This document shows positions 1-64,000 of a stretch of 64,000 bases of DNA, in pieces. The DNA is from Roseovarius sp. SCSIO 43702 (GTDB taxonomy: Bacteria > Pseudomonadota > Alphaproteobacteria > Rhodobacterales > Rhodobacteraceae). The translations under genes and the position numbers were made by a program. The notes below the pieces were generated by a model. It did no database searches, was not told the DNA's origin, and saw nothing but the letters and a program-made list of their open reading frames with translations. Position 1 is the stretch's first letter. The number at the start of each line of letters is the position of its first letter. The stretch lies in contig NZ_CP080623.1 in the NCBI RefSeq assembly GCF_019599045.1, positions 208,501 to 272,500 of the forward strand. Direction: 5' to 3'.

Positions 1-645
1 GACAGGTGTGAGACCGGCCTGTGACAGGAGATCGTAGAGCTCTGCGGGTGTGATGAACTTCGACCATTCATGGGTGCCCCTCGGCAGCCAGCGCATCACG
101 TGTTCGGCGCCGATGATCGCCATGACGTAGCTCTTGGCGTTCCGGTTCAGGGTCGAGCAGATGTGCAGGCCGCCGGGCCGCAGCAATTGGCGGCAGGCGG
201 TGAGGTAGGCCAGCGGATCGGACACATGTTCCACCACTTCCATGTTCAGGACCACGTCGAAACTTTCGCCCGCCGCGGCCATGGCCTCGGCCGTTGTGTG
301 GCGGTAGTCGATGTCGAGCCCGGATTGCTCGGCATGGATGCGGGCGACGGGGATGTTGCGTTCGGCCGCGTCGGCGCCCACCACATCGGCCCCCAGCCGG
401 GCCATCGGTTCCGAGAGCAGACCGCCCCCGCAACCGATATCGAGGATGCGCAGGCCCGCGAAGGGCGTGTCGGCCTTCAGGTCACGGTCGAACTCGGCAC
501 CGATCTGGGCGGTGATATAGTCGAGGCGGCACGGGTTGAGCATGTGCAACGGCTTGAACTTGCCATTGGGATCCCACCACTCCTCGGCCATGGCTTCGAA
601 CTTGGCGACTTCGCCCTCGTCTATGGTGCTCTGGCCCGCTTGCAT
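1..645 (-). CDS. ubiG: UbiG, ubiquinone biosynthesis O-methyltransferase (3' end off window)
   Basis: SAM-dependent methyltransferase that performs the two O-methylations of the ubiquinone ring. 215 codons are visible from the start; the family is about 240-250 aa, so only the C-terminal tail lies beyond the left edge. The N-terminal [18 protein letters not shown] block is typical of UbiG, and SAM motif I (ILDIGCGGG) sits at residues 67-75. The ATG at 645 is preceded by GGAG at a 6-nt spacing and is preferred to an in-frame ATG at 657. It is divergent from pip, with about 46 bp between the starts. ubiA, another ubiquinone gene, lies far away at 41 kb. Confidence 0.95.
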
Positions 646-691
646 TCTGATCTCCATATGATCAATTGACCGTGTTCTGCTATATAGGGCG

Positions 692-1663
692 ATGATGGAC
701 AAGTTCCCGGACCAGAAGAACGCGGTGCAATATCTCTACCCGCCCGTCGATCCCTACGATCGGCGCATGCTCGACGTGGGAGATGGCCACCAGGTCTATG
801 TCGAGCAGTCCGGCAATCCGGAGGGTATCCCGGTCGTCGTGCTGCATGGCGGGCCGGGGGGTGGATGCAGCCCGGCGATGCGACGGTACTTCAACCCGTC
901 GATCTACCGGATCGTTCTTTTCGACCAGCGCGGTTGTGGCCGGTCCCGCCCCCATGCGGAGGTCGAGGACAACACGACGTGGCACCTGGTGCGCGATATC
1001 GAGCTGATCCGCGAGACGCTCGGCATCGACGCGTGGATCGTGTTCGGCGGAAGCTGGGGCGCGACGCTCGCGCTTGTCTACGCGATCTCGCATCCGGATC
1101 GCGCCTCGCATCTGGTTCTGCGGGGGGTGTTCCTCATGACCCGTGCCGAGCTTGATTGGTTCTATGGCGGTGGAGCGGGCCTTTTCTGGCCCGAGACGTG
1201 GCATCGCTTTCGAAGCCTCGTGCCGGAGGACGAGCGGGATGACATCATCGCGGCCTATCACCGAAGATTGTTTTCCGGCGACCGCGCCACGGAGATCACT
1301 TATGCGAAGGCCTGGTCTGCCTGGGAAAACGCCCTCGCCTCGGTCCGGTCCACAGGGGTCATGGGGGATGCGCCGCCGGAATATGCCCGTGCCTTCGCAC
1401 GCCTCGAAAGCCATTACTTCATGAATGCCGGCTTTCTCGAAACGGATGGCTGGATACTCGATAACGTCGGTCGGCTTGTCGATGTACCGGGCGTGGTGGT
1501 GCAGGGCCGCTACGACATGATCTGCCCACCCGCATCGGCCTGGCGTCTGTCGGAGGCGTGGGGACGCGCGGAGATCAACATGGTCCCGATGGCCGGGCAT
1601 GCGTTGAGCGAGCCGGGGATCAGCGGTGCATTGGTCAAGGTGATGGACAACCTGGGCCGCTGA
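692..1663 (+). CDS. pip: Proline iminopeptidase
   Basis: Alpha/beta-hydrolase (peptidase family S33) that releases N-terminal proline from peptides; probably cytoplasmic since no signal peptide is seen. 323 aa, the usual length. The oxyanion-hole motif HGGPGGG is at residues 52-58, the nucleophile elbow GGSWG has Ser121, and the C-terminal Asp (in GRYDMICPP) and His (in GHALSEPG) complete the triad. Two adjacent ATGs (692, 695) are possible; no strong ribosome site is visible, only AGGG close to the first. It stands alone between ubiG and the rimP operon leader. Confidence 0.93.
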
Positions 1664-1719
1664 AAGCTATCGCGCGCAAGGCGGTGATCGCACCCGCAAG
1701 CCGCCCGATCGTTATCCCC

Positions 1720-1748
1720 TTGCAGACTCGGTTCGCGATCGCTATATC
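1720..1748 (+). promoter_or_regulatory. Sigma70-like promoter of the rimP-nusA-infB operon
   Basis: TTGCAG (1720-1725) and TATATC (1743-1748) are separated by 17 bp, close to consensus. Transcription should begin near 1755, about 85 nt before rimP. The only thing between start site and rimP is a leader that holds an intrinsic terminator. Confidence 0.6.
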
Positions 1749-1754
1749 CCCCTC

Positions 1755-1824
1755 AACAGCGGCGCGTCCGGGTCCGACCCGATGCTCCACCGGGAAAGAT
1801 CGACGGGCCGCGGCCCGTTTTTTT
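1755..1824 (+). ncRNA. Possible short leader RNA ending at an intrinsic terminator
   Basis: Inferred only from the pairing of a good promoter (1720-1748) with a terminator at 1803-1824, which would give an RNA of about 70 nt. An additional small hairpin (CGGGT/ACCCG around 1769-1781) lies upstream of the terminator. It could be an attenuated 5' leader of rimP or a free small RNA; I recognise no known RNA family. Confidence 0.3.
1803..1824 (+). terminator. Intrinsic terminator in the rimP leader
   Basis: A perfect 16-bp palindrome, ACGGGCCGCGGCCCGT (1803-1818), folds into a stem of at least 6 GC-rich pairs and runs straight into seven T residues (1818-1824). It ends 15 nt before the rimP ATG, downstream of the operon's only visible promoter. 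Confidence 0.75.
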
Positions 1825-1839
1825 GTGTCTGGACTACGA

Positions 1840-2412
1840 ATGAGCAACGACCTTATTGCCAAGGCTGCGATTGATCGACGGCTGGCCGAGATCGTCACCC
1901 CGGTGATCGAGGGCCTGGGATTCGAACTCGTGCGGCTGCGCCTCATGGGCGGCAAGACGCACACTCTGCAGATCATGGCCGAACGGCCCGAGGGCGGTAT
2001 CGAGGTGGATGACTGCGCGCGGATCAGCACCGAGGTGAGCGCCGTGCTCGATGTCGAGGATCCCCTGGTGGAAACCTACACGCTCGAGGTTTCGAGCCCC
2101 GGTATCGACCGCCCGCTCACGCGGCTGAAGGATTTCGAGAGTTTCGAGGGTTACGAGGCCAAGATCGAGACAAGTGAACTGATCGATGGACGCAAGCGGT
2201 TCAAGGGCGTGCTGGCCGGTGTCGAGGATGACGAGGTTCTGATCAACCTCGACGAGGGCACGGTCGGGTTGAAGTTCGACTGGCTGTCGGACGCCAAGCT
2301 CGTCCTGACGGATGAATTGATCAAGGAAATGCTGCGCCAGCGCAAGGACGCGGGCGTGTTGGATGAAGACCAGTTTGACGCAATCGAAGAAGACGCGTCG
2401 GAGGAGGAGTGA
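1840..2412 (+). CDS. rimP: Ribosome maturation factor RimP
   Basis: RimP binds the 30S subunit and is needed for its late maturation. 190 aa, somewhat longer than E. coli RimP because of an acidic C-terminal tail (EEDASEEE). The N-terminal domain motif [13 protein letters not shown] and the SPGIDRPL motif are diagnostic. The frame is open upstream to about 1558, but the ATG at 1840 begins the conserved protein; the ribosome site is weak. First gene of a rimP-nusA-ylxR-infB operon; its stop is 2 bp before the nusA ATG. Confidence 0.96.
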
Positions 2413-2414
2413 AG

Positions 2415-4028
2415 ATGGCAATTACCTCTGCAAACCAGCTCGAGCTGTTGCAAACCGCCGAGGCGGTGGCGCGCGAGAAGATGATCGACCCCGGCCTGGT
2501 GGTCGAGGCGATGGAAGAAAGCCTCGCACGGGCGGCGAAATCCCGCTACGGCGCCGAGATGGATATCCGCGTGAGCATAGACCGGAAGACCGGCCGCGCC
2601 ACGTTCACCCGCGTGCGCACGGTGGTCGAGGATGACGAGCTCGAGAATTACCAGGCCGAGATGACCGTCGAACAGGCTAGGCAATATCTCGACGATCCGA
2701 AGGTCGGCGACGTCTATTCCGAGGAAGTGCCGCCGGTCGAGATGGGTCGGATCGCGGCCCAGAGCGCCAAGCAGGTCATTCTTCAGAAAGTGCGCGAGGC
2801 CGAGCGTGATCGCCAGTACGAGGAGTTCAAGGACCGCGTCGGCACGATCATCAACGGCATGGTCAAGCGCGAGGAATATGGCAACGTCATCGTCGATGTC
2901 GGCGCGGGCGAGGCTATCCTGCGCCGGAACGAGAAGATCGGGCGCGAAAGCTATCGTCCCAACGAGCGCATCCGGTGCTATGTCAAGGATGTGCGCCGCG
3001 AGGCCCGTGGCCCGCAGATCTTCCTCAGCCGGACGGCGCCGGAATTCATGGAAGAGCTGTTCAAGATGGAGGTGCCGGAAATTTATGACGGCATCATCGA
3101 GATCAAGGCCTGCGCCCGCGATCCGGGAAGCCGCGCGAAGATCGCCGTGATCTCCTATGACAACTCGATCGACCCGGTGGGTGCCTGTGTCGGCATGCGC
3201 GGCAGCCGCGTGCAGGCCGTGGTGAACGAACTTCAGGGCGAAAAGATCGACATCATCCCCTGGAACGAGGATCAGCCGACCTTCCTCGTGAACGCGTTGC
3301 AGCCCGCCGAGGTGAGCAAGGTGGTTCTCGACGAGGATGCCGGCAAGATCGACGTCGTCGTTCCCGAGGACCAACTGAGCCTTGCCATCGGGCGCCGTGG
3401 TCAGAACGTGCGGCTTGCGTCGCAGCTGACCGGTCTCGACATTGATATCATGACCGAAGCCGAGGACAGCGAGCGCCGCCAGAGGGAGTTCGAGGAGCGC
3501 ACGAAGCTGTTCGTCGACACCCTCGATCTCGACGAGTTCTTTGCGCAGCTTCTGGTTTCGGAAGGGTTCACGAACCTCGAGGAGGTGGCCTATGTCGAGA
3601 TCGACGAGCTGCTGGTCATCGACGGCGTGGACGAGGATACCGCCAACGAACTCCAGGCGCGGGCACGCGACGTGCTCGAGGCACGCGCGAAGGAAGCCCT
3701 CGACAAGGCGCGTGAACTGGGCGTCGAAGACAGTTTGGTCGAGTTCGAAGGGCTGACGCCGCAGATGATCCTTGCTCTTGCGGAGGACGGTGTGAAGACG
3801 CTCGAGGACTTCGCGACTTGCGCGGACTGGGAACTTGCCGGCGGTTGGACCGTGGTGGACGGCGAACGCGTGAAGGACGATGGACTCCTGGAGCCGTTCG
3901 ATGTGGATATCGAAGAAGCGCAGGCCATGGTCATGACGGCGCGCATCCAGCTTGGCTGGGTCGATCCGGCCGACCTGGAATCGGACGAGCCCGAGGACGG
4001 CGACGCCGAAGAGGAGGCCGAGGCCTGA
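2415..4028 (+). CDS. nusA: Transcription termination/antitermination factor NusA
   Basis: RNA-polymerase-binding factor that modulates pausing, intrinsic termination and antitermination. 537 aa. Order of domains: N-terminal polymerase-binding domain, S1 domain (around the [12 protein letters not shown] segment), KH1 ([14 protein letters not shown]) and KH2 ([15 protein letters not shown]), then two acidic helix-hairpin-helix repeats as in E. coli, with a very acidic tail. A GGAGGAGGAG ribosome site inside the end of rimP points to the ATG at 2415; an in-frame GTG at 2409 is too close to it. Confidence 0.97.
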
Positions 4029-4051
4029 TCGTTCAGGCCTCGGAAGTCTGA

Positions 4052-4675
4052 ATGGGGCGCGGTGGGCAACCCAAGGATCGCGGTGACGGTCCCGAGCGCA
4101 AGTGCATTGCATCGGGCGAAGTGCGACCTATATCGGAGCTTGTCCGCTTCGTGGTGGGCCCGGATGCCCAGGTGGTGCCGGACCTGGCGGGCAAGCTGCC
4201 GGGCCGGGGGATCTGGGTGACGGCCAGCCGTCCCGCCTTGAACAAGGCGGTGGAGAAGGGTCTATTCAAGCGCGCTGCCAAGCATGCCGTGACCGTTCCC
4301 CCCGACCTTCCCGACCGGGTCGAAACGATGCTTGCGCAGCGGGTCGTCAACCTGATCAGCCTGAATCGAAAAGGCGGCAACGCCGTGGCGGGTTACGAGA
4401 AGGTGAAGGATTGGCTTTCCAAGGAGGAAGCGGTTGCGCTTGTCCAGGCGAGTGACGGATCGGAGCGCGGCAAGTCGAAGCTGAGCACGCCGCACCGGGG
4501 GCATTTCATCGGATGGCTGACCGCGGATGAGCTGGGCCAGGCATTCGGACGTCAAACGGTTATTCACGCGGCATTGCGCGCTGGAGGTTTGACGAAACGT
4601 GTTGTAGATGAGGCGCAAAGGTTGAAGGGCCTGCGTGCCCCGGACGGTGACAGCGGTCGCCGGAAAGGAAGATGA
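4052..4675 (+). CDS. ylxR: YlxR-family RNA-binding protein with C-terminal L7Ae-like domain
   Basis: 207 aa. Residues about 10-85 are a DUF448/YlxR domain with the signature LPGRGIWVT (GRG at 51-53) and the [11 protein letters not shown] start. The following part (residues about 90-185) resembles the L7Ae/YlxQ fold that is a separate gene in Bacillus, so this is the fused form seen in alphaproteobacteria. B. subtilis YlxR (RnpM) binds RNase P RNA; whether this protein does so is unknown. The position between nusA and infB is canonical. Its TGA overlaps the infB ATG (ATGA). Confidence 0.9.
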
Positions 4676-7161
4676 GCCAGATGAGCGACAACGACGGAAA
4701 GAAAACTTTGGGTGTACGCGGCGGTCCTCGTTCGGGGAACGTGAAGCAGAGCTTCAGCCATGGACGCACCAAGAACGTCGTGGTGGAGACCAAGCGCAAA
4801 CGTGTCGTCCTGCCCAAGCAGGGCGGAGCGGCGGCGGGTGGCGCGGCCTCCAAGGGCGTGGCCGGTGGTGACCCTTCCAAGCGTCCCGCCGGGATCTCGG
4901 ATGCCGAAATGGAGCGCCGTCTGAAGGCGTTGCAGGCCGCCAAGGCACGCGAAGAGGACGAGGCGAAGAAGCGCGCGGAAGAAGAGAAGGCGCGCGAGGA
5001 AGAGCGCCAGCGCCGCCGCGAGGAGCAGGAGGCCAAGGAGCGCGAAGAGCGTGAGCGGGAAGAGGCCCTCAAAGCCAAGGCCGAAGAGGACGAGCGCAAG
5101 CGTCGCGAGAGCGAGGAGGCCGCGGCAGCAGCGGCCGCCGCGCCGCCGGTCGAGGACACCGGAGGCCGCAGCGGGGGTCCGAAGCAGGCCCCGCCCGCGC
5201 GCAAGCAGGACAAGGACAAGCCCGAACGGCAATCGCGCGGCAAGGGCCGCGAGGATGGCCGCCGTTCCGGCAAGCTCACGTTGAACCAAGCCCTTTCGGG
5301 CGGCGAAGGTGGTCGCCAGAAATCGCTTGCGGCCATGAAGCGCAAGCAGGAGCGCGCCCGTCAGAAGGCCATGGGCGGGAACGAACCGCGAGAGAAGATC
5401 GTGCGGGACGTCCAGCTTCCCGAGACGATCGTCGTGAGCGAACTCGCCAACCGTATGGCCGAGCGCGTGGGCGACGTGGTGAAGGCGCTCATGCAGAACG
5501 GCCTGATGGTCACCCAGAACGAGACGATCGACGCCGATACCGCCGAACTCATCATCGAGGAATTCGGCCACAAGGTCGTGCGCGTGTCCGACGCGGATGT
5601 GGAGGACGTGATCGACACGATCGAGGACAAGCCCGAGGATCTCGAGCCGCGTCCGCCGGTCATCACGATCATGGGTCACGTGGACCACGGCAAGACGTCG
5701 CTTCTCGATGCTATTCGCGACGCGAAGGTCGTCGCGGGAGAAGCCGGGGGGATCACGCAACATATCGGTGCCTACCAGGTCAAGACCGATGGAGGGTCGG
5801 TCCTGACCTTCCTCGACACGCCGGGTCACGCCGCCTTCACGAGCATGCGTGCCCGAGGCGCGCAGGTGACGGATATCGTCGTTCTCGTCGTTGCCGCCGA
5901 CGATGCCGTGATGCCGCAGACCATCGAGGCCATCAACCACGCCAAGGCGGCGGGTGTTCCGATGATCGTCGCGATCAACAAGATCGACAAGCCCGAAGCG
6001 AATCCCGACAAGGTGCGCACGGACCTGCTTCAGCACGAGGTGATCGTCGAGGCGATGTCCGGCGATGTGCAGGATGTCGAGGTGTCGGCCACGACCGGGC
6101 AGGGGCTCGATGAGCTTCTCGAAGCGATCGCGCTTCAGGCCGAGATACTCGAACTCAAGGCCAACCCGAATCGTGCCGCCGAGGGTGCCGTGATCGAGGC
6201 TCAGCTCGACATCGGGCGTGGTCCGGTGGCCACCGTTCTCGTGCAGAAGGGCACGCTTCGCCAAGGCGACATCTTCGTGGTCGGGGAGCAATACGGCAAG
6301 GTGCGTGCGCTCATCAGCGACACGGGCGACCGCGTGAATGAAGCGGGACCGTCGGTTCCGGTCGAGGTGCTGGGCCTCAACGGGACGCCCGAGGCGGGCG
6401 ATGTGCTCAACGTCGTGAAATCCGAAGCGCAGGCGCGCGAGATCGCGGAGTATCGCGAGAAAGCCGCGAAGGACAAGCGCGCGGCGGCCGGTGCGGCGAC
6501 CACGCTCGATCAGCTTCTTGCCAAGGCGAAAGAGGACGAGAGCGTCGCCGAACTGCCCATCCTCGTGAAAGCGGATGTGCAGGGGTCTGCCGAGGCCATC
6601 GTTCAGGCGATGGAAAAGATCGGCAACGACGAGGTGCGCGTACGCGTCCTGCATTCCGGTGTCGGCGCCATCACCGAAAGCGATATCGGCCTAGCCGAGG
6701 CATCGGGTGCGCCGGTTCTCGGCTTCAACGTTCGGGCGAATGCACCCGCACGGAACAGCGCGAACCAGAAGGGTGTCGAGATCCGGTACTACTCGGTGAT
6801 CTATGACCTGGTCGACGATGTGAAAGCTGCGGCGAGCGGGCTTCTCGGTGCGGAAATCCGCGAGAACTTCATCGGCTATGCGCAGATCAAGGAAGTCTTC
6901 AAGGTGACCGGCGTCGGCAAGGTCGCGGGCTGTCTCGTTACCGAGGGTGTGGCGCGGCGTTCGGCCGGCGTTCGCCTGCTGCGTGACGACGTGGTGATCC
7001 ACGAAGGCACGCTCAAGACGCTGAAACGGTTCAAGGACGAAGTGTCGGAGGTGCAGTCCGGACAGGAATGCGGCATGGCGTTCGAGAACTACGATGACAT
7101 CCGGCCGGGCGACGTGATCGAGATCTTCGAGCGCGAAGAGGTGGAGCGCAAGCTCGACTGA
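4672..7161 (+). CDS. infB: Translation initiation factor IF-2
   Basis: GTPase that brings initiator tRNA to the 30S subunit. 829 aa. A highly charged Glu/Arg/Lys-rich N-terminal region with predicted coiled coil (about residues 75-160) precedes the IF-2N domain and the G domain: G1 GHVDHGKT at about 335-342, G3 DTPGHAAF near 381, G4 NKID near 435. C-terminal beta-barrel and C1/C2 domains are complete. GGAAAGGAAG just before the ATG at 4672 supports that start; an alternative ATG lies at 4681. Last gene of the operon, followed by a strong terminator. Confidence 0.98.
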
Positions 7162-7184
7162 TCCGGTGGCTTCAAGAGACCAGT

Positions 7185-7213
7185 AAAGGGCGGTTTTCGG
7201 ACCGCCCTTTTTC
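7185..7213 (+). terminator. Terminator of the rimP-infB operon
   Basis: A 10-bp perfect stem, AAAGGGCGGT (7185-7194) pairing with ACCGCCCTTT (7201-7210), encloses a 6-nt loop and continues into TTT. It begins 24 bp after the infB stop. Confidence 0.92.
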
Positions 7214-7228
7214 GTTCAGTCGAGCCTA

Positions 7229-7369
7229 TCAGGCCGCTTGTTGCGCAGTCACGGGCTGCCCGGCGAACAACTTGTCGCCGACACGCACCTGCATGCGCCC
7301 GTCGGGCAAGAGCCGGACGAACATCCCCTGAACGAAGACGCAGGTTCCCAGACGAATGGTACGCAGCAT
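7229..7369 (-). CDS. Small protein of 46 aa, function unknown
   Basis: Reads MLRTIRLGTCVFVQGMFV..., ending GQPVTAQQAA. The ATG at 7369 follows a GGGGG stretch 6-7 nt upstream, and a consensus -10 box lies about 80 bp upstream. The pattern (basic start, short hydrophobic centre, LLPDGRMQVRVGDKLFAGQPV) looks like a folded beta-rich mini-protein, and I have a general impression of similar orphans in Rhodobacterales, but I cannot assign a function. Upstream in-frame codons extend to 7429 but lack a ribosome site. Convergent with infB across the terminator. Confidence 0.6.
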   Translation of the reverse strand: MLRTIRLGTCVFVQGMFVRLLPDGRMQVRVGDKLFAGQPVTAQQAA

Positions 7370-7445
7370 GTCAAATCCCCCCAGACGTGACGTATCGGCA
7401 ATGTCGCAAACACACGCGTGACGTGGCACGGGCCACTAAGTGAAG

Positions 7446-7474
7446 ATTATACGTCAACCGACACGTTTCGAAAC
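7446..7474 (-). promoter_or_regulatory. Promoter of the 46-aa gene, with palindrome at -35
   Basis: On the minus strand a perfect TATAAT lies at 7451-7446. The -35 area holds no good TTGACA but does hold a 10-bp palindrome GTTTCGAAAC (7465-7474), which could be an operator for an activator or repressor. The surrounding 7430-7540 stretch is clearly AT-richer than its neighbours, as expected of a regulatory region. Confidence 0.5.
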
Positions 7475-7512
7475 AGGAAACACTCGTTTTGATTCATCTT
7501 GTTACGAAATGG

Positions 7513-7527
7513 TTAGGAAACAGTTAA
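7513..7527. promoter_or_regulatory. CtrA-like box, TTAG-N7-TTAA
   Basis: TTAG (7513-7516), seven bases, TTAA (7524-7527): one mismatch from the TTAA-N7-TTAA consensus of the cell-cycle regulator CtrA. It lies in the AT-rich gap between the mutT 3' end and the promoter of the 46-aa gene, about 60 bp above that gene's -10 box. Confidence 0.35.
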
Positions 7528-7542
7528 CAGTGAATCACGTAG

Positions 7543-7941
7543 TCACAGCCAATCCCGCAGGATCGGGATGATCGGCAGATCGGCGGGCGGCATCGGATAG
7601 TTGCGCATGTCTTGTGGCCGCACCCATTTGAGCGCCTGGCCTTCCTTCGGATTGGGGATCCCCTGCCACTTGCGGCAGGCGAAAAGCGGCATGACGAGGT
7701 GAAAATCCTCGTAGTTGTGACTCGCGAAGGTCAGGGGCGCCAGGCAACTTTCCCAGGTGTCGATGCCCAGTTCCTCGTCGAGCTCACGGATGAGGGCGGT
7801 CTCGGGTGTCTCGTCCGCCTCGACCTTGCCGCCGGGAAACTCCCAAAGTCCTGCCATGGCCTTGCCGGCGGGACGTTGGGCGAGCAGGACGCGCCCGTCC
7901 GCGTCGATCAGCGCCACGGCCGAGACGAGCACCAGTTTCAC
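7543..7941 (-). CDS. mutT: 8-oxo-dGTP diphosphatase (MutT/Nudix)
   Basis: Removes oxidised dGTP from the nucleotide pool to prevent A-to-C transversions. 132 aa, the normal MutT length. The Nudix box (G-x5-E-x7-REU-x-EE-x-G-U) is complete at residues 38-60, with E44, R52, E53, E56 and E57, preceded by the MutT-type GLWEFPGGKVE. It starts with GTG at 7941, overlapping the argJ TGA (GTGA), so it is translationally coupled to argJ in a parvulin-argJ-mutT operon. Confidence 0.93.
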   Translation of the reverse strand: MKLVLVSAVALIDADGRVLLAQRPAGKAMAGLWEFPGGKVEADETPETALIRELDEELGIDTWESCLAPLTFASHNYEDFHLVMPLFACRKWQGIPNPKEGQALKWVRPQDMRNYPMPPADLPIIPILRDWL

Positions 7942-9167
7942 GAGCGGTAATCCGCGTTGATATCAATGTAGCCGTGGGTCAGATCGCAGGTCCAGACACG
8001 CGCACCACCTCCGCCAAGGCCGAGGTCGACGGTTATCTGCAACTCCTCGCGCTTCATGTAAGCGGCGCCGTCATCCTCGCGATAGTCGGGGTTTACCCAG
8101 CCCCTGTCGGCCACGAGATGATCGCCGAACCATATCGAGATGAGGTCGCGATCGGCAGGTGCACCGGATTTCCCGATGGCCATGACGATGCGCCCCCAGT
8201 TCGGGTCTTCGCCGGCGATCGCCGTCTTGACCAGCGGTGAATTCGCGATGGAAAGTGCATGGATGCGGGCGTCGTCGTCCGAGGAGGCCCCCGTCACGGC
8301 GATCTCGACGAATTTCGTGGCGCCTTCACCGTCACGCACCACCTGGTGCGCAAGATCGAGCATCACGCGGCGCAGGCCTTCCATGAACCCAACGGATGTC
8401 TCGTCGACCCTGACGCCGGACGCGCCCGTTGCGGCGGCGAGCACGGTATCGGATGTGGATGTATCGCTGTCTACCGTAATGCAGTTGAAGGTTTGTTCGT
8501 TGAGGGCCGAGAGCATCGATTGCAGCACGGAGCGATCCACAGCCGCATCCGTGAAGATGTAGACGAGCATGGTGGCCATGTCGGGGGCGATCATTCCCGA
8601 CCCCTTGGCGATGCCGGCGATGCGGACGGTTCGGCCGTCGATGGTGATCTCGGCGCTGGACCCCTTCGGGAAGGTGTCCGTCGTCATGATGGCCCTCGCA
8701 GCATCTTCGATGCCGTCCGCGCGCAGGGCGCCCTTCAGCTCCGAGAGCTTTGCCGTCACCCGCTCATGCGCGAGCGGCTCTCCGATCACACCGGTGGAGG
8801 AGGTGAAGACGCGGGATTGTGGGAGATCAAGCGTTTCGGCGACAGAGGCCGTGATCGCGCGAACGGCCTCAACTCCCTTCCTGCCGGTGAACGCGTTGGC
8901 ATTGCCGGAGTTCACGAGGATCGCAGCTTCGGTATCGTCGTGTCCGGCAATCTTGGCCTGGCAATCGAGGACCGGAGCCGCGCGGGTGGACGAGCGGGTA
9001 AAGACACCTGCGATACTCGTGCCACGCGCAAGATGCGCCAGCATGAGGTCCGTGCGCCCGGAGTAACGAACGCCGGCCTGCACGGTCGCGAAACGGACAC
9101 CTTCGATGACCGGCAGGTCGGGAAACCCCTTGGGCGCGAGCGGCGAAACAGGAAGCTTCTTGCCCAT
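7938..9167 (-). CDS. argJ: Bifunctional glutamate N-acetyltransferase/ornithine acetyltransferase ArgJ
   Basis: Transfers acetyl from N-acetylornithine to glutamate in the cyclic arginine pathway; some members also use acetyl-CoA. 409 aa. The self-cleavage motif ATML has the nucleophilic Thr at residue 199, following KGSGMIAPDM, so the chain should split into alpha and beta subunits. The C-terminal NPDYREDDGAAYMKREELQI block is typical. GAGGAG lies 8 nt before the ATG at 9167; a GTG at 9173 is less likely. Only 2 bp separate it from the upstream parvulin gene. Confidence 0.95.
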   Translation of the reverse strand: MGKKLPVSPLAPKGFPDLPVIEGVRFATVQAGVRYSGRTDLMLAHLARGTSIAGVFTRSSTRAAPVLDCQAKIAGHDDTEAAILVNSGNANAFTGRKGVEAVRAITASVAETLDLPQSRVFTSSTGVIGEPLAHERVTAKLSELKGALRADGIEDAARAIMTTDTFPKGSSAEITIDGRTVRIAGIAKGSGMIAPDMATMLVYIFTDAAVDRSVLQSMLSALNEQTFNCITVDSDTSTSDTVLAAATGASGVRVDETSVGFMEGLRRVMLDLAHQVVRDGEGATKFVEIAVTGASSDDDARIHALSIANSPLVKTAIAGEDPNWGRIVMAIGKSGAPADRDLISIWFGDHLVADRGWVNPDYREDDGAAYMKREELQITVDLGLGGGGARVWTCDLTHGYIDINADYRS

Positions 9168-9169
9168 GG

Positions 9170-10027
9170 TCACTCCTCGAGCAGGTCGATCTGATCGAGA
9201 ACGGACGGGTCGAGGGCATCGCCGGTTGCCCGGTCGACGTCCATGTCCTTGGAGATTTCGGCAATGCGATCCTCGACGGCCTTCTGCCGGAGCTTGCCTT
9301 CGATCTGGCTGCGCACGGCATCGAGCGGAGGGGTGTCCTGCGTGCGCGTGTCTTCGAGTTTCACGACATGCCAGCCGAATTGCGTCTCGACCGGCTCGGA
9401 AATCGTGCCCGGCTCCATCTCCGACACGGTCGTCCCGAAGGGTTCGACCATCATGTCGGCAGTGAACCAGCCGAGTTCCCCGCCATTGGGCCCGGAGGGG
9501 CCAGTGGAATGCTCGCGTGCGAGATCGGCGAAATCGGCGCCGCCTTCGAGTTCCTCGAGCAGTTCCTTCGCCTTGTCCTCGGTTTCGACAAGGATATGCG
9601 CGGCCTTGTACTCGGTGGGTTTCTGCGCGTCGACGAAATCTTCCTTGTAGGCGGTCTCGACGGCCTCGTCGGTAACGGCGTTCTCGCCGATGCGGCCGAG
9701 CAGTTCGCCAGCTATGATCGCACGGCGCTCATTCTCGAGCGTGAGCGCGGCTGCCTTGGACAGCTCTCCCTCGAAGCTTTGTTCGAGTATCGCTTGCTGG
9801 ATGAGCTGGTCGAGAATCGCTTCGTAGAGTGTCTGGGCCGGAAGCTGCGCGACCTGCGGCGGAAGGCCGGCGCGAAGGACGATCATGTGTCCAAGCGTGA
9901 TTTCCGCGTCACCGACCGTCGCGACCACGGTGTCGGCGGTGGGGGTGTCTTCGGCAAGGGCGGGCGTGATGGCCATTCCCGATGCGAGGAAAAGGCCGAG
10001 CGCGATGGGTCGTATCTGGTTGAGCAT
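9170..10027 (-). CDS. Periplasmic parvulin-type peptidyl-prolyl isomerase (PpiC/SurA-like)
   Basis: 285 aa with a clear signal peptide (cleavage after TPALA, residue 25). A SurA/PrsA-like N-terminal helical region is followed by one PpiC rotamase domain (about residues 139-227: AAHILVETEDKAK, GGELGWFTADMMVEPF, TQFGWHVVKLED). A periplasmic folding helper for exported or outer-membrane proteins is the likely role. It heads the minus-strand operon with argJ and mutT and is divergent from secA, which also serves export. Confidence 0.9.
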   Translation of the reverse strand: MLNQIRPIALGLFLASGMAITPALAEDTPTADTVVATVGDAEITLGHMIVLRAGLPPQVAQLPAQTLYEAILDQLIQQAILEQSFEGELSKAAALTLENERRAIIAGELLGRIGENAVTDEAVETAYKEDFVDAQKPTEYKAAHILVETEDKAKELLEELEGGADFADLAREHSTGPSGPNGGELGWFTADMMVEPFGTTVSEMEPGTISEPVETQFGWHVVKLEDTRTQDTPPLDAVRSQIEGKLRQKAVEDRIAEISKDMDVDRATGDALDPSVLDQIDLLEE

Positions 10028-10076
10028 GATCTATCCTTTGCAGATGAAGCGCGGCGCATCGCGCCGTTGCGTGACG

Positions 10077-10105
10077 TTGACACTCAAGAACCAGCCCCTT
10101 ACATC
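10077..10105 (+). promoter_or_regulatory. Sigma70-like promoter of secA
   Basis: A perfect TTGACA (10077-10082) and TACATC (10100-10105) are 17 bp apart. Transcription from about 10112 gives a leader of roughly 105 nt that begins beside a short hairpin (GCCTTT/AAAGGC, 10106-10121). Confidence 0.55.
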
Positions 10106-10218
10106 GCCTTTGGATAAAGGCGGAACCCGTGCCTTTGCGCCTTTGTAGGGTGGCGTGAAACAGGGGGCAAGCCATTGCCCGGTTCTGGGCGTCACAATAC
10201 GAAAGAGGCGGAGCGCAT

Positions 10219-12912
<2,694 letters not shown>

Positions 12913-13015
12913 CGAGCGCATCAAATCGCCGCAGAAGCTTCGTTTCAGCGCCACATGAGCGCCCAAGTCCAAGCGCAAGTTTCTTCCGTTCCAGACCCGG
13001 AGTGGGAGAATCGGC

Positions 13016-14008
13016 ATGTCAAAGATCAAGTACGCATCGCTTGCCTGTGGTACGCTTGCCGTCGCTTTGACGGCCGCGCATTTGATGCAGAGCGAAAGCA
13101 GCGCTCCGAAGGCAGTTCAGACGAGTGTCGACCGGATCGATACCGCGAAGGCGTCGGTTGCGGATGACGCTGCATTGACGCCCGAGCTCGCGCTTGACGA
13201 CGTGACGCTGACATCGGCGCTTCCGAGCTTTCCTTCCGCGACCGGGGAGCCGATCGCACCACTTCCCGCGGTGGCGTCCGCGCCGGACGTCGCTGAACCG
13301 GAGCCCATTCCGACGCTGCCCCAAGAGGAGAGCGTGCCGCAGCTTACCTGCGAATATCTCCTCGCGGCCGAAGCCGAGGAGCGGGCGATGGTGCGGCTCG
13401 AGCTCGATGCGAAATGTCTCGGGAACGAACGATTCACGCTGCATCACAACGGCCTGATGTTCACGGGTGTGACGGACGAGAACGGGCACAGCGAGTTGCG
13501 TGTCCCGGCGCTGTCCGAGACGCCCGTTTTCATCGTTGCCTTCCTGAACGGCGAAGGGGCGGTCGCGAATGCGACGGTTCCCGAGTTCGCGGATTTCGAT
13601 CGCGTCGTGGTGCAATGGAAGGGAAAGAGCGGCCTGCAGCTACATGCGCGCGAATCAGGGGCCGATTATGGCGGGCCGGGGCATATCTGGGCAGGTGCGG
13701 ACGCCCGCCCCGACGCGCAGGGGTTTCTTCACCGGCTGGGTGATGCGAGTGCGCCCGAGCCTTTGATGGCCGATGTCTACAGCTTCCCGACGGGTTCGGT
13801 GGCGAGCGCGAGCGTGGAAATCAGTGTCGAGGCCGAGGTGACGTCCGAAAACTGCAACAAGGATATCGAGGCACAGACGCTCGAGTTCTCGAATTCGGGC
13901 GAGATCAGATCGCAGGATTTGACCCTGGCGATCCCTGAATGCGATGCGGTCGGCGATTTTCTTGTGTTGAAAAATCTCATCAATGACCTGAAGATCGCGG
14001 CCAACTGA
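13016..14008 (+). CDS. Exported or membrane-anchored protein of unknown function, downstream of secA
   Basis: 330 aa. An N-terminal hydrophobic segment (about residues 6-24) acts as signal or anchor; a Pro/Ala/Glu-rich linker follows to about residue 105, and a beta-rich domain with four cysteines occupies the rest (CEYLLAAEAEE, AKCLGNERFTLHHNGLMFTG, ENCNKDIEAQTLEFSN, ECDAVGDFLVL). The middle part (FTLHHNGLMFTGVTDENGHSELRVPAL) reads like an Ig-type domain. I do not recognise the family. It is 23 bp upstream of the phosphate-binding/OmpA fusion gene and probably co-transcribed with it. Confidence 0.75.
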   Translation: MSKIKYASLACGTLAVALTAAHLMQSESSAPKAVQTSVDRIDTAKASVADDAALTPELALDDVTLTSALPSFPSATGEPIAPLPAVASAPDVAEPEPIPTLPQEESVPQLTCEYLLAAEAEERAMVRLELDAKCLGNERFTLHHNGLMFTGVTDENGHSELRVPALSETPVFIVAFLNGEGAVANATVPEFADFDRVVVQWKGKSGLQLHARESGADYGGPGHIWAGADARPDAQGFLHRLGDASAPEPLMADVYSFPTGSVASASVEISVEAEVTSENCNKDIEAQTLEFSNSGEIRSQDLTLAIPECDAVGDFLVLKNLINDLKIAAN

Positions 14009-14031
14009 TCCAATTCGACCGGGGGCCATCC

Positions 14032-15594
14032 ATGATACGGTTCTGTGCGGCGATCTTCGCCGCACTTTTGTTTGCAGGTATCGGATCCGGTTCGAGTGCC
14101 CAGGATGTGACGCTCACGTCCCGGGATGGCGCCGTCGAGATTCATGGCGACCTTCTGGGGTATGATGGAGAATTTTACCGGGTTGATACCGTCTACGGAG
14201 AGCTGACGGTCGACGGCACGGGTGTTCTCTGCTCGGGACCCGGCTGTCCGGATCTGGCCAATTTCGTGGCCGAGATCCGGTTTTCCGGTGCGCCCGTGGT
14301 GGGGCGGCTGCTACTTCCGGCACTGCTCGAGGCATTCGGCGAAAAGGAAGGATACGACATTCGCGCCGATGAAGGGACGGAGACGCGCCGCGTGACTTAT
14401 GCGCTGGTGGAAAAGGACTCCGGCAAGACGCAGGGGCGGTTCCATATTCATCTGTCGAATTCGGATGAGGGTTTTGCAGATTTGCTGGCGGATGAGGCCG
14501 ATATCGTCATGACATTGCGCGAGGTTAGGGAGGCCGAAGCGCGCCGCGCGGAGGAGGCGGGGATCGGCGACCTCACCGATCGGCGGCGCAGCAGGGTTCT
14601 CGCGCTTGATGCCCTCGTCCCGCTTGTGACGGATGACAATCCGGTCGCGACCATGACGACCCCGCGCCTGGCCAGGGTATTGTCTGGAAAGATCACCAAC
14701 TGGAATGAGCTGGGCGGGCCGGATGCGCCCATCGCGGTCCATCTTCTGAGTGCGGCGACGGGTCTGGGGCAGGCGACGGAAGACCTGATCCTCAAGGGCG
14801 ACGAAAAAGAGTTCTCGCCCGACGCGATCAGACACAACTCGACGCGCGATCTCGTCGACGCGGTGAGCCGAGATCCATTCGCGATCGGGCTGGGCAGCAG
14901 ATCGGATGTCGGGACCCTGCGAGAGGTTCCATTGGCGGGTGAATGCGGATTCGCCATATCCGCATCGCGTCGCGGCGTGAAGACCGAGGACTATCCCCTG
15001 ACGGCGCCGATCTTCCTCTACAGTCCGGCCCGACGGTTTCCACGGCTGGTGCGGGAATTCCTGGCGTTCACCGGCACGCCAGCGGCGCAGCTTGTCATCA
15101 GGCGGGCGGGTTTCGTCGATCAGCTTCCCGAGGAGATCCCTGTCGACGAGCAGGGAGATCGTTTCGCGAACGCGGTCCTGCGTGCCGGTGACGAGGTGAG
15201 CCTCGAAGATCTTCAACAGATGGTGAGGGTGCTGACTCCGCTCAAGCGACTGACCACGACGTTCCGCTTCGAGGCCGGGTCCAGTCGGCTTGACGCACAA
15301 TCGCGTTCGAACGTCACGCAGCTTGCCCAGGCGCTGGAAGGCGGGCTTTACGACACGCGCCGCCTTGTCTTCATCGGGTTCGGCGATGGCGAAGGACCGG
15401 CAGGTATCAATCGCCAGATCGCGCATAAGCGGGCGATGGCCGTTCGGGCCGCCGTGATCGCCGCAGCGGAGACCGCCAACCTTGATCGTTTCATCCTCGA
15501 GACCCGCGCCTTCGGAGAGGCGATGCCGATGGCCTGCGACGACAGCGCATGGGGTCGGCAGGCGAACAGGCGCGTGGAGGTCTGGCTCAGGTAG
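14032..15594 (+). CDS. Phosphate-binding-protein-like domain fused to OmpA domain, exported
   Basis: 520 aa. Signal peptide to about residue 23. Residues about 75-345 form a PstS-like periplasmic binding domain (RLARVLSGKITNWNELGG is the classical PstS motif, and the RRAGFVDQ end matches). Residues about 395-520 are an OmpA C-terminal peptidoglycan-binding domain (FRFEAGSSRLDAQSRSNV, FGDGEG, NRRVEVWL), although the usual GHTD is GFGD. The combination suggests a peptidoglycan-tethered ligand-binding protein rather than an ABC transporter subunit; no pst genes are nearby. Confidence 0.85.
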   Translation: MIRFCAAIFAALLFAGIGSGSSAQDVTLTSRDGAVEIHGDLLGYDGEFYRVDTVYGELTVDGTGVLCSGPGCPDLANFVAEIRFSGAPVVGRLLLPALLEAFGEKEGYDIRADEGTETRRVTYALVEKDSGKTQGRFHIHLSNSDEGFADLLADEADIVMTLREVREAEARRAEEAGIGDLTDRRRSRVLALDALVPLVTDDNPVATMTTPRLARVLSGKITNWNELGGPDAPIAVHLLSAATGLGQATEDLILKGDEKEFSPDAIRHNSTRDLVDAVSRDPFAIGLGSRSDVGTLREVPLAGECGFAISASRRGVKTEDYPLTAPIFLYSPARRFPRLVREFLAFTGTPAAQLVIRRAGFVDQLPEEIPVDEQGDRFANAVLRAGDEVSLEDLQQMVRVLTPLKRLTTTFRFEAGSSRLDAQSRSNVTQLAQALEGGLYDTRRLVFIGFGDGEGPAGINRQIAHKRAMAVRAAVIAAAETANLDRFILETRAFGEAMPMACDDSAWGRQANRRVEVWLR

Positions 15595-15603
15595 CCGTGC
15601 TTG

Positions 15604-16365
15604 TCAGAGATAGCCGTCGGCCCGGAAGCTCAGATCGCTGGTTCGACCAACGATGATGTGATCATGCAGCGTGATGCCCATGGTGGCCGCCGCCGCCTCG
15701 ATCCGTTGTGTCATGGTGATGTCGCTTTCGGAGGGCGTGGGATCGCCCGAGGGGTGATTATGCACCAGGATCAGCGCCGATGCGTTCAGCTCGAGCGCGC
15801 GCTTGACCACTTCGCGCGGGTAGACGGGGACATGGTCCACGGTTCCGCGTGCCTGTTCCTCATCGGCGATCAGCACGTTCTTGGTGTCGAGGTAGAAGAC
15901 GCGAAACTGTTCGACATCCCGGTGTGCCATGGCGGTACGACAATAGTCGAGAAGGCTGTTCCAGCTACTGATCACCTGCTTTCGCAGCACCCGTGATTGC
16001 GCGAGCCTGTGAGCGGCGGCCTCGATCACCTTGAGCTCGCAGATGACGGCGTCACCGACTCCGCTCAGGGCGGCGAGGCGATCGGGCGGTGCGGATACGA
16101 CGGCATTGAAGTCGCCGAACTGTTCGAGAAGGGCGCGGGCCAGTGGTTTGACGTCACGGCGCGGGATCGCCCGAAAAAGCACGAGTTCGAGCAACTCGTA
16201 GTCCGGCATCGCCGCCGGCCCGCCGGCAAGGAAACGCTCGCGCAGGCGTTTGCGATGGTCGCGGATATATGAGGGTGGCGTGCGCGTTGGCGAGGGCACC
16301 GCGATGGCCTCGTCTGCGGAGAAAAGCGGCATCGCCGCATCGGAGAATCCCGCTCTGCGTGTCAT
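15604..16365 (-). CDS. radC: RadC family JAMM-domain protein
   Basis: 253 aa. A helix-hairpin-helix region (LAALSGVGDAVICELKVIEAA) precedes the JAB1/MPN metalloprotease-like domain with the complete metal motif H202-x-H204...S212-x2-D215 in HNHPSGDPTPSESD. The historical link to DNA repair is disputed; homologues are often competence- or mobile-element-associated. A perfect CtrA-like box lies 25 bp upstream, suggesting control by CtrA, which in Rhodobacter capsulatus drives DNA uptake genes for gene-transfer-agent recipients. Confidence 0.94.
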   Translation of the reverse strand: MTRRAGFSDAAMPLFSADEAIAVPSPTRTPPSYIRDHRKRLRERFLAGGPAAMPDYELLELVLFRAIPRRDVKPLARALLEQFGDFNAVVSAPPDRLAALSGVGDAVICELKVIEAAAHRLAQSRVLRKQVISSWNSLLDYCRTAMAHRDVEQFRVFYLDTKNVLIADEEQARGTVDHVPVYPREVVKRALELNASALILVHNHPSGDPTPSESDITMTQRIEAAAATMGITLHDHIIVGRTSDLSFRADGYL

Positions 16366-16389
16366 GACGTCACTCTGGCGCCGGGAAGG

Positions 16390-16404
16390 TTAAGGTTCGG
16401 TTAA
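16390..16404. promoter_or_regulatory. Perfect CtrA-like box, TTAA-N7-TTAA
   Basis: TTAA (16390-16393), GGTTCGG, TTAA (16401-16404) matches the full CtrA consensus. It lies 25 bp upstream of the radC start (minus strand) and 77 bp upstream of the DUF442 gene (plus strand), so it could regulate either. Confidence 0.6.
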
Positions 16405-16480
16405 GTCGTGGTGGGAGAAGGATTGATCCCGTCGTCGATTTTGCCGCATACGGGGAGTGTCGAAAACAGGGAGCAGACAC

Positions 16481-16903
16481 ATGGACCTTCGTCCGATCAC
16501 AGAGCAATTCGCCGTCGCCCCACAGATCGCGCCCGAAGAGGTGCCCGAGATAGCCCGGGCCGGGTTTCGGACCATCATCTGCAACCGTCCCGACGACGAA
16601 GACCCGGAGCAACCGAGCCACGCGCAAATCGAGGCCGCCGCGCAGGAAGAGGATATCGCGTTCCTTATGCTGCCGGTGCGATCGGGCGTCCTGACCGAAG
16701 AGGCCGTCAACGGGTTCAGGGAGGCGCTCGACACGATGCCCGGGCCCATCCTCGCCTATTGCCGCAGCGGGACGCGCTGCACCATGCTCTGGAGCATCGC
16801 ACAGTTCGGCCGGATGGATCCCGACGAGATCGTCGCCAAGGCGGCGGAAGCGGGATATGACATGTCCGGCCTGATGGCGCAGCTACGAGCCACCCGCACG
16901 TGA
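16481..16903 (+). CDS. DUF442/TIGR01244 family phosphatase-like sulfurtransferase
   Basis: 140 aa of the family found fused to beta-lactamase-like domains in Blh proteins; similar to dual-specificity phosphatases. The Cys loop YCRSGTRC has its nucleophile at C94. Conserved landmarks TIICNRPDDE and the FRTI segment are present. Activity (sulfur transfer, phosphatase, or persulfide metabolism) is not settled for the family. AGGGAG lies 8 nt before the ATG at 16481, which is preferred over a start 24 nt upstream. Its TGA overlaps the GTG of the next gene. Confidence 0.88.
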   Translation: MDLRPITEQFAVAPQIAPEEVPEIARAGFRTIICNRPDDEDPEQPSHAQIEAAAQEEDIAFLMLPVRSGVLTEEAVNGFREALDTMPGPILAYCRSGTRCTMLWSIAQFGRMDPDEIVAKAAEAGYDMSGLMAQLRATRT

Positions 16904-17601
16904 CCTCATCGCGCTGGATCGCGGCTGGTCAGGATGATCGCTCGGGGTGGCGGGAATGCGTGCTCGACGGGTCCGAGTTGCAGGAAGACGTGGTTCTGAC
17001 CAAGCCGCGCCGTGGTCCGGTGTCGGCGCGGATGATACATATCGGGAAGGGTGAGGCCGATGTTCCCGCCCCGGTTCTTCCCGCGTCCGGCCACGTGCCC
17101 GATCTGTGCCAGGTCTCGCCGCATGACAGGCTTTCGGGCTGGGCCCGCGTGGAGATCGCGGGATTCCTGCGTGACCGGCCGCATTGGGATGGCGTGATTT
17201 GTCGCGCGACCGGTGACGTGACGCATTGGGTCCAGATCAGCGCCGACGAGATCGTGAGTTTCCAAGGGTTTTCGACCGGCCGTCTTGTCACCGCACTGGA
17301 TGGAACAGGATCATTGGGCGAAGAGAGTTTAAACGACGCGTTGTCACGGCCTGAGAAGCTCGCCGCGTTGTTGCGTCGTGCCGAGGTTTCAAAAGATGCA
17401 GCTGCGGTGACGGGCGCCTTGATCGGTGCCGAGCTGGCCGCGGCGCGACCCTATTGGCTGGGCCAAGGCGTTGCGGTCATCGGCACCGATTGGCCCTATC
17501 GGCAGGCACTTGCCATGCAAGGCGTGACGGCTGAGCAGGTGCAGCGGAACGAGATGCGCCAAGCGGGGCTGACGGTGATCGCCGAGAGAAACGGCTTCTA
17601 G
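16900..17601 (+). CDS. Shortened 2-dehydro-3-deoxygalactonokinase (DgoK)-like protein
   Basis: 233 aa starting with GTG inside the preceding stop (GTGA). The middle section (CRATGDVTHWVQISADEIVSF, GFSTGRLVTAL) aligns with the DgoK GTHSKWV...F.TFMTGE core, and the C-terminal GAEL...PYWLGQGVAVIG resembles the end of the family. It is about 60 aa shorter than DgoK, and the N-terminal phosphate-binding DWGT motif is replaced by WIAAGQDDRSGW, so kinase activity is doubtful. Its TAG shares bases with the TAG of the convergent M16 gene. No other sugar-acid genes are nearby. Confidence 0.7.
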   Translation: MTSSRWIAAGQDDRSGWRECVLDGSELQEDVVLTKPRRGPVSARMIHIGKGEADVPAPVLPASGHVPDLCQVSPHDRLSGWARVEIAGFLRDRPHWDGVICRATGDVTHWVQISADEIVSFQGFSTGRLVTALDGTGSLGEESLNDALSRPEKLAALLRRAEVSKDAAAVTGALIGAELAAARPYWLGQGVAVIGTDWPYRQALAMQGVTAEQVQRNEMRQAGLTVIAERNGF

Positions 17602-18911
17602 TTCGAGTCGTCCATCAGGCCCTCGGGCTGACCCACCACCACGAACGTGAGCTTGCCGGGGTCGAGATACTCACGCGCGACCCGGTTAACGTCGTCGAGC
17701 GTCACGGCCATTACCTGGTCGTTGCGTGTGGCGATATAGTCGACCGGCAGGCCCTCCATCTGCATACCGACGGCGATGTTGGCGATGGGTCCGTTTCCAT
17801 CGAATCGCAGGGGGTATGCGCCGGTGAGGTAGGTCTTGGCATCCTCGAGTTCCGCCGCCGTCACGCCCTCGTCTCGGATCCGGGCCCACTCGGCGCGGAT
17901 CACGTCGATGGCCTCGGCGACGCGGTCATTGGCCGAAGACACCGACCCGGCCCAGAGATCCGCGCCATCCTTGTTGAGAAGGTAGGTGTAGACCCCGTAG
18001 GTCAGACCCCGCTTTTCGCGCACCTCCTGCATGAGCCGGCTTTCGAATCCGCCGCCCCCGAGAATATGGTTCAGCAGGTAAGCCGCGAAGAAATCCGGGT
18101 GATCGCGATCGATGCCGGGTTGTGCGAAAACGGCGACCGATTGCGGTGTCTCGAAGGGAATGACCTCGGTCCCGCCCGGAAAGGTCACATCGGCGCGAGG
18201 CGGCAAGGGGGCGCCGGTCTCGGGAAGATCGCCCAGCAGTCGGTCGAGCAACTCGGCAAGCTCGTCTTCCGTGATGTCGCCCACGGCGCTGACATAGAGC
18301 CTGTCGCGTGCCATGGCCGCTTCGTGGGCCGCCACGATATCTTCGCGCGTGAGCGAGGAGACGGTTTCGATCGTGCCATTGCGCGACGTGGCGTAGGGAT
18401 GATCTCCGAAAATCAACGCGTCCAGAGCCTCCGACGCCTGGCTTCGCGGGTCTTTCTCGTCCGAGCGAATGATCGAGAGAATCTGGGCGCGGACCCGGTC
18501 GATGGCATCCTGGTCGAAGCGGGGGTTCACAAGGCTTTCGCGCAGGTGTTCGACGGCCTCATCGCGGTTCTCGGAAAGAAACCTCGCGGACACGGTCAAC
18601 GTGTCGTCATAGACGTCGTAATCGAAACTCGCGGCCAGCTCCTCGGTCCTCTCGGTGAATTCGCGCGCGTCCATGTCGCCCGCGCCTTCTTCGAGCGTGG
18701 CCGTCATCAACGTGATGGCGCCGCGCTTCTCGGGATCATCGAGGGCCGCTCCCCCCCGGAACCGCAGTTCCAAGGCGATGAAGGGGATGGAATGCTCTTC
18801 GACCAGCCAAGCGTCAATGCCGCCCGGTGTCGTCATTTCCTTGATCTCCACATCCGCGCGTGCAGGCAGGGCCAGAAGCAACGCGATGCAGAAAAGAAAA
18901 ACGCGGGTCAT
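17598..18911 (-). CDS. M16 family peptidase-like protein, non-catalytic partner
   Basis: 437 aa with a signal peptide of about 19 residues (MTRVFLFCIALLLALPARA). It has the inverzincin fold landmarks (GRGGAALDDPEKRG region, ASRNGTIETVSSLTREDI, FAQPGIDRDHPDFFAAYLLNHILGGGGF) but the zinc motif HxxEH is absent: the site reads MTATLEEG. It therefore probably forms a heterodimer with the neighbouring active subunit, as in mitochondrial processing peptidase and other bacterial M16 pairs. Start ATG at 18911 overlaps the upstream stop (ATGA). Confidence 0.92.
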   Translation of the reverse strand: MTRVFLFCIALLLALPARADVEIKEMTTPGGIDAWLVEEHSIPFIALELRFRGGAALDDPEKRGAITLMTATLEEGAGDMDAREFTERTEELAASFDYDVYDDTLTVSARFLSENRDEAVEHLRESLVNPRFDQDAIDRVRAQILSIIRSDEKDPRSQASEALDALIFGDHPYATSRNGTIETVSSLTREDIVAAHEAAMARDRLYVSAVGDITEDELAELLDRLLGDLPETGAPLPPRADVTFPGGTEVIPFETPQSVAVFAQPGIDRDHPDFFAAYLLNHILGGGGFESRLMQEVREKRGLTYGVYTYLLNKDGADLWAGSVSSANDRVAEAIDVIRAEWARIRDEGVTAAELEDAKTYLTGAYPLRFDGNGPIANIAVGMQMEGLPVDYIATRNDQVMAVTLDDVNRVAREYLDPGKLTFVVVGQPEGLMDDSN

Positions 18912-20239
18912 TGCGATACCTCCGAACCTTCGAGCCAGCCGGTGACGGAGGTGCGGTCCTGAAAGATCTCGCGCGCGGCCTTCATGATCTGTTCCGACGT
19001 GGTCGCGCCGAGGATGTCGGGCCATTTGCGAATGTCCTCGATCGACAACCCGACGGCGAGACCCTGACCATAGCGATTGGCCAGGGCTTCCACGTCGTCG
19101 CGCGCATAGATCATGGCCGCCCGCAATTGCATCTTGAGGCGCGCGAGTTGATCCTCGTCCACTCCGGTTTCCAGGAAATCGGCGATCACTTGATCGAGCG
19201 CCTCCTCGGCTTCGGCGAGGCTGACACCCTCGGCCGGGACGACGACGAAATTGAACGACGTATCGTCAAGCGTGGTGCCATCGTACCAAGCCGATGTCTG
19301 GACCGCGACCTGTTCCTCGAATTGCAGTTTCTGCGACAGTACGGACGTGATGCCGCCCCCCAACAACTCGGCCAGAAGCGTCAGGGCCGCGGCCTTCTCC
19401 TGCTCGCCGGGATCGCGTTCCGGGGCGACGTAGGCGCGCGCCACGTAGGGCTGGGCGACGCGGGCGTCTTCCATGAGGACGCGGCGCTCGGCCAGTTGCA
19501 CTGGCTCTTGAGGGCGGCTTCTTCGGGACAAATCCGCGTTGGCGGGAATGGTGCCGTAATGCTCTTCGGCAAGCGCGCGCACCTCCTCGGGCGTCACGTC
19601 GCCGGCGACAACGAGGATTGCGTTGTTCGGCGCGTAATGGGTCTCGTAATAGTCGAGAGCATCCTCGAGATCGAGCGACGCCATCTCGTGCCGCCAGCCG
19701 ATCACGGGCACGCCGTAGCGGTGATTCAGGTAAAGCGCTGCGCGCTGCTGCTCACGGAAGAGAGCGCTGGGGTTGTTCTCGACGCGTTGGTTGCGTTCTT
19801 CGATGATGACATCGCGCTCTGTCGCGATGTCACCTTCGGAAAGCTGGAGATTGACCATCCGGTCCGCTTCCATCTCCATCATCCGCTCGAGCCGATCTGC
19901 GGCGATGCGCTGATAATAGGCGGTGTAATCGTAGCTGGTAAAGGCGTTGTCGGAGCCGCCATTGCGGGCAACGGTGGCCGAAAGCTCTCCGGGTGCGAGG
20001 GTTTCGGTGCCCTTGAAGAGAAGATGCTCCAGAAAATGCGCCACACCGGACGCTCCGGGCACTTCATCTGCCGATCCCGCCTTGTACCAGACCATGTGGA
20101 CCACGACCGGGGCACGGTGATCTTCGATCACGACGACTTCCATGCCGTTGTCGAGGGTGAAGTCGGTGACCTGCTCCTCGGCCTGCGCGGATGCCGCGGT
20201 GAGAATGGATAGCGCGAGAGCGGCGATCAGGTTGCGCAT
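18908..20239 (-). CDS. M16 family zinc metallopeptidase, catalytic subunit
   Basis: 443 aa with a signal peptide (MRNLIAALALSILTAASAQA). The inverted zinc motif HFLEH is at residues 68-72, with the downstream glutamate in ERDVIIEE. Exported, so it should degrade or process peptides in the periplasm. GGAGG lies 6 nt before the ATG at 20239; the open frame upstream to 20482 lacks a start signal. It overlaps the inactive partner gene by 4 bp, ensuring balanced synthesis. Confidence 0.94.
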   Translation of the reverse strand: MRNLIAALALSILTAASAQAEEQVTDFTLDNGMEVVVIEDHRAPVVVHMVWYKAGSADEVPGASGVAHFLEHLLFKGTETLAPGELSATVARNGGSDNAFTSYDYTAYYQRIAADRLERMMEMEADRMVNLQLSEGDIATERDVIIEERNQRVENNPSALFREQQRAALYLNHRYGVPVIGWRHEMASLDLEDALDYYETHYAPNNAILVVAGDVTPEEVRALAEEHYGTIPANADLSRRSRPQEPVQLAERRVLMEDARVAQPYVARAYVAPERDPGEQEKAAALTLLAELLGGGITSVLSQKLQFEEQVAVQTSAWYDGTTLDDTSFNFVVVPAEGVSLAEAEEALDQVIADFLETGVDEDQLARLKMQLRAAMIYARDDVEALANRYGQGLAVGLSIEDIRKWPDILGATTSEQIMKAAREIFQDRTSVTGWLEGSEVSQ

Positions 20240-20339
20240 GAAACCTCCGAAATGGGGAAACTGTCCTTGCGCATAGATACGGGCAGACGCGTGGTCTTCA
20301 AGCATGGTGACGAACTCGTGAGGACCTGCGCCGGTCGGC

Positions 20340-20864
20340 TCACTCCGGCGGCGGGGCCGAGGGCGTGGCAATGCCGCGACGTTGCAGCCGCACTCGCTCG
20401 GAATCGGCGTCAAGCCACTGACGCTTGTAGGCGTTGGTGTAGTCGTCGACCGGACCGAGCCGCAGAATGTTGACACGTCCATGCTTGCGGCGGATCTCCT
20501 CGTCCTCGCGGGCGAGGGTCTGACGGATGCCGGGGGTCACGCCCTTGCGGCGAACGTGGTTGACCAACCCGACCTCGTTGGCGCTGATGCCCCTGTTGAG
20601 GGCGGCCTGATTGCCACCGAGTGCGTCGATTCCCTCGGCCTCGGGATTGGGATCGACGAGGTTGCGACCGCCGGGGTTCGGCGTCGGAAGCTGCGCGTAG
20701 CTGTCCGGTGCCTGAAGCGGGCCGGTCGGAAGAACGGTGAACTCGTCCGGTCCATCGCTGGTTTTCTGAAAACGGGTCAGCTGAACGTCGCCATTCCGGC
20801 TCCCGCAGGCCGAGAGAACCACGGCGGATGCCGTCAGAAGAATGAAAATGTTGGCCTTGCGCAT
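20340..20864 (-). CDS. DUF3035 lipoprotein
   Basis: 174 aa. Lipobox LSAC with the lipidated Cys at residue 20. The mature part has the family's PDEFTVLPTGPLQAP motif and a charged C-terminal region (TLAREDEEIRRKHGR, YTNAYKRQWLDADSE). Predicted periplasmic lipoprotein; function unknown, often beside lspA and the M16 pair in Rhodobacterales. The neighbouring lspA encodes the enzyme that would mature it. Confidence 0.88.
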   Translation of the reverse strand: MRKANIFILLTASAVVLSACGSRNGDVQLTRFQKTSDGPDEFTVLPTGPLQAPDSYAQLPTPNPGGRNLVDPNPEAEGIDALGGNQAALNRGISANEVGLVNHVRRKGVTPGIRQTLAREDEEIRRKHGRVNILRLGPVDDYTNAYKRQWLDADSERVRLQRRGIATPSAPPPE

Positions 20865-20916
20865 CAGATGCCTCCACCCGTATTTGCCGCAGGTTTAACG
20901 TATCAAGCAGGTCGCG

Positions 20917-21387
20917 TCACGCGGGCTTTTCCGTATTGCTGAAAATCACCACACCGAGTGCGCCGGCAAACACGGCAATATCGGCAACGTTGAACGCGTA
21001 AGGGTTCTCGAAGCCGCAGCATGACATGTTGAGGAAGTCGGCGACTGCACCGTAGAGGACCCGGTCCACCACGTTGCCCAGCGCGCCTCCGATCAGCAGG
21101 CCGGCGGCAATTTTCTGCCATTTCCCGGCCGGATCGTGATGAACCCACCACAGGACCGAGGCCGAGATCACGAGCGCCACGAGGATCAGAACCCAGCGGG
21201 TAAGATCGGAGTCGCCGGACAGCAGTCCGAAATTGATCCCGTAGTTCCAGGCCATGCGGAAATTGATGAAAGGCGGGAAGACGTCGATCGAACCCAGCCG
21301 ATCGAGGTTCATCACGTGGACCACGATGTATTTCGTCACCTGGTCGAGAAGGAAGGTGATGAATCCGGCCCAGAAGACGAGGCGCAT
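20917..21387 (-). CDS. lspA: Lipoprotein signal peptidase LspA
   Basis: Inner-membrane aspartyl protease that removes signal peptides from prolipoproteins. 156 aa, four hydrophobic segments. Conserved motifs: DQVTKY near the start, [19 protein letters not shown], and the catalytic Asp pair D117 (VADFL) and D136 (NVAD). GAGGAG is 6 nt before the ATG at 21387. Lies 11 bp after purH. Confidence 0.95.
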
Positions 21388-21398
21388 CGTGGTTCTCC

Positions 21399-22994
21399 TC
21401 AGTGGCGGAAGTGGCGCATACCGGTCAGAACGACCGCGAGGCCCGCCTCGTCGGCGGCGGCGATGACCTCGTCGTCGCGCATCGATCCGCCGGGCTGAAT
21501 GACGGCGCGGGCGCCGGCTTCGGCGGCGGTGAGAAGGCCATCGGCGAAGGGGAAGAAGGCATCCGACGCAACGACCGAGCCACGGGTGAGCGGATGGGCA
21601 AGCCCCAGCGCCTCGGCCATGTCCTCGGCCTTGCGGGCTGCGATGCGGCAACTGTCGACGCGGCTCATCTGACCTGCGCCGATCCCCACCGTGGCACCGT
21701 CGTTGACATAGACGATGGCGTTCGATTTCACGTGTTTCGCGACCTTCCAGGCAAAAAGCATATCGGCGACCTGCTCGTCCGAAGGGGCGCGTTTCGTCAC
21801 AATCTTGAGATCGTTCCCGGTGATCACGCCGTTATCCTTGTCCTGCACGAGATACCCGCCCGCAACCTGGCGCACGGTCTGCATCGCGCTTTCGGGATCG
21901 GCCAGAGTTTCGGTGGTGAGGAGGCGCAGGTTTTTCTTGGAGGCGAAAACGCTCTTGGCATCTGCATCCGCGCCGGGCGCGATCACCACCTCAGTGAAGA
22001 TGCGGCAGATCTCTTCGGCGGTTTCGCCGTCGAGCGGATGGTTGAGCGCGATGATGCCGCCGAAGGCCGAGGTGCGATCGCAGTCGAAGGCGCGGGTATA
22101 AGCCTCTTTCAACGTTGCACCGCGGGCCACGCCACACGGGTTGGCATGTTTGATAATCGCGCAGACGGGCCCTTGGGCGGGGTCGAATTCACTCACCAGT
22201 TCGAAGGCCGCGTCGGTGTCGTTGATGTTGTTGTAGCTCAGCTCCTTGCCCTGGTGCTGGACTGCGGTGGCGACGCCGGGCCGATCCGAACCGTCGAGAT
22301 AGAACGCTGCTTTCTGATGCGGGTTCTCGCCGTAGCGCAGCGTGTCGGCAAGGCGGCCCGAAAATGTCTTGCGGCGTGGTGCCTGGTTCGCCTGTTGGTC
22401 CGCCATCCAGGTCGACACGGCCGAGTCGTAGGCGGCCGTGCGCGAATAGGCCGTCATGGCGAGATACTGGCGGAAGGCCAGCGTGGTCTGTCCGTCATGC
22501 GCGCGTAGTTCGTCGAGCAGCGGCTCGTAATCCTCGACGTCGACCACGGTCGTCACGAAACCGTGGTTCTTGGCCGCCGCCCGGATCATGGCCGGGCCCC
22601 CTATGTCGATATTCTCGATGCAGGTCTCGTAATCCGCGCCCTTCGCGACCGTCTGCTCGAAGGGGTAGAGATTGACCACCAAGAGGTCGATGGGCGCAAT
22701 GTCGTGGGCTTCCATCGCGGCCGCGTGATCCTTGTCGTCGCGCAAGGCGAGAAGACCGCCATGCACCTTCGGATGAAGCGTCTTGACCCTGCCATCCATC
22801 ATTTCAGGGAAGCCGGTGAGGTCTGCCACATCGCGCACCTCGAGGCCCGCCTCGCGCAGCGTCTTCGCGCTTCCTCCGGTGCTCACGAGATCCACCCCCA
22901 TTTCCGAGAGAGCGCGGCCGAGATCGACGAGGCCGGTTTTGTCGGAGACGGAGAGCAACGCGCGCTTGACCGGCGCAAGATCGGGATGGGGCAT
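21399..22994 (-). CDS. purH: Bifunctional AICAR formyltransferase/IMP cyclohydrolase PurH
   Basis: Last two steps of IMP synthesis. 531 aa. The N-terminal cyclohydrolase domain ([34 protein letters not shown]) and the C-terminal transformylase domain ([35 protein letters not shown]) are both intact. The ATG at 22994 follows GGAA; a TTG at 23000 just upstream is unlikely. Follows the heparinase-like gene with 6 bp in between. Confidence 0.97.
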
Positions 22995-23000
22995 GGTCAA

Positions 23001-24767
23001 CTATTCCTGTTTCGTCTTGTCGTCCGGGTCTTCGACCGCCGAAATCGGATTGTCCAGCGAAACGTCGCGGATGCCGATGGGTGTATCCTGTGCCTTGGCC
23101 AAGGACCATCTCGTTCGCGTCGCATATTCCATGGCGCGCCCAGAGAGGACAATCTGTTTCGTTGCGCGGGGTCTCAGCCGGGATTTCTCGAGATAGACGC
23201 TTGGCGCAATCTTCATCTCGACGGGCCCGTCGGACCGGAAGATCCAGATCTCACCGCTCTTGAGCGCGATCGAGATGGCATTGCCGCCCATGTCCATCGT
23301 GGCATCCGCGTCGGGATGAAGGTGAAACCTGATGTCAAAGCGCAGGCCCTTGAGCCCGTCCGCGTCGAGGGCCTCGTCGAATCGAGACTGCGCAGGCTTG
23401 TCGAGCGCGATGAGCATATCCTCGCCCGCAATGCCCCGGCCATCGAAGGTCATGTCGAGACTTCTCGCGTGGGTGAGGCCGTACCGTTGCAGGTATCCGT
23501 CATGCGCGCCTTCGAAATGCAGACCGTCGCTCGCCTGGCGTGTTTCGATGGGCACATTGGTGGGACCGGAGACAAGCCAGTCCTGCCTGTGGCCCTCGGG
23601 GCCGAGGCGCGCGCTCGATTCCCCGGCAAGAACCAGCGTCGAATGCGATGGAGTCGCGCGCCCGGCGCGGCGCCAATCCGCGCCGAAGCTGTGACCCGAG
23701 CCGCAGTTCACCACCATGGGACGCCGCCCCGATGTAAGCTCGAACGCCAATGTCGACGCGTGGGCCCCCGCCGAGGCCGGGCCGCTCGGCGGCGCGCTTG
23801 CGTCGATGATTATGGTGGTCCGGCCGGCGCTCATTCGCGCGAACCCCATCGCCAAACCATCAGGCGCACGCGTCTTGATTCCGCTCGATGCCAGGGCCGC
23901 GTCCAGCCGCCCCTCGAGGCCGCGGCCGCCGCCATGGAACCGAGCAAGCCCTCCGTCGGCATGGCGCAACGTGCGAAGCGTCGGGGCAATGCGCTCGATC
24001 GCGCGCCGATGCGGCTCTGGCGGGGCGTCCCCAGCTTCTTCGAGCGCCATCGCGGCCCATGTAAGCAGCGTGAAGATGTCGAGCAGATCCTCCGGATTGC
24101 GCGACGGAAGCAGGCCCATCTGCGAGATTTCGGCGTCACATTCCCGCGCGAGCGCGTCTTTCGCAGGTCCGACGACCTCGCCCATGCCTTCGAGCGAGAG
24201 CCCGGCATAGAGCAGGCCGGTAAGGGCCTCGATCCGCGAAAGGCCAGGCCGGGCAGCATGCCACCGCTTGCGCAGGAACCGGGCCTGCTGTCCGAGAGAG
24301 CGCAGAAAGGCGTCCGATTTCCGGGATTCGAGACCCCGCATGATGAAAAAAGCGTGACTGATCCAGCGGATCATCCGACGTCCGGCCAGATCGGGCGTCC
24401 AGCCCGGCCCCGAGCCGCCACCATATTTGCGTGTCCATTCGAAGATCCAGGTCTGAGCCTTCTCGCGCGCAAGCGTGTCACCCGTCGCGGCCAGATCGTC
24501 GAGCCATACGAATCCGTGCAGCTCTTCCGCGAAGTAGCGATCCGGCGGATCGAGATCCCAGATGTCCGTGCCGGGAGACTGGATAAATTGTCCGGCGAAC
24601 AGGAAATTTCCCGCGCAGAGCTGCCGTCCGCGCGCGAAACTTCCGATCGTCCGCGGCTCAGGTTGGGAGAGGAAGGCCGTCGCGGGGCTGGCGAGGGCCG
24701 CACGGCGCGCGGCCAGTCGGTTCATGAATTGCGCCCAGCGCGCGGATATTTCCCGGGACGTCCACAT
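23001..24767 (-). CDS. Heparinase II/III family protein
   Basis: 588 aa, alpha/alpha-toroid N-terminal domain followed by the heparinase II/III-like beta-sandwich (GRRPMVVNCGSGHSFGADWRRAGRATPSHSTL is the conserved core). No signal peptide is obvious. Despite the name, homologues at this locus (next to purH and rsmB) are widespread in Rhodobacterales that do not use heparin; a role in polysaccharide turnover is inferred. Start ATG at 24767; a later ATG at 24725 (MNRLAARR) is possible. Confidence 0.88.
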   Translation of the reverse strand: MWTSREISARWAQFMNRLAARRAALASPATAFLSQPEPRTIGSFARGRQLCAGNFLFAGQFIQSPGTDIWDLDPPDRYFAEELHGFVWLDDLAATGDTLAREKAQTWIFEWTRKYGGGSGPGWTPDLAGRRMIRWISHAFFIMRGLESRKSDAFLRSLGQQARFLRKRWHAARPGLSRIEALTGLLYAGLSLEGMGEVVGPAKDALARECDAEISQMGLLPSRNPEDLLDIFTLLTWAAMALEEAGDAPPEPHRRAIERIAPTLRTLRHADGGLARFHGGGRGLEGRLDAALASSGIKTRAPDGLAMGFARMSAGRTTIIIDASAPPSGPASAGAHASTLAFELTSGRRPMVVNCGSGHSFGADWRRAGRATPSHSTLVLAGESSARLGPEGHRQDWLVSGPTNVPIETRQASDGLHFEGAHDGYLQRYGLTHARSLDMTFDGRGIAGEDMLIALDKPAQSRFDEALDADGLKGLRFDIRFHLHPDADATMDMGGNAISIALKSGEIWIFRSDGPVEMKIAPSVYLEKSRLRPRATKQIVLSGRAMEYATRTRWSLAKAQDTPIGIRDVSLDNPISAVEDPDDKTKQE

Positions 24768-24809
24768 CAACCATGCTCAGTGCGCTCTTGGCGGCGCGAA
24801 TTTTCGTGG

Positions 24810-24815
24810 ACTATA
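24810..24815 (-). promoter_or_regulatory. Candidate -10 box for the heparinase-purH-lspA operon
   Basis: TATAGT on the minus strand, about 40 bp before the heparinase-like start in the 82-bp gap after rsmB. No matching -35 box at good spacing, so support is modest. Confidence 0.35.
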
Positions 24816-24849
24816 CACTTGGGGTCTCGGCAAGTCACCGCCTAAGGCG

Positions 24850-26118
24850 TCACCGGCGAAGAAGCGCCATGTAGAAGCCGTCCATGCCGCCCCGATCGGG
24901 CCAGTAATCCGGTCGAAGGCGCACCCCCCCCTCCTCGGTGATCCAGCTCGGGTCGATGCCCGGCAGGTTCAGCGCCTCGCGGTCCGTGCGCAAACCCGGG
25001 TGACGTGCGATCGCCTCGTCGATCTGGCACTCGCCTTCGTCCGGGAGCAAGGAACAGGTGCAGAAGAGAAGCCGCCCCTCCGGCTTCAGCAGCGACAAGG
25101 CATGGTTGATCATTGCCGCCTGGAGGGCGATCAGCGAGTCGATCTCGTCACCAGTCCTGGCATGGGGAAGGTCTGGATGCCGACGAATGGTGCCGGTCGC
25201 CGAGCAAGGCGCGTCGAGCAGAATCGCGTCATATGGGCCGTCTTCGTGAGCAAGGGCATCCTCGACACGACAATCGGCCTCGAGGTTCGTGCGTTTCAGG
25301 TTCTCGATTACCCGCGCCATCCGGTCCTGCGAGATATCGAGGGCCGTGACCCTCGCGCCACTCGCCGCAAGCTGCATCGTCTTTCCGCCGGGGGCCGCGC
25401 AGAGATCGAGCACACGCTCGCCCTCCTGCGCGGCAAGGATGCGCGCCGGAAGCGCGGCTGCCGCGTCCTGTACCCACCAATCACCCGTGTCGTAGCCCGC
25501 CATTGCGGATACCTGTCCGGGTGTGTCGATGCGTATGGAGCCGGTCGGAAGCACGGTGCCGCCTGTAAGGTCCGCCACGGCGCCTGCATCGCTCTTGGCG
25601 GTCAGGTCCAAGGGAGCACCCGCGAGATGCGCGGCCTCCATCGCCGCCACGGCGCCGGGCCCGTAGGCCGCGATGAGCGGGCGGCGCAGCCAGTCGGGAA
25701 GACGGGGCGTGCGAAGATCGTTCCAGGAGCGAGGCGCCTCGACCGCGATCTTTCGCAGAACGGCATTGACGAGGCTCTTGTAATTCGCGCCGCGTTTGAA
25801 ACCGGCGGCAAGCGTCACCGCCTCGCCCACGACGCCATGCGCATCGCCGCCGTGCGCCAACTCGACCGTGGCCACGCGCAGGATGTTCCTGATGTGAAGG
25901 GGCGGCTTGCGTCTTACGTGGCGGGAAATGAGGCGGTCGGCGCGTTCCAGTCCGCGCAAGGTCTCGAGCGTCAGCCGCTGAGCACGCGCGCGCCCCTCTG
26001 GCGGGAGCCGGTCGAGCCCGCCGCGCGCCAGTATATCGGCGAGCATGCGATGTTCGCCCATGACCTGATCCATGAGCCAGACAGCGCTTTTTCTTGCGGA
26101 AGCGGGGGGCGTGGCCAT
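24850..26118 (-). CDS. rsmB: 16S rRNA cytosine methyltransferase, RsmB family
   Basis: 422 aa. An N-terminal NusB-like RNA-binding domain (RKSAVWLMDQVM, ANYKSLVNAVLRK) and a C-terminal RsmB/NOP2 SAM domain with LDLCAAPGGKTMQLA, DAPCSATGTIRRHPD (motif IV Cys) and CTCSLLPDEGE (motif VI, nucleophilic Cys). Expected to make m5C967 in 16S rRNA. AAGGAG precedes the ATG at 26118; the frame is open to 26301 but the extension overlaps the divergent gene. Divergent from the SDHAF4-like gene. Confidence 0.93.
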   Translation of the reverse strand: MATPPASARKSAVWLMDQVMGEHRMLADILARGGLDRLPPEGRARAQRLTLETLRGLERADRLISRHVRRKPPLHIRNILRVATVELAHGGDAHGVVGEAVTLAAGFKRGANYKSLVNAVLRKIAVEAPRSWNDLRTPRLPDWLRRPLIAAYGPGAVAAMEAAHLAGAPLDLTAKSDAGAVADLTGGTVLPTGSIRIDTPGQVSAMAGYDTGDWWVQDAAAALPARILAAQEGERVLDLCAAPGGKTMQLAASGARVTALDISQDRMARVIENLKRTNLEADCRVEDALAHEDGPYDAILLDAPCSATGTIRRHPDLPHARTGDEIDSLIALQAAMINHALSLLKPEGRLLFCTCSLLPDEGECQIDEAIARHPGLRTDREALNLPGIDPSWITEEGGVRLRPDYWPDRGGMDGFYMALLRR

Positions 26119-26129
26119 GCCGCGGCTCC

Positions 26130-26157
26130 TTGAATGCGGACAGTGGATGCCTATAAC
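26130..26157 (+). promoter_or_regulatory. Promoter of the DUF1674 gene
   Basis: TTGAAT (26130-26135), 16 bp, TATAAC (26152-26157); start about 20 nt before the ATG at 26183. Located in the 64-bp divergent gap with rsmB. Confidence 0.5.
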
Positions 26158-26182
26158 AAGAACAGGAATCCGACGGAAGCGA

Positions 26183-26365
26183 ATGATGGACGAGAAAACG
26201 GAACTGCCCCCCGCGGCCAAACGCGCCCTCGCCGAAGCCGAGGAGCGCCGTCGCCTGATCGAGAAACAGGCCGCGCTGCCGAAGGAACTCGGCGGCCGCA
26301 AGGAGGGCCTCGAGCCGGTTCGCTACGGGGACTGGGAGAAGAAGGGCCTTGCCGTAGATTTCTAG
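26183..26365 (+). CDS. DUF1674 protein, SDHAF4-like
   Basis: 60 aa. The C-terminal block ELGGRKEGLEPVRYGDWEKKGLAVDF matches the succinate dehydrogenase assembly factor 4 family (DUF1674), whose mitochondrial members help insert FAD-containing SdhA into complex II. The N-terminal part is a charged helix. Two tandem ATGs (26183, 26186). No sdh genes are in the window; a role in complex II assembly is inferred from the family. Confidence 0.9.
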   Translation: MMDEKTELPPAAKRALAEAEERRRLIEKQAALPKELGGRKEGLEPVRYGDWEKKGLAVDF

Positions 26366-26381
26366 GCCGCTTCCCGCCAGA

Positions 26382-26735
26382 TCATTTCAGGACGAGATCG
26401 GCGAATTCACCCTTGCCCCGGTCCGATATGAACCGAAGCGTATTGCCTTGCACCGCGACGGCTTGGCAGTTCGCGCCAAGATCCTTCCCGCCCCAGTAGA
26501 GATCGCGGCAGAAATATCCGGATTTCCACATCCAGTCGCCGCTGACGTCGCGACCGAAGGCGCGCCCGCGGATATCTCCGCCCGGCGTGACGACGAGGTT
26601 GATACCGAAGCGGGTCAGGTTGCGCCCCTGGATCAATGAGACGAAACGCGCCTTGTCATTGATCTTCGTGAAGTTTTCGGCGAACACGGGACTGGTGAAG
26701 CCGAGTGCGGTGACGATTGCCAGAACTATACGCAT
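26382..26735 (-). CDS. Small secreted protein of unknown function
   Basis: 117 aa with a signal peptide (MRIVLAIVTALGFTSPVFA). The mature part is compact and beta-rich, with two cysteines (YFCRDLYWGG, GANCQAVAVQG) that could form a disulfide and several Gly-Asp turns. Convergent with the DUF1674 gene, 16 bp apart. Some databases label relatives 'dihydrodipicolinate reductase', apparently because of nearby dapB; nothing in the sequence supports that. Confidence 0.75.
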   Translation of the reverse strand: MRIVLAIVTALGFTSPVFAENFTKINDKARFVSLIQGRNLTRFGINLVVTPGGDIRGRAFGRDVSGDWMWKSGYFCRDLYWGGKDLGANCQAVAVQGNTLRFISDRGKGEFADLVLK

Positions 26736-26841
26736 GGGGTTTTCCCTCTTTTACACCTGACTTGTCTACGGCGGACGGCTCGAACCGGATCAGTTTGGGA
26801 CCTCTAGGTCAGGCTGGTGATGCAACGTGGAGGTTCTCGGG

Positions 26842-27981
26842 ATGCTCGGCAATTTGCCCGAATTCAGGCTGGAGACCCATTTCTCGAAATGGGAATTCAA
26901 GGCGAAGTACCATCTGACCGCGTCGGATGCCGAAAGCATGTCCCTGCCCGAGCTCCTGGCGATGGCCTCGGAAAGCGACCGGAAAGCGTTCGAGACGATG
27001 TGGCTTGGCTACACCGAGACCTGGGGTGCGCCCGACCTACGGGAGGCGATCGCGAAGACCTACCTAGATCAGTCCACGGATAACGTTCTGTGTTTCGCCG
27101 GTGCGAGCGAAGGGATCTTCGCGGCAAACGCCGTTCTTTTGGAAGCGGGGGATCACGCGATCGTCGTCACTCCGAATTACCAGTCGCACGAAACGCTGCC
27201 CAGCCAGATATGCGAGGTGACGGCGGTGCCGCTCGACCCCGATGACGGCTGGTCGCTCGACATAGATCGCGTGCGTGACGCCATCCGGCCCAACACGAAG
27301 CTCGTGACGATCAATTTCCCGCATAATCCGACCGGTGCCATACTGGAGCCCGATCGTTACATGGCTCTCATCGAGCTTTGCCGTCAGCACGGGATCTGGA
27401 TCCTGCACGACGAGATATTTCACGGACTTGGTCCCAGCGACGCCGTGCACCTTCCCCTTGTCGCCGACGAATACGAACGCGGCCTGTCGCTCGGCGTGAT
27501 GTCGAAATCCTATGGCCTTCCCGGGTTGAGGATCGGTTGGATCGCATGCCGGGACCAGGCCGTGCTGCGCCGAATGGAACGGCTCAAGCACTATCTGTCG
27601 ATCTGCAATTCGGGGCCGAGCGAACGGCTTGCGGTCATCGCGTTGAAGAACCGCGACGCGATACTGTCCCGAAACTGCGCCATCGTGGATGAGAACCTGC
27701 CAAAGCTCGAAGCCTTCTTCGCGCGCTACCCCGATCTCTTCGAATGGCGAAGGCCCGACGGGTCATGCATGGCCTTTCCGCGCTACCTGGGCCGCGATGG
27801 TGTCGAAGCCTTCGCGAAATCGCTTGTCGAGGAGGCGGGTGTTCTGCTTCTGCCGTCGACGATCTATTCCTCGGAGCTGAGCGAGACCCCCGCAGATCGC
27901 TTCAGGATCGGCGTCGGTCGTCGGGGAATGGACGAGGGTCTTGCAGCCATGGATGCGCATCTGCGCCGGAACAGGGCCTGA
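26842..27981 (+). CDS. Class I/II PLP-dependent aminotransferase
   Basis: 379 aa. Fold-type I landmarks: NPTG at residues 162-165, DE at 190-191, and the PLP lysine K222 in MSKSYGLPGLRIGW. The TETWGAPDLREAIAKTY and GASEGIFAANAVLL segments place it in the general aspartate/tyrosine-type group, closest in flavour to capreomycidine synthase-like enzymes; substrate unknown. GGAGG lies 8 nt before the ATG at 26842, better than the GTG at 26827. Convergent with dapB, 2 bp between the stops. Confidence 0.88.
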   Translation: MLGNLPEFRLETHFSKWEFKAKYHLTASDAESMSLPELLAMASESDRKAFETMWLGYTETWGAPDLREAIAKTYLDQSTDNVLCFAGASEGIFAANAVLLEAGDHAIVVTPNYQSHETLPSQICEVTAVPLDPDDGWSLDIDRVRDAIRPNTKLVTINFPHNPTGAILEPDRYMALIELCRQHGIWILHDEIFHGLGPSDAVHLPLVADEYERGLSLGVMSKSYGLPGLRIGWIACRDQAVLRRMERLKHYLSICNSGPSERLAVIALKNRDAILSRNCAIVDENLPKLEAFFARYPDLFEWRRPDGSCMAFPRYLGRDGVEAFAKSLVEEAGVLLLPSTIYSSELSETPADRFRIGVGRRGMDEGLAAMDAHLRRNRA

Positions 27982-27990
27982 TTTCAGGCC
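27975..27990. repeat. Inverted repeat over both stop codons of convergent genes
   Basis: GGCCTGA (27975-27981), TT, TCAGGCC (27984-27990): a perfect 7-bp inverted repeat whose two arms contain the TGA codons of the aminotransferase and of dapB. It could form a short hairpin at the 3' end of either mRNA, but no T-run follows. Confidence 0.6.
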
Positions 27991-28796
27991 AGGCCGAGCA
28001 CGTCCGTCATGTCGAATGCTCCGGGTCCCCGCCCGATGCCCCAAAGGGCTGCCTTGAGGGCGCCGCGCGCGAAGATGCCACGGTCGGTCGCGATGTGACG
28101 CAGCACGATCCGCTCACCCTTGGCCGCGAAGAGGACGTCATGCTCTCCGACGATGTCGCCGCCGCGGATGGCCGAGAAGCCGATGTCGCCGCGCCGCCGC
28201 TTTCCCGTCATGCCATCGCGCCCCCGGTCCGCTGCCGTTTCGAGCGACACCCGCCGTCCTTCGGCCGCCGCCTGTCCCAGCATCAGGGCAGTCCCCGAAG
28301 GGGCGTCGACCTTCTGGTTGTGATGGGATTCGATGATCTCGATGTCGAACTCGTCATCGAGGGCTTCCGCGACCTTGCGCGTCAACTGCACGAGAAGATT
28401 CACACCGAGGCTCATGTTGCCGGCACGGATGATCGTCGCGTGACGCGCGGCGGCATCGATCTTTGCGATATCCTGCTCGGTCAGGCCGGTCGTACCGATG
28501 ACGTGCACGATGCGCGCCTGCGCGGCAAGCTCGGCGTATTCCAGCGTTGCTGCGGGGGCGGTGAAATCGATGATGGCCTGCGCGGTGGCGAAGGGTTCGA
28601 GCGGATCGTCCGTCACCGTCACGCCAAGCGCCTGACCGCCCATCGCGACGCCCAGGTCCTTGCCGATCCACGGATGCCCTTTTCGCTCGACGGCGCCCGA
28701 AATGCGGGCCCCGTCGCTGGCGTTTACTGTATGGGCCAGCATTTGCCCCATGCGCCCGGATGCGCCCACGATTACGATGCCTGGAAGGTCGGCCAT
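27984..28796 (-). CDS. dapB: 4-hydroxy-tetrahydrodipicolinate reductase DapB
   Basis: NAD(P)H-dependent step of lysine and diaminopimelate synthesis. 270 aa. Nucleotide-binding GASGRMG at residues 11-17; catalytic signature [15 protein letters not shown] with H158/H159 and K162. AGGAG precedes the ATG at 28796. Divergent from rbfA with 82 bp between starts. Confidence 0.97.
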
Positions 28797-28878
28797 GCGA
28801 AACTCCTGTTCACTGACACTTCCATAGCGTCGTGCGAGCGGCTTGGCAAAGATGGCGCGACGCCTTAGATGGAAACGC

Positions 28879-29274
28879 ATGGCCAAGAACAAGTTCCAAG
28901 ACGGGCCCGGCCCCTCCCAGCGTCAGCTTCGTGTCGGCGAACTCATCCGCCGGACGCTTTCCGAAGTGTTGATGCGAGGTGATATTCACGATCCCGATCT
29001 CAACCGGTATTCCGTCACGGTCGGCGAAGTGCGCACCTCGCCCGATCTCAAGATCGCGACCGCCTACGTGCTTCCACTGGGGGGCAAGGGGCAGGACGAG
29101 ATCGTCGGTCTGCTTGCCCGCAACCAGGGAGAATTGCGGCGCATCATCGGACAGAAACTTGCGCTCAAGTTCGCGCCGGAGCTGAGGTTTCGCCTGGACG
29201 AGACCTTTGACAAGATGGACGAGGCGCGACGGCTTTTCGAGAAAGACGACGTGCGCCGTGATACCGAGGATTAG
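28879..29274 (+). CDS. rbfA: Ribosome-binding factor RbfA
   Basis: Cold-shock-linked 30S maturation factor with a KH-type fold. 131 aa. Conserved [17 protein letters not shown] start, the [14 protein letters not shown] strand and the [18 protein letters not shown] end. In most bacteria it follows infB directly; here infB is more than 21 kb away. The following gene's start lies inside its 3' end. Confidence 0.95.
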
Positions 29275-30007
29275 CGCTGCACTGGTGGCGATGATCTGCG
29301 CCACCACGCCGGCTCTGGCGGTCGATTGCGACCGCATCAGGATGGAACCGGACGGGCTTGGCTTTACCTACTGCGAAGTCGATGCGAGCAATGAGGACAT
29401 TCGCGTTTTCCACGCGAATGAGGCTGGCGAAGTGCTCGGAAGTTTCCCCTCTGTCGAAGCGATGCTGGCCGAGGCAGGTGGCCGCCTCTCCTTCGCGATG
29501 AATGCCGGGATGTATCACAACGACCTGTCACCCGTCGGGCTCTATATCGAGAACGGGCGCCAGAAGATGCGGCTCGTGACGTCGAAGGGTCCGGGGAATT
29601 TTGGGCTTCTGCCGAATGGCGTACTGTGCGTGCGCGAGGGCCGTGCCGACGTGATCGAAAGCCTGCGTTTCGAGCGTGAGGCCACGGATTGTGAGCATGC
29701 CACGCAGTCGGGACCGATGCTCGTCATTGATGGGGAGTTGCATCCCCGCTTCCTGAAGGACGGGGATAGCAAATACATCCGCAACGGCGTCGGCACCTCG
29801 GCCGATGGCAAGCGGGCGGTCTTCGTAATCTCGGATGAGCGGGTCAACTTCCACACTTTCGGTCGATTCTTCAGGGATACGCTGAACCTTCCCAACGCGC
29901 TTTACTTCGACGGAAAGGTTTCGCGGCTCTACGCGCCACAACTCGATCGTCATGATCGCGGCTTTCCGATGGGTCCGATCGTTGGGGTGGTCGAGCCGCT
30001 CGACTGA
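29258..30007 (+). CDS. Exported phosphodiester glycosidase (NAGPA)-like protein
   Basis: 249 aa from a GTG at 29258, which overlaps rbfA by 17 bp; this start gives a good signal peptide ([21 protein letters not shown]). The mature part has the family's [48 protein letters not shown] and [18 protein letters not shown] blocks. Relatives remove alpha-N-acetylglucosamine-1-phosphodiester caps or bind polysaccharides; the substrate here is unknown. The ribosome site is weak, as in a translationally coupled gene. Confidence 0.82.
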
Positions 30008-30107
30008 AACATCACCAGTGCAGCGCCTCCTCTCGGCTGACTGGATCGGCGGAGACGGCACTCTATCTAGCCAACGACTGGAAAAGTTGCAGGGCGGTGC
30101 AGGGCGC

Positions 30108-31502
30108 ATGGCGTCGGATCAGGATCTCAACAGCGGTTCCGTGGGGCGGGCGCTTGTGCGTGTCAGCGCACCGATGACCCTGGGTATTCTCGGGGTGCTA
30201 TCGGTCGGATTGGCCGACGCCTTCTTCCTTGCCCGTCATGGAGATGCCTCGCTTGCGGCGATAGGCTTCATCTTTCCGGTGACCACCGCCCTGACGTCGC
30301 TTTCGATCGGGCTCTCCGCCGGCACGAGCGCCGTGCTCTCACGCTCGATCGGAGGAGGGGCGAAAGACGATGAGCAAGCGCGCATGACGCTTCACGCGAT
30401 GCTGCTCGGAGCCATACTCTCGGTCATCGTCGCGGTGTTCTTCTATTTCGTGGCCGGGTGGCTCTTCGGTCTGATGGGGGCGGATGGAAAGGTTCTCGAT
30501 GCGGCAGTGGGCTATGTTCCCTACTGGTGCGCGAGCTTCCCGGTCCTGGTGGTGGGAATGTCGCTCAACTCCGTTTTCCGAGCCGGGGGCCGCAGCGAGG
30601 TGGCGGCGATCGCGATGCTTGCACAATCCGTGGTCAACATCGGGCTCGATCCAGTGATGATCTTCGGATGGGGACCACTTCCCGAACAGGGCACCGCGGG
30701 CGCGGGACTTGCGACATTGATCGCGCGGGGTCTTTCCTTCGTGGGTGTCTGCATCTTCGCGATAAGGGTGCGCGCGCTTCGTCTCGATTGCTCTCCGATG
30801 CGGGACATCACTTCGTCCTTCCAGGCCATCGGAAAGGTCGGCGCCCCGGCCGCGCTGTCGAACGCGATCAATCCGGCCGGGATGGCGATCATCACCGCAG
30901 CGGTCGCCACCATTTCGGACGCGGCCGTCGCCGGATTCGGCGCCGCCGGCCGGATCCAGGCCTTCGTCATCATCCCCATGCTGGCGCTTTCCTCCGGTAT
31001 CGGACCGGTCGTCGGACAGGCATGGGGTGCCGAGAAGACAGGCCGCGCACGGGCCGCGGTTCGGCTTACCTTCGTTGTGTGCGTGATCTACAGTCTCGCA
31101 GTCGCCGCTCTTCTGCTGATCATTGCCGATCCGGTCGCGACTCTGATGACGGCCGGAGACGGTGCCAAGGATTTCACCGCATCCTATCTGCGCATCGCAA
31201 GCTGGGGGTTCTTCGGCTATGGAGTTCTCATCACTGCCAACGCCGCGATGAATGCGCGAGATCGCGCGCTTTGGTCGATGACCCTCAGTGCCAGCCGCAT
31301 ATTCCTGATCTACGTGCCGGCGGCATGGGCCGGTGTCATGGTCTTCGGCTATACCGGCATCCTTGCCGCAACCGTCACGGCGAACGCGATCGCCGCGTGG
31401 GCGGCAATCGTGGCTTGCCGGTCGGTCGGATTGCTTGATGAGCAATGGGCAATCGTGGAAACCCCGGCGCGCTGGATAGCGCAGCGGTCGCGACAGGCGT
31501 GA
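30108..31502 (+). CDS. MATE family efflux transporter
   Basis: 464 aa with 12 predicted membrane helices in two homologous halves. The typical SAPMTLGILGVLSVGLADAFFLARHG start and the GAPAALSNAINPAG repeat start of the second half are present. Na+- or H+-coupled drug or metabolite exporter of the inner membrane; substrate unknown. The ATG at 30108 is preceded by AGGGCG. Confidence 0.9.
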   Translation: MASDQDLNSGSVGRALVRVSAPMTLGILGVLSVGLADAFFLARHGDASLAAIGFIFPVTTALTSLSIGLSAGTSAVLSRSIGGGAKDDEQARMTLHAMLLGAILSVIVAVFFYFVAGWLFGLMGADGKVLDAAVGYVPYWCASFPVLVVGMSLNSVFRAGGRSEVAAIAMLAQSVVNIGLDPVMIFGWGPLPEQGTAGAGLATLIARGLSFVGVCIFAIRVRALRLDCSPMRDITSSFQAIGKVGAPAALSNAINPAGMAIITAAVATISDAAVAGFGAAGRIQAFVIIPMLALSSGIGPVVGQAWGAEKTGRARAAVRLTFVVCVIYSLAVAALLLIIADPVATLMTAGDGAKDFTASYLRIASWGFFGYGVLITANAAMNARDRALWSMTLSASRIFLIYVPAAWAGVMVFGYTGILAATVTANAIAAWAAIVACRSVGLLDEQWAIVETPARWIAQRSRQA

Positions 31503-31503
31503 A

Positions 31504-31532
31504 TTGACACGGGAATCACGGTGAGCTAGGCG
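31504..31532 (+). promoter_or_regulatory. Candidate promoter of truB
   Basis: A perfect TTGACA (31504-31509) with TAGGCG 17 bp downstream (31527-31532). The -10 element is poor; 34 bp separate it from the truB ATG. Confidence 0.35.
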
Positions 31533-31565
31533 ACCCTCTCCCGGTTTCCAGGAAAAGGCTTCGAC

Positions 31566-32486
31566 ATGGGGCGCAAGCGCAAAGGCCGCGACATCTCTGG
31601 CTGGTTGGTGGTGGACAAGCCCGACGGTCTGACCTCGACCGCGATCGTCAACAAGGTGCGCTGGGCGCTTCAGGCAAAGAAGGCAGGTCACGCGGGCACC
31701 CTCGATCCCGAAGCGACAGGCGTTCTTGCCGTCGCACTGGGGGAGGCGACAAAAACCGTGCCGTACGTCACCGATGCGCTCAAAGCCTATCGTTTTCGTG
31801 TCCGGTTCGGCCAGGCAACGAACACCGACGACGCCGAGGGCGAGATCATCGCATCGAGCGATGTCCGCCCCTCGGACGATGAGATCAAGAAAAAACTTGG
31901 AGCGTTCGTTGGCGATATCATGCAGGTGCCCCCGAAATTCTCGGCCGTGAAGATCGACGGTGAACGCGCCTACAAACTGGCGCGCGACGGCGAGGAGGTC
32001 GAGATCGCCGCACGGCCCTTGTGGGTGGAGGAATTGACTCTGGTCGATCGGCCGGATCGTGATCATGCGGATTTCGAGATGATCTGCGGAAAGGGTGGGT
32101 ATGTTCGTTCCGTGGCCCGTGATCTGGGCGAGGCGCTGGGCTGCCTTGGGCATGTGGTTTCGCTGCGGCGCATCTGGTCGGGTCCGTTCGAGGCAGGTGA
32201 TGGTATCGATCTGGAAAAGCTTGAGGCGCTTGCGCACGATCCCGAGCTGGATACGTATCTCTTGCCAACGGAGTCTGGCCTGCAGGATTTGCCCGAATTG
32301 CGAACGACACCGGAGGGAGCCGCGAGATTGCGCAACGGCAATCCCGGTCTAGTGATACCCACGGCGGATATCGAATACGGCGACGAATGCTGGGTTTCCC
32401 TCGATGGAAAGGCGGTCGCCGTCGGTGTATTCAAGGCTGGAGAGGTTCACCCGTCGCGGGTCTTTCGCCTGGTGACGGACGAATGA
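31566..32486 (+). CDS. truB: tRNA pseudouridine-55 synthase TruB
   Basis: 306 aa. Catalytic Asp47 in [14 protein letters not shown], the [18 protein letters not shown] motif, the KYK-like motif [10 protein letters not shown], and the [12 protein letters not shown] helix are all present. Makes the universal T-loop pseudouridine in tRNAs. Lies in the rbfA...truB...rpsO...pnp series, here separated by unrelated genes. Confidence 0.96.
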
Positions 32487-32502
32487 CCGCCGGGTTTTCC
32501 AG

Positions 32503-33054
32503 ATGATCGAGCGGTCGCATCTCAAGGGCGATGCCCAGTCGGTCGCCATCTATTCCGACTGCGAGAGATACCGCTACAGCCTGACGCGAGTATGGGAGCC
32601 GTCGGGTCGCCGCGCGCTGTTCATCATGCTCAACCCCTCGACGGCGACGGAGATTCAGAATGACCCGACCGTCGAGCGGTGCGAGCGTCGGGCCCGCGCG
32701 TTGGGGTTCGGCGCGTTCCGCGTGACCAACATCTTCGCGTGGCGGGATACCGACCCCAAGGCTATGCGTGCCGCCGCCGAGCCGGTCGGAGAAGCGAACG
32801 ATGCGGCCATCCTAGAAAGTCTTCCGTGGGCTGATCAGGTGATCGCGGCGTGGGGCAGCCATGGTGCGTATCTCGACCGTGGGTCCGCGGTCGCGCGCTT
32901 GTTGGGGGAGGCGGGTGCGCCCGTCTTTCACCTCGGGCTCACCAAGGCCGGGCACCCCAGACATCCGCTTTACATCGGATACTCCGAGAGACCGCGACCG
33001 TGGCTCGAAGAGGATCGCCTCGCCCTGGCGCAGCACGGAGCCGTTAACCAGTAA
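32503..33054 (+). CDS. DUF1643 protein
   Basis: 183 aa. Family hallmarks LFIMLNPSTATEIQNDPTVERCERRA, FRVTNIFAWRDTDPKAM, VIAAWGSHG and a C-terminal GHPRHPLYI. Function unknown; relatives occur alone and in phage-related loci. It follows truB by 16 bp and is probably co-transcribed with it. Confidence 0.87.
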   Translation: MIERSHLKGDAQSVAIYSDCERYRYSLTRVWEPSGRRALFIMLNPSTATEIQNDPTVERCERRARALGFGAFRVTNIFAWRDTDPKAMRAAAEPVGEANDAAILESLPWADQVIAAWGSHGAYLDRGSAVARLLGEAGAPVFHLGLTKAGHPRHPLYIGYSERPRPWLEEDRLALAQHGAVNQ

Positions 33055-33124
33055 GCCAGATCGGAATTGAAAGCGCGTGTTCGATATGGCCCGATATCCT
33101 GGGGTCAGAGCGGATGGTGCAACG

Positions 33125-34198
33125 ATGTTCATGCTTGCGGGTCTCTTGGGTGCGATGGCAATCAGCGCGACTGCGATTTTCGGCATGTCGCATGATGAGG
33201 ACGAGGATACGACCGAGAGCGTCGAGAGCGGACCAGATGTCGGCACCGCGGATCAGCCCCCTGAAACTGCTCCCGGATCCATTCTGGATTTCGCGTCGCG
33301 GCCCGATACGGCGCCCGGCGATGGGCCGACAGTATCTCAAGAGACCTCCATAACCGGGACGGCTATCGGCACCGGGTCCGATCCCGGAAACGAGGAGCGG
33401 ATCGTCGCCGGAACGGAGGCAGATGACCGGGACGCCGGCAGCGACTTGCGCGATGTCGTGAACGGGTATGGCGGCGATGACACCCTCGCCGGGGGCGCGG
33501 GTCCCGATGGCCTCTGGGGTGGCGATGGCGCGGATTCGCTGTCCGGGGGTGGTGGTGACGACACCCTGCAAGGCGGGGCTGGCGACGATCACGCCGATGG
33601 CGGAGCCGGTGGCGATGTGGTTCTGGGTCATGGCGGCAACGACAGCCTCAGTGGTGGATCGGGAGATGACGCACTGCACGGCGGGGCGGCAGACGACACG
33701 CTTGCCGGGAATGACGGAGACGATACGCTGCACGGTGGGCTCGGCGACGACAGCCTTCACGGCGGATCCGGCGAGGATGTGCTTTTCGGCGGTTGGGGCG
33801 ACGATACGATAAGCGGCCCAGGTGACGAAGAGGAGGACGCAGAACGCGACTACCTGAACGGTGGAGGGGGCGACGATCTTCTCGTGGCGGGCGGTGGCGA
33901 TGTTCTCACCGGCGGGGAGGGTGAGGATCGCTTCCTGCTCGGGGATTGGTTGACGAAGGACCACGAGGCCGAGATCATCGATTTCTCTCATGACGAGGAT
34001 ACCCTGATGATCGTGTTCGACGATTCCCGGGACAGTGATCCCGAGGTTGATGTCGAGTCCGATGCCAAAGACCCGTCGCGACAGCACGTTCTGCTGAATG
34101 GTGAACGGATAGCAATGATCCATAACGGCTTTCCCCTCGATGCCTCGCACATCAACCTTCTGGCCCGCAGCGTCGCGCAAGACCTGATGGCCGGCTGA
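33125..34198 (+). CDS. RTX-repeat calcium-binding protein with N-terminal membrane segment
   Basis: 357 aa from the ATG at 33125 (an in-frame ATG at 33086 and GTG at 33077 would lengthen it). One hydrophobic segment ([20 protein letters not shown]), an acidic linker, then about 11 nonapeptide units of type GGxGDDxLx between roughly residues 120 and 245 that form a calcium-bound beta-roll, then a C-terminal ENxFxLGD-like domain ([28 protein letters not shown]). The N-terminal anchor is unusual, since RTX proteins are normally secreted by type I systems using a C-terminal signal; none is nearby. Confidence 0.85.
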
Positions 34199-34206
34199 CT
34201 TTTCCC

Positions 34207-34235
34207 TTTTCTTTCCATCGCTGGGCGCTTATACG
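34207..34235 (+). promoter_or_regulatory. Candidate promoter of rpsO
   Basis: TTTTCT (34207-34212) and TATACG (34230-34235) at 17 bp. Weak -35, fair -10. It would give a leader of about 95 nt. Confidence 0.35.
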
Positions 34236-34245
34236 CCCCCATCGC

Positions 34246-34260
34246 ATCTGCTAGGCAGAT
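34246..34260 (+). promoter_or_regulatory. Stem-loop in rpsO 5' leader
   Basis: ATCTGC (34246-34251), loop TAG, GCAGAT (34255-34260): a perfect 6-bp hairpin near the expected mRNA start. rpsO mRNAs in several phyla carry leaders through which S15 represses its own synthesis; this could be part of such an element. Confidence 0.4.
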
Positions 34261-34336
34261 AGCGTTCTCGAACAGGACCTTGCTGGACGACATCCCGGCT
34301 TGCGCCCTTGAACTCTGGACCCGAAAGGAGACCCCG

Positions 34337-34606
34337 ATGTCGATTACCGCTGATGAAAAAGCACGCGTGATGAAAGAGTTTGCGACCAAGGACGGCGACA
34401 CCGGCTCGCCCGAGGTACAGGTCGCAATCCTGACCTCGCGGATCACGACGCTCACCGAGCACTTCAAGACCCACAAGAAGGACAATCACGGTCGTCGTGG
34501 CCTTCTGAAGATGGTCGCGCAGCGTCGGAAGCTTCTTGATTACCTGAAGGGCAAGGATGAGGATCGCTATCGCGACCTGATCAAACGCCTTGGCATCCGT
34601 CGCTGA
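34337..34606 (+). CDS. rpsO: 30S ribosomal protein S15
   Basis: 89 aa, the exact S15 length. Conserved [35 protein letters not shown] and [19 protein letters not shown] lies 8 nt before the ATG at 34337. Followed by its own terminator, so pnp is not simply read through from here. Confidence 0.98.
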
Positions 34607-34633
34607 GCAGTCGATCCCCGGGATCGTTCGAAT

Positions 34634-34664
34634 AGCGCTCGCTTCATCGAAGCGGGCGCTTTTT
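34634..34664 (+). terminator. Terminator of rpsO
   Basis: AGCGCTCGCTT (34634-34644) pairs with AAGCGGGCGCT (34650-34660) with one T-G wobble and a 5-nt loop, followed by TTTT. Confidence 0.88.
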
Positions 34665-34755
34665 CGTGACCGCATGATCTCCGCTCAACTTTTCTCGCCG
34701 GATTTGCTATGAATCGACGTTGAATCGAACCTCGAGCAGAGAAGGACGCGCTGAA

Positions 34756-35973
34756 ATGGACGATCATCCAGTTCTGGAAACCGAGTTCAACGGTCTCTCC
34801 CGGTCGATGCCGTCGCTGCCGGCTGCGTGGTATCGCGATCCCGCGCATCATGCGCGCGAGCTCGAGTTGATCTGGGGCCGGAACTGGATCTACCTGTGCC
34901 GCAGCGAAACGCTCGATGGACCACGCAGTTTTCGCACCTTCGAGGTGGCGGGTCAGCCGGTTCTGTTACTTCGAAACGCGGAGGGGGCGCTTCGTGGATT
35001 TCTCAATACCTGCCGCCACCGGGGCTCAATCCTGTGCCAGAAGCCATCGGGCACCCTCGAGAAGCCACTGCTCGTCTGTCCCTATCATCAATGGGCGTAT
35101 GATCTTTCGGGTGCTCTTCGCGCGACGGGACCGATGCGCCCCGTTGACGGGTTCGACCGCGCGGATCATCCGCTCCTGTCGGTATCGGTGGCCGAGTGGG
35201 GCGGGTTCGTCTTCGTGAACCTTGATCCGTCGGCCCGATCGTTCGACGAGCTCTACGGCGATGAAACAGCCTATGTCGACAACTGGCCGCTCGCGGATCT
35301 AAGGGTTGGCCACAGCTATACCAAGCAGTTGAAATGCAACTGGAAAGTGTTCTGGGAGAATTACAACGAGTGTCTGCATTGTCCCAACATCCATCCGGAG
35401 CTGTCGAACCTCGTGCCGATTTACGGTCGCGCCATCATGGCCCGCCGCGACGATCCGTCGTGGAGTGAACACCCCGATGACCCGGCGCCCCGCGCGTCGG
35501 GCGGCCTCCGCGAGGGGGCGGAAACCTGGTCGATGGATGGCCGGGCGCAGGGCCGCCTTGCCGGGGTGACCGATGACGATCTCGACACCGGTCAACGTTA
35601 CGTCACCGTCATGCCCTCGATCTTCATCGCGCATCATGCAGACTACGTGCGAACGGTCCAGATTATACCGACGGGACCCGAGGAGATGACGCTGACAGCG
35701 GACTGGCTCTTCGATCCCGAGATGCAGGATCGCCCGGATTTCGATCCGGCCCGGATCACGGATTTCGGAAAGCTGGTGATGGAACAGGACGGCGCCGCCT
35801 GTGAGCTCAATCAGGCGGGCCTCGCCAGTCGCAGGTTCGATTACGGGGTTCTCATGCAGGAGGAATACGAGGTCTTCCTCTTTCAGGACTGGGTGCGCCG
35901 GCAACTCGGTGAGCCGGCCCTGGGCGAAGCGCCCGCAAGTCGCGCGAGCCGCAGGCGCAAGGAGGACCGCTAG
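34756..35973 (+). CDS. Rieske non-heme iron oxygenase, alpha subunit
   Basis: 405 aa. The Rieske [2Fe-2S] ligands are C86-R-H88 and C108-P-Y-H111; the mononuclear iron site has H208 and H213 in NECLHCPNIHPEL. This aromatic-ring-hydroxylating type includes glycine-betaine and carnitine-like monooxygenases; the substrate is not predictable. A separate reductase is needed but none is adjacent. Start ATG at 34756 with AAGGA upstream; a TTG at 34720 is less likely. It sits between rpsO and pnp, genes that are neighbours in most bacteria. Confidence 0.88.
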   Translation: MDDHPVLETEFNGLSRSMPSLPAAWYRDPAHHARELELIWGRNWIYLCRSETLDGPRSFRTFEVAGQPVLLLRNAEGALRGFLNTCRHRGSILCQKPSGTLEKPLLVCPYHQWAYDLSGALRATGPMRPVDGFDRADHPLLSVSVAEWGGFVFVNLDPSARSFDELYGDETAYVDNWPLADLRVGHSYTKQLKCNWKVFWENYNECLHCPNIHPELSNLVPIYGRAIMARRDDPSWSEHPDDPAPRASGGLREGAETWSMDGRAQGRLAGVTDDDLDTGQRYVTVMPSIFIAHHADYVRTVQIIPTGPEEMTLTADWLFDPEMQDRPDFDPARITDFGKLVMEQDGAACELNQAGLASRRFDYGVLMQEEYEVFLFQDWVRRQLGEPALGEAPASRASRRRKEDR

Positions 35974-36080
35974 TCCCGCCCCTCCGCTTAGGCGCTTTCC
36001 AAATCAGTCAAACTGCTATATGGCCCCCGCATCTGGAACGTGACGCCCTAGACCCCGGCGCATGAGATGATGGAGGGGTC

Positions 36081-36137
36081 GGCGGCAATGGGGCCGCCAA
36101 TGAAACGGAGGACCGGGCAGGGGCCCGGAGTGCCTCC
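36081..36137 (+). promoter_or_regulatory. Double stem-loop in the pnp 5' leader
   Basis: Hairpin 1: GGCGGC (36081-36086) / GCCGCC (36093-36098). Hairpin 2: GGAGG (36107-36111) and CCGGGC (36113-36118) pair with GCCCGG (36123-36128) and CCTCC (36133-36137). In E. coli, a leader double hairpin cut by RNase III lets PNPase repress its own mRNA; the position and strength here fit an equivalent. Confidence 0.55.
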
Positions 36138-36153
36138 AGACAGGAAACGATAG

Positions 36154-38295
36154 ATGTTCAACGAAGTTAAGAAATCGATCCAGTGGGGCGAAGAAACGCT
36201 GACACTGGAAACGGGCAAGGTTGCCCGCCAGGCGGATGGATCCGTCATCGCCACGCTGGGTGAAACCAGCGTCATGGCCAACGTGACGTTCGCCAAGGAG
36301 CCGAAGCCGGGACAGGACTTTTTCCCGCTGACGGTTCACTACCAGGAAAAATATTACTCGGCGGGCAAGGTGCCCGGCGGCTTCTTCAAGCGCGAAGCGC
36401 GGCCGACCGAGAAGGAGACGCTGACGGCTCGCCTGATCGACCGTCCGATCCGCCCGCTTTTCGTCGAGGGCTTCAAGAACGAAGTGCTCGTCATGTGCAC
36501 GGTGCTGAGCCACGACCTCGTCAACGATCCCGATATCGTGGCGATGATCGCGGCGAGCGCCGCGTTGACGATTTCGGGCGCGCCCTTCATGGGTCCGATC
36601 GCGGGCTGCCGCGTCGGCTTCGAGGATGGGGAATACATCCTCAACCCGACCGTGGACGACATGCACGAGCTTCGGCTCAATCCCGAGCAGCGTCTCGACC
36701 TCATCGTCGCGGGCACCAAGGACGCGGTGATGATGGTCGAATCGGAAGCCTACGAGCTTTCCGAGGAGGAAATGCTCGGCGCGGTGACCTTCGCTCATGA
36801 CCAGATCAAGCCGGTGATCGACCTGATCATCGACCTCGCCGAAGAATCGGCGAAAGAGCCGTTCGACTTCCAGCCGCCGGACTACTCGGCCCTCTACGAC
36901 GCCGTCAAATCGGCCGGCGAAGAGGAGATGCGCAAGGCGTTCGCCATCACCGACAAGCAGGAGCGCACGGCTGCCGTCGCTGCCGCCCGCCAGTCCATCA
37001 AGGAAAGCCTCAGCGAAGACCAGCTCGAGGATCCGAACCTTGGCTCGGCGCTCAAGAAGCTCGAGGCCAGCATCCTGCGCGGTGACGTGGTCAAGGGTGG
37101 CAAGCGGATCGACGGTCGCGACACGACCACGGTGCGTTCCATCGTCTGCGAGACGGGGTTCCTGCCGCGGACGCATGGCTCGGCGCTTTTCACCCGTGGC
37201 GAGACGCAGGCCCTTGTCGTGACGACGCTCGGCACGGGCGATGACGAGCAGTTCATCGACGCGCTGCATGGGACGTTCAAATCGAACTTCCTTCTGCATT
37301 ACAACTTCCCGCCCTATTCGGTCGGCGAAGCGGGTCGGGTGGGCCCTCCGGGTCGTCGCGAGATCGGGCACGGCAAGCTGGCCTGGCGCGCACTTCAGGC
37401 CGTGCTGCCGGCTCCGACGGATTTCCCCTACACGATCCGTATCGTGTCGGAGATTACCGAATCGAACGGCTCCTCCTCGATGGCATCAGTCTGTGGCGGG
37501 TCGCTGTCGATGATGGACGCGGGCGTCCCGCTCAAGGCGCCGGTCGCGGGTGTCGCGATGGGTCTCATCCTCGAGGATGACGGCGATTTCGCGATTTTGA
37601 CCGACATTCTCGGCGACGAGGATCACCTCGGCGACATGGACTTCAAGGTGGCCGGGACCGAGAACGGCATCACCTCGCTTCAGATGGACATCAAGGTCGC
37701 CGGCATCACGCCGGAGATCATGAAGCAGGCCCTGGCCCAGGCCAAGGACGGCCGGATGCACATTCTGGGTGAGATGAACAAGGCGCTCAGCAGTGCGGGC
37801 GACTTCTCGGTTCACGCGCCGCGGATCGAGACGATGACGGTGCCCACTGACAAGATCCGCGAAGTGATCGGGTCGGGCGGCAAGGTCATCCGCGAGATCG
37901 TGGAAGTGTCTGGCGCCAAGGTGGATATCAACGATGACGGTGTCATCAAGATCGCCAGCCCGAATGCCGACGCCATCCAGAAGGCTTACGACATGATCCA
38001 TTCGATCGTGGCCGAGCCGGAAGAAGGCAAGATCTACACCGGCACGGTCGTCAAGATCGTCGATTTCGGCGCGTTCGTGAACTTCTTCGGCAAGCGTGAT
38101 GGCTTGGTCCATGTCTCGCAGATCGAGAACCGTCGCCTGAACCATCCGAGCGATGTGCTCAAGGAAGGTCAGGAAGTGAAGGTGAAGCTTCTGGGCTTCG
38201 ACGATCGCGGCAAGGTGCGCCTGTCGATGAAAGTTGTTGACCAGGAAACCGGCGAGGAAATCCAGCCGGAGAAGAAGCAGAACGACGACGATTGA
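36154..38295 (+). CDS. pnp: Polyribonucleotide nucleotidyltransferase (PNPase)
   Basis: Phosphorolytic 3'-5' exoribonuclease of RNA turnover. 713 aa. Two RNase PH domains (first with [12 protein letters not shown], second with [11 protein letters not shown] and [21 protein letters not shown]), a KH domain ([15 protein letters not shown]) and an S1 domain ([21 protein letters not shown]) in the standard order. AGGAAA precedes the ATG at 36154, and a TAG codon directly abuts that ATG. Ends in a strong terminator. Confidence 0.98.
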
Positions 38296-38316
38296 GCCCT
38301 AGGGCCGGAAGTCGAA

Positions 38317-38345
38317 AGCCCCGGTGGAAACACCGGGGCTTTTTC
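38317..38345 (+). terminator. Terminator of pnp
   Basis: A 10-bp perfect stem AGCCCCGGTG/CACCGGGGCT (38317-38326, 38331-38340) closed by a GAAA tetraloop and followed by TTTTT. Weakly bidirectional (AAA upstream), so it may also end convergent gshA transcripts. Confidence 0.93.
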
Positions 38346-38362
38346 ATGTCGCCCGCTGGCGA

Positions 38363-39733
38363 TCAGTATGAGTACTCGGGATAAATCCGGTCGAGGTCGC
38401 CGTCCCATTCGCCGTAATAGCGGTCCAGCAGTTCGTCGGCGGGCACCTTGCCACTATCGACGCTTTCGCGGAGCGCATTCAGGAAATGGGTTTCATCCGG
38501 CACGAGCCCACCTGCCCCGCCGCGCGCACGGGCGCGCAAGCCCGCTTCGGAAATATCGAGAACCTCCCGGGCAAGGGCGTGCATGTCGATCCCGTCCACG
38601 CGGGCATCGAGCGCGCTTTCGCTCGCGGCCACGCGCAACGCTTCCCGCGTCGGAGCGTCCCAGCCCTTGACGACATCCCAGGCTGCGTCGAGGCTGCCCT
38701 GGTCATACATTATGCCGACCCAGAAGGCCGGAAGCGCGCATAGCCTGCGCCACGGGCCGCCATCGGCGCCCCGCATCTCCATGAACTTCTTGATCCGCGC
38801 TTCGGGGAAAATGGTGGTGAGATGATCTGCCCAGTCGCTCAGCGTCGGTTTCTCACCCGGAAGCGCGGGGAGCTCTCCCTTCAGGAAATCGCGGAACGAC
38901 ATGCCCAGCGCGTCGATATACTCGCCATCGCGATAGACGAAATACATCGGCACATCGAGCGCGTAATCCGCATAGGCCTCGAACCCGAAGCCATCATCGA
39001 AGACGAATGGAAGCATACCCGTGCGATCCGCGTCGAGATCGCGCCAGACCCTGCTGCGCCAGCTCTTGTACCCGTTGGGTTTTCCCTCGAAGAAGGGCGA
39101 GTTGGCGAAGAGGGCCGTCGCGACAGGTTGCAGAGCAAGGGCCACGCGGAATTTCTGGACCATGTCCGGCTCGCTCGCGAAGTCGAGATTGACCTGAACC
39201 GTGCAGGTCCGCCGCATCATGGTCTGGCCCATCGTGCCCACCTTTTGCATGTAGGCGTCCATCAGCTTGTAGCGACCCTTCGGCATCATCGGCATCTGGT
39301 CGTGGGTCCACTGCGGCGCGGCACCCAGACCTATGAAGCCGACACCGACCTTGTCGGCGATGTCCTTCACGTCGCGCAGATGCGCGTTCACCTCGTCGCA
39401 GGTCTCGTGGATGTTTTCGAGTGGGGCGCCCGAAAGCTCCAGTTGGCCGCCCGGTTCGAGACTGACGTTTGCGCCGTCCTTTTCGAGGCCGATGAGCTTT
39501 CCGCCCTCTTCGACCGGAGTCCAGCCGTGGCCGTCGCGAAGTCCTTCCAGAACCGCCAGAACGCTTCGCTCCCCCTCGTACGGAATAGGCAGCAGCGTGT
39601 CCCGGCAATAGCCGAACTTCTCGTGCTCCGTGCCGATCCGCCAGTCCTCGCGCGGTTTGCACCCGCTTTCGAGATAGCCGGCAAGCTGGCTGTGATCTTC
39701 GATTGGGCCGCCGCCGGACTGAGGTATCGACAT
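38363..39733 (-). CDS. gshA: Glutamate-cysteine ligase (plant/proteobacterial type)
   Basis: First step of glutathione synthesis. 456 aa, the length of the plant-like class-3 enzymes. Motifs: RIGTEHEKFGY near the start, EPGGQLELSGAPLENIHET, MMRRTCTVQVNLDF, and a conserved KSWRSRVWRDLDADRTGMLPF. GGAG precedes the ATG at 39733; the long open frame upstream has no start signal. Convergent with pnp. Confidence 0.93.
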   Translation of the reverse strand: MSIPQSGGGPIEDHSQLAGYLESGCKPREDWRIGTEHEKFGYCRDTLLPIPYEGERSVLAVLEGLRDGHGWTPVEEGGKLIGLEKDGANVSLEPGGQLELSGAPLENIHETCDEVNAHLRDVKDIADKVGVGFIGLGAAPQWTHDQMPMMPKGRYKLMDAYMQKVGTMGQTMMRRTCTVQVNLDFASEPDMVQKFRVALALQPVATALFANSPFFEGKPNGYKSWRSRVWRDLDADRTGMLPFVFDDGFGFEAYADYALDVPMYFVYRDGEYIDALGMSFRDFLKGELPALPGEKPTLSDWADHLTTIFPEARIKKFMEMRGADGGPWRRLCALPAFWVGIMYDQGSLDAAWDVVKGWDAPTREALRVAASESALDARVDGIDMHALAREVLDISEAGLRARARGGAGGLVPDETHFLNALRESVDSGKVPADELLDRYYGEWDGDLDRIYPEYSY

Positions 39734-39815
39734 CGGAGCTCTCCGCAGGATGGTTTGGGACGTGGTGCAGGTAAGCCGGGGGGGTGTCAAGGCAACAGGC
39801 CGGCTCCGACGAACC

Positions 39816-40340
39816 TCAGGACGAGGCGATCCGGCCGCGATCCCGATCCGGCTTCCTCTGCCAGAGACAGGTCTTCGACTGGTCGGATGACTTGAGAACG
39901 CGCAGAACTTCTTCGATCCGAAGGCCGGGCAGGCTCGAAAAGAAGTCGAACAGGGCATCACTGCCCGAGGCTGTCACGGGGATGTAAAGCGCCGGACCTT
40001 CGCGCTGAACCAGGACCCAGTGAGCCGGACGATGCCGGGCATCGTGTTCGACCGATTGAAGGTTCGACCGTGCCACCGTGCCGCCGGTGAGCGGCCCGTA
40101 GTAGCTTACCTGCCCCTCGGTGATATGCACGACACCCGGACCATCACGCGATGTCTCGAAGCGATGCCTCTGGAACCCGGTCCAGATCAGGAGACACCCG
40201 ACCGCCACCACGATCCATCCGATCCAGCCCAGTATCCCGTAGCTCGTCAGTGCCGCCCAGAACCCTGCGGCCGCGATACCCGCCCCCGCGAGCACATCGC
40301 GCCATCTTCTGAGTCGAACGGTGACCTCGCCGCGGATCAT
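39816..40340 (-). CDS. Membrane protein of unknown function, coupled to rsmE
   Basis: 174 aa. Two adjacent membrane helices (about residues 17-55) form a hairpin, followed by a cytoplasmic or periplasmic PH-like domain (GVVHITEGQVSYYGPLTGGTVARSNLQSV). I recognise no named family. The ATG at 40340 overlaps the rsmE TGA (ATGA), so the two are translationally coupled. Confidence 0.8.
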   Translation of the reverse strand: MIRGEVTVRLRRWRDVLAGAGIAAAGFWAALTSYGILGWIGWIVVAVGCLLIWTGFQRHRFETSRDGPGVVHITEGQVSYYGPLTGGTVARSNLQSVEHDARHRPAHWVLVQREGPALYIPVTASGSDALFDFFSSLPGLRIEEVLRVLKSSDQSKTCLWQRKPDRDRGRIASS

Positions 40341-41071
40341 GCGTCGGTCCAATCGCCCAACTCCCGCTGCCAGAGGGTCAGGGCGGCGACCGCCGCGGTA
40401 TCGGCGCGAAGAATGCGGGGTCCGAGTGATACGGGATGCGCATTTCTCATGGAATGCAACCGTGCCCGTTCAGTTTCCGAGAACCCCCCCTCGGGACCGA
40501 TCAGTATGGCCCATGGCGCGCCCCTGAGTTCGCGTGGAAGGCCGGCAGGCGAGCCTGCCAGGCCCTCGTCGCAGAACATGAGGTGCCGGTCGTCCGGCCA
40601 GGTTTCGAGAAGCCGATCCAGCCGCTCGAGCGGCGCCACCTCGGGGACGAAAGTCGCGCCGCATTGCTCGGCGGCCTCGATCGCATGGGCCTGCAACCTC
40701 TCCCGCCGAATGCGTTCCGCATTGGTGAATTCGGTCTGCACGGGCAGGATGCGTGCCGCGCCGAGTTCCGCGGCCTTCTCCACGATGAAATCCGTGCGCG
40801 TCTTCTTGATCGGCGCAAACAGAAGAGAGATGTCCGGCGGTTCGCGAAGGGGTGCGGTCTGTTCGTCGACGTCCAGCGTCCCGCGTTTCTTTCCCGCCTC
40901 CCGCACTGTCGCGCGCCATTCTCCCTCGCGCCCGTTGAAGAGCGCGACCCTGTCCCCTTCGCCCAGACGCATCACGTTGAAAAGGTAATTCGCCTGATCA
41001 CGGTCCAGAAGAACCGTTTGCCCCGCCCCCAGCGGGTGATCTACATAAAGCCTGATCTTCGCAGCCGACAT
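40337..41071 (-). CDS. rsmE: 16S rRNA m3U1498 methyltransferase RsmE
   Basis: 244 aa. N-terminal PUA-like region (RLGEGDRVALFNGREGEW) and a SPOUT-class domain with a C-terminal knot: IGPEGGFSETE and LGPRILRADTAAVAAL. Modifies U1498 in the decoding centre of 16S rRNA. Divergent from ubiA with only 11 bp between the start codons. Confidence 0.95.
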   Translation of the reverse strand: MSAAKIRLYVDHPLGAGQTVLLDRDQANYLFNVMRLGEGDRVALFNGREGEWRATVREAGKKRGTLDVDEQTAPLREPPDISLLFAPIKKTRTDFIVEKAAELGAARILPVQTEFTNAERIRRERLQAHAIEAAEQCGATFVPEVAPLERLDRLLETWPDDRHLMFCDEGLAGSPAGLPRELRGAPWAILIGPEGGFSETERARLHSMRNAHPVSLGPRILRADTAAVAALTLWQRELGDWTDA

Positions 41072-41082
41072 GAAGGCAACAT

Positions 41083-42048
41083 ATGAGCGTGACCGGAAAG
41101 AAACCAGAGCCCGCGGGGTCGGTGGCGGACGCGCCCGCGCGCAACTGGGTCGACCGATACGCGCCCCATTGGTCCCGCGGATATCTCAGGCTCAGCCGCG
41201 CGGATCGCCCGATCGGAACGTGGCTCCTCTTGCTGCCGTGCTGGTGGGGATTGCTGCTCGCCATGCTGCATACGGGACAGGCGAGTTGGTATGATCTCTG
41301 GCTCTTCCTCGCGTGCGGGATCGGCGCCTTCCTGATGCGTGGCGCGGGGTGCACGTGGAACGATATAACCGATCGTCATATCGACGGCTCGGTTGCGCGC
41401 ACCGCGTCGCGGCCCATACCCTCGGGCCAGGTCAGCGTGCGCGGCGCGCTTGTCTGGCTCGTCGTTCAGGCGCTTGTGGCCTTCGGAATCCTGCTCACCT
41501 TCAATTGGGCGGCGATTCTCCTGGGGGTTCTGTCGCTCGGTCCGGTCGCGATCTATCCTTTCGCCAAGCGGTTCACCTGGTGGCCGCAGGTTTTTCTCGG
41601 GATTGCCTTCAACTGGGGTGCCCTGCTGGTCTGGACGGCGCATACCGGCTCCCTTGGCCTGCCAGCGATCGTTCTCTACCTCTCGGGGATCGCGTGGACG
41701 CTGTTCTACGATACGATCTACGCACACCAGGATGCGGAGGACGATGCGCTGATCGGAGTCAAATCCACCGCGCGCCTGTTCGGAGATCGAACGATCGTAT
41801 GGCTGGGGCGGTTCCTTGCGTCCAGCACGATCCTCATGGGGATCGCCGTGATCCTGGCGACGACCGGCACGGACATCATTGCGCGGCTCGTCGCGCTCCT
41901 CGGGCCATACGCCTTGGGGCATCATATGTTCTGGCAGATGCGCCGGTTCGACGCCAGGGACGGCGCGGGCCTCCTGAAGCTCTTCCGATCCAACCGCGAT
42001 GCCGGTCTCCTGCCCTTGCCGTTTTTCGCCGTCGCAATGCTCATCTGA
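41083..42048 (+). CDS. ubiA: 4-hydroxybenzoate polyprenyltransferase UbiA
   Basis: Attaches the polyprenyl tail to 4-hydroxybenzoate in ubiquinone synthesis; multi-spanning inner-membrane enzyme. 321 aa. First Asp-rich motif NDITDRHIDG at residues 93-102, second motif YDTIYAHQDAEDDALIGVKS. Start ATG at 41083. Confidence 0.95.
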   Translation: MSVTGKKPEPAGSVADAPARNWVDRYAPHWSRGYLRLSRADRPIGTWLLLLPCWWGLLLAMLHTGQASWYDLWLFLACGIGAFLMRGAGCTWNDITDRHIDGSVARTASRPIPSGQVSVRGALVWLVVQALVAFGILLTFNWAAILLGVLSLGPVAIYPFAKRFTWWPQVFLGIAFNWGALLVWTAHTGSLGLPAIVLYLSGIAWTLFYDTIYAHQDAEDDALIGVKSTARLFGDRTIVWLGRFLASSTILMGIAVILATTGTDIIARLVALLGPYALGHHMFWQMRRFDARDGAGLLKLFRSNRDAGLLPLPFFAVAMLI

Positions 42049-42110
42049 TTGAATTCGACCGGCCATCCGCTTAAATCACGGCGGGCGCCCCATTGTCACG
42101 GGCCGGTTGC

Positions 42111-42124
42111 GGAGGCATGCCTCC
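42111..42124. repeat. 14-bp perfect palindrome upstream of the OmpA-type gene
   Basis: GGAGGCATGCCTCC, ending 26 bp before the ATG at 42151. It could be an operator or a hairpin in the mRNA leader; the downstream AGGTGA ribosome site lies just beyond it. Confidence 0.6.
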
Positions 42125-42150
42125 TCGAGAACCGCAGGTGAATGATACCC

Positions 42151-44064
42151 ATGAGACTATCCTCTATTGTCGTAATCGGCGGAACATTCTTCGTTGCCGC
42201 ATTGCTTGCGGTCATCGCGGCCGGTTTTTCCGCGGGTGTCATCGAGAAGGGCTCGAAAACCGAAGTGCGACGCGCCCTTGACCTGGCCGATATCGGCTGG
42301 GCGGAGGTCGATGCCGACGGGTTGCAGGTTTTCATCGCCGGCACCGCGCCTACCGAGGCCAGCCGGTTCAAGGCCATCTCTGTCGCGGGGGGCGTTGTCG
42401 ATTCGACGCGCGTGATCGACCAGATGCAGGTCGAGGACGCCGCCGAGATCGCGCCGCCGCGATTCTCGCTGGAGATACTGCGGAATGACGCCGGTGTTTC
42501 GCTGATCGGTCTCATTCCGGCAGACGCAGACAGCGAGGCGCTTTTCGAAACCGTCGAGCGTGTCGCCGAAGGTGCGTCGGTCACCGATTTCATAGACCGT
42601 GCCGATTATCCCATCCCGGACGGTTGGAACGAAGCGGTGCGCTACGCAGGGTCGAAACTCGACAAGTTGCCGCGGGCCAAGATCTCGATCGAGGCCGGGC
42701 GGGTGTCATTCACCGCCACGACCGATTCACCCAGGGAAAAGCGAGAGCTCGAAGCGGAACTGTCGCGACGAGTGCCACGTGGCATCAGGGTCGTTACCGA
42801 TATTTCCGCGCCCCGGCCGGTCATCACCCCGTTCACCCTGCGGTTTCTGATCGAGGATGGCGCCGCGCGGTTCGATGCGTGCTCGGCGGATACCGAAAAG
42901 GCCAGGCGCGAAATACTCGCCGCGGCGCGCGAGGCCGGGGCTTCGGGTGACGCGGATTGCACGATCGGGCTTGGTGTTCCGACGCCTCATTGGTCCGAGG
43001 CCGCGCGCCTGGGCATCGAGGCGGTCTCGAACCTCGGTGGCGGCACGATCACCTTTTCGGATGCCGACATTTCCCTGGTGGCGCCCGAAGGCGCGGACCA
43101 AGCCCTTTTCGATGATGTCGTGGGCACGCTCGAGACGGAATTGCCCGAAGTCTTCGCGCTTCACGCGGTTCTGCCACCTCCCCCCACGGATGCCGAGCCG
43201 GTGGTCCCGGAATTCGTGGCAACCCTCTCGCCCGAAGGCCTGGTCCAGATGCGCGGACGTGTCGGCAGCGAGAAGTTGCGCCAGACCGTCGACAGCTTCG
43301 CGCGTGCCAGGTTCTCGTCCGATGGTGTCTACATCAAGGCCCGCGTGGTCGAGGGGCTCCCGTCCGACTGGCCGGTTCGCGTTCTCGCCGGGCTCGAGGC
43401 GCTGTCCTACCTCACCAACGGCGCGGTCACCGTCACTCCGGAGACGATCAAGATACACGGCGACACCGGCAACAAGGAAGCCAGCGCCAAGATCGCAGGT
43501 TTCTTTTCCGAGACGCTGAGTGAAAGCGCCCAATACGATATCGAGGTGCGTTACAAGGAAGCTCTCGATCCGATAGCGGCCCTCCCCACACCGGAGGAAT
43601 GTATCCGGCGGCTGAACCTGATCACCGCGGAACGCAAGATCAACTTCGAGCCCGGCTCGGACACGTTTGACGCGAGCGGTGCTGACATCATGAACGATAT
43701 CGCCGAGCTTCTGAAGCAATGCGGCGAGATCAACATCGAGATCGGCGGCCATACCGACAGCCAGGGCCGCGAAGTGATGAACGAGCAACTCAGCGAGGAT
43801 CGCGCGATGGCCGTGCTCGAGGCGCTCCGGGCGCGGCGCGTCATCACGTCCAACATCACGGCTGTCGGATATGGCGAAAGCCAGCCCATCGCCGACAATG
43901 AAACCGAAGAGGGACGCGAGGCGAACCGGCGTATCGAATTCAAGCTGCTCGAACCCGAAGCGACCGCTGAACGCGAAACGGGGCTTGAAAGCCTTGAGCA
44001 AGACAGCGAAGAAGAAAGTGAAGAGGCTTCGGGGCAGAACGGCACGGAAGATGAACAGAACTGA
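42151..44064 (+). CDS. OmpA-family envelope protein with BON-like repeats
   Basis: 637 aa. An N-terminal membrane anchor (MRLSSIVVIGGTFFVAALLAVIAAGF) is followed by several BON-like segments (about residues 40-490, e.g. VDADGLQVFIAGTAP) and a C-terminal OmpA domain (about 500-600: INFEPGSDTFDASGAD, IGGHTDSQGREVMNEQLSEDRA, GYGESQPIADN, NRRIEFKL), then an acidic tail. Probably tethers inner membrane to peptidoglycan. The ATG at 42151 fits AGGTGA better than the ATG at 42142. It overlaps the next gene by 14 bp. Confidence 0.88.
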   Translation: MRLSSIVVIGGTFFVAALLAVIAAGFSAGVIEKGSKTEVRRALDLADIGWAEVDADGLQVFIAGTAPTEASRFKAISVAGGVVDSTRVIDQMQVEDAAEIAPPRFSLEILRNDAGVSLIGLIPADADSEALFETVERVAEGASVTDFIDRADYPIPDGWNEAVRYAGSKLDKLPRAKISIEAGRVSFTATTDSPREKRELEAELSRRVPRGIRVVTDISAPRPVITPFTLRFLIEDGAARFDACSADTEKARREILAAAREAGASGDADCTIGLGVPTPHWSEAARLGIEAVSNLGGGTITFSDADISLVAPEGADQALFDDVVGTLETELPEVFALHAVLPPPPTDAEPVVPEFVATLSPEGLVQMRGRVGSEKLRQTVDSFARARFSSDGVYIKARVVEGLPSDWPVRVLAGLEALSYLTNGAVTVTPETIKIHGDTGNKEASAKIAGFFSETLSESAQYDIEVRYKEALDPIAALPTPEECIRRLNLITAERKINFEPGSDTFDASGADIMNDIAELLKQCGEINIEIGGHTDSQGREVMNEQLSEDRAMAVLEALRARRVITSNITAVGYGESQPIADNETEEGREANRRIEFKLLEPEATAERETGLESLEQDSEEESEEASGQNGTEDEQN

Positions 44065-44377
44065 ATTCATAATCGCGATCGCGATCATTCTGTTCGTTGC
44101 CTTTTGTCTCGGCTGGTTCGCCAACTGGCTGGTTCACAGGTTCATCCGTGTCAACCAGTCGGAAATGGGAGAGCTCGACCGGATGGCGCAGGAGCTTCAC
44201 GAGGCGGAAGAGACCCGCGATCAGGCCATCACCTATCTGCAACAGCGCGAAGCAGAGCTCACGAATCAGCTTTCTCAGACCGAGGCGGAGCTTGCCGCGA
44301 CGATGGAGGGTCTACGCGAGGCACGGCAGGAAGCCGAGATGATGCGCGCCCAGCTCGAGCGTCAAGGCTCGGGTTGA
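44051..44377 (+). CDS. Small membrane protein with coiled coil, coupled to the OmpA-type gene
   Basis: 108 aa. One N-terminal membrane helix (about residues 6-30), then a charged coiled coil (about 40-105: ELDRMAQELHEAEETRDQ, LTNQLSQTEAELAATM). The ATG at 44051 lies inside the 3' end of the OmpA-type gene, with GGAAG just upstream, indicating translational coupling and probably a shared complex. Family unknown. Confidence 0.8.
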   Translation: MNRTEFIIAIAIILFVAFCLGWFANWLVHRFIRVNQSEMGELDRMAQELHEAEETRDQAITYLQQREAELTNQLSQTEAELAATMEGLREARQEAEMMRAQLERQGSG

Positions 44378-44381
44378 TCGT

Positions 44382-45083
44382 TCAGGACCAGGTCACATCC
44401 GCCAGGAAGATGTAGCCCGCGCCGTAGATCGTCTTGATCAGCTTCGGGTTCTTCGGATCCTCGTCGAGCTTGGTGCGCAGCCGAGAAATGCGCACGTCCA
44501 TCGCCCTGTCGAAACTCTCGCCCGCACTGCCACCCAGCTCGTCCAGCATGGCGCTGCGCGTGATCAGCCTCTTGGGGCGTTCGAGAAAAAGTCTCAGAAC
44601 CTCGCCTTCCGCATGGGAGAAGGACGTTTCACGGCCGTCCTCGCGCTCGAGGACGAACCGATCGAAACGCGCGGTCCAGCCGTGGAACTCCGCCGTGCTC
44701 CGCTTCGGTTCGACCGGTGCGTCGCGCCGGAGGCGCGCCCGGATACGCGCGACGACCTCGGTCGGGTCGAAAGGTTTGATGATGTAGTCATCCGCCCCCA
44801 GCTCCAGGCCGGTGACACGGTCCCGTACTTGCGCCCGGCCGGAGATAATGATCACGATGGCCCCTTTCTCAAGCGCCAGGCGGTGCACGAGCGATAGCCC
44901 ATCGCGGTCGGGCAACGAAAGATCGACCAGGCAGACATCGGGCGTGACGTTGTTGAGCGAGGCTTCGAATTCCCTGGCGCGTCCGAACGAGATCGTGCGG
45001 AACCCCGCTTCGGCGAGGGTCTCGGCCAGCATCGTGCGAATTTCGGGCTCGTCATCCAGGATCGCAATAAGGGGCTCGGTCAT
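44382..45083 (-). CDS. OmpR-family response regulator
   Basis: 233 aa. Receiver domain with D10/D11, phosphorylation site D54 (LVDLSLPD) and the conserved Lys in IIKPFD; C-terminal winged-helix DNA-binding domain (SAMLDELGGSAGESFDRAMDVRISRLRTKLDEDPKNPKLIKTI in part). Start overlaps the kinase stop (ATGA), so it is the cognate partner. Probable targets include the divergent acyl-CoA synthetase/ABC operon; not proven by sequence. Confidence 0.93.
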   Translation of the reverse strand: MTEPLIAILDDEPEIRTMLAETLAEAGFRTISFGRAREFEASLNNVTPDVCLVDLSLPDRDGLSLVHRLALEKGAIVIIISGRAQVRDRVTGLELGADDYIIKPFDPTEVVARIRARLRRDAPVEPKRSTAEFHGWTARFDRFVLEREDGRETSFSHAEGEVLRLFLERPKRLITRSAMLDELGGSAGESFDRAMDVRISRLRTKLDEDPKNPKLIKTIYGAGYIFLADVTWS

Positions 45084-47002
45084 GATGCGACGCTCTCCTT
45101 CAGCAGGAATGATCTCAGGCGATCGGGCGCAACGGGTTTGCGAAGCACCGGGACGAGCTCGCGTGCCGCGACGTGGCGCGGATCCGATACGGGCAGCGAC
45201 GTCATCAGAACGACTGGAGGGTGATCGTGTGGCAGGCTCCGAAGAAGGTCAATGCCGGTTTCCTCGCCCTCGAGGACGATGTCGGACACAACTACAGAGA
45301 TTTCTGGCAGCTCCCTCATAAGGGTTCGGGCTTCGCTTGCGGTCGTCGCCTCGACCACGGTGTGACCATCCGCACAGAGAATATCGCGCAGGGTTCCGCG
45401 TATCTCGGCATTGTCTTCGAGAAGCAGCACCAGGCCCGGTGTCTCCGCATCGGGCGCGGGCCTGAGCGGAAGGCGCAAGGTCACGCAGGCGCCCTTCTGC
45501 CGGTTTTCAAGGGTGACGCGGCCCCCGGCAAGCTTGGTGACGTCATAGACCATGACGAGGCCAAGGCCGGTCCCGCCTTCTCCCTTGGTCGTGAAGAACG
45601 GATCGAACGCATGCCGCAATGCGTGATCCGAAAACCCCGGTCCGGTGTCCGAGACGGTGAAGTCGATCCAGGTGTCCTTGACCGCGGATACCGCGAGCTC
45701 GATCTCACCGGTTTCGCCGCAGGCATCCTTGGCATTGAGGACGAGGTTGAGAAGCGCATCCTGCAGCATCCCCGCTTCGAGCATGAGGCGCGCGTTGCCA
45801 ATGGTGCTGACGATCCCGAAGGTCACGCCATCGGGCAGGACCGAGCGCGCCAGCGGATCGAGGTCGGCCAGGAACTTCGCCAGGTTGACGGGGACCGGAT
45901 CATGTTTGCGCTCGCTCGTCATGTCCGCAATTCGGTTGAGAAGACTGCCGCCTCGTTTCGCGGCGGCGACTGTCGCCTGCACAAGCGCTGCGGCCTCATC
46001 CGGCAACCCGTCGATGCGCCCAAGCCGAGATTGCATCCCCAGAATGATCGTGAGCAGGTTCGAGAAGTCGTGGGCCAGACCCGACGTCATCTGCGCGGCC
46101 ACCTCGCGGCGGCGGGTCTGTTGAAGCGCGGCGCGGGTCTGGGCCTCTTCGGTGATGTCCATCGACAGGATATAGACGCCCCCCGTCTCTTCATCCGGGG
46201 TGAAGGCGGCCCGAATCCGGCGCGAGCTTGGCGCATGGGTGAATTCGAAGACCGAAGCATCCCCGTCGAACGCCGCGTCAAGCCGTGCCTCGATTGCGGA
46301 AAACGCCTCGGGACCAAGCGCGTCTTCGACCCGTTCTCCCACGATGGACGCCTTGCTTCCCGGCATGATCGAACTCAGCCGCCGGTTCGAATAGGTGTAG
46401 CGTCGGTCCGGTCCCACATGCGCGATGTGCGCGGGCATCATCTCGGTCGTGAGCCGTGTCCGCGCCTCGGATGCGGTCACCTGCCGCTTGGCCTCTTCGA
46501 GTGCCGTGATCGTCGCCTCGAGTTTTCTGTTCGTCGCGGCCAGGTCCTCGGAATAACCCGAAAGCTGGTCCGAAAGCTCATCCGAGCGGGCTTTCAGAAG
46601 TGCTTCCTGGCGCTTGGTCCGGGTGATGTCGGTATAGACCGTTACCCATCCTCCTTGCGGAAGCGGCGTGCCCTCGACCGCGATCGTGCGGCCATTCGCG
46701 CGTGTGCGTTCCATGTAATGCGGCTCGAACGCGCGCGCGATCTCGACCCTGTCACGGACGAACTCCTGAAGATCGTCCACGTCCCCGTAATCACCCCGGT
46801 GCGCAAGAAACGTGAGCGTATCCTCGAAAGAGGCACCGGGCGTCACGAGATGCGCGGGTAAATCGAACATCGCCTGGAACCGCGCGTTGCAGATCACGAG
46901 CCGAAGCGCGTCATCATAGATCGAGAGAGCCTGCTGGATGAGGTTCAGCCCCGCCATCGTGAGCGAGGTCGTATCCGGTTGCCGTGTCGCGTGATCGGTC
47001 AT
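45080..47002 (-). CDS. Hybrid PAS-domain sensor histidine kinase
   Basis: 640 aa, cytoplasmic (no membrane helix). Domain order: PAS (about residues 15-130: LIQQALSIYDDALRLVICNARF), coiled coil, second PAS (about 180-285), HisKA with H in GLAHDFSNLLTIILG, HATPase (NLVLNAKDA, DTGPGF, GEGGTGLGLVMVYD), then a C-terminal receiver with Asp in VVVSDIVLEGE. AAGGAA precedes the ATG at 47002. Lacking membrane segments, it probably senses an internal signal, such as a CoA thioester or redox state; this is inference. Confidence 0.93.
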   Translation of the reverse strand: MTDHATRQPDTTSLTMAGLNLIQQALSIYDDALRLVICNARFQAMFDLPAHLVTPGASFEDTLTFLAHRGDYGDVDDLQEFVRDRVEIARAFEPHYMERTRANGRTIAVEGTPLPQGGWVTVYTDITRTKRQEALLKARSDELSDQLSGYSEDLAATNRKLEATITALEEAKRQVTASEARTRLTTEMMPAHIAHVGPDRRYTYSNRRLSSIMPGSKASIVGERVEDALGPEAFSAIEARLDAAFDGDASVFEFTHAPSSRRIRAAFTPDEETGGVYILSMDITEEAQTRAALQQTRRREVAAQMTSGLAHDFSNLLTIILGMQSRLGRIDGLPDEAAALVQATVAAAKRGGSLLNRIADMTSERKHDPVPVNLAKFLADLDPLARSVLPDGVTFGIVSTIGNARLMLEAGMLQDALLNLVLNAKDACGETGEIELAVSAVKDTWIDFTVSDTGPGFSDHALRHAFDPFFTTKGEGGTGLGLVMVYDVTKLAGGRVTLENRQKGACVTLRLPLRPAPDAETPGLVLLLEDNAEIRGTLRDILCADGHTVVEATTASEARTLMRELPEISVVVSDIVLEGEETGIDLLRSLPHDHPPVVLMTSLPVSDPRHVAARELVPVLRKPVAPDRLRSFLLKESVAS

Positions 47003-47063
47003 GTCGGTTCCTTGGGATGTTCCGATACCACCTGGACGGGTGAGCAAGAAGCGTAAACCACCT

Positions 47064-47093
47064 TTGTCACAATTCGATAGATTTCAGTAAACT
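47064..47093 (+). promoter_or_regulatory. Promoter of the acyl-CoA synthetase gene
   Basis: TTGTCA (47064-47069) and TAAACT (47088-47093) separated by 18 bp, in the 194-bp gap between the kinase and the synthetase. Start near 47100. No operator for the neighbouring response regulator is evident by eye. Confidence 0.5.
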
Positions 47094-47196
47094 TAGCGAA
47101 AAAGTTGACGATCAACAGGGTAGCGGCATCCATGTCGGCAGAAGCGACGAACGCGGGCAGGAGACCTCGCGCCAAGGGATGCAGGGAGGAAGCGAA

Positions 47197-49170
47197 TTGT
47201 CGAAGTCGGCCACGGCGGCAGAGGGATGCATGTCCTTTCCGGCCTTGCTTGAGCGCAATGTCAGGAAATTCGGAACGCGGCCTGCCTATCGCGAAAAAGA
47301 GTATGGAATCTGGCAATCCTGGACATGGTCGGAGGCGGCCGAGGAGATCGAGACGTTCTCCCTGGGTCTTCTGGCGCTCGGCGTCGAGGAAGGCGAGTTC
47401 GTCGCGATCGTCGGGCGCAACCGTCCCTATTTCTACTGGTCGATGGTTGCGGCGCAGTCGGTAGGCGCCATCCCCGTGCCGGTCTATCAAGACAGCGCGG
47501 CCGAGGAGATGGCCTATGTCATGGATCATTGCGGCGCGCGTTTCGCCGTGGTCGAGGACCAGGAGCAGGTCGACAAGATCATCGAGATTCAGGACAGCCT
47601 GACCGAGTTCGAGCACATGATCTATATCGATCCGAGAGGCCTGCGGAAATACGACCATACCAAGCTGCACCGGTTTGGCGAGGTCCAGGAGACCGGGCGC
47701 GAGAAGCGCTCCGAACTCATTTCGGAACTCGAAGCTCGCAAGGCAAAGCTGACATATGACAGCACCTGCGTCATGCTCTACACGAGCGGCACAACGGGCA
47801 AGCCCAAGGGCGTGGTTCTCAGCAACCGCAATATCATCGAAGCATCGAAATCGTCTTCGGAGTTCGACAACCTGCGACATACCGAAGAGGTTCTGGCCTA
47901 TCTGCCGATGGCGTGGGTAGGAGATTTCATCTTCTCCATCGGACAGGCCTACTGGTGCGGTTTCTGCGTCAATTGTCCCGAAAGCCCTGAAACCATGCAG
48001 ACCGACCTGCGTGAGATCGGGCCGACCTACTACTTCGCGCCGCCCCGCGTATTCGAAACGCAGTTGACCAACGTCATGATCCGCATGGAAGACGCGAGCC
48101 GCTTCAAGCAGGCTCTCTTTCATCATTTCATGGAGCATGCGCGCAAGGTCGGACCCGATATCCTGGACAAGAAACCCGTCAGCGCATGGGACAAGTTCTG
48201 GTATCGGGTGGGGCATCTGTTTGTCTACGGCCCGCTCAAGGATACGCTGGGATTTTCGCGCGTGCGGGTGGGTTATACCGCGGGCGAGGCGATCGGGCCG
48301 GAAATCTTCGAATTCTACCGCTCGCTCGGGATCAACCTGAAACAACTTTACGGGCAAACCGAGGCCAGCGTCTTCATCACGTTGCAACCCGACGGAGAGG
48401 TCCGCAGCGATACGGTGGGCGTGGCGGCGCCCGGCGTCGAGATCAGGATCGCCGACAGCGGCGAGGTCTTCTATCGCAGCCCCGGCACGTTCGAGGAATA
48501 CTACAAGAATCCCGAAAGCACCGCCTCGACCAAGGATCCGGAGGGATGGGTGGCGACGGGTGATGCCGGCTATTTCGACGAGGCGACGGGACATCTCAAG
48601 ATCATCGACCGCGCGAAGGACGTGGGGAAAATGGCCGATGGCCAGCTCTTTGCGCCCAAGTATGTAGAGAACAAGCTGAAATTCTTTCCCAACATTCTTG
48701 AAGCCGTGGTATTCGGCAACGGACGCGAGAAGTGCACGGCGTTCATCAATATCGACATGTCCGCCGTGGGGAACTGGGCCGAGCGGAACAATATCGGCTA
48801 TGCTTCCTACCAGGAACTTGCGGGCCATCCGCGCGTGCTCGAGACGATCAGGGAGCATGTGGAAGAGGTCAATCGCAGTCTCGCCGATGACCCGATGCTG
48901 GCACATTGCCAGGTGCATCGTTTCCTTGTGCTACACAAGGAACTCGATGCCGACGATGGCGAGATGACCCGCACCCGCAAGGTGCGGCGCAACATCATTT
49001 CCGAGAAGTTCGACGATCTTCTGACCGCGCTCTACGACGGCTCGGACGAGATTTTCACCACGACCGAGGTGACCTACGAGGATGGGCGCAAGGGCAGCAT
49101 CAGCGCGACGCTCAAGATCATGGATGCCGAAGTGGTGCCGGTCGAGACGCAGAAGGTGGCGGCGGAATGA
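47197..49170 (+). CDS. AMP-dependent acyl-CoA synthetase (long-chain fatty-acid-CoA ligase-like)
   Basis: 657 aa from a TTG at 47197 that follows GGGAGGA with 6-nt spacing; an ATG at 47179 or 47230 is possible. ANL-family signatures: P-loop YTSGTTGKPKG at about residues 194-204, LPMAWVGDFIFSIGQAYW, YGQTEASVFITLQPDG, GWVATGDAGYFDEATGHLKIIDRAKDVGKMADGQLFAPKYVENKL (in part). It should activate a carboxylic acid with ATP and CoA. Large size and the internal insertion resemble FAA1-type enzymes. First gene of a likely operon with LivGHMKF. Confidence 0.9.
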   Translation: MSKSATAAEGCMSFPALLERNVRKFGTRPAYREKEYGIWQSWTWSEAAEEIETFSLGLLALGVEEGEFVAIVGRNRPYFYWSMVAAQSVGAIPVPVYQDSAAEEMAYVMDHCGARFAVVEDQEQVDKIIEIQDSLTEFEHMIYIDPRGLRKYDHTKLHRFGEVQETGREKRSELISELEARKAKLTYDSTCVMLYTSGTTGKPKGVVLSNRNIIEASKSSSEFDNLRHTEEVLAYLPMAWVGDFIFSIGQAYWCGFCVNCPESPETMQTDLREIGPTYYFAPPRVFETQLTNVMIRMEDASRFKQALFHHFMEHARKVGPDILDKKPVSAWDKFWYRVGHLFVYGPLKDTLGFSRVRVGYTAGEAIGPEIFEFYRSLGINLKQLYGQTEASVFITLQPDGEVRSDTVGVAAPGVEIRIADSGEVFYRSPGTFEEYYKNPESTASTKDPEGWVATGDAGYFDEATGHLKIIDRAKDVGKMADGQLFAPKYVENKLKFFPNILEAVVFGNGREKCTAFINIDMSAVGNWAERNNIGYASYQELAGHPRVLETIREHVEEVNRSLADDPMLAHCQVHRFLVLHKELDADDGEMTRTRKVRRNIISEKFDDLLTALYDGSDEIFTTTEVTYEDGRKGSISATLKIMDAEVVPVETQKVAAE

Positions 49171-49175
49171 TGACT

Positions 49176-49361
49176 TCATTCTTCGATCCCACTGTGCGCG
49201 CGCAAAACCTTAATCCGAAGGGTCCCGTCATCGTATCTGGGATCAATTCCGTTGAACAAACAAACCTCTTCGAAAGTCTCTTGGCCGTCGCGACCTTCGC
49301 GGATGGCTGTTCGAGCAAGTCCTTCGATGAAAAGGCTGGGTTGCTGAAGGTCATGGGTCAT
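49176..49361 (-). CDS. Hypothetical 61-aa protein, antisense in the synthetase-livG gap
   Basis: The ATG at 49361 follows a near-perfect AGGAG with 7-nt spacing; the frame runs to a TGA at 49178-49176. The protein (start MTHDLQQPSLFIEGLAR) has an EGRDGQETFEEVCLFNGIDPRYDDG segment that reads like a real soluble helix-loop domain. Third-position GC is lower than in neighbours, so it may be a recent gene or a remnant. No family recognised. Convergent with the synthetase, 5 bp apart. Confidence 0.5.
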   Translation of the reverse strand: MTHDLQQPSLFIEGLARTAIREGRDGQETFEEVCLFNGIDPRYDDGTLRIKVLRAHSGIEE

Positions 49362-49485
49362 CGAATCGCTCCTAAGTGCAAAAGGAGCCTTCCAAGTAAA
49401 GCAGGATCCGGATTTCGCGCATGCACGATCCGCGACGCGATAGGGTTCGGCGCTGCGAAACGGAATATTTCCGAGGAAATTCAGC

Positions 49486-50304
49486 ATGCTTGACGCGACA
49501 GAGGGATACACCACGGAAGACGGCCGCAAGATCGGCGGCGTCGTGATGGAGATGAAGAACATCACGCTGCGCTTTGGCGGTGTGGTGGCGATCAAGGACA
49601 TCTCGTTCGACATTCGCGAGGGCGAGATCCGGGCCATCATCGGGCCGAACGGCGCGGGCAAGTCCAGCATGCTCAACGTCATCTCGGGCTTCTACCATCC
49701 GCAGGAGGGCGAGGTCTGGTACAAGGGTGAGCGCCGTCCGGCGATGAAGCCCTTCCAGGTTGCCCGGCAGGGGATCGCGCGGACCTTCCAGAACATCGCG
49801 CTCTTCGAGGGGATGAGCGTGCTCGACAACGTCATGACGGGTCGCATCCGGCAGATGAAGGCCGGGATGATCGCGCAGGCGATCTGGAAGGGGAAGGCCG
49901 AACGGGAAGAGGTGGAGAACCGCGAAGTCGTCGAGAAAGTCATTGATTTCCTCGAGATCCAGCATATCCGCAAGACACCCGTGGGGCGCCTTCCCTATGG
50001 TCTCAAGAAGCGGGTGGAGCTTGCGCGGGCGCTCGCGGCGGAGCCTTCGATCCTTCTTCTGGACGAACCGATGGCCGGCATGAACGTGGAGGAGAAGGAG
50101 GACATGAGCCGCTTCATCCTCGACGTGAATGACGAGTTCGGCACCACGATCGCGCTCATCGAGCATGACATGGGCGTGGTCATGGACCTGAGCGATCGGG
50201 TGGTCGTGATGGATTATGGCAAGAAGATCGGGGACGGAACACCCGACGAGGTGCGCACCAACCAGGACGTGATCGACGCCTATCTGGGGGTGGCCCATGA
50301 CTGA
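49486..50304 (+). CDS. ABC transporter ATP-binding protein, LivG type
   Basis: 272 aa. Walker A GPNGAGKSS (about residues 54-62), variant signature LPYGLKKRVELARALA, Walker B ILLLDEPMAGMNVEEKE, and the LivG-type C-terminal IGDGTPDEVRTNQDVIDAYLG. It pairs with the LivF-type subunit downstream. GAGGAA precedes the ATG at 49486. An inverted repeat CGGAA-TAT-TTCCG (49461-49473) sits just upstream and could be an operator. Confidence 0.92.
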   Translation: MLDATEGYTTEDGRKIGGVVMEMKNITLRFGGVVAIKDISFDIREGEIRAIIGPNGAGKSSMLNVISGFYHPQEGEVWYKGERRPAMKPFQVARQGIARTFQNIALFEGMSVLDNVMTGRIRQMKAGMIAQAIWKGKAEREEVENREVVEKVIDFLEIQHIRKTPVGRLPYGLKKRVELARALAAEPSILLLDEPMAGMNVEEKEDMSRFILDVNDEFGTTIALIEHDMGVVMDLSDRVVVMDYGKKIGDGTPDEVRTNQDVIDAYLGVAHD

Positions 50305-50311
50305 ATTTTCA

Positions 50312-50355
50312 ACGTCGGTATCCATGTCGGTATCCACGTCGGTATCGCGTCGGTG
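50312..50355 (+). repeat. Tandem 12-bp direct repeats between livG and livH
   Basis: Three consecutive units of the form AyGTCGGTATCs (ACGTCGGTATCC, ATGTCGGTATCC, ACGTCGGTATCG) at 50312-50347, then a partial fourth CGTCGGTG. Located in the 86-bp gap between two genes of the same operon, just before the livH ribosome site. Confidence 0.8.
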
Positions 50356-50390
50356 CGTTTGCCGCATCCGCAACGAGGGAGGCCCTATCC

Positions 50391-51404
50391 ATGCCTGAAC
50401 AACTGATCTGGGGGATGGAGGTCTTCGTGAACGGCCTCATGGCCGGGGTGCTCTACGCGCTCGTCGCGCTGGGGTTCGTTCTGATCTTCAAGGCATCGGG
50501 CATCTTCAACTACGCGCAAGGCGTGATGGCGCTTTTCGCTGCGCTGACGCTCGTGGGGATCATGGAAGGACAGGTGCCGTTCAGCCACCTGATCAACGCC
50601 GTCTTCGGAACAGAGATACATCACTTCGGATGGCATGTTCCCGCGTTCCTCGCGATCATCTTCACGATGCTGGTGATGATCGCACTGGCCTGGGCGGTGA
50701 ACAGGTTCATCTTCCGCCATCTCGTCAACCAGGAGCCGATCATCCTGTTCATGGCGACCATCGGACTCGCCTATTTCCTCGAGGGGGTGGGTGACGTGAT
50801 GTGGGGGTCGGACATCAAGAAGCTCGATGTGGGCCTGCCCCAGGGGATCAACCTGACCATCGACGAATTCACCTTCAACCTGTTCGAATACGGCTTCTTT
50901 ATCGACAACCTCGATCTCTGGGCGGCGCTCGTCGCGGCGCTCTTGGTGATCGCGCTGGTGATCTTCGCGCAGTATTCGAAGCAGGGCCGCGCGATGCGCG
51001 CCGTGGCCGATGACCACCAGGCCGCGTTGTCGGTGGGCATCTCGCTCAACTTCATCTGGGTGATGGTCTGGTCGCTGGCAGGCTTCGTGGCGCTGGTCGC
51101 GGGGATCATGTGGGGCACGAAGTCGGGCGTGCAGTTCTCGCTCTCGCTCATCGCGCTCAAGGCATTGCCGGTGCTGATGCTGGGCGGCTTCACCTCGATC
51201 CCCGGCGCCATCGTGGGCGGGCTCATCATCGGGGTGGGCGAGAAGCTTTTCGAGTTCATCATGTCGAGCGACGCCCTGGCCGGACAATGGTTCGGCTTCA
51301 CGATCAGCGCGACGGAAAACTGGTTCGCCTACGTGCTGGCGCTCCTGTTCCTGGTCTTCCGGCCGCAAGGATTGTTCGGGGAGAAGATCATTGAGCGGGT
51401 TTAG
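50391..51404 (+). CDS. ABC transporter permease, LivH type
   Basis: 337 aa inner-membrane permease with about 8 helices. Starts MPEQLIWGMEVFVNGLMAGVL; has the LivH loop RAMRAVADDHQAALSVGISLNFIW and the GGFTSIPGAIVGGLIIGVGEK segment. A longer-than-usual loop between helices 4 and 5 (DIKKLDVGLPQGINLTIDEFTFNLFEY) distinguishes this subgroup from classical amino-acid transporters. A strong GAGG ribosome site is present. Confidence 0.92.
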   Translation: MPEQLIWGMEVFVNGLMAGVLYALVALGFVLIFKASGIFNYAQGVMALFAALTLVGIMEGQVPFSHLINAVFGTEIHHFGWHVPAFLAIIFTMLVMIALAWAVNRFIFRHLVNQEPIILFMATIGLAYFLEGVGDVMWGSDIKKLDVGLPQGINLTIDEFTFNLFEYGFFIDNLDLWAALVAALLVIALVIFAQYSKQGRAMRAVADDHQAALSVGISLNFIWVMVWSLAGFVALVAGIMWGTKSGVQFSLSLIALKALPVLMLGGFTSIPGAIVGGLIIGVGEKLFEFIMSSDALAGQWFGFTISATENWFAYVLALLFLVFRPQGLFGEKIIERV

Positions 51405-51475
51405 AGACTGGTTCGGGTCCACGGGGCCGCGGCCCGGACGGCCGGGCGATCACGTGAAAGAGTGGGGAGACGTCG

Positions 51476-52741
51476 ATGATTTATCGTGAAGCAGGCGATT
51501 TCAAGACGTCCTATGTGGACGACAGCCAGACCTTTCCGATCAGGTTCGACCGGTATGGATATTACGCCGCCCTCGTCGTCGCCTTCGCCATCGTGCCGTT
51601 CGTCATCAACGACTACTGGGTCAACGCGGTTGTCCTGCCCTTCCTGATCTATGCCATCGCGGCGATCGGGCTCAATATCCTCACGGGCTATTGCGGGCAG
51701 GTCTCGCTTGGCACGGGCGGGTTCATGGCGGTGGGGGCCTATGCCTGCTACAAGCTGATGACGGCCTTTCCCGACGTGAGCATCATCATCCACGTGATCC
51801 TCTCGGGTGCGATCACCGCGGCGGTGGGCGTGCTGTTCGGCCTGCCGAGCCTTCGGATCAAGGGCTTCTACCTGGCGGTCGCGACGCTTGCGGCGCAGTT
51901 CTTCCTCGTCTGGCTCTTCAACCGGGTGCCGTGGTTCTACAACTACTCGGCCTCGGGCCAGATCAGCGCGCCGGAACGCGAGGTGTTCGGCGTGGCGATC
52001 ACGGGGGCCGAGACGGCGCCCTGGGCCGCCTATCTCTTCTGCCTCGTCTTCACGGTTCTCTCGGCCCTCATCGCGCGCAACCTCACGCGCGGGATGGTGG
52101 GACGGAAATGGATGGCGATCCGCGACATGGACATCGCGGCCGAGATCATTGGGGTCAACCCGCTCAGGGCGAAGCTCAGCGCCTTCGCGATCAGCTCGTT
52201 CTTCGTGGGCGTCTCTGGCGCGCTGTTCTTCGCGGTCTATCTCGGCGCGGTCGAGGTGGGCGAGGCGTTCGGCATCAACAAGTCGTTCCTCGTCCTCTTC
52301 ATGGTGATCATCGGGGGGTTGGGGTCGATTTTCGGGAGTTTCGCGGGGGCCGCGTTCCTCGTCATCCTGCCGGTCTTCCTCAAGATCGCGCTCGCCGATC
52401 ATGCGGCGGTGAGCCCCGTGTCGAACGCGCTCGCGACGCTGTGCCTCGCGATCTTCGGGGTGGCATTGCTGCTTTTCCTCGCGCACCTGGTCCTGCGCGT
52501 CTTCGGGCGCCGGCTCTGGAAGGATCTCGGCGCGCTTTGCGGCATCGTGGCCCTGATCGCGTTCTTCGCCTACGCGCTGCTCTCGGGTGGGCTGGGCTGG
52601 CCCACCGATATCGTCGCGCATGTGCAGCTGATCATCGTGGGCGCGCTCATCATCGTGTTTCTCGTGGCCGAGCCGCACGGGCTGGCACAGCTCTGGCGCG
52701 TGGCGAAGGAGAAACTGAGACTTTGGCCTTTCCCCCACTAG
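51476..52741 (+). CDS. ABC transporter permease, LivM type, extended
   Basis: 421 aa; classical LivM is about 330-425 aa. About 10 helices plus two extra C-terminal ones (about residues 340-405). LivM marks: GLNILTGYCGQVSLGTGGFMAVGAY, RDMDIAAEIIGVNPLRAKLSAFAISSF and IGGLGSIFGSFAGAAFLV. GGGGAG precedes the ATG at 51476. The short gap after livH may contain a 32-codon overlapping reading frame (see findings). Confidence 0.92.
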   Translation: MIYREAGDFKTSYVDDSQTFPIRFDRYGYYAALVVAFAIVPFVINDYWVNAVVLPFLIYAIAAIGLNILTGYCGQVSLGTGGFMAVGAYACYKLMTAFPDVSIIIHVILSGAITAAVGVLFGLPSLRIKGFYLAVATLAAQFFLVWLFNRVPWFYNYSASGQISAPEREVFGVAITGAETAPWAAYLFCLVFTVLSALIARNLTRGMVGRKWMAIRDMDIAAEIIGVNPLRAKLSAFAISSFFVGVSGALFFAVYLGAVEVGEAFGINKSFLVLFMVIIGGLGSIFGSFAGAAFLVILPVFLKIALADHAAVSPVSNALATLCLAIFGVALLLFLAHLVLRVFGRRLWKDLGALCGIVALIAFFAYALLSGGLGWPTDIVAHVQLIIVGALIIVFLVAEPHGLAQLWRVAKEKLRLWPFPH

Positions 52742-52796
52742 GGCAAGGCGATTCATCGAACGAAAGATCGGATAGAACCAAGGGAGGTATGAACCG

Positions 52797-54077
52797 ATGA
52801 AACGACACCTTATCGCGGCGCTCGCGGGCGTGACCATGATGGCGGGACCGGCGCTTGCCGAACTGACCATCGTGGACCTGTCCTATCGCACCGGGCCCTA
52901 TGGCGCGAACGGCATCCCGTTCTCGGACGGCTACCAGGACTATTTCACGCTACTCAACGAGCGTGATGGCGGTATCGGGGGCGAGAAGATCAACCTGATC
53001 GAATGCGAGACCGCCTACAACACCGAGAAGGGGGTCGAATGCTATGAGGCCACCAAGGGTGAGGGCGCGCTGGTCTATCAACCGCTCTCGACGGGTATCA
53101 CCTATCAGCTCATCCCCAAGGTGACGGCGGACGAGATTCCGCTTCACACGATGGGTTACGGGCGCACTTCGGCCAAGAACGGCGAAGTGTTCAAGTGGGT
53201 CTTCAATTATCCCGCGAACTACTGGGACGGGGCGAGCCTCGCCGTCAAGCACATGATGGAGCAGGCGGGCGGCAGCCTCGAAGGCAAGACCATCGCGCTT
53301 GTCTACCACAACAGCGCCTACGGGAAGGAGCCGATCCGCACGCTCGAGAAGCTGAGCGAGAAGCATGGCTTCAACCTGACGCTTCTGCCGGTGGATCACC
53401 CGGGTCAGGAACAGAAGAGCCAGTGGCTCCAGATCCGGCGCGAGAAGCCCGATTTCGTTCTCATGTATGGCTGGGGCGTGATGAACCAGGTGGCGATCCA
53501 AGAAGCGGTGAACATCCGCTTTCCAATGGAAAACTTCATGGGAATCTGGTGGTCGGGCTCCGAGAACGACGTGAAGGCGGCGGGTGATCGGGCCGATGGC
53601 TACAAGGCGCTGACGTTCCACAATCTCGGCTCCGACTATCCGGTCTATGACGACATCCAGAAATATGTCGTGGACACGGGCAAGGCCGCCGGCGCGGGTG
53701 ATGGCATCGGCTCGGTTCTCTATAACCGGGGAATGTATGCCGCGATGCTCGCCGCCGAGGCGATCAAGACCGCGCAGGAGATCCACGGCGTGAGCGATAT
53801 CACCTCGCAGCAGATGCGCGACGGGATGGAAAACCTCGAGATGACCGAGGAGAAGATGGCCGAGATCGGCCTTCCGAACTTCGGCCCCGAGTTCAAGGTG
53901 AGCTGCGAGAACCACGGCGGCAACGGCTTTGGCGCGGTGTCGCAATGGGATGCCGAAGCCGGTGAGTTCAAGCTCATCACCGACTACTTCCAGTCCGACC
54001 AGGAGGTCATCCAGCCGCTGATCGAAGAGGACAGCATGGCCTTTGCCAAGGAAAACAACATCGAGCCGGGCTGCTGA
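52797..54077 (+). CDS. ABC transporter substrate-binding protein, LivK-like
   Basis: 426 aa with a signal peptide (cleavage after GPALA, residue 21). Type I periplasmic-binding fold typical of branched-chain amino-acid or aromatic-acid receptors (DLSYRTGPYGANGIPFSDGYQDYFTLLNERDGGIGGEKI in part; NYPANYWDGASLAVKHM). AGGGAGGT lies 8 nt upstream of the ATG. Expected to be the most abundant product of the operon; a very strong hairpin follows the gene. Confidence 0.92.
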   Translation: MKRHLIAALAGVTMMAGPALAELTIVDLSYRTGPYGANGIPFSDGYQDYFTLLNERDGGIGGEKINLIECETAYNTEKGVECYEATKGEGALVYQPLSTGITYQLIPKVTADEIPLHTMGYGRTSAKNGEVFKWVFNYPANYWDGASLAVKHMMEQAGGSLEGKTIALVYHNSAYGKEPIRTLEKLSEKHGFNLTLLPVDHPGQEQKSQWLQIRREKPDFVLMYGWGVMNQVAIQEAVNIRFPMENFMGIWWSGSENDVKAAGDRADGYKALTFHNLGSDYPVYDDIQKYVVDTGKAAGAGDGIGSVLYNRGMYAAMLAAEAIKTAQEIHGVSDITSQQMRDGMENLEMTEEKMAEIGLPNFGPEFKVSCENHGGNGFGAVSQWDAEAGEFKLITDYFQSDQEVIQPLIEEDSMAFAKENNIEPGC

Positions 54078-54084
54078 CCCATTG

Positions 54085-54114
54085 CCCCGGCCGCGGCGCG
54101 GGCCGTGGCCGGGG
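54085..54114 (+). promoter_or_regulatory. Strong stem-loop after the substrate-binding gene
   Basis: A 13-bp stem (54085-54097 with 54102-54114, one G-U pair) closed by a 4-nt loop. No U-run follows, so it probably stops 3'-exonucleases and stabilises the upstream mRNA rather than terminating completely; the rest of the operon continues behind it. Confidence 0.75.
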
Positions 54115-54180
54115 TGTCTTGAGTACTTTTGCCAAGAAGAAGCCGCGCGCACCCAAGGGTGAGCGGCCATGGAGAGAACC

Positions 54181-55005
54181 ATGCTGGACGCCGGGAAGAC
54201 CGAGGAGGCCCTGCTCGAGGTCAACAACATCGAGGTGATCTACAATCACGTGATCCTCGTGCTGAAGGGCGTGAGCCTGAGCGTGCCCAAGGGCGGAATC
54301 ACCGCGCTGCTGGGCGGCAATGGCGCGGGCAAGACGACGACGCTCAAGGCGATCTCGAACCTGCTCAAATCCGAGCGGGGCGAGGTGACGAAGGGCAATA
54401 TCCGCTATCGCGGAGAGCGGGTGCAGGATCTCGCGCCGTCCGAACTCGTGAAGCGCGGCGTCATTCAGGTGATGGAGGGGCGCCATTGCTTCGAGCACCT
54501 GACGGTCGAGGAAAACCTGCTTACCGGCGCCTACACGCGCCGCGCGAGCCGGGGCGACATCGATGCCGACCTCGACCTCGTCTACAGTTATTTCCCGAGG
54601 CTGAAGGAGCGCCGCAGGAGCCAGGCGGGCTATACCTCGGGCGGCGAACAGCAGATGGTCGCGATCGGACGCGCGCTGATGAGCCGGCCCGAGACGATCC
54701 TTCTGGACGAGCCCAGCATGGGCCTCGCACCGCAACTGGTCGAAGAGATCTTCAACATCGTCAAGAGCCTCAACGAGAACGAGGGGGCAACCTTCCTCCT
54801 GGCCGAGCAGAACACGAACGTCGCGCTGCGCTTCGCGCAATACGGCTACATCCTCGAAAGCGGGCGGGTGGTCATGGACGGCCCCGCGAAGGAGCTGCGC
54901 GAGAATCCGGATGTGAAGGAGTTCTATCTCGGCATGTCCGACGAGGGCCGGAAGAGCTTTCGCGACGTGCGCTCCTACCGGCGGCGCAAGAGGTGGCTGT
55001 CGTGA
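54181..55005 (+). CDS. ABC transporter ATP-binding protein, LivF type
   Basis: 274 aa from the ATG at 54181 (an in-frame ATG at 54169 is also possible). Walker A GGNGAGKTT, signature SGGEQQMVAIGRAL, Walker B TILLDEPSMGLAPQLVEEIF. Second ATPase of the importer. Its TGA overlaps a GTG codon in the next gene's frame. Confidence 0.92.
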   Translation: MLDAGKTEEALLEVNNIEVIYNHVILVLKGVSLSVPKGGITALLGGNGAGKTTTLKAISNLLKSERGEVTKGNIRYRGERVQDLAPSELVKRGVIQVMEGRHCFEHLTVEENLLTGAYTRRASRGDIDADLDLVYSYFPRLKERRRSQAGYTSGGEQQMVAIGRALMSRPETILLDEPSMGLAPQLVEEIFNIVKSLNENEGATFLLAEQNTNVALRFAQYGYILESGRVVMDGPAKELRENPDVKEFYLGMSDEGRKSFRDVRSYRRRKRWLS

Positions 55006-55025
55006 CGCGGAACGGGAACCCAGGG

Positions 55026-56246
55026 ATGAACCAATTCTTCGACGAACTCGAAACGCGGAGCGCGGATGCGCGCGCGACCGACATCGCCAAGGCGCTGCCC
55101 GACCAGATCGCTCGCGCCAAGGCCCTTCCGGGATATGCCGGGCGACTTGACGACGTTGACCCGGACGCGATCATGAGCGTGGAAGCGCTGGCCGATCTTC
55201 CGGTGCTGCGGAAATCCGACCTGGGCGCCGCGCAAAAGAACGCCACCCCCTTCGGTGGCTTGACCGCGCGTGCCGCGAACGGATTCGCGCATGTCTTCCA
55301 AAGCCCCGGTCCGATCTATGAGCCGGGTGGCGACGCGCATGACTGGTGGCGCATGGGCCGGTTCCTGCATGCCTGTGGTATCGGGCGCGGCGATATCGTG
55401 CAGAACTGCTTCGGCTACCATCTGACCCCGGCCGGCATGATCTTCGAGAACGGCGCGAGGGCCGTGGGGGCCACGGTGCTGCCCGCCGGCACGGGACAGA
55501 CGGAGCTGCAGGCGCGCGCCGCGCATGACGTGGGCACGACCGCCTACGCGGGCACGCCCGATTACCTCAAGGTCATCCTCGACAAGGCCGATGAGCTGGG
55601 TTTCGACCTCTCGATCACCAAGGCCGCCGTGGGCGGCGGCGCACTTTTCCCGTCGCTGCGGCAGGAATACGCGGACCGGGGCATCCTTTGCCTGCAATCC
55701 TATGCCACGGCCGACCTGGGCAGCATCGCCTATGAAAGCGCCGCGCAGGAAGGGCTCGTCATCGACGAAGGAGTGATCGTCGAGATCGTCACCCCCGGCA
55801 CCGGCAACCCGGTCAGGCCGGGAGAGGTCGGCGAGATCGTGGTGACGACGCTCAACCCCGACTATCCGCTCGTCCGATTCGCCACGGGCGATCTCAGCGC
55901 CATGATGGACGGGCAAAGCCCATGCGGGCGGACCAACAGCCGCATCAAGGGATGGATGGGTCGGGCCGATCAGACCACCAAGATCAAGGGAATGTTCGTG
56001 CGTCCCGAGCAGGTCGCCGCCCTTGTGGCGCGGCACGAGGAGATCGCGCGCGCTCGCGTGATCGCACGGCGCGAGGGCGAGATGGACATCATGTGCGTCC
56101 AGATCGAAAGCGACTGCACCGATGCGGATCGCTATGCCGGGTCGGTCGCCGATGCGCTCAAGATGAAGGGCCGGATCGAGATCGTGGCCCCGGGCAGCCT
56201 TCCCAACGACGGCAAGGTAATCGAGGATCAGCGCAGCTATGACTGA
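55026..56246 (+). CDS. Phenylacetate-CoA-ligase-like protein with altered phosphate loop
   Basis: 406 aa from the ATG at 55026 (a GTG at 55002 overlapping livF would add 8 residues). Overall alignment with PaaK is clear: GATVLPAGTGQTE, the TADLGSI and FATGDLSAM regions, GRADQTTKIKGMFVRPEQ, and a C-terminal LPNDGKVIEDQR with the catalytic-type Lys. But where PaaK has its SSGTTGKPT nucleotide loop, this protein reads QSPGPIYEPG (residues 92-101). It either uses ATP differently or is not a ligase. Last gene of the operon. Confidence 0.85.
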   Translation: MNQFFDELETRSADARATDIAKALPDQIARAKALPGYAGRLDDVDPDAIMSVEALADLPVLRKSDLGAAQKNATPFGGLTARAANGFAHVFQSPGPIYEPGGDAHDWWRMGRFLHACGIGRGDIVQNCFGYHLTPAGMIFENGARAVGATVLPAGTGQTELQARAAHDVGTTAYAGTPDYLKVILDKADELGFDLSITKAAVGGGALFPSLRQEYADRGILCLQSYATADLGSIAYESAAQEGLVIDEGVIVEIVTPGTGNPVRPGEVGEIVVTTLNPDYPLVRFATGDLSAMMDGQSPCGRTNSRIKGWMGRADQTTKIKGMFVRPEQVAALVARHEEIARARVIARREGEMDIMCVQIESDCTDADRYAGSVADALKMKGRIEIVAPGSLPNDGKVIEDQRSYD

Positions 56247-56285
56247 TCGCTGGGGCGCCGCTGAATTCATGTGCAATTGAAGATG

Positions 56286-56300
56286 TTAAGCTTTCGGTAA
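56286..56300. promoter_or_regulatory. CtrA-like box, TTAA-N7-GTAA, upstream of motB
   Basis: TTAA (56286-56289), seven bases, GTAA (56297-56300), one mismatch from TTAA-N7-TTAA, 48 bp before the motB ATG. Confidence 0.5.
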
Positions 56301-56347
56301 AGCGCGATCTGCTACCACTGGCTCCGGGTGAGAAAAGGTGGTGAGTA

Positions 56348-57181
56348 ATGAGCGCGCGAAGCAATGCGGCGCCCATGATCATCAAGAGGAAAAAGGTGAT
56401 CGCCGGTGGCGGGCACCATGGTGGCGCCTGGAAGGTCGCCTACGCCGATTTCGTGACCGCGATGATGGCATTCTTCTTGTTGATGTGGCTGCTGAACGCA
56501 ACGACCGAGAAACAACGCAAGGGCCTGGCCGATTACTTCAGCCCGACCGTGCCCATCAGCCGGGTGTCGGGCGGCGGCAACGGCCATTTCGGCGGCGAGA
56601 CCGTCTATGCCGAGGATACCCTGCCCAAGAACGGCACGGGTGCGACCCGCGAACACGTGACCGAGGCGAGTGTTTCGCGCGGAGAGACCGGGCTTCGAAA
56701 GATGTCGCCGGGCGAGGCCGAGGAAATCAGGCGAAAGCTGGACGAGGCGCTCGAGGGGATGGCCGGCGAAAGCATGGTCAGCCGCGATCTGATGCGGCAC
56801 ATCATCACGCGCGTCACCGACGAGGGGCTCGTGGTCGAACTCTTTGATCTCGACGGAGCCTACCTCTTCGAGCCACTGACCGACGAGCCGACCGACCTCA
56901 TGAACGCCCTTCTCGAAATCGTCACGCGGTTGTCTGCCCTTGTCGAGAACGACATGGCGCTCGCTGCGCACACGCGGGCCGAGGCCGGCCCCCTGCGCGA
57001 GAACCCCGTCTGGAACCTGAGCACCGCGCGGGCGCATCGCAGCCGCCTGCTGATGGAAAGCGCGGGCGCCGACCCGTCCCGCATCAGGAGGGTGACGGGC
57101 CATGCGGATCGTTCGCCCGTGACCCGCGATCCGATGGCCGTGCGGAACAACCGGATCGAAGTGACATTCCTGCGATCCTGA
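56348..57181 (+). CDS. motB: Flagellar motor stator protein MotB
   Basis: 277 aa. The N-terminal membrane helix (VAYADFVTAMMAFFLLMWLL) contains the proton-binding Asp of the MotB stator. After a linker and plug region, the OmpA-like C-terminal domain anchors to peptidoglycan (GHADRSPVTRDP, NRIEVTFL). No motA is adjacent in the window. AAGGTGGTGAG lies before the ATG at 56348, and a CtrA-like box is upstream. Confidence 0.94.
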   Translation: MSARSNAAPMIIKRKKVIAGGGHHGGAWKVAYADFVTAMMAFFLLMWLLNATTEKQRKGLADYFSPTVPISRVSGGGNGHFGGETVYAEDTLPKNGTGATREHVTEASVSRGETGLRKMSPGEAEEIRRKLDEALEGMAGESMVSRDLMRHIITRVTDEGLVVELFDLDGAYLFEPLTDEPTDLMNALLEIVTRLSALVENDMALAAHTRAEAGPLRENPVWNLSTARAHRSRLLMESAGADPSRIRRVTGHADRSPVTRDPMAVRNNRIEVTFLRS

Positions 57182-57213
57182 GATGGGGAGGCAGTTGCAC
57201 TGAATTTTATCTG

Positions 57214-57228
57214 TTAGCGGGATGTTAA
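57214..57228. promoter_or_regulatory. CtrA-like box, TTAG-N7-TTAA, upstream of flgE
   Basis: TTAG (57214-57217), seven bases, TTAA (57225-57228), 57 bp before the flgE ATG. The decamer GATGTTAAGC at 57221-57230 also occurs upstream of motB at 56282-56291. Confidence 0.5.
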
Positions 57229-57284
57229 GCGAACGCCCTTATGCCTCGTGTGAACAGCACTTGATGCAGCAGAAAGGCGTGTCC

Positions 57285-58586
57285 ATGACCATTTCCTCCT
57301 CGTTGAATGCCGGAGTCGCGGCGCTGAGCGCGAATGCAACGCGACTGGCCGCCATCTCCGACAACATCGCGAATTCGGCGACCTATGGCTACAAAAGGGT
57401 CGAGACGGACTTTCAATCGCTGGTCATTTCCCGCAACGGCGGCAGTTACTCGGCGGGCGGCGTCCGCTCTACCACGCAACGCCTGATCGACGAGGGTGGC
57501 TCGCTCGTCACGACGTCGAATCCCACCGATCTCGCGGTGCGCGGACGCGGCTTTCTTCCGGTCGCCGCGGCCAGCCGGGTCGAAGTGGGCAATGGCGGCA
57601 GCCAGATGCTGCTGACGACGACCGGCTCGTTCCGGACCGATGCCGACGGGATTCTCAAGACCGACTCGGGCCTCGTCCTTCTCGGATGGCCGGCCAACCC
57701 CGACGGCACGGTGCCGGAGTTTCCCCGCGATACAAGTGATGGGCTCGAACCGGTGCAGATCAACGTCAACCAGTTGACCGGAGAGCCGACAACATCCATC
57801 CGGCTGGGGCTGAACCTGCCCGCGACGGAAACGGCGGCAACGGCGGCGGGCAACACGCAGCAGCTCTCGGTCGAGTATTTCGACAACCTGGGCAAGTCCG
57901 AGAACATCATGGTCGATTTCGCCCCGACGGTCCCGGCGACGGGCACCTCGAACCAATGGACGATGGTCTTTCGCGACTCGGCCCAGGGCAACGCGATCAT
58001 CGGCGAATACACGCTCGAATTCGACGACGCGCGGGCCAGCGGGGGCACGCTTCTCAACGTGGGCACCGTATCGGGCGGCACCTACGATGCCGGCGCGGGC
58101 ACGGTCATCGTCAATGTCGCCGGCGGTCCGATGGAGATCGACATCGGCAGACTCGGCGGCAAGGACGGGCTGACCCAGCTTTCCGACAGTTTCGCGCCGC
58201 TCTCGATCTCCAAGGACGGCTCGCCCGTGGGCAACATGACTTCGGCCCAGGTCGACGAGAACGGTTTCGTCCACGCCTCGTTCGATACCGGCATCACGCA
58301 GATCATCTACCAGGTGCCGCTTGTCGATCTGCCCAACCCGAACGGCATGGTCTCGTTCGACAAGCAGACATTCATGCCCTCACCCGACAGCGGGTCCTTC
58401 TTTCTCTGGGATGCGGGCGATGGGCCAACCGGCGATGTCGTGTCCTTCGCGCGCGAAGAATCGGCGACCGACGTGGCGGGCGAGCTGACGGACATGATCC
58501 AGACGCAGCGTGCCTATTCCTCCAATGCCAAGGTCATCCAGACCGTGGACGAGATGCTGCAGGAAACCACGAATATCAAGCGCTGA
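57285..58586 (+). CDS. flgE: Flagellar hook protein FlgE
   Basis: 433 aa. N-terminal rod/hook signature (LNAGVAALSANATRLAAISDNIANSATYGYKRVETDF in part) and the C-terminal TDMIQTQRAYSSNAKVIQTVDEMLQET helix that polymerises the hook. AAAGG is 8 nt before the ATG at 57285; the upstream in-frame ATG at 57222 lies within the CtrA-like box and is unlikely. Confidence 0.95.
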   Translation: MTISSSLNAGVAALSANATRLAAISDNIANSATYGYKRVETDFQSLVISRNGGSYSAGGVRSTTQRLIDEGGSLVTTSNPTDLAVRGRGFLPVAAASRVEVGNGGSQMLLTTTGSFRTDADGILKTDSGLVLLGWPANPDGTVPEFPRDTSDGLEPVQINVNQLTGEPTTSIRLGLNLPATETAATAAGNTQQLSVEYFDNLGKSENIMVDFAPTVPATGTSNQWTMVFRDSAQGNAIIGEYTLEFDDARASGGTLLNVGTVSGGTYDAGAGTVIVNVAGGPMEIDIGRLGGKDGLTQLSDSFAPLSISKDGSPVGNMTSAQVDENGFVHASFDTGITQIIYQVPLVDLPNPNGMVSFDKQTFMPSPDSGSFFLWDAGDGPTGDVVSFAREESATDVAGELTDMIQTQRAYSSNAKVIQTVDEMLQETTNIKR

Positions 58587-58637
58587 GCCTGACCGCGACA
58601 CGCCCGCCCCGCCCCTCGCCCGAACCGGAGGCCCTTC

Positions 58638-60092
58638 ATGTCCCTCACATCCGCCCTGACGAATGCCCTTTCGGGTCTCACCGCCAATTCCCGCGCGGCG
58701 AGCGTGGTGGCCTCGAACCTCGCAAATCTCCACACGCCGGGATACGGGCGCCGGGAAATCGTGCTTTCCGCCGATGGGGTTGCGAGGACCGGCGGGGTCA
58801 GGGTCGAGGGTATTTCCCGCAGGATGAACCAGTCCGTGCTGGCGGACCGGAGGGTGGCGGACGGGGCGGTGTCCGGGTCCCGCACCTCCGCGGCCTTCTT
58901 CCGGCGCATCGAACAGGCGGTCGGCACGCCCGACCAGCCCGGTTCGCTGACCGCGCGTCTCGCGGCGTTCGAGGCAAGCCTCACCACGGCCGCCAGCCGC
59001 CCGGACCTGCCCGAAAGGCTCGATGCGGTGGGGGCACGTGCGGGTGAACTTGCCCGGACCTTCCGGGCGGTCTCCACCGAGATCCAGGGTCAGCGCGAGA
59101 GTGCCGAAGCGGCCATCGCCACCTCGGTCGCCACGCTCAACCGATCGCTGGAGCAGGTCAGCGACCTCAACAGCGAGATCCAGGCGGCGCTGCGCGGCGG
59201 TTTCGATCATTCGGCGCTCGAGGACCAGAGACAGGTCGTAATCGACCGGATTTCGTCGATCGTGCCGGTGCGCGAAACCGCCCGCGAGGACGGTGCCGTG
59301 GGCCTTGTCTCGACCGGCGGCGCCATCCTTCTGGATCGCAGGCCAGCCCGTTTCGACTTCACGCCCGCGAACGCCATCGTTGCCGACATGACGGTCACCG
59401 GAGGCGGGCTGTCCCAGGTCCTCGTGAACGGGGAGCCAGTTCCCACGGGAGGCAAAGGCGGACCCCTGCGTGGGGGGGAGCTGGCCGCGCTTTTCGAGAT
59501 ACGCGACACCCATGCGGTAGCGGTTCAAGACGCACTCGACGCCGTTGCCCGGGGGCTTGTGGAGCGTTTCGCCGCGCCATCGGTCGATGCCACCTTGACG
59601 CCCGGTGACCCGGCGCTCTTCACCGATGGGGGCCAACCGTTCGACTCCGCGGACGAGACCGGCCTCGCATCGCGCCTGGATCTGAACGCGCTTGTCGACC
59701 CGGACCGGGGCGGCGCCTCCTGGCGTCTTCGCGACGGCCTCGGTGCCGCCGCGCCGGGACAGACGGGCGATGCCTCGATCCTTGCCGCCATGCGCGACGC
59801 GCTCGCGGTGCGCTCCCCGCTCGGAGCCCCGGGCGCCGGCGGCGCGACGGCGTCGCTTGCGGCCCATGCGGCCGCCATGACCTCGGGAATCGCACAAAGC
59901 CGCCTGACCCATGACGAGAATTCCACCATCGCCGCCTCGCGACAGGGCGAACTGGAAGCCATGCTCCTGACCGATGGTGTCGATTCGGACGCCGAGACGC
60001 AACGGCTGCTCCTGATCGAACAGGCCTATGCGGCAAATGCACGGATGATCGAAGCCGTGGATCAGATGATGCAAGCTCTATTGAGGATTTGA
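58638..60092 (+). CDS. flgK: Flagellar hook-associated protein 1 FlgK
   Basis: 484 aa. N-terminal coil (SLTSALTNALSGLTANSRAASVVASNLANLHTPGYGRRE in part) and the matching C-terminal helix (RLLLIEQAYAANARMIEAVDQMMQALL) are conserved; the middle domain is variable, as usual. Sits at the hook-filament junction. Shorter than E. coli FlgK but normal for this order. Confidence 0.94.
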   Translation: MSLTSALTNALSGLTANSRAASVVASNLANLHTPGYGRREIVLSADGVARTGGVRVEGISRRMNQSVLADRRVADGAVSGSRTSAAFFRRIEQAVGTPDQPGSLTARLAAFEASLTTAASRPDLPERLDAVGARAGELARTFRAVSTEIQGQRESAEAAIATSVATLNRSLEQVSDLNSEIQAALRGGFDHSALEDQRQVVIDRISSIVPVRETAREDGAVGLVSTGGAILLDRRPARFDFTPANAIVADMTVTGGGLSQVLVNGEPVPTGGKGGPLRGGELAALFEIRDTHAVAVQDALDAVARGLVERFAAPSVDATLTPGDPALFTDGGQPFDSADETGLASRLDLNALVDPDRGGASWRLRDGLGAAAPGQTGDASILAAMRDALAVRSPLGAPGAGGATASLAAHAAAMTSGIAQSRLTHDENSTIAASRQGELEAMLLTDGVDSDAETQRLLLIEQAYAANARMIEAVDQMMQALLRI

Positions 60093-60094
60093 GA

Positions 60095-61102
60095 ATGACC
60101 TTCACCTCGATCGGCGACCTGTCCCAGGCCATGCTGACAAACCGCCGCAACACGTCGCTCAAGCTGCGGATGAACACCCTGACACAGGAACTGTCTTCCG
60201 GCCGGACAAGCGACGTCGCACGTCACCTTTCCGGCAATCTCACGCGGTTGGGCGATATCGAGAACCGGATCACCACCTTGACCGCCCTGCGTGACACCAC
60301 GCGGGAGGCAGAAACGCTTACCGCCGGTATGCAGCGGGCGCTGACGCCGCTGCGCGAGACCGCGACATCCGTGGCATCCGCGGCGTTTCTCGTGACCGGG
60401 GGTGCAGCGCATCATCAGCGCGCGGCCGCCGCAACCATGGCGCGCGGCGCGATCGACGATATCGTCGCGGCACTTAATCTCGATATCGCCGGGCGCGCCC
60501 TTTTCGCAGGGGCCGAGAGCGGCGGTCGCGCCGTTTCGGGGGCCGATGCATTGGTGGCGGCGGCCAGGTCCGCGATTTCCGGGGTGACGGACACGGCCGG
60601 GTTCGATAACGCGCTCGATGGATTTTTCGGACCCGGAGGCACTTTCGAAACGTCGATCTACACCGGTTCCACCGCGGACGCCGCGCCGATTCGCCTTGGC
60701 GAAGGGCAGTCGGTGCAGCTTGGGCTGCGCGCCGACGACCCCGCGATCCGTGACCTGTTGCGCAACATGCTTTCGGTCGCGCTCGCCGACGCCCCCGAGG
60801 CAATCCTCGATCATGACAGTCGCGCGCGAATCGTCGCATCCGCGGGCGAGGGGCTTCTGGCCGACGCTGATACCGTCATTCGCTTGCAGTCCGACCTGGG
60901 ATATTCGGAGGCCCGTATCGAGGAAGCCTCGGTTCGTGTCGGCGCCGAGATCGCAAGCCTCGAGATGGCGAGAAACGAGATGCTCGGCGCCGATCCCTTC
61001 GATACCGCGAGCGAGCTCGAGCAGGTGCGCTTCCAGCTCGAGACACTCTATGCGGTGACCGCGCGAACCGCGCGCCTCAACCTGATGAGCTTCCTGTCAT
61101 GA
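60095..61102 (+). CDS. flgL: Flagellar hook-associated protein 3 FlgL
   Basis: 335 aa. Flagellin-like N-terminal helix (MLTNRRNTSLKLRMNTLTQELSSGR) and C-terminal helix (ETLYAVTARTARLNLMSFL). GAGGA lies 8 nt before the ATG at 60095. Starts 2 bp after flgK and its TGA overlaps the flgI ATG. Confidence 0.92.
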   Translation: MTFTSIGDLSQAMLTNRRNTSLKLRMNTLTQELSSGRTSDVARHLSGNLTRLGDIENRITTLTALRDTTREAETLTAGMQRALTPLRETATSVASAAFLVTGGAAHHQRAAAATMARGAIDDIVAALNLDIAGRALFAGAESGGRAVSGADALVAAARSAISGVTDTAGFDNALDGFFGPGGTFETSIYTGSTADAAPIRLGEGQSVQLGLRADDPAIRDLLRNMLSVALADAPEAILDHDSRARIVASAGEGLLADADTVIRLQSDLGYSEARIEEASVRVGAEIASLEMARNEMLGADPFDTASELEQVRFQLETLYAVTARTARLNLMSFLS

Positions 61103-62214
61103 TGCACCTGCTGACCCGCCTGCTTGTGGGCGCGACCGTTCTTCTTTCCTGCGCGGGCGCGCTGTCGGCCAACCAGATACGTATCAAGGACCTGGTCGAG
61201 TTCGACGGCGTGCGCGGCAACGATCTGGTGGGCTATGGTCTCGTGGTCGGCCTGAACGGCACGGGTGACGGTCTGCGCAATGCGCCCTTCACCGAAGAGA
61301 TCATGGCCAATATCCTCGAACGCCTGGGCGTCAACGTCTCGGGCGAGCAGTTTCGCCCCAAGAACGTGGCCGCGGTGATCGTCACGGCGAGCCTTCCACC
61401 CTTCGCGCGTGCAGGCGGCCAGATCGACGTCACGGTTTCGGCCATCGGCGACGCGAGCAGTTTGCTGGGCGGAACGCTGGTCATGACGCCGCTCAACGCG
61501 GCGGACGGCGAGATCTACGCGGTGGCTCAGGGCACGATCCTGGCCGGCGGTGCCGCGGCCGAGGGCGCGGCGGCGGCCGTGGTGCAGGGCGTTCCGACAT
61601 CGGGAGTGATTCCGTCCGGCGCGCGGGTCGAACGCGAAGTCGCCTTCGATCTCGGCTCGCTCGAGTCGCTCCGCCTGGCACTTCGCGAACCCGACTTCAC
61701 CACAGCCCGCCGGATCGAAGCGGCGATCAACGGCGCCTATGGCCGCGCGGTCGCGGTGATGCTCGATTCCGGAACCGTGCGCTTCGATATAGGTCGAAGC
61801 CGCGCCCCGTCTCCGGCGCATGCGCTGGCCACGGTGGAAAACCTGCTCGTGGTGCCGGAACGGAAGGCGCGGGTCGTCGTCGATCAACGCTCGGGTACCA
61901 TCGTCATGGGCGAGGATGTGCGGATCTCACGCATCGCGGTCTCGCAGGGAAACCTCACCCTTCGGGTCGAGGAAGCCCCCGTCGTGGTTCAGCCGAATCC
62001 ATTCGCCGAGGGTGAAACCGTCGTGGTGCCCCGAAGCCGCGCCGAGATCGAGGAAGAGGCCGGTGTCGGCCTTGCCGAGGTGCCGCAGGGGACAACATTG
62101 TCCGAAGTCGTCGCCGGGCTCAACGCGCTGGGCGTCTCGCCCCGTGACATGATCGACATCCTGAAGACCATCAAGGCCGCAGGCGCGCTGCACGCCGAGT
62201 TCGTGGTGAGATAG
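61099..62214 (+). CDS. flgI: Flagellar P-ring protein FlgI
   Basis: 371 aa with a signal peptide (cleaved after ALSA). Conserved IRIKDLVEFDGVRGNDLVGYGLVVGLNGTGD in part, AAVIVTASLPPFARAGGQIDVTVSA, TSGVIPSGARVER and the C-terminal NALGVSPRDMIDILKTIKAAGALHAE. Forms the peptidoglycan ring of the basal body. The last gene of the rightward flagellar operon in view. Confidence 0.96.
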   Translation: MMHLLTRLLVGATVLLSCAGALSANQIRIKDLVEFDGVRGNDLVGYGLVVGLNGTGDGLRNAPFTEEIMANILERLGVNVSGEQFRPKNVAAVIVTASLPPFARAGGQIDVTVSAIGDASSLLGGTLVMTPLNAADGEIYAVAQGTILAGGAAAEGAAAAVVQGVPTSGVIPSGARVEREVAFDLGSLESLRLALREPDFTTARRIEAAINGAYGRAVAVMLDSGTVRFDIGRSRAPSPAHALATVENLLVVPERKARVVVDQRSGTIVMGEDVRISRIAVSQGNLTLRVEEAPVVVQPNPFAEGETVVVPRSRAEIEEEAGVGLAEVPQGTTLSEVVAGLNALGVSPRDMIDILKTIKAAGALHAEFVVR

Positions 62215-62511
62215 GGCGGGCCGGTGCGGCCGATCGAAGCCGCACGCGGACTGATGAAGCCTGGGCCTGACCCGACGAAGGCGACGAACGCCGGTTCGTT
62301 TCAGCTTGAGCGCAGCTCGCTCCTTGCCGGACATGCAAAGCGTGCACCTGAGCGGAAATCGAATCAGCGGGCTTCGGAATGGTCGAACTACGACAGCGAC
62401 TGGCATCTACCTCGGCGCATGTATTCGGGACCTTCGGGTTTTCGATAGCGACCTGCCCTGTTCCGTTTGGCGGAGACACGCGCGCGCCCCACGCGGTCGG
62501 ATGCCGGAAAT
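62215..62511. other. Convergent gap between flgI and fliP, no gene supported
   Basis: Of the 297 bp, neither strand shows a frame with both a ribosome site and a plausible protein. A weak hairpin with a UUCG loop and T-run (62427-62442: GGGACC/GGTTTT) may terminate flgI transcripts. The region may be degraded coding DNA. Confidence 0.5.
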
Positions 62512-63249
62512 TCAGAAGTAGCTTCGCACGAGACTGTCGGCGATGAGCCGCCATCCATCCGCGATGACGAAGAATGCCAGCTTGAACGGAAGCGACACGA
62601 TTGCCGGCGGCACCATCATCATGCCCATCGACATCAGGACGGCGGCCACCACCAGGTCGATGATCAGGAAGGGCAGAAAGACGAGAAAACCGATCTGGAA
62701 CGCGCGCGAGATCTCGGAGAGCAGGAAGCTCGGGATCATGACTGACAAGGGTGCCTCGGCTCCGGGTTCGATCCCCTCGGTGTCCGGGCGGAGGGCGGCC
62801 ATGGAGGAGAATGTCTCGGGGTCCATGCGCGCGGCCATGAACGTGCGGAAAGGCGCCATGGCACGGTCGAAAGCGACGTCGGGTGCGACGGCGTCGGACA
62901 GAAGCGGCTCGATCCCGAGCGTCCAGGCCTCGCTGAAGACCGGTTCCATCACGAAATAGGTCAGGAAGAGCGCGAGGCTGACGATAAGCATGTTGGGCGG
63001 AGATTGCTGAAGCCCGATCCCCTGGCGGAGAATGGCGAGCACGGTGACCATGAAGGGGAAGCAGGTGATCATGATCGCAAGCCCGGGCGCCAGGCTGAGC
63101 ACGGTTATCAGCGCGATGAGTTGAATGGTTCGCACCGAGAGTGCCGCGTCCCCGCCCAACGAGACGGAGACCTCCTGTGCCATGCCGGGCGTGGCGACCC
63201 CGATCACGAGAACCGTCATGACCGGCAACCAGATGCGGGCAGAGGTCAT
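62512..63249 (-). CDS. fliP: Flagellar export apparatus protein FliP
   Basis: 245 aa. Signal peptide (MTSARIWLPVMTVLVIGVATPGMA) as in all FliP, then four helices. Conserved LITVLSLAPGLAIMITCFPFMVTVLAILRQGIG (in part), SEISRAFQIGFLVFLPFLIIDLVVAAVLMSMGMMMVPPA (in part) and SLPFKLAFFVIADGW. Core of the type III export gate. Its ATG overlaps the fliN TGA. Confidence 0.97.
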   Translation of the reverse strand: MTSARIWLPVMTVLVIGVATPGMAQEVSVSLGGDAALSVRTIQLIALITVLSLAPGLAIMITCFPFMVTVLAILRQGIGLQQSPPNMLIVSLALFLTYFVMEPVFSEAWTLGIEPLLSDAVAPDVAFDRAMAPFRTFMAARMDPETFSSMAALRPDTEGIEPGAEAPLSVMIPSFLLSEISRAFQIGFLVFLPFLIIDLVVAAVLMSMGMMMVPPAIVSLPFKLAFFVIADGWRLIADSLVRSYF

Positions 63250-63548
63250 TCGAGGCTTTCCCGCAGGTTCGCAACCTCGGTCAGCCGGACGGAAAGCTGG
63301 CCCTTCCGATCCCCCTCGAGTTCTTCCAGCTCGCCGCGCGCGATGAGCCGATCGCCCACGTAGAGCTCGACCGGATCCTCGACCCGCTTGTCGAGCTGAA
63401 GAACGGCGTCCTTGCCCAGGGTCAGAAGCTCCCGGATCGAGGGCCGCGCCTTTCCGACCGAGATCGTGATCTCGATCGGCACGCCGGCGAAGGTGTTCGC
63501 AAGGTCCGGCGGGGACGTCTCGGCGGGATCGTTCGTGTTTTCCATCAT
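63246..63548 (-). CDS. fliN: Flagellar motor switch protein FliN
   Basis: 100 aa, a single SpoA (surface presentation of antigens) domain: VPIEITISVGKARPSIRELLTLGKDAVLQLDKRVEDPVELYVGDRLIARGELEEL in part. C-ring component needed for switching and export. Tandem ATGs at 63548 and 63545; the first overlaps the fliH stop. Confidence 0.96.
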   Translation of the reverse strand: MMENTNDPAETSPPDLANTFAGVPIEITISVGKARPSIRELLTLGKDAVLQLDKRVEDPVELYVGDRLIARGELEELEGDRKGQLSVRLTEVANLRESLE

Positions 63549-64000
63549 GCTGTTTCCTTCTGGTCCGGGCCTTGAACGGCGTCGAAAAATCCGTCCATCG
63601 CCGAGGCGATGTCCTCGAGCAGTCCGCCGATGTCGATTTCACGTTCCTTCCCGCCGAATCGCATCGAAACCTGGCCGGGCCCGAGCGTGGGTTCGGTCGA
63701 AAGCGTGACGGGCATGGCGGCGGGGTCGTCTAGCAATCCTTCGATCGCCGGGAGATCGTCGGGCGCCACGACGATTTCCACCTCCGCGCCGGCGCCATTG
63801 CGCAGCACCTCGTGCAGCTGCTCGGCGACGCGAGGGGCCAGCGTGCGGTGCGCCAACTCGGGAAGTATCTTGCCGACGATTTCGTCGAGGACGGGCCGGA
63901 TGTCCCGAAGCATTGCCTGCAGCGCCTCCTCGTAAGTGAAGGATAGCGCGGTCAGGTTCGATGCGAAGTCCGAGGAGATACGCCGCCTGTCATCATCCTG
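63545..64000 (-). CDS. FliH-like flagellar assembly protein (5' end off window)
   Basis: The last 152 codons are visible; the start lies beyond the right edge. Contains YEEALQAMLRDIRPVLDEIVGKILPELA, the DDLPAIEGLL segment and a C-terminal acidic/amphipathic tail. It fits the FliH C-terminal domain, which regulates the FliI ATPase, and its position upstream of fliN agrees. Weak sequence conservation makes FliH a strong but not certain name. Confidence 0.75.
   Translation of the reverse strand, partial: QDDDRRRISSDFASNLTALSFTYEEALQAMLRDIRPVLDEIVGKILPELAHRTLAPRVAEQLHEVLRNGAGAEVEIVVAPDDLPAIEGLLDDPAAMPVTLSTEPTLGPGQVSMRFGGKEREIDIGGLLEDIASAMDGFFDAVQGPDQKETA

Follow-up and report, generated by a model that had tools for sequence, protein, structure and literature searches.

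A PaaK-like protein with a conserved SPG sequence in place of the phosphate loop, a possible non-adenylating partner of a FadD–Liv import operon

The last gene of an import operon in the window (the whole 64,000-nucleotide stretch of Roseovarius sp. SCSIO 43702 DNA analysed here) encodes a PaaK-like protein, hereafter the subject, in which a different and nearly fixed sequence takes the place of the ATP phosphate loop. With a probability of roughly 0.5, we read its product as a PaaK-fold protein without ATP-dependent adenylation that would serve as a dedicated partner of the FadD-type CoA ligase and LivGHM-SBP-LivF importer encoded with it. This non-adenylating partner ranks as most likely, followed by an enzyme that would catalyse the second half-reaction or acyl transfer and then by an ordinary ligase with an unusual loop. 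The loss of ATP chemistry on which the first reading turns is what we infer from sequence comparison.

The subject gene starts with ATG, 20 bases downstream of the LivF gene, and its frame is uninterrupted in the window ORF check (Table 1), leaving no sign of the local frameshift that the earlier note had considered; the host genome is a single contig of 3.6 Mb. Membership of the ANL superfamily, proposed in that note, is borne out by the Pfam AMP-binding profile PF00501 (32 bits against a cut-off of 29.9), whose match covers residues 137–274 only, and an ANL/PaaK-fold relative by sequence is the supported assignment. The two NCBIfam PaaK equivalog models are matched below their cut-offs (TIGR02155, 110.5 against 646.3 bits; NF041878, 155.9 against 700 bits), and for seven SPG-clade proteins compared with NCBIfam the sole matches were PaaK-type or other ligase models, all under cut-off. 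Identity as an ordinary PaaK was rejected because these cut-offs are not reached, the phosphate loop differs and a profile search of the subject's own genome returned no match to the PaaA/PaaC epoxidase (PF05138). Annotated copies are named ‘AMP-binding protein’, ‘phenylacetate--CoA ligase family protein’ or ‘putative phenylacetate-CoA ligase’; current annotation names suggest an activity that the sequence probably cannot have.

Table 1. Features of the import operon, its flanking regulators and the motifs of the PaaK-like protein (window coordinates)
Feature	Coordinates	Strand	Basis
OmpR-type response regulator beside kinase	44382..45083	-	homologues in 25/84 loci; flanks often end earlier
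PAS hybrid histidine kinase, divergent from operon	45080..47047	-	homologues in 49/84 loci
FadD-like acyl-CoA synthetase (663 aa), first gene, loop TSGTTGKPKG intact	47179..49170	+	profile matches
LivG-type ABC ATPase	49486..50304	+	Pfam, NCBIfam
LivH-type permease	50391..51404	+	Pfam, NCBIfam
LivM-type permease	51476..52741	+	Pfam, NCBIfam
Periplasmic solute-binding protein (Peripla_BP_6)	52797..54077	+	Pfam
LivF-type ABC ATPase	54169..55005	+	Pfam, NCBIfam
SPG-loop PaaK-like protein, subject (406 aa)	55026..56246	+	ORF, profile matches, tree
Codons for residues 92–101 QSPGPIYEPG, at the place of the A3 phosphate loop (SSGTTGKPT)	55299..55328	+	profile alignment, codon analysis
A5-equivalent SYATADLG (residues 225–232)	55698..55721	+	alignment
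A7 VRFATGDLS (residues 283–291)	55872..55898	+	alignment; ribose-binding Asp289 invariant
A8 RIKGWMGRADQTTKIKGMFV (residues 306–325)	55941..56000	+	alignment, conservation windows
A10-equivalent LPNDGKVI (residues 392–399)	56199..56222	+	profile alignment; K397 present in subject

The A3 motif of the ANL superfamily, [ST]SG[ST]TGxP, is absent from the subject, which has SPGPIYEP instead. Profile–profile alignment of 18 SPG proteins with 13 ordinary PaaKs (E 8e-57) places S93-P94-G95-P96-I97-Y98-E99-P100 on S-S-G-T-T-G-K-P, confirming the replacement described in the earlier note, and five PDB relatives (three PaaKs, HCL and 9s3l) carry GTTG-type loops aligned at about the same place. A 2026 survey (PMC13186573) treats the SSG-type loop as a core motif of phenylacetate ligases. 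According to a review of aryl-CoA ligases (PMC8388817), PaaK1 holds the ATP phosphates through loop amides together with Ser94, Thr96 and Thr97; the equivalents in the subject are Pro94, Pro96 and Ile97, two of the three now being proline, and the loop further differs by Gly98 to Tyr and Lys99 to Glu.

Close homologues share the change, as the earlier note had left to be seen. The sequence x-S-P-G occurs in 155/155 rows above 300 bits (a few loci being duplicated), and after removal of duplicate loci S93, P94 and G95 are each found in all 147 unique orthologues and P96 in 145. Among these genes, six different codons are used for S93, four for P94 and four for G95; the loop, nearly fixed as S-P-G-P-I-x-E/D, is fixed at the protein level and free at the codon level. 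The median dN/dS was 0.11 (253 pairs, 23 genus genes), at a median dS of 1.16 for the 253 genus pairs, which is therefore near saturation. Replacement of the usual ATP-gripping loop by another fixed sequence suggests that the subject has probably lost the normal mode of ATP use; it may be a helper in import and activation. No characterised SPG-loop relative, and thus none described as an ordinary ligase, was found in the PDB, NCBIfam or the literature searched.

Outside the loop, the subject retains much that is typical of PaaK (PDB 4r1l, 2y27 and 2y4o), to whose sequence family it belongs (4r1l at E 4e-37 with the single sequence and E 3e-65 with a profile). The A7 Asp, R306 and the GR of A8 are common to both, and residues shared by the SPG clades and ordinary PaaKs include Y226, R284, T287, D289, R306, G312 and R313. 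In A5, Y226 is kept and the acid is Asp in 149/154 clade-1 rows, against Glu in 26/27 ordinary PaaK rows. The earlier note's statement that A7 and A8 remain holds for A7, where R284, T287 and D289 are intact and the ribose-binding D289 is present in 154/154 clade-1 rows; A8 is partly altered (D316 to Q, I319 to K, N324 to F), K319 and F324 being typical of SPG clades, and in clade 2 its D315 and G322 are lost. Conservation in SPG proteins peaks in the AMP-ribose and A8 stretches, residues 311–325 ranking first and 279–293 second among 15-residue conservation windows. A set of residues that ordinary PaaKs seldom have is invariant or nearly so in both SPG clades: Q70, P94, P96, H132 (Gly in PaaK), P135, A229, G232, Y236, G288, K319 and F324. 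The subject also differs from PaaK in its surroundings, its neighbours being FadD and a Liv importer.

The A10 lysine of ANL enzymes serves the adenylation step. The C-terminal lysine motif, which the earlier note likewise took to remain, does so in the subject itself and is not conserved in the clade: position 397 is Lys in 107/154 clade-1 rows (otherwise Leu in 33, Ile in 7, Val in 3, and Arg or missing in the rest) and E, D or T in all 11 clade-2 rows, with Lys in none, and 25 rows, one of them truncated, have no lysine anywhere across positions 391–401. With the loop replaced as well, the adenylation machinery is therefore changed or unconstrained in two separate places.

The family tree was built on the 80 rows that remained of 195 after thinning at 75% identity (56 labelled SPG, one of them APG, L044; 19 SSG; five unlabelled). 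In it, one branch parts SPG rows from ordinary PaaK rows with support of 100/99, the bootstrap being not settled. Four of the unlabelled rows carry TSGTTG and fall on the ordinary side; the fifth, within the SPG side, is a decayed relative (L046 9282–10274, + strand, genome G093) that has lost the loop and lacks the C-terminal part. Matches in G131, G254, G295, G312, G382 and G335 were reported with one internal stop. We define SPG clades by an S-P-G-P loop together with H132, A229, G232, K319 and F324, all present in the subject. Clade 1 includes the window gene, and its sister clade 2 (30–36% identical, loop SPGPIFEP or SPGPVFEP) was found in eight of the 60 genus genomes examined. A clade-1 match above 550 bits was obtained in 42/299 phylum-wide genomes, the next match lying at 250 bits, and the SPG gene occurs in both Alpha- and Betaproteobacteria; outside Pseudomonadota sampling was via plasmid records only, and no absence is claimed for other phyla.

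The seven genes run on the + strand from 47179 to 56246 in the order FadD, LivG, LivH, LivM, SBP, LivF and PaaK-like, so that a complete importer directly precedes the subject gene and an acyl-CoA synthetase with a canonical loop stands at the far end, both as previously described. Since kinase homologues recur across loci (Table 1), the divergent two-component pair (44382–47047) is, from its position, a possible regulator of the operon. A Crp-type regulator gene (L031 1603–2358, - strand, the one representative scanned) has homologues near the operon in 16 of 40 diverse loci.

FadD is present in 80/84 PaaK-like loci whose upstream flank spans 8 kb or more; of the other four, L135 and L125 lie in genomes carrying a 73% and a 74% FadD, respectively, and the remaining two are L036 and the Methylibium PM1 locus described below. 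By hand count over 60 genus genomes (two of them, G025 and G045, entered from split or partial matches), both genes occur in 44, FadD only in two (76% and 72% complete), the PaaK-like gene only in none and neither in 14. Phylum-wide, FadD lies within the fetched stretch in 22/26 loci and elsewhere in the other four genomes, on the same contig at 28 kb (G392), 26 kb (G110) and 13 kb (G262) or on another contig (G291). Clade-2 and deeper relatives lie in or near FadD-Liv clusters wherever the stretch was visible, and the deep relatives L044, L220 and L221 adjoin 32–33% identical FadD and Liv genes. Exceptions run both ways. In G083 (86% complete, locus L036) the gene accompanies LivF and SBP, and no FadD was found in the genome at E 1e-40; in Methylibium PM1 it accompanies Liv genes, and tblastn found no FadD in the 21-kb stretch; in the L089 genome the best FadD match is only 33%, the contig stopping before the FadD place. 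Conversely, some FadD-Liv modules, the operon type that houses the subject gene, have no PaaK-like gene within the stretch retrieved (L218 of G026 and L223 of G091), and therefore not all of them need the PaaK-like protein.

The importer itself varies. In some operons LivH, LivM and SBP are only ~30–40% identical to those of the window or undetected, with the PaaK-like gene at 44–58%. This divergence, together with a PaaK-like tree of modest support that mixes FadD types, suggests that the protein is not tied to a single substrate and apparently works with several importers. One-to-one coevolution with FadD was sought and not found: FadD types, set as identity below or above 47% to the window's FadD, change once on the FadD tree and six times on the PaaK-like tree, only two of the six being required by well-supported branches (quick trees of 42 rows, with L044, L220 and L221 left out).

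On the partner reading, the importer would bring in a carboxylic acid, FadD would activate it, and the PaaK-like protein would bind the product side of the FadD reaction, whether the AMP moiety of acyl-CoA, the acyl-adenylate or AMP; such binding might serve docking, regulation or the passing on of the acyl group at the membrane. The replaced loop, the A10 Lys not kept across the clade, the retained AMP-ribose site and A8, and the FadD-Liv linkage all argue for it, as does the decayed copy, whose genome returned no FadD match at E 1e-60. Against it, co-inheritance as an operon would explain the co-occurrence without physical partnership, and the kept A5 acid and A7/A8 residues would be compatible with a working enzyme. 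FadD appears complete alone, which leaves the need for a helper unexplained, and the exceptions to the linkage given above, including the L089 genome, also count against the partner.

Those retained residues lead to the next alternative, a later-step enzyme that would take the acyl-adenylate or acyl-CoA made by FadD and catalyse only the thioester-forming or acyl-transfer half, with His132 and Lys319 participating. We hold it as a tentative possibility: A5, A7 and A8, which form the AMP and CoA side of ANL enzymes, rank high in conservation, and both SPG clades invariably have H132 and K319, where most ordinary PaaKs carry other residues. The A8 losses of clade 2, however, mean that the geometry of the thioester step may not be kept, and a free acyl-adenylate would have to be protected on its way from one enzyme to the other.

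That the subject is an ordinary ATP-dependent acyl-CoA ligase, accommodating another loop and holding the phosphates by other residues, appears unlikely. Asp289, the A5 acid and, in the subject's species, Lys397 are present, the gene is under purifying selection, and beta-oxidation or mutase genes stand beside some copies, all of which would suit such an enzyme. Yet the two prolines take amides away from a loop whose function depends on them, no equivalents of Ser94, Thr96 and Thr97 are left, and a table in the aryl-CoA ligase review (PMC8388817) gives 4- to 2000-fold losses of activity for changed loop residues and no activity for a change of Pro168. The A10 lysine is unconserved, and the FadD of the same operon carries the canonical loop. 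Decay or sequencing error is very improbable and was rejected despite the one decayed relative, given a loop conserved across the 147 unique genes, the low dN/dS within the genus and occurrence in two proteobacterial classes.

Extending the partner reading, one may speculate, with some doubt, on a two-protein membrane acyl-CoA synthetase, in which FadD would adenylate the imported acid and the loop-less PaaK-fold protein would receive the activated acyl group (or the AMP/CoA product), driving import by trapping. If true, an ANL protein would have become specialised to the second half-reaction or to partner control and been reused with several importers. An ANL relative that is widespread and conserved but lacks the ATP-phosphate site offers a natural test of how far adenylation and thioester formation are separable, and SPG proteins also test how ABC import couples to CoA activation.

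Among other known systems, the divergent PaaK-family ligases AjiA1 and PDB 6siw, the latter presumably NatL2, are matched with the profile at E 1e-16 and 6e-14. AjiA1 and NatL2 belong to benzoxazole biosynthesis, as listed in PMC8388817. Closer is the PaaK-like 2-hydroxyisobutyryl-CoA synthetase HCL (PDB 6hdw; E 4e-48 with the profile), which differs from the subject in retaining a TSGTTGRP loop; it adjoins mutase genes in the account of PMC7176365, some SPG genes likewise lie near B12-dependent acyl-CoA mutase genes, and a listing in PMC4517660 gives the HCL of Methylibium PM1 as Mpe_B0539. A transposon table (PMC5876002) lists a phenylacetate-CoA ligase and a LivH, and PMC4103551 lists a putative paaK; either would be at most a candidate for the SPG gene.

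Neighbours in Roseovarius THAF8, Azospirillum, Xanthobacter Py2 and perhaps Methylibium PM1 suggested a link to 2-hydroxyisobutyrate/isovalerate catabolism. As a general function this was set aside, because SBPs differ between operons sharing the PaaK-like gene and the few annotated recurring neighbours (kinase, regulators, N-formylglutamate amidohydrolase) do not point to it; it is kept as a hint for some species only. In Roseovarius THAF8 (L059 1–1903), B12-dependent acyl-CoA mutase and MeaB-type genes lie just upstream of the FadD gene, and in Xanthobacter Py2 (L063 6367–9489) mutase and MeaB-type genes lie upstream of the PaaK-like gene with a PaaD-type gene between. On Methylibium PM1 plasmid RPME01 (L061), the PaaK-like gene is ~7 kb from Rieske oxygenase and reductase genes that look like those of tert-butyl alcohol hydroxylase. 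A different setting is seen at L260 (8527–12115, + strand) and, by eye, at L259, where the PaaK-like gene stands between a class I/II aminotransferase and a ferrochelatase; in the L260 genome FadD is 26 kb away.
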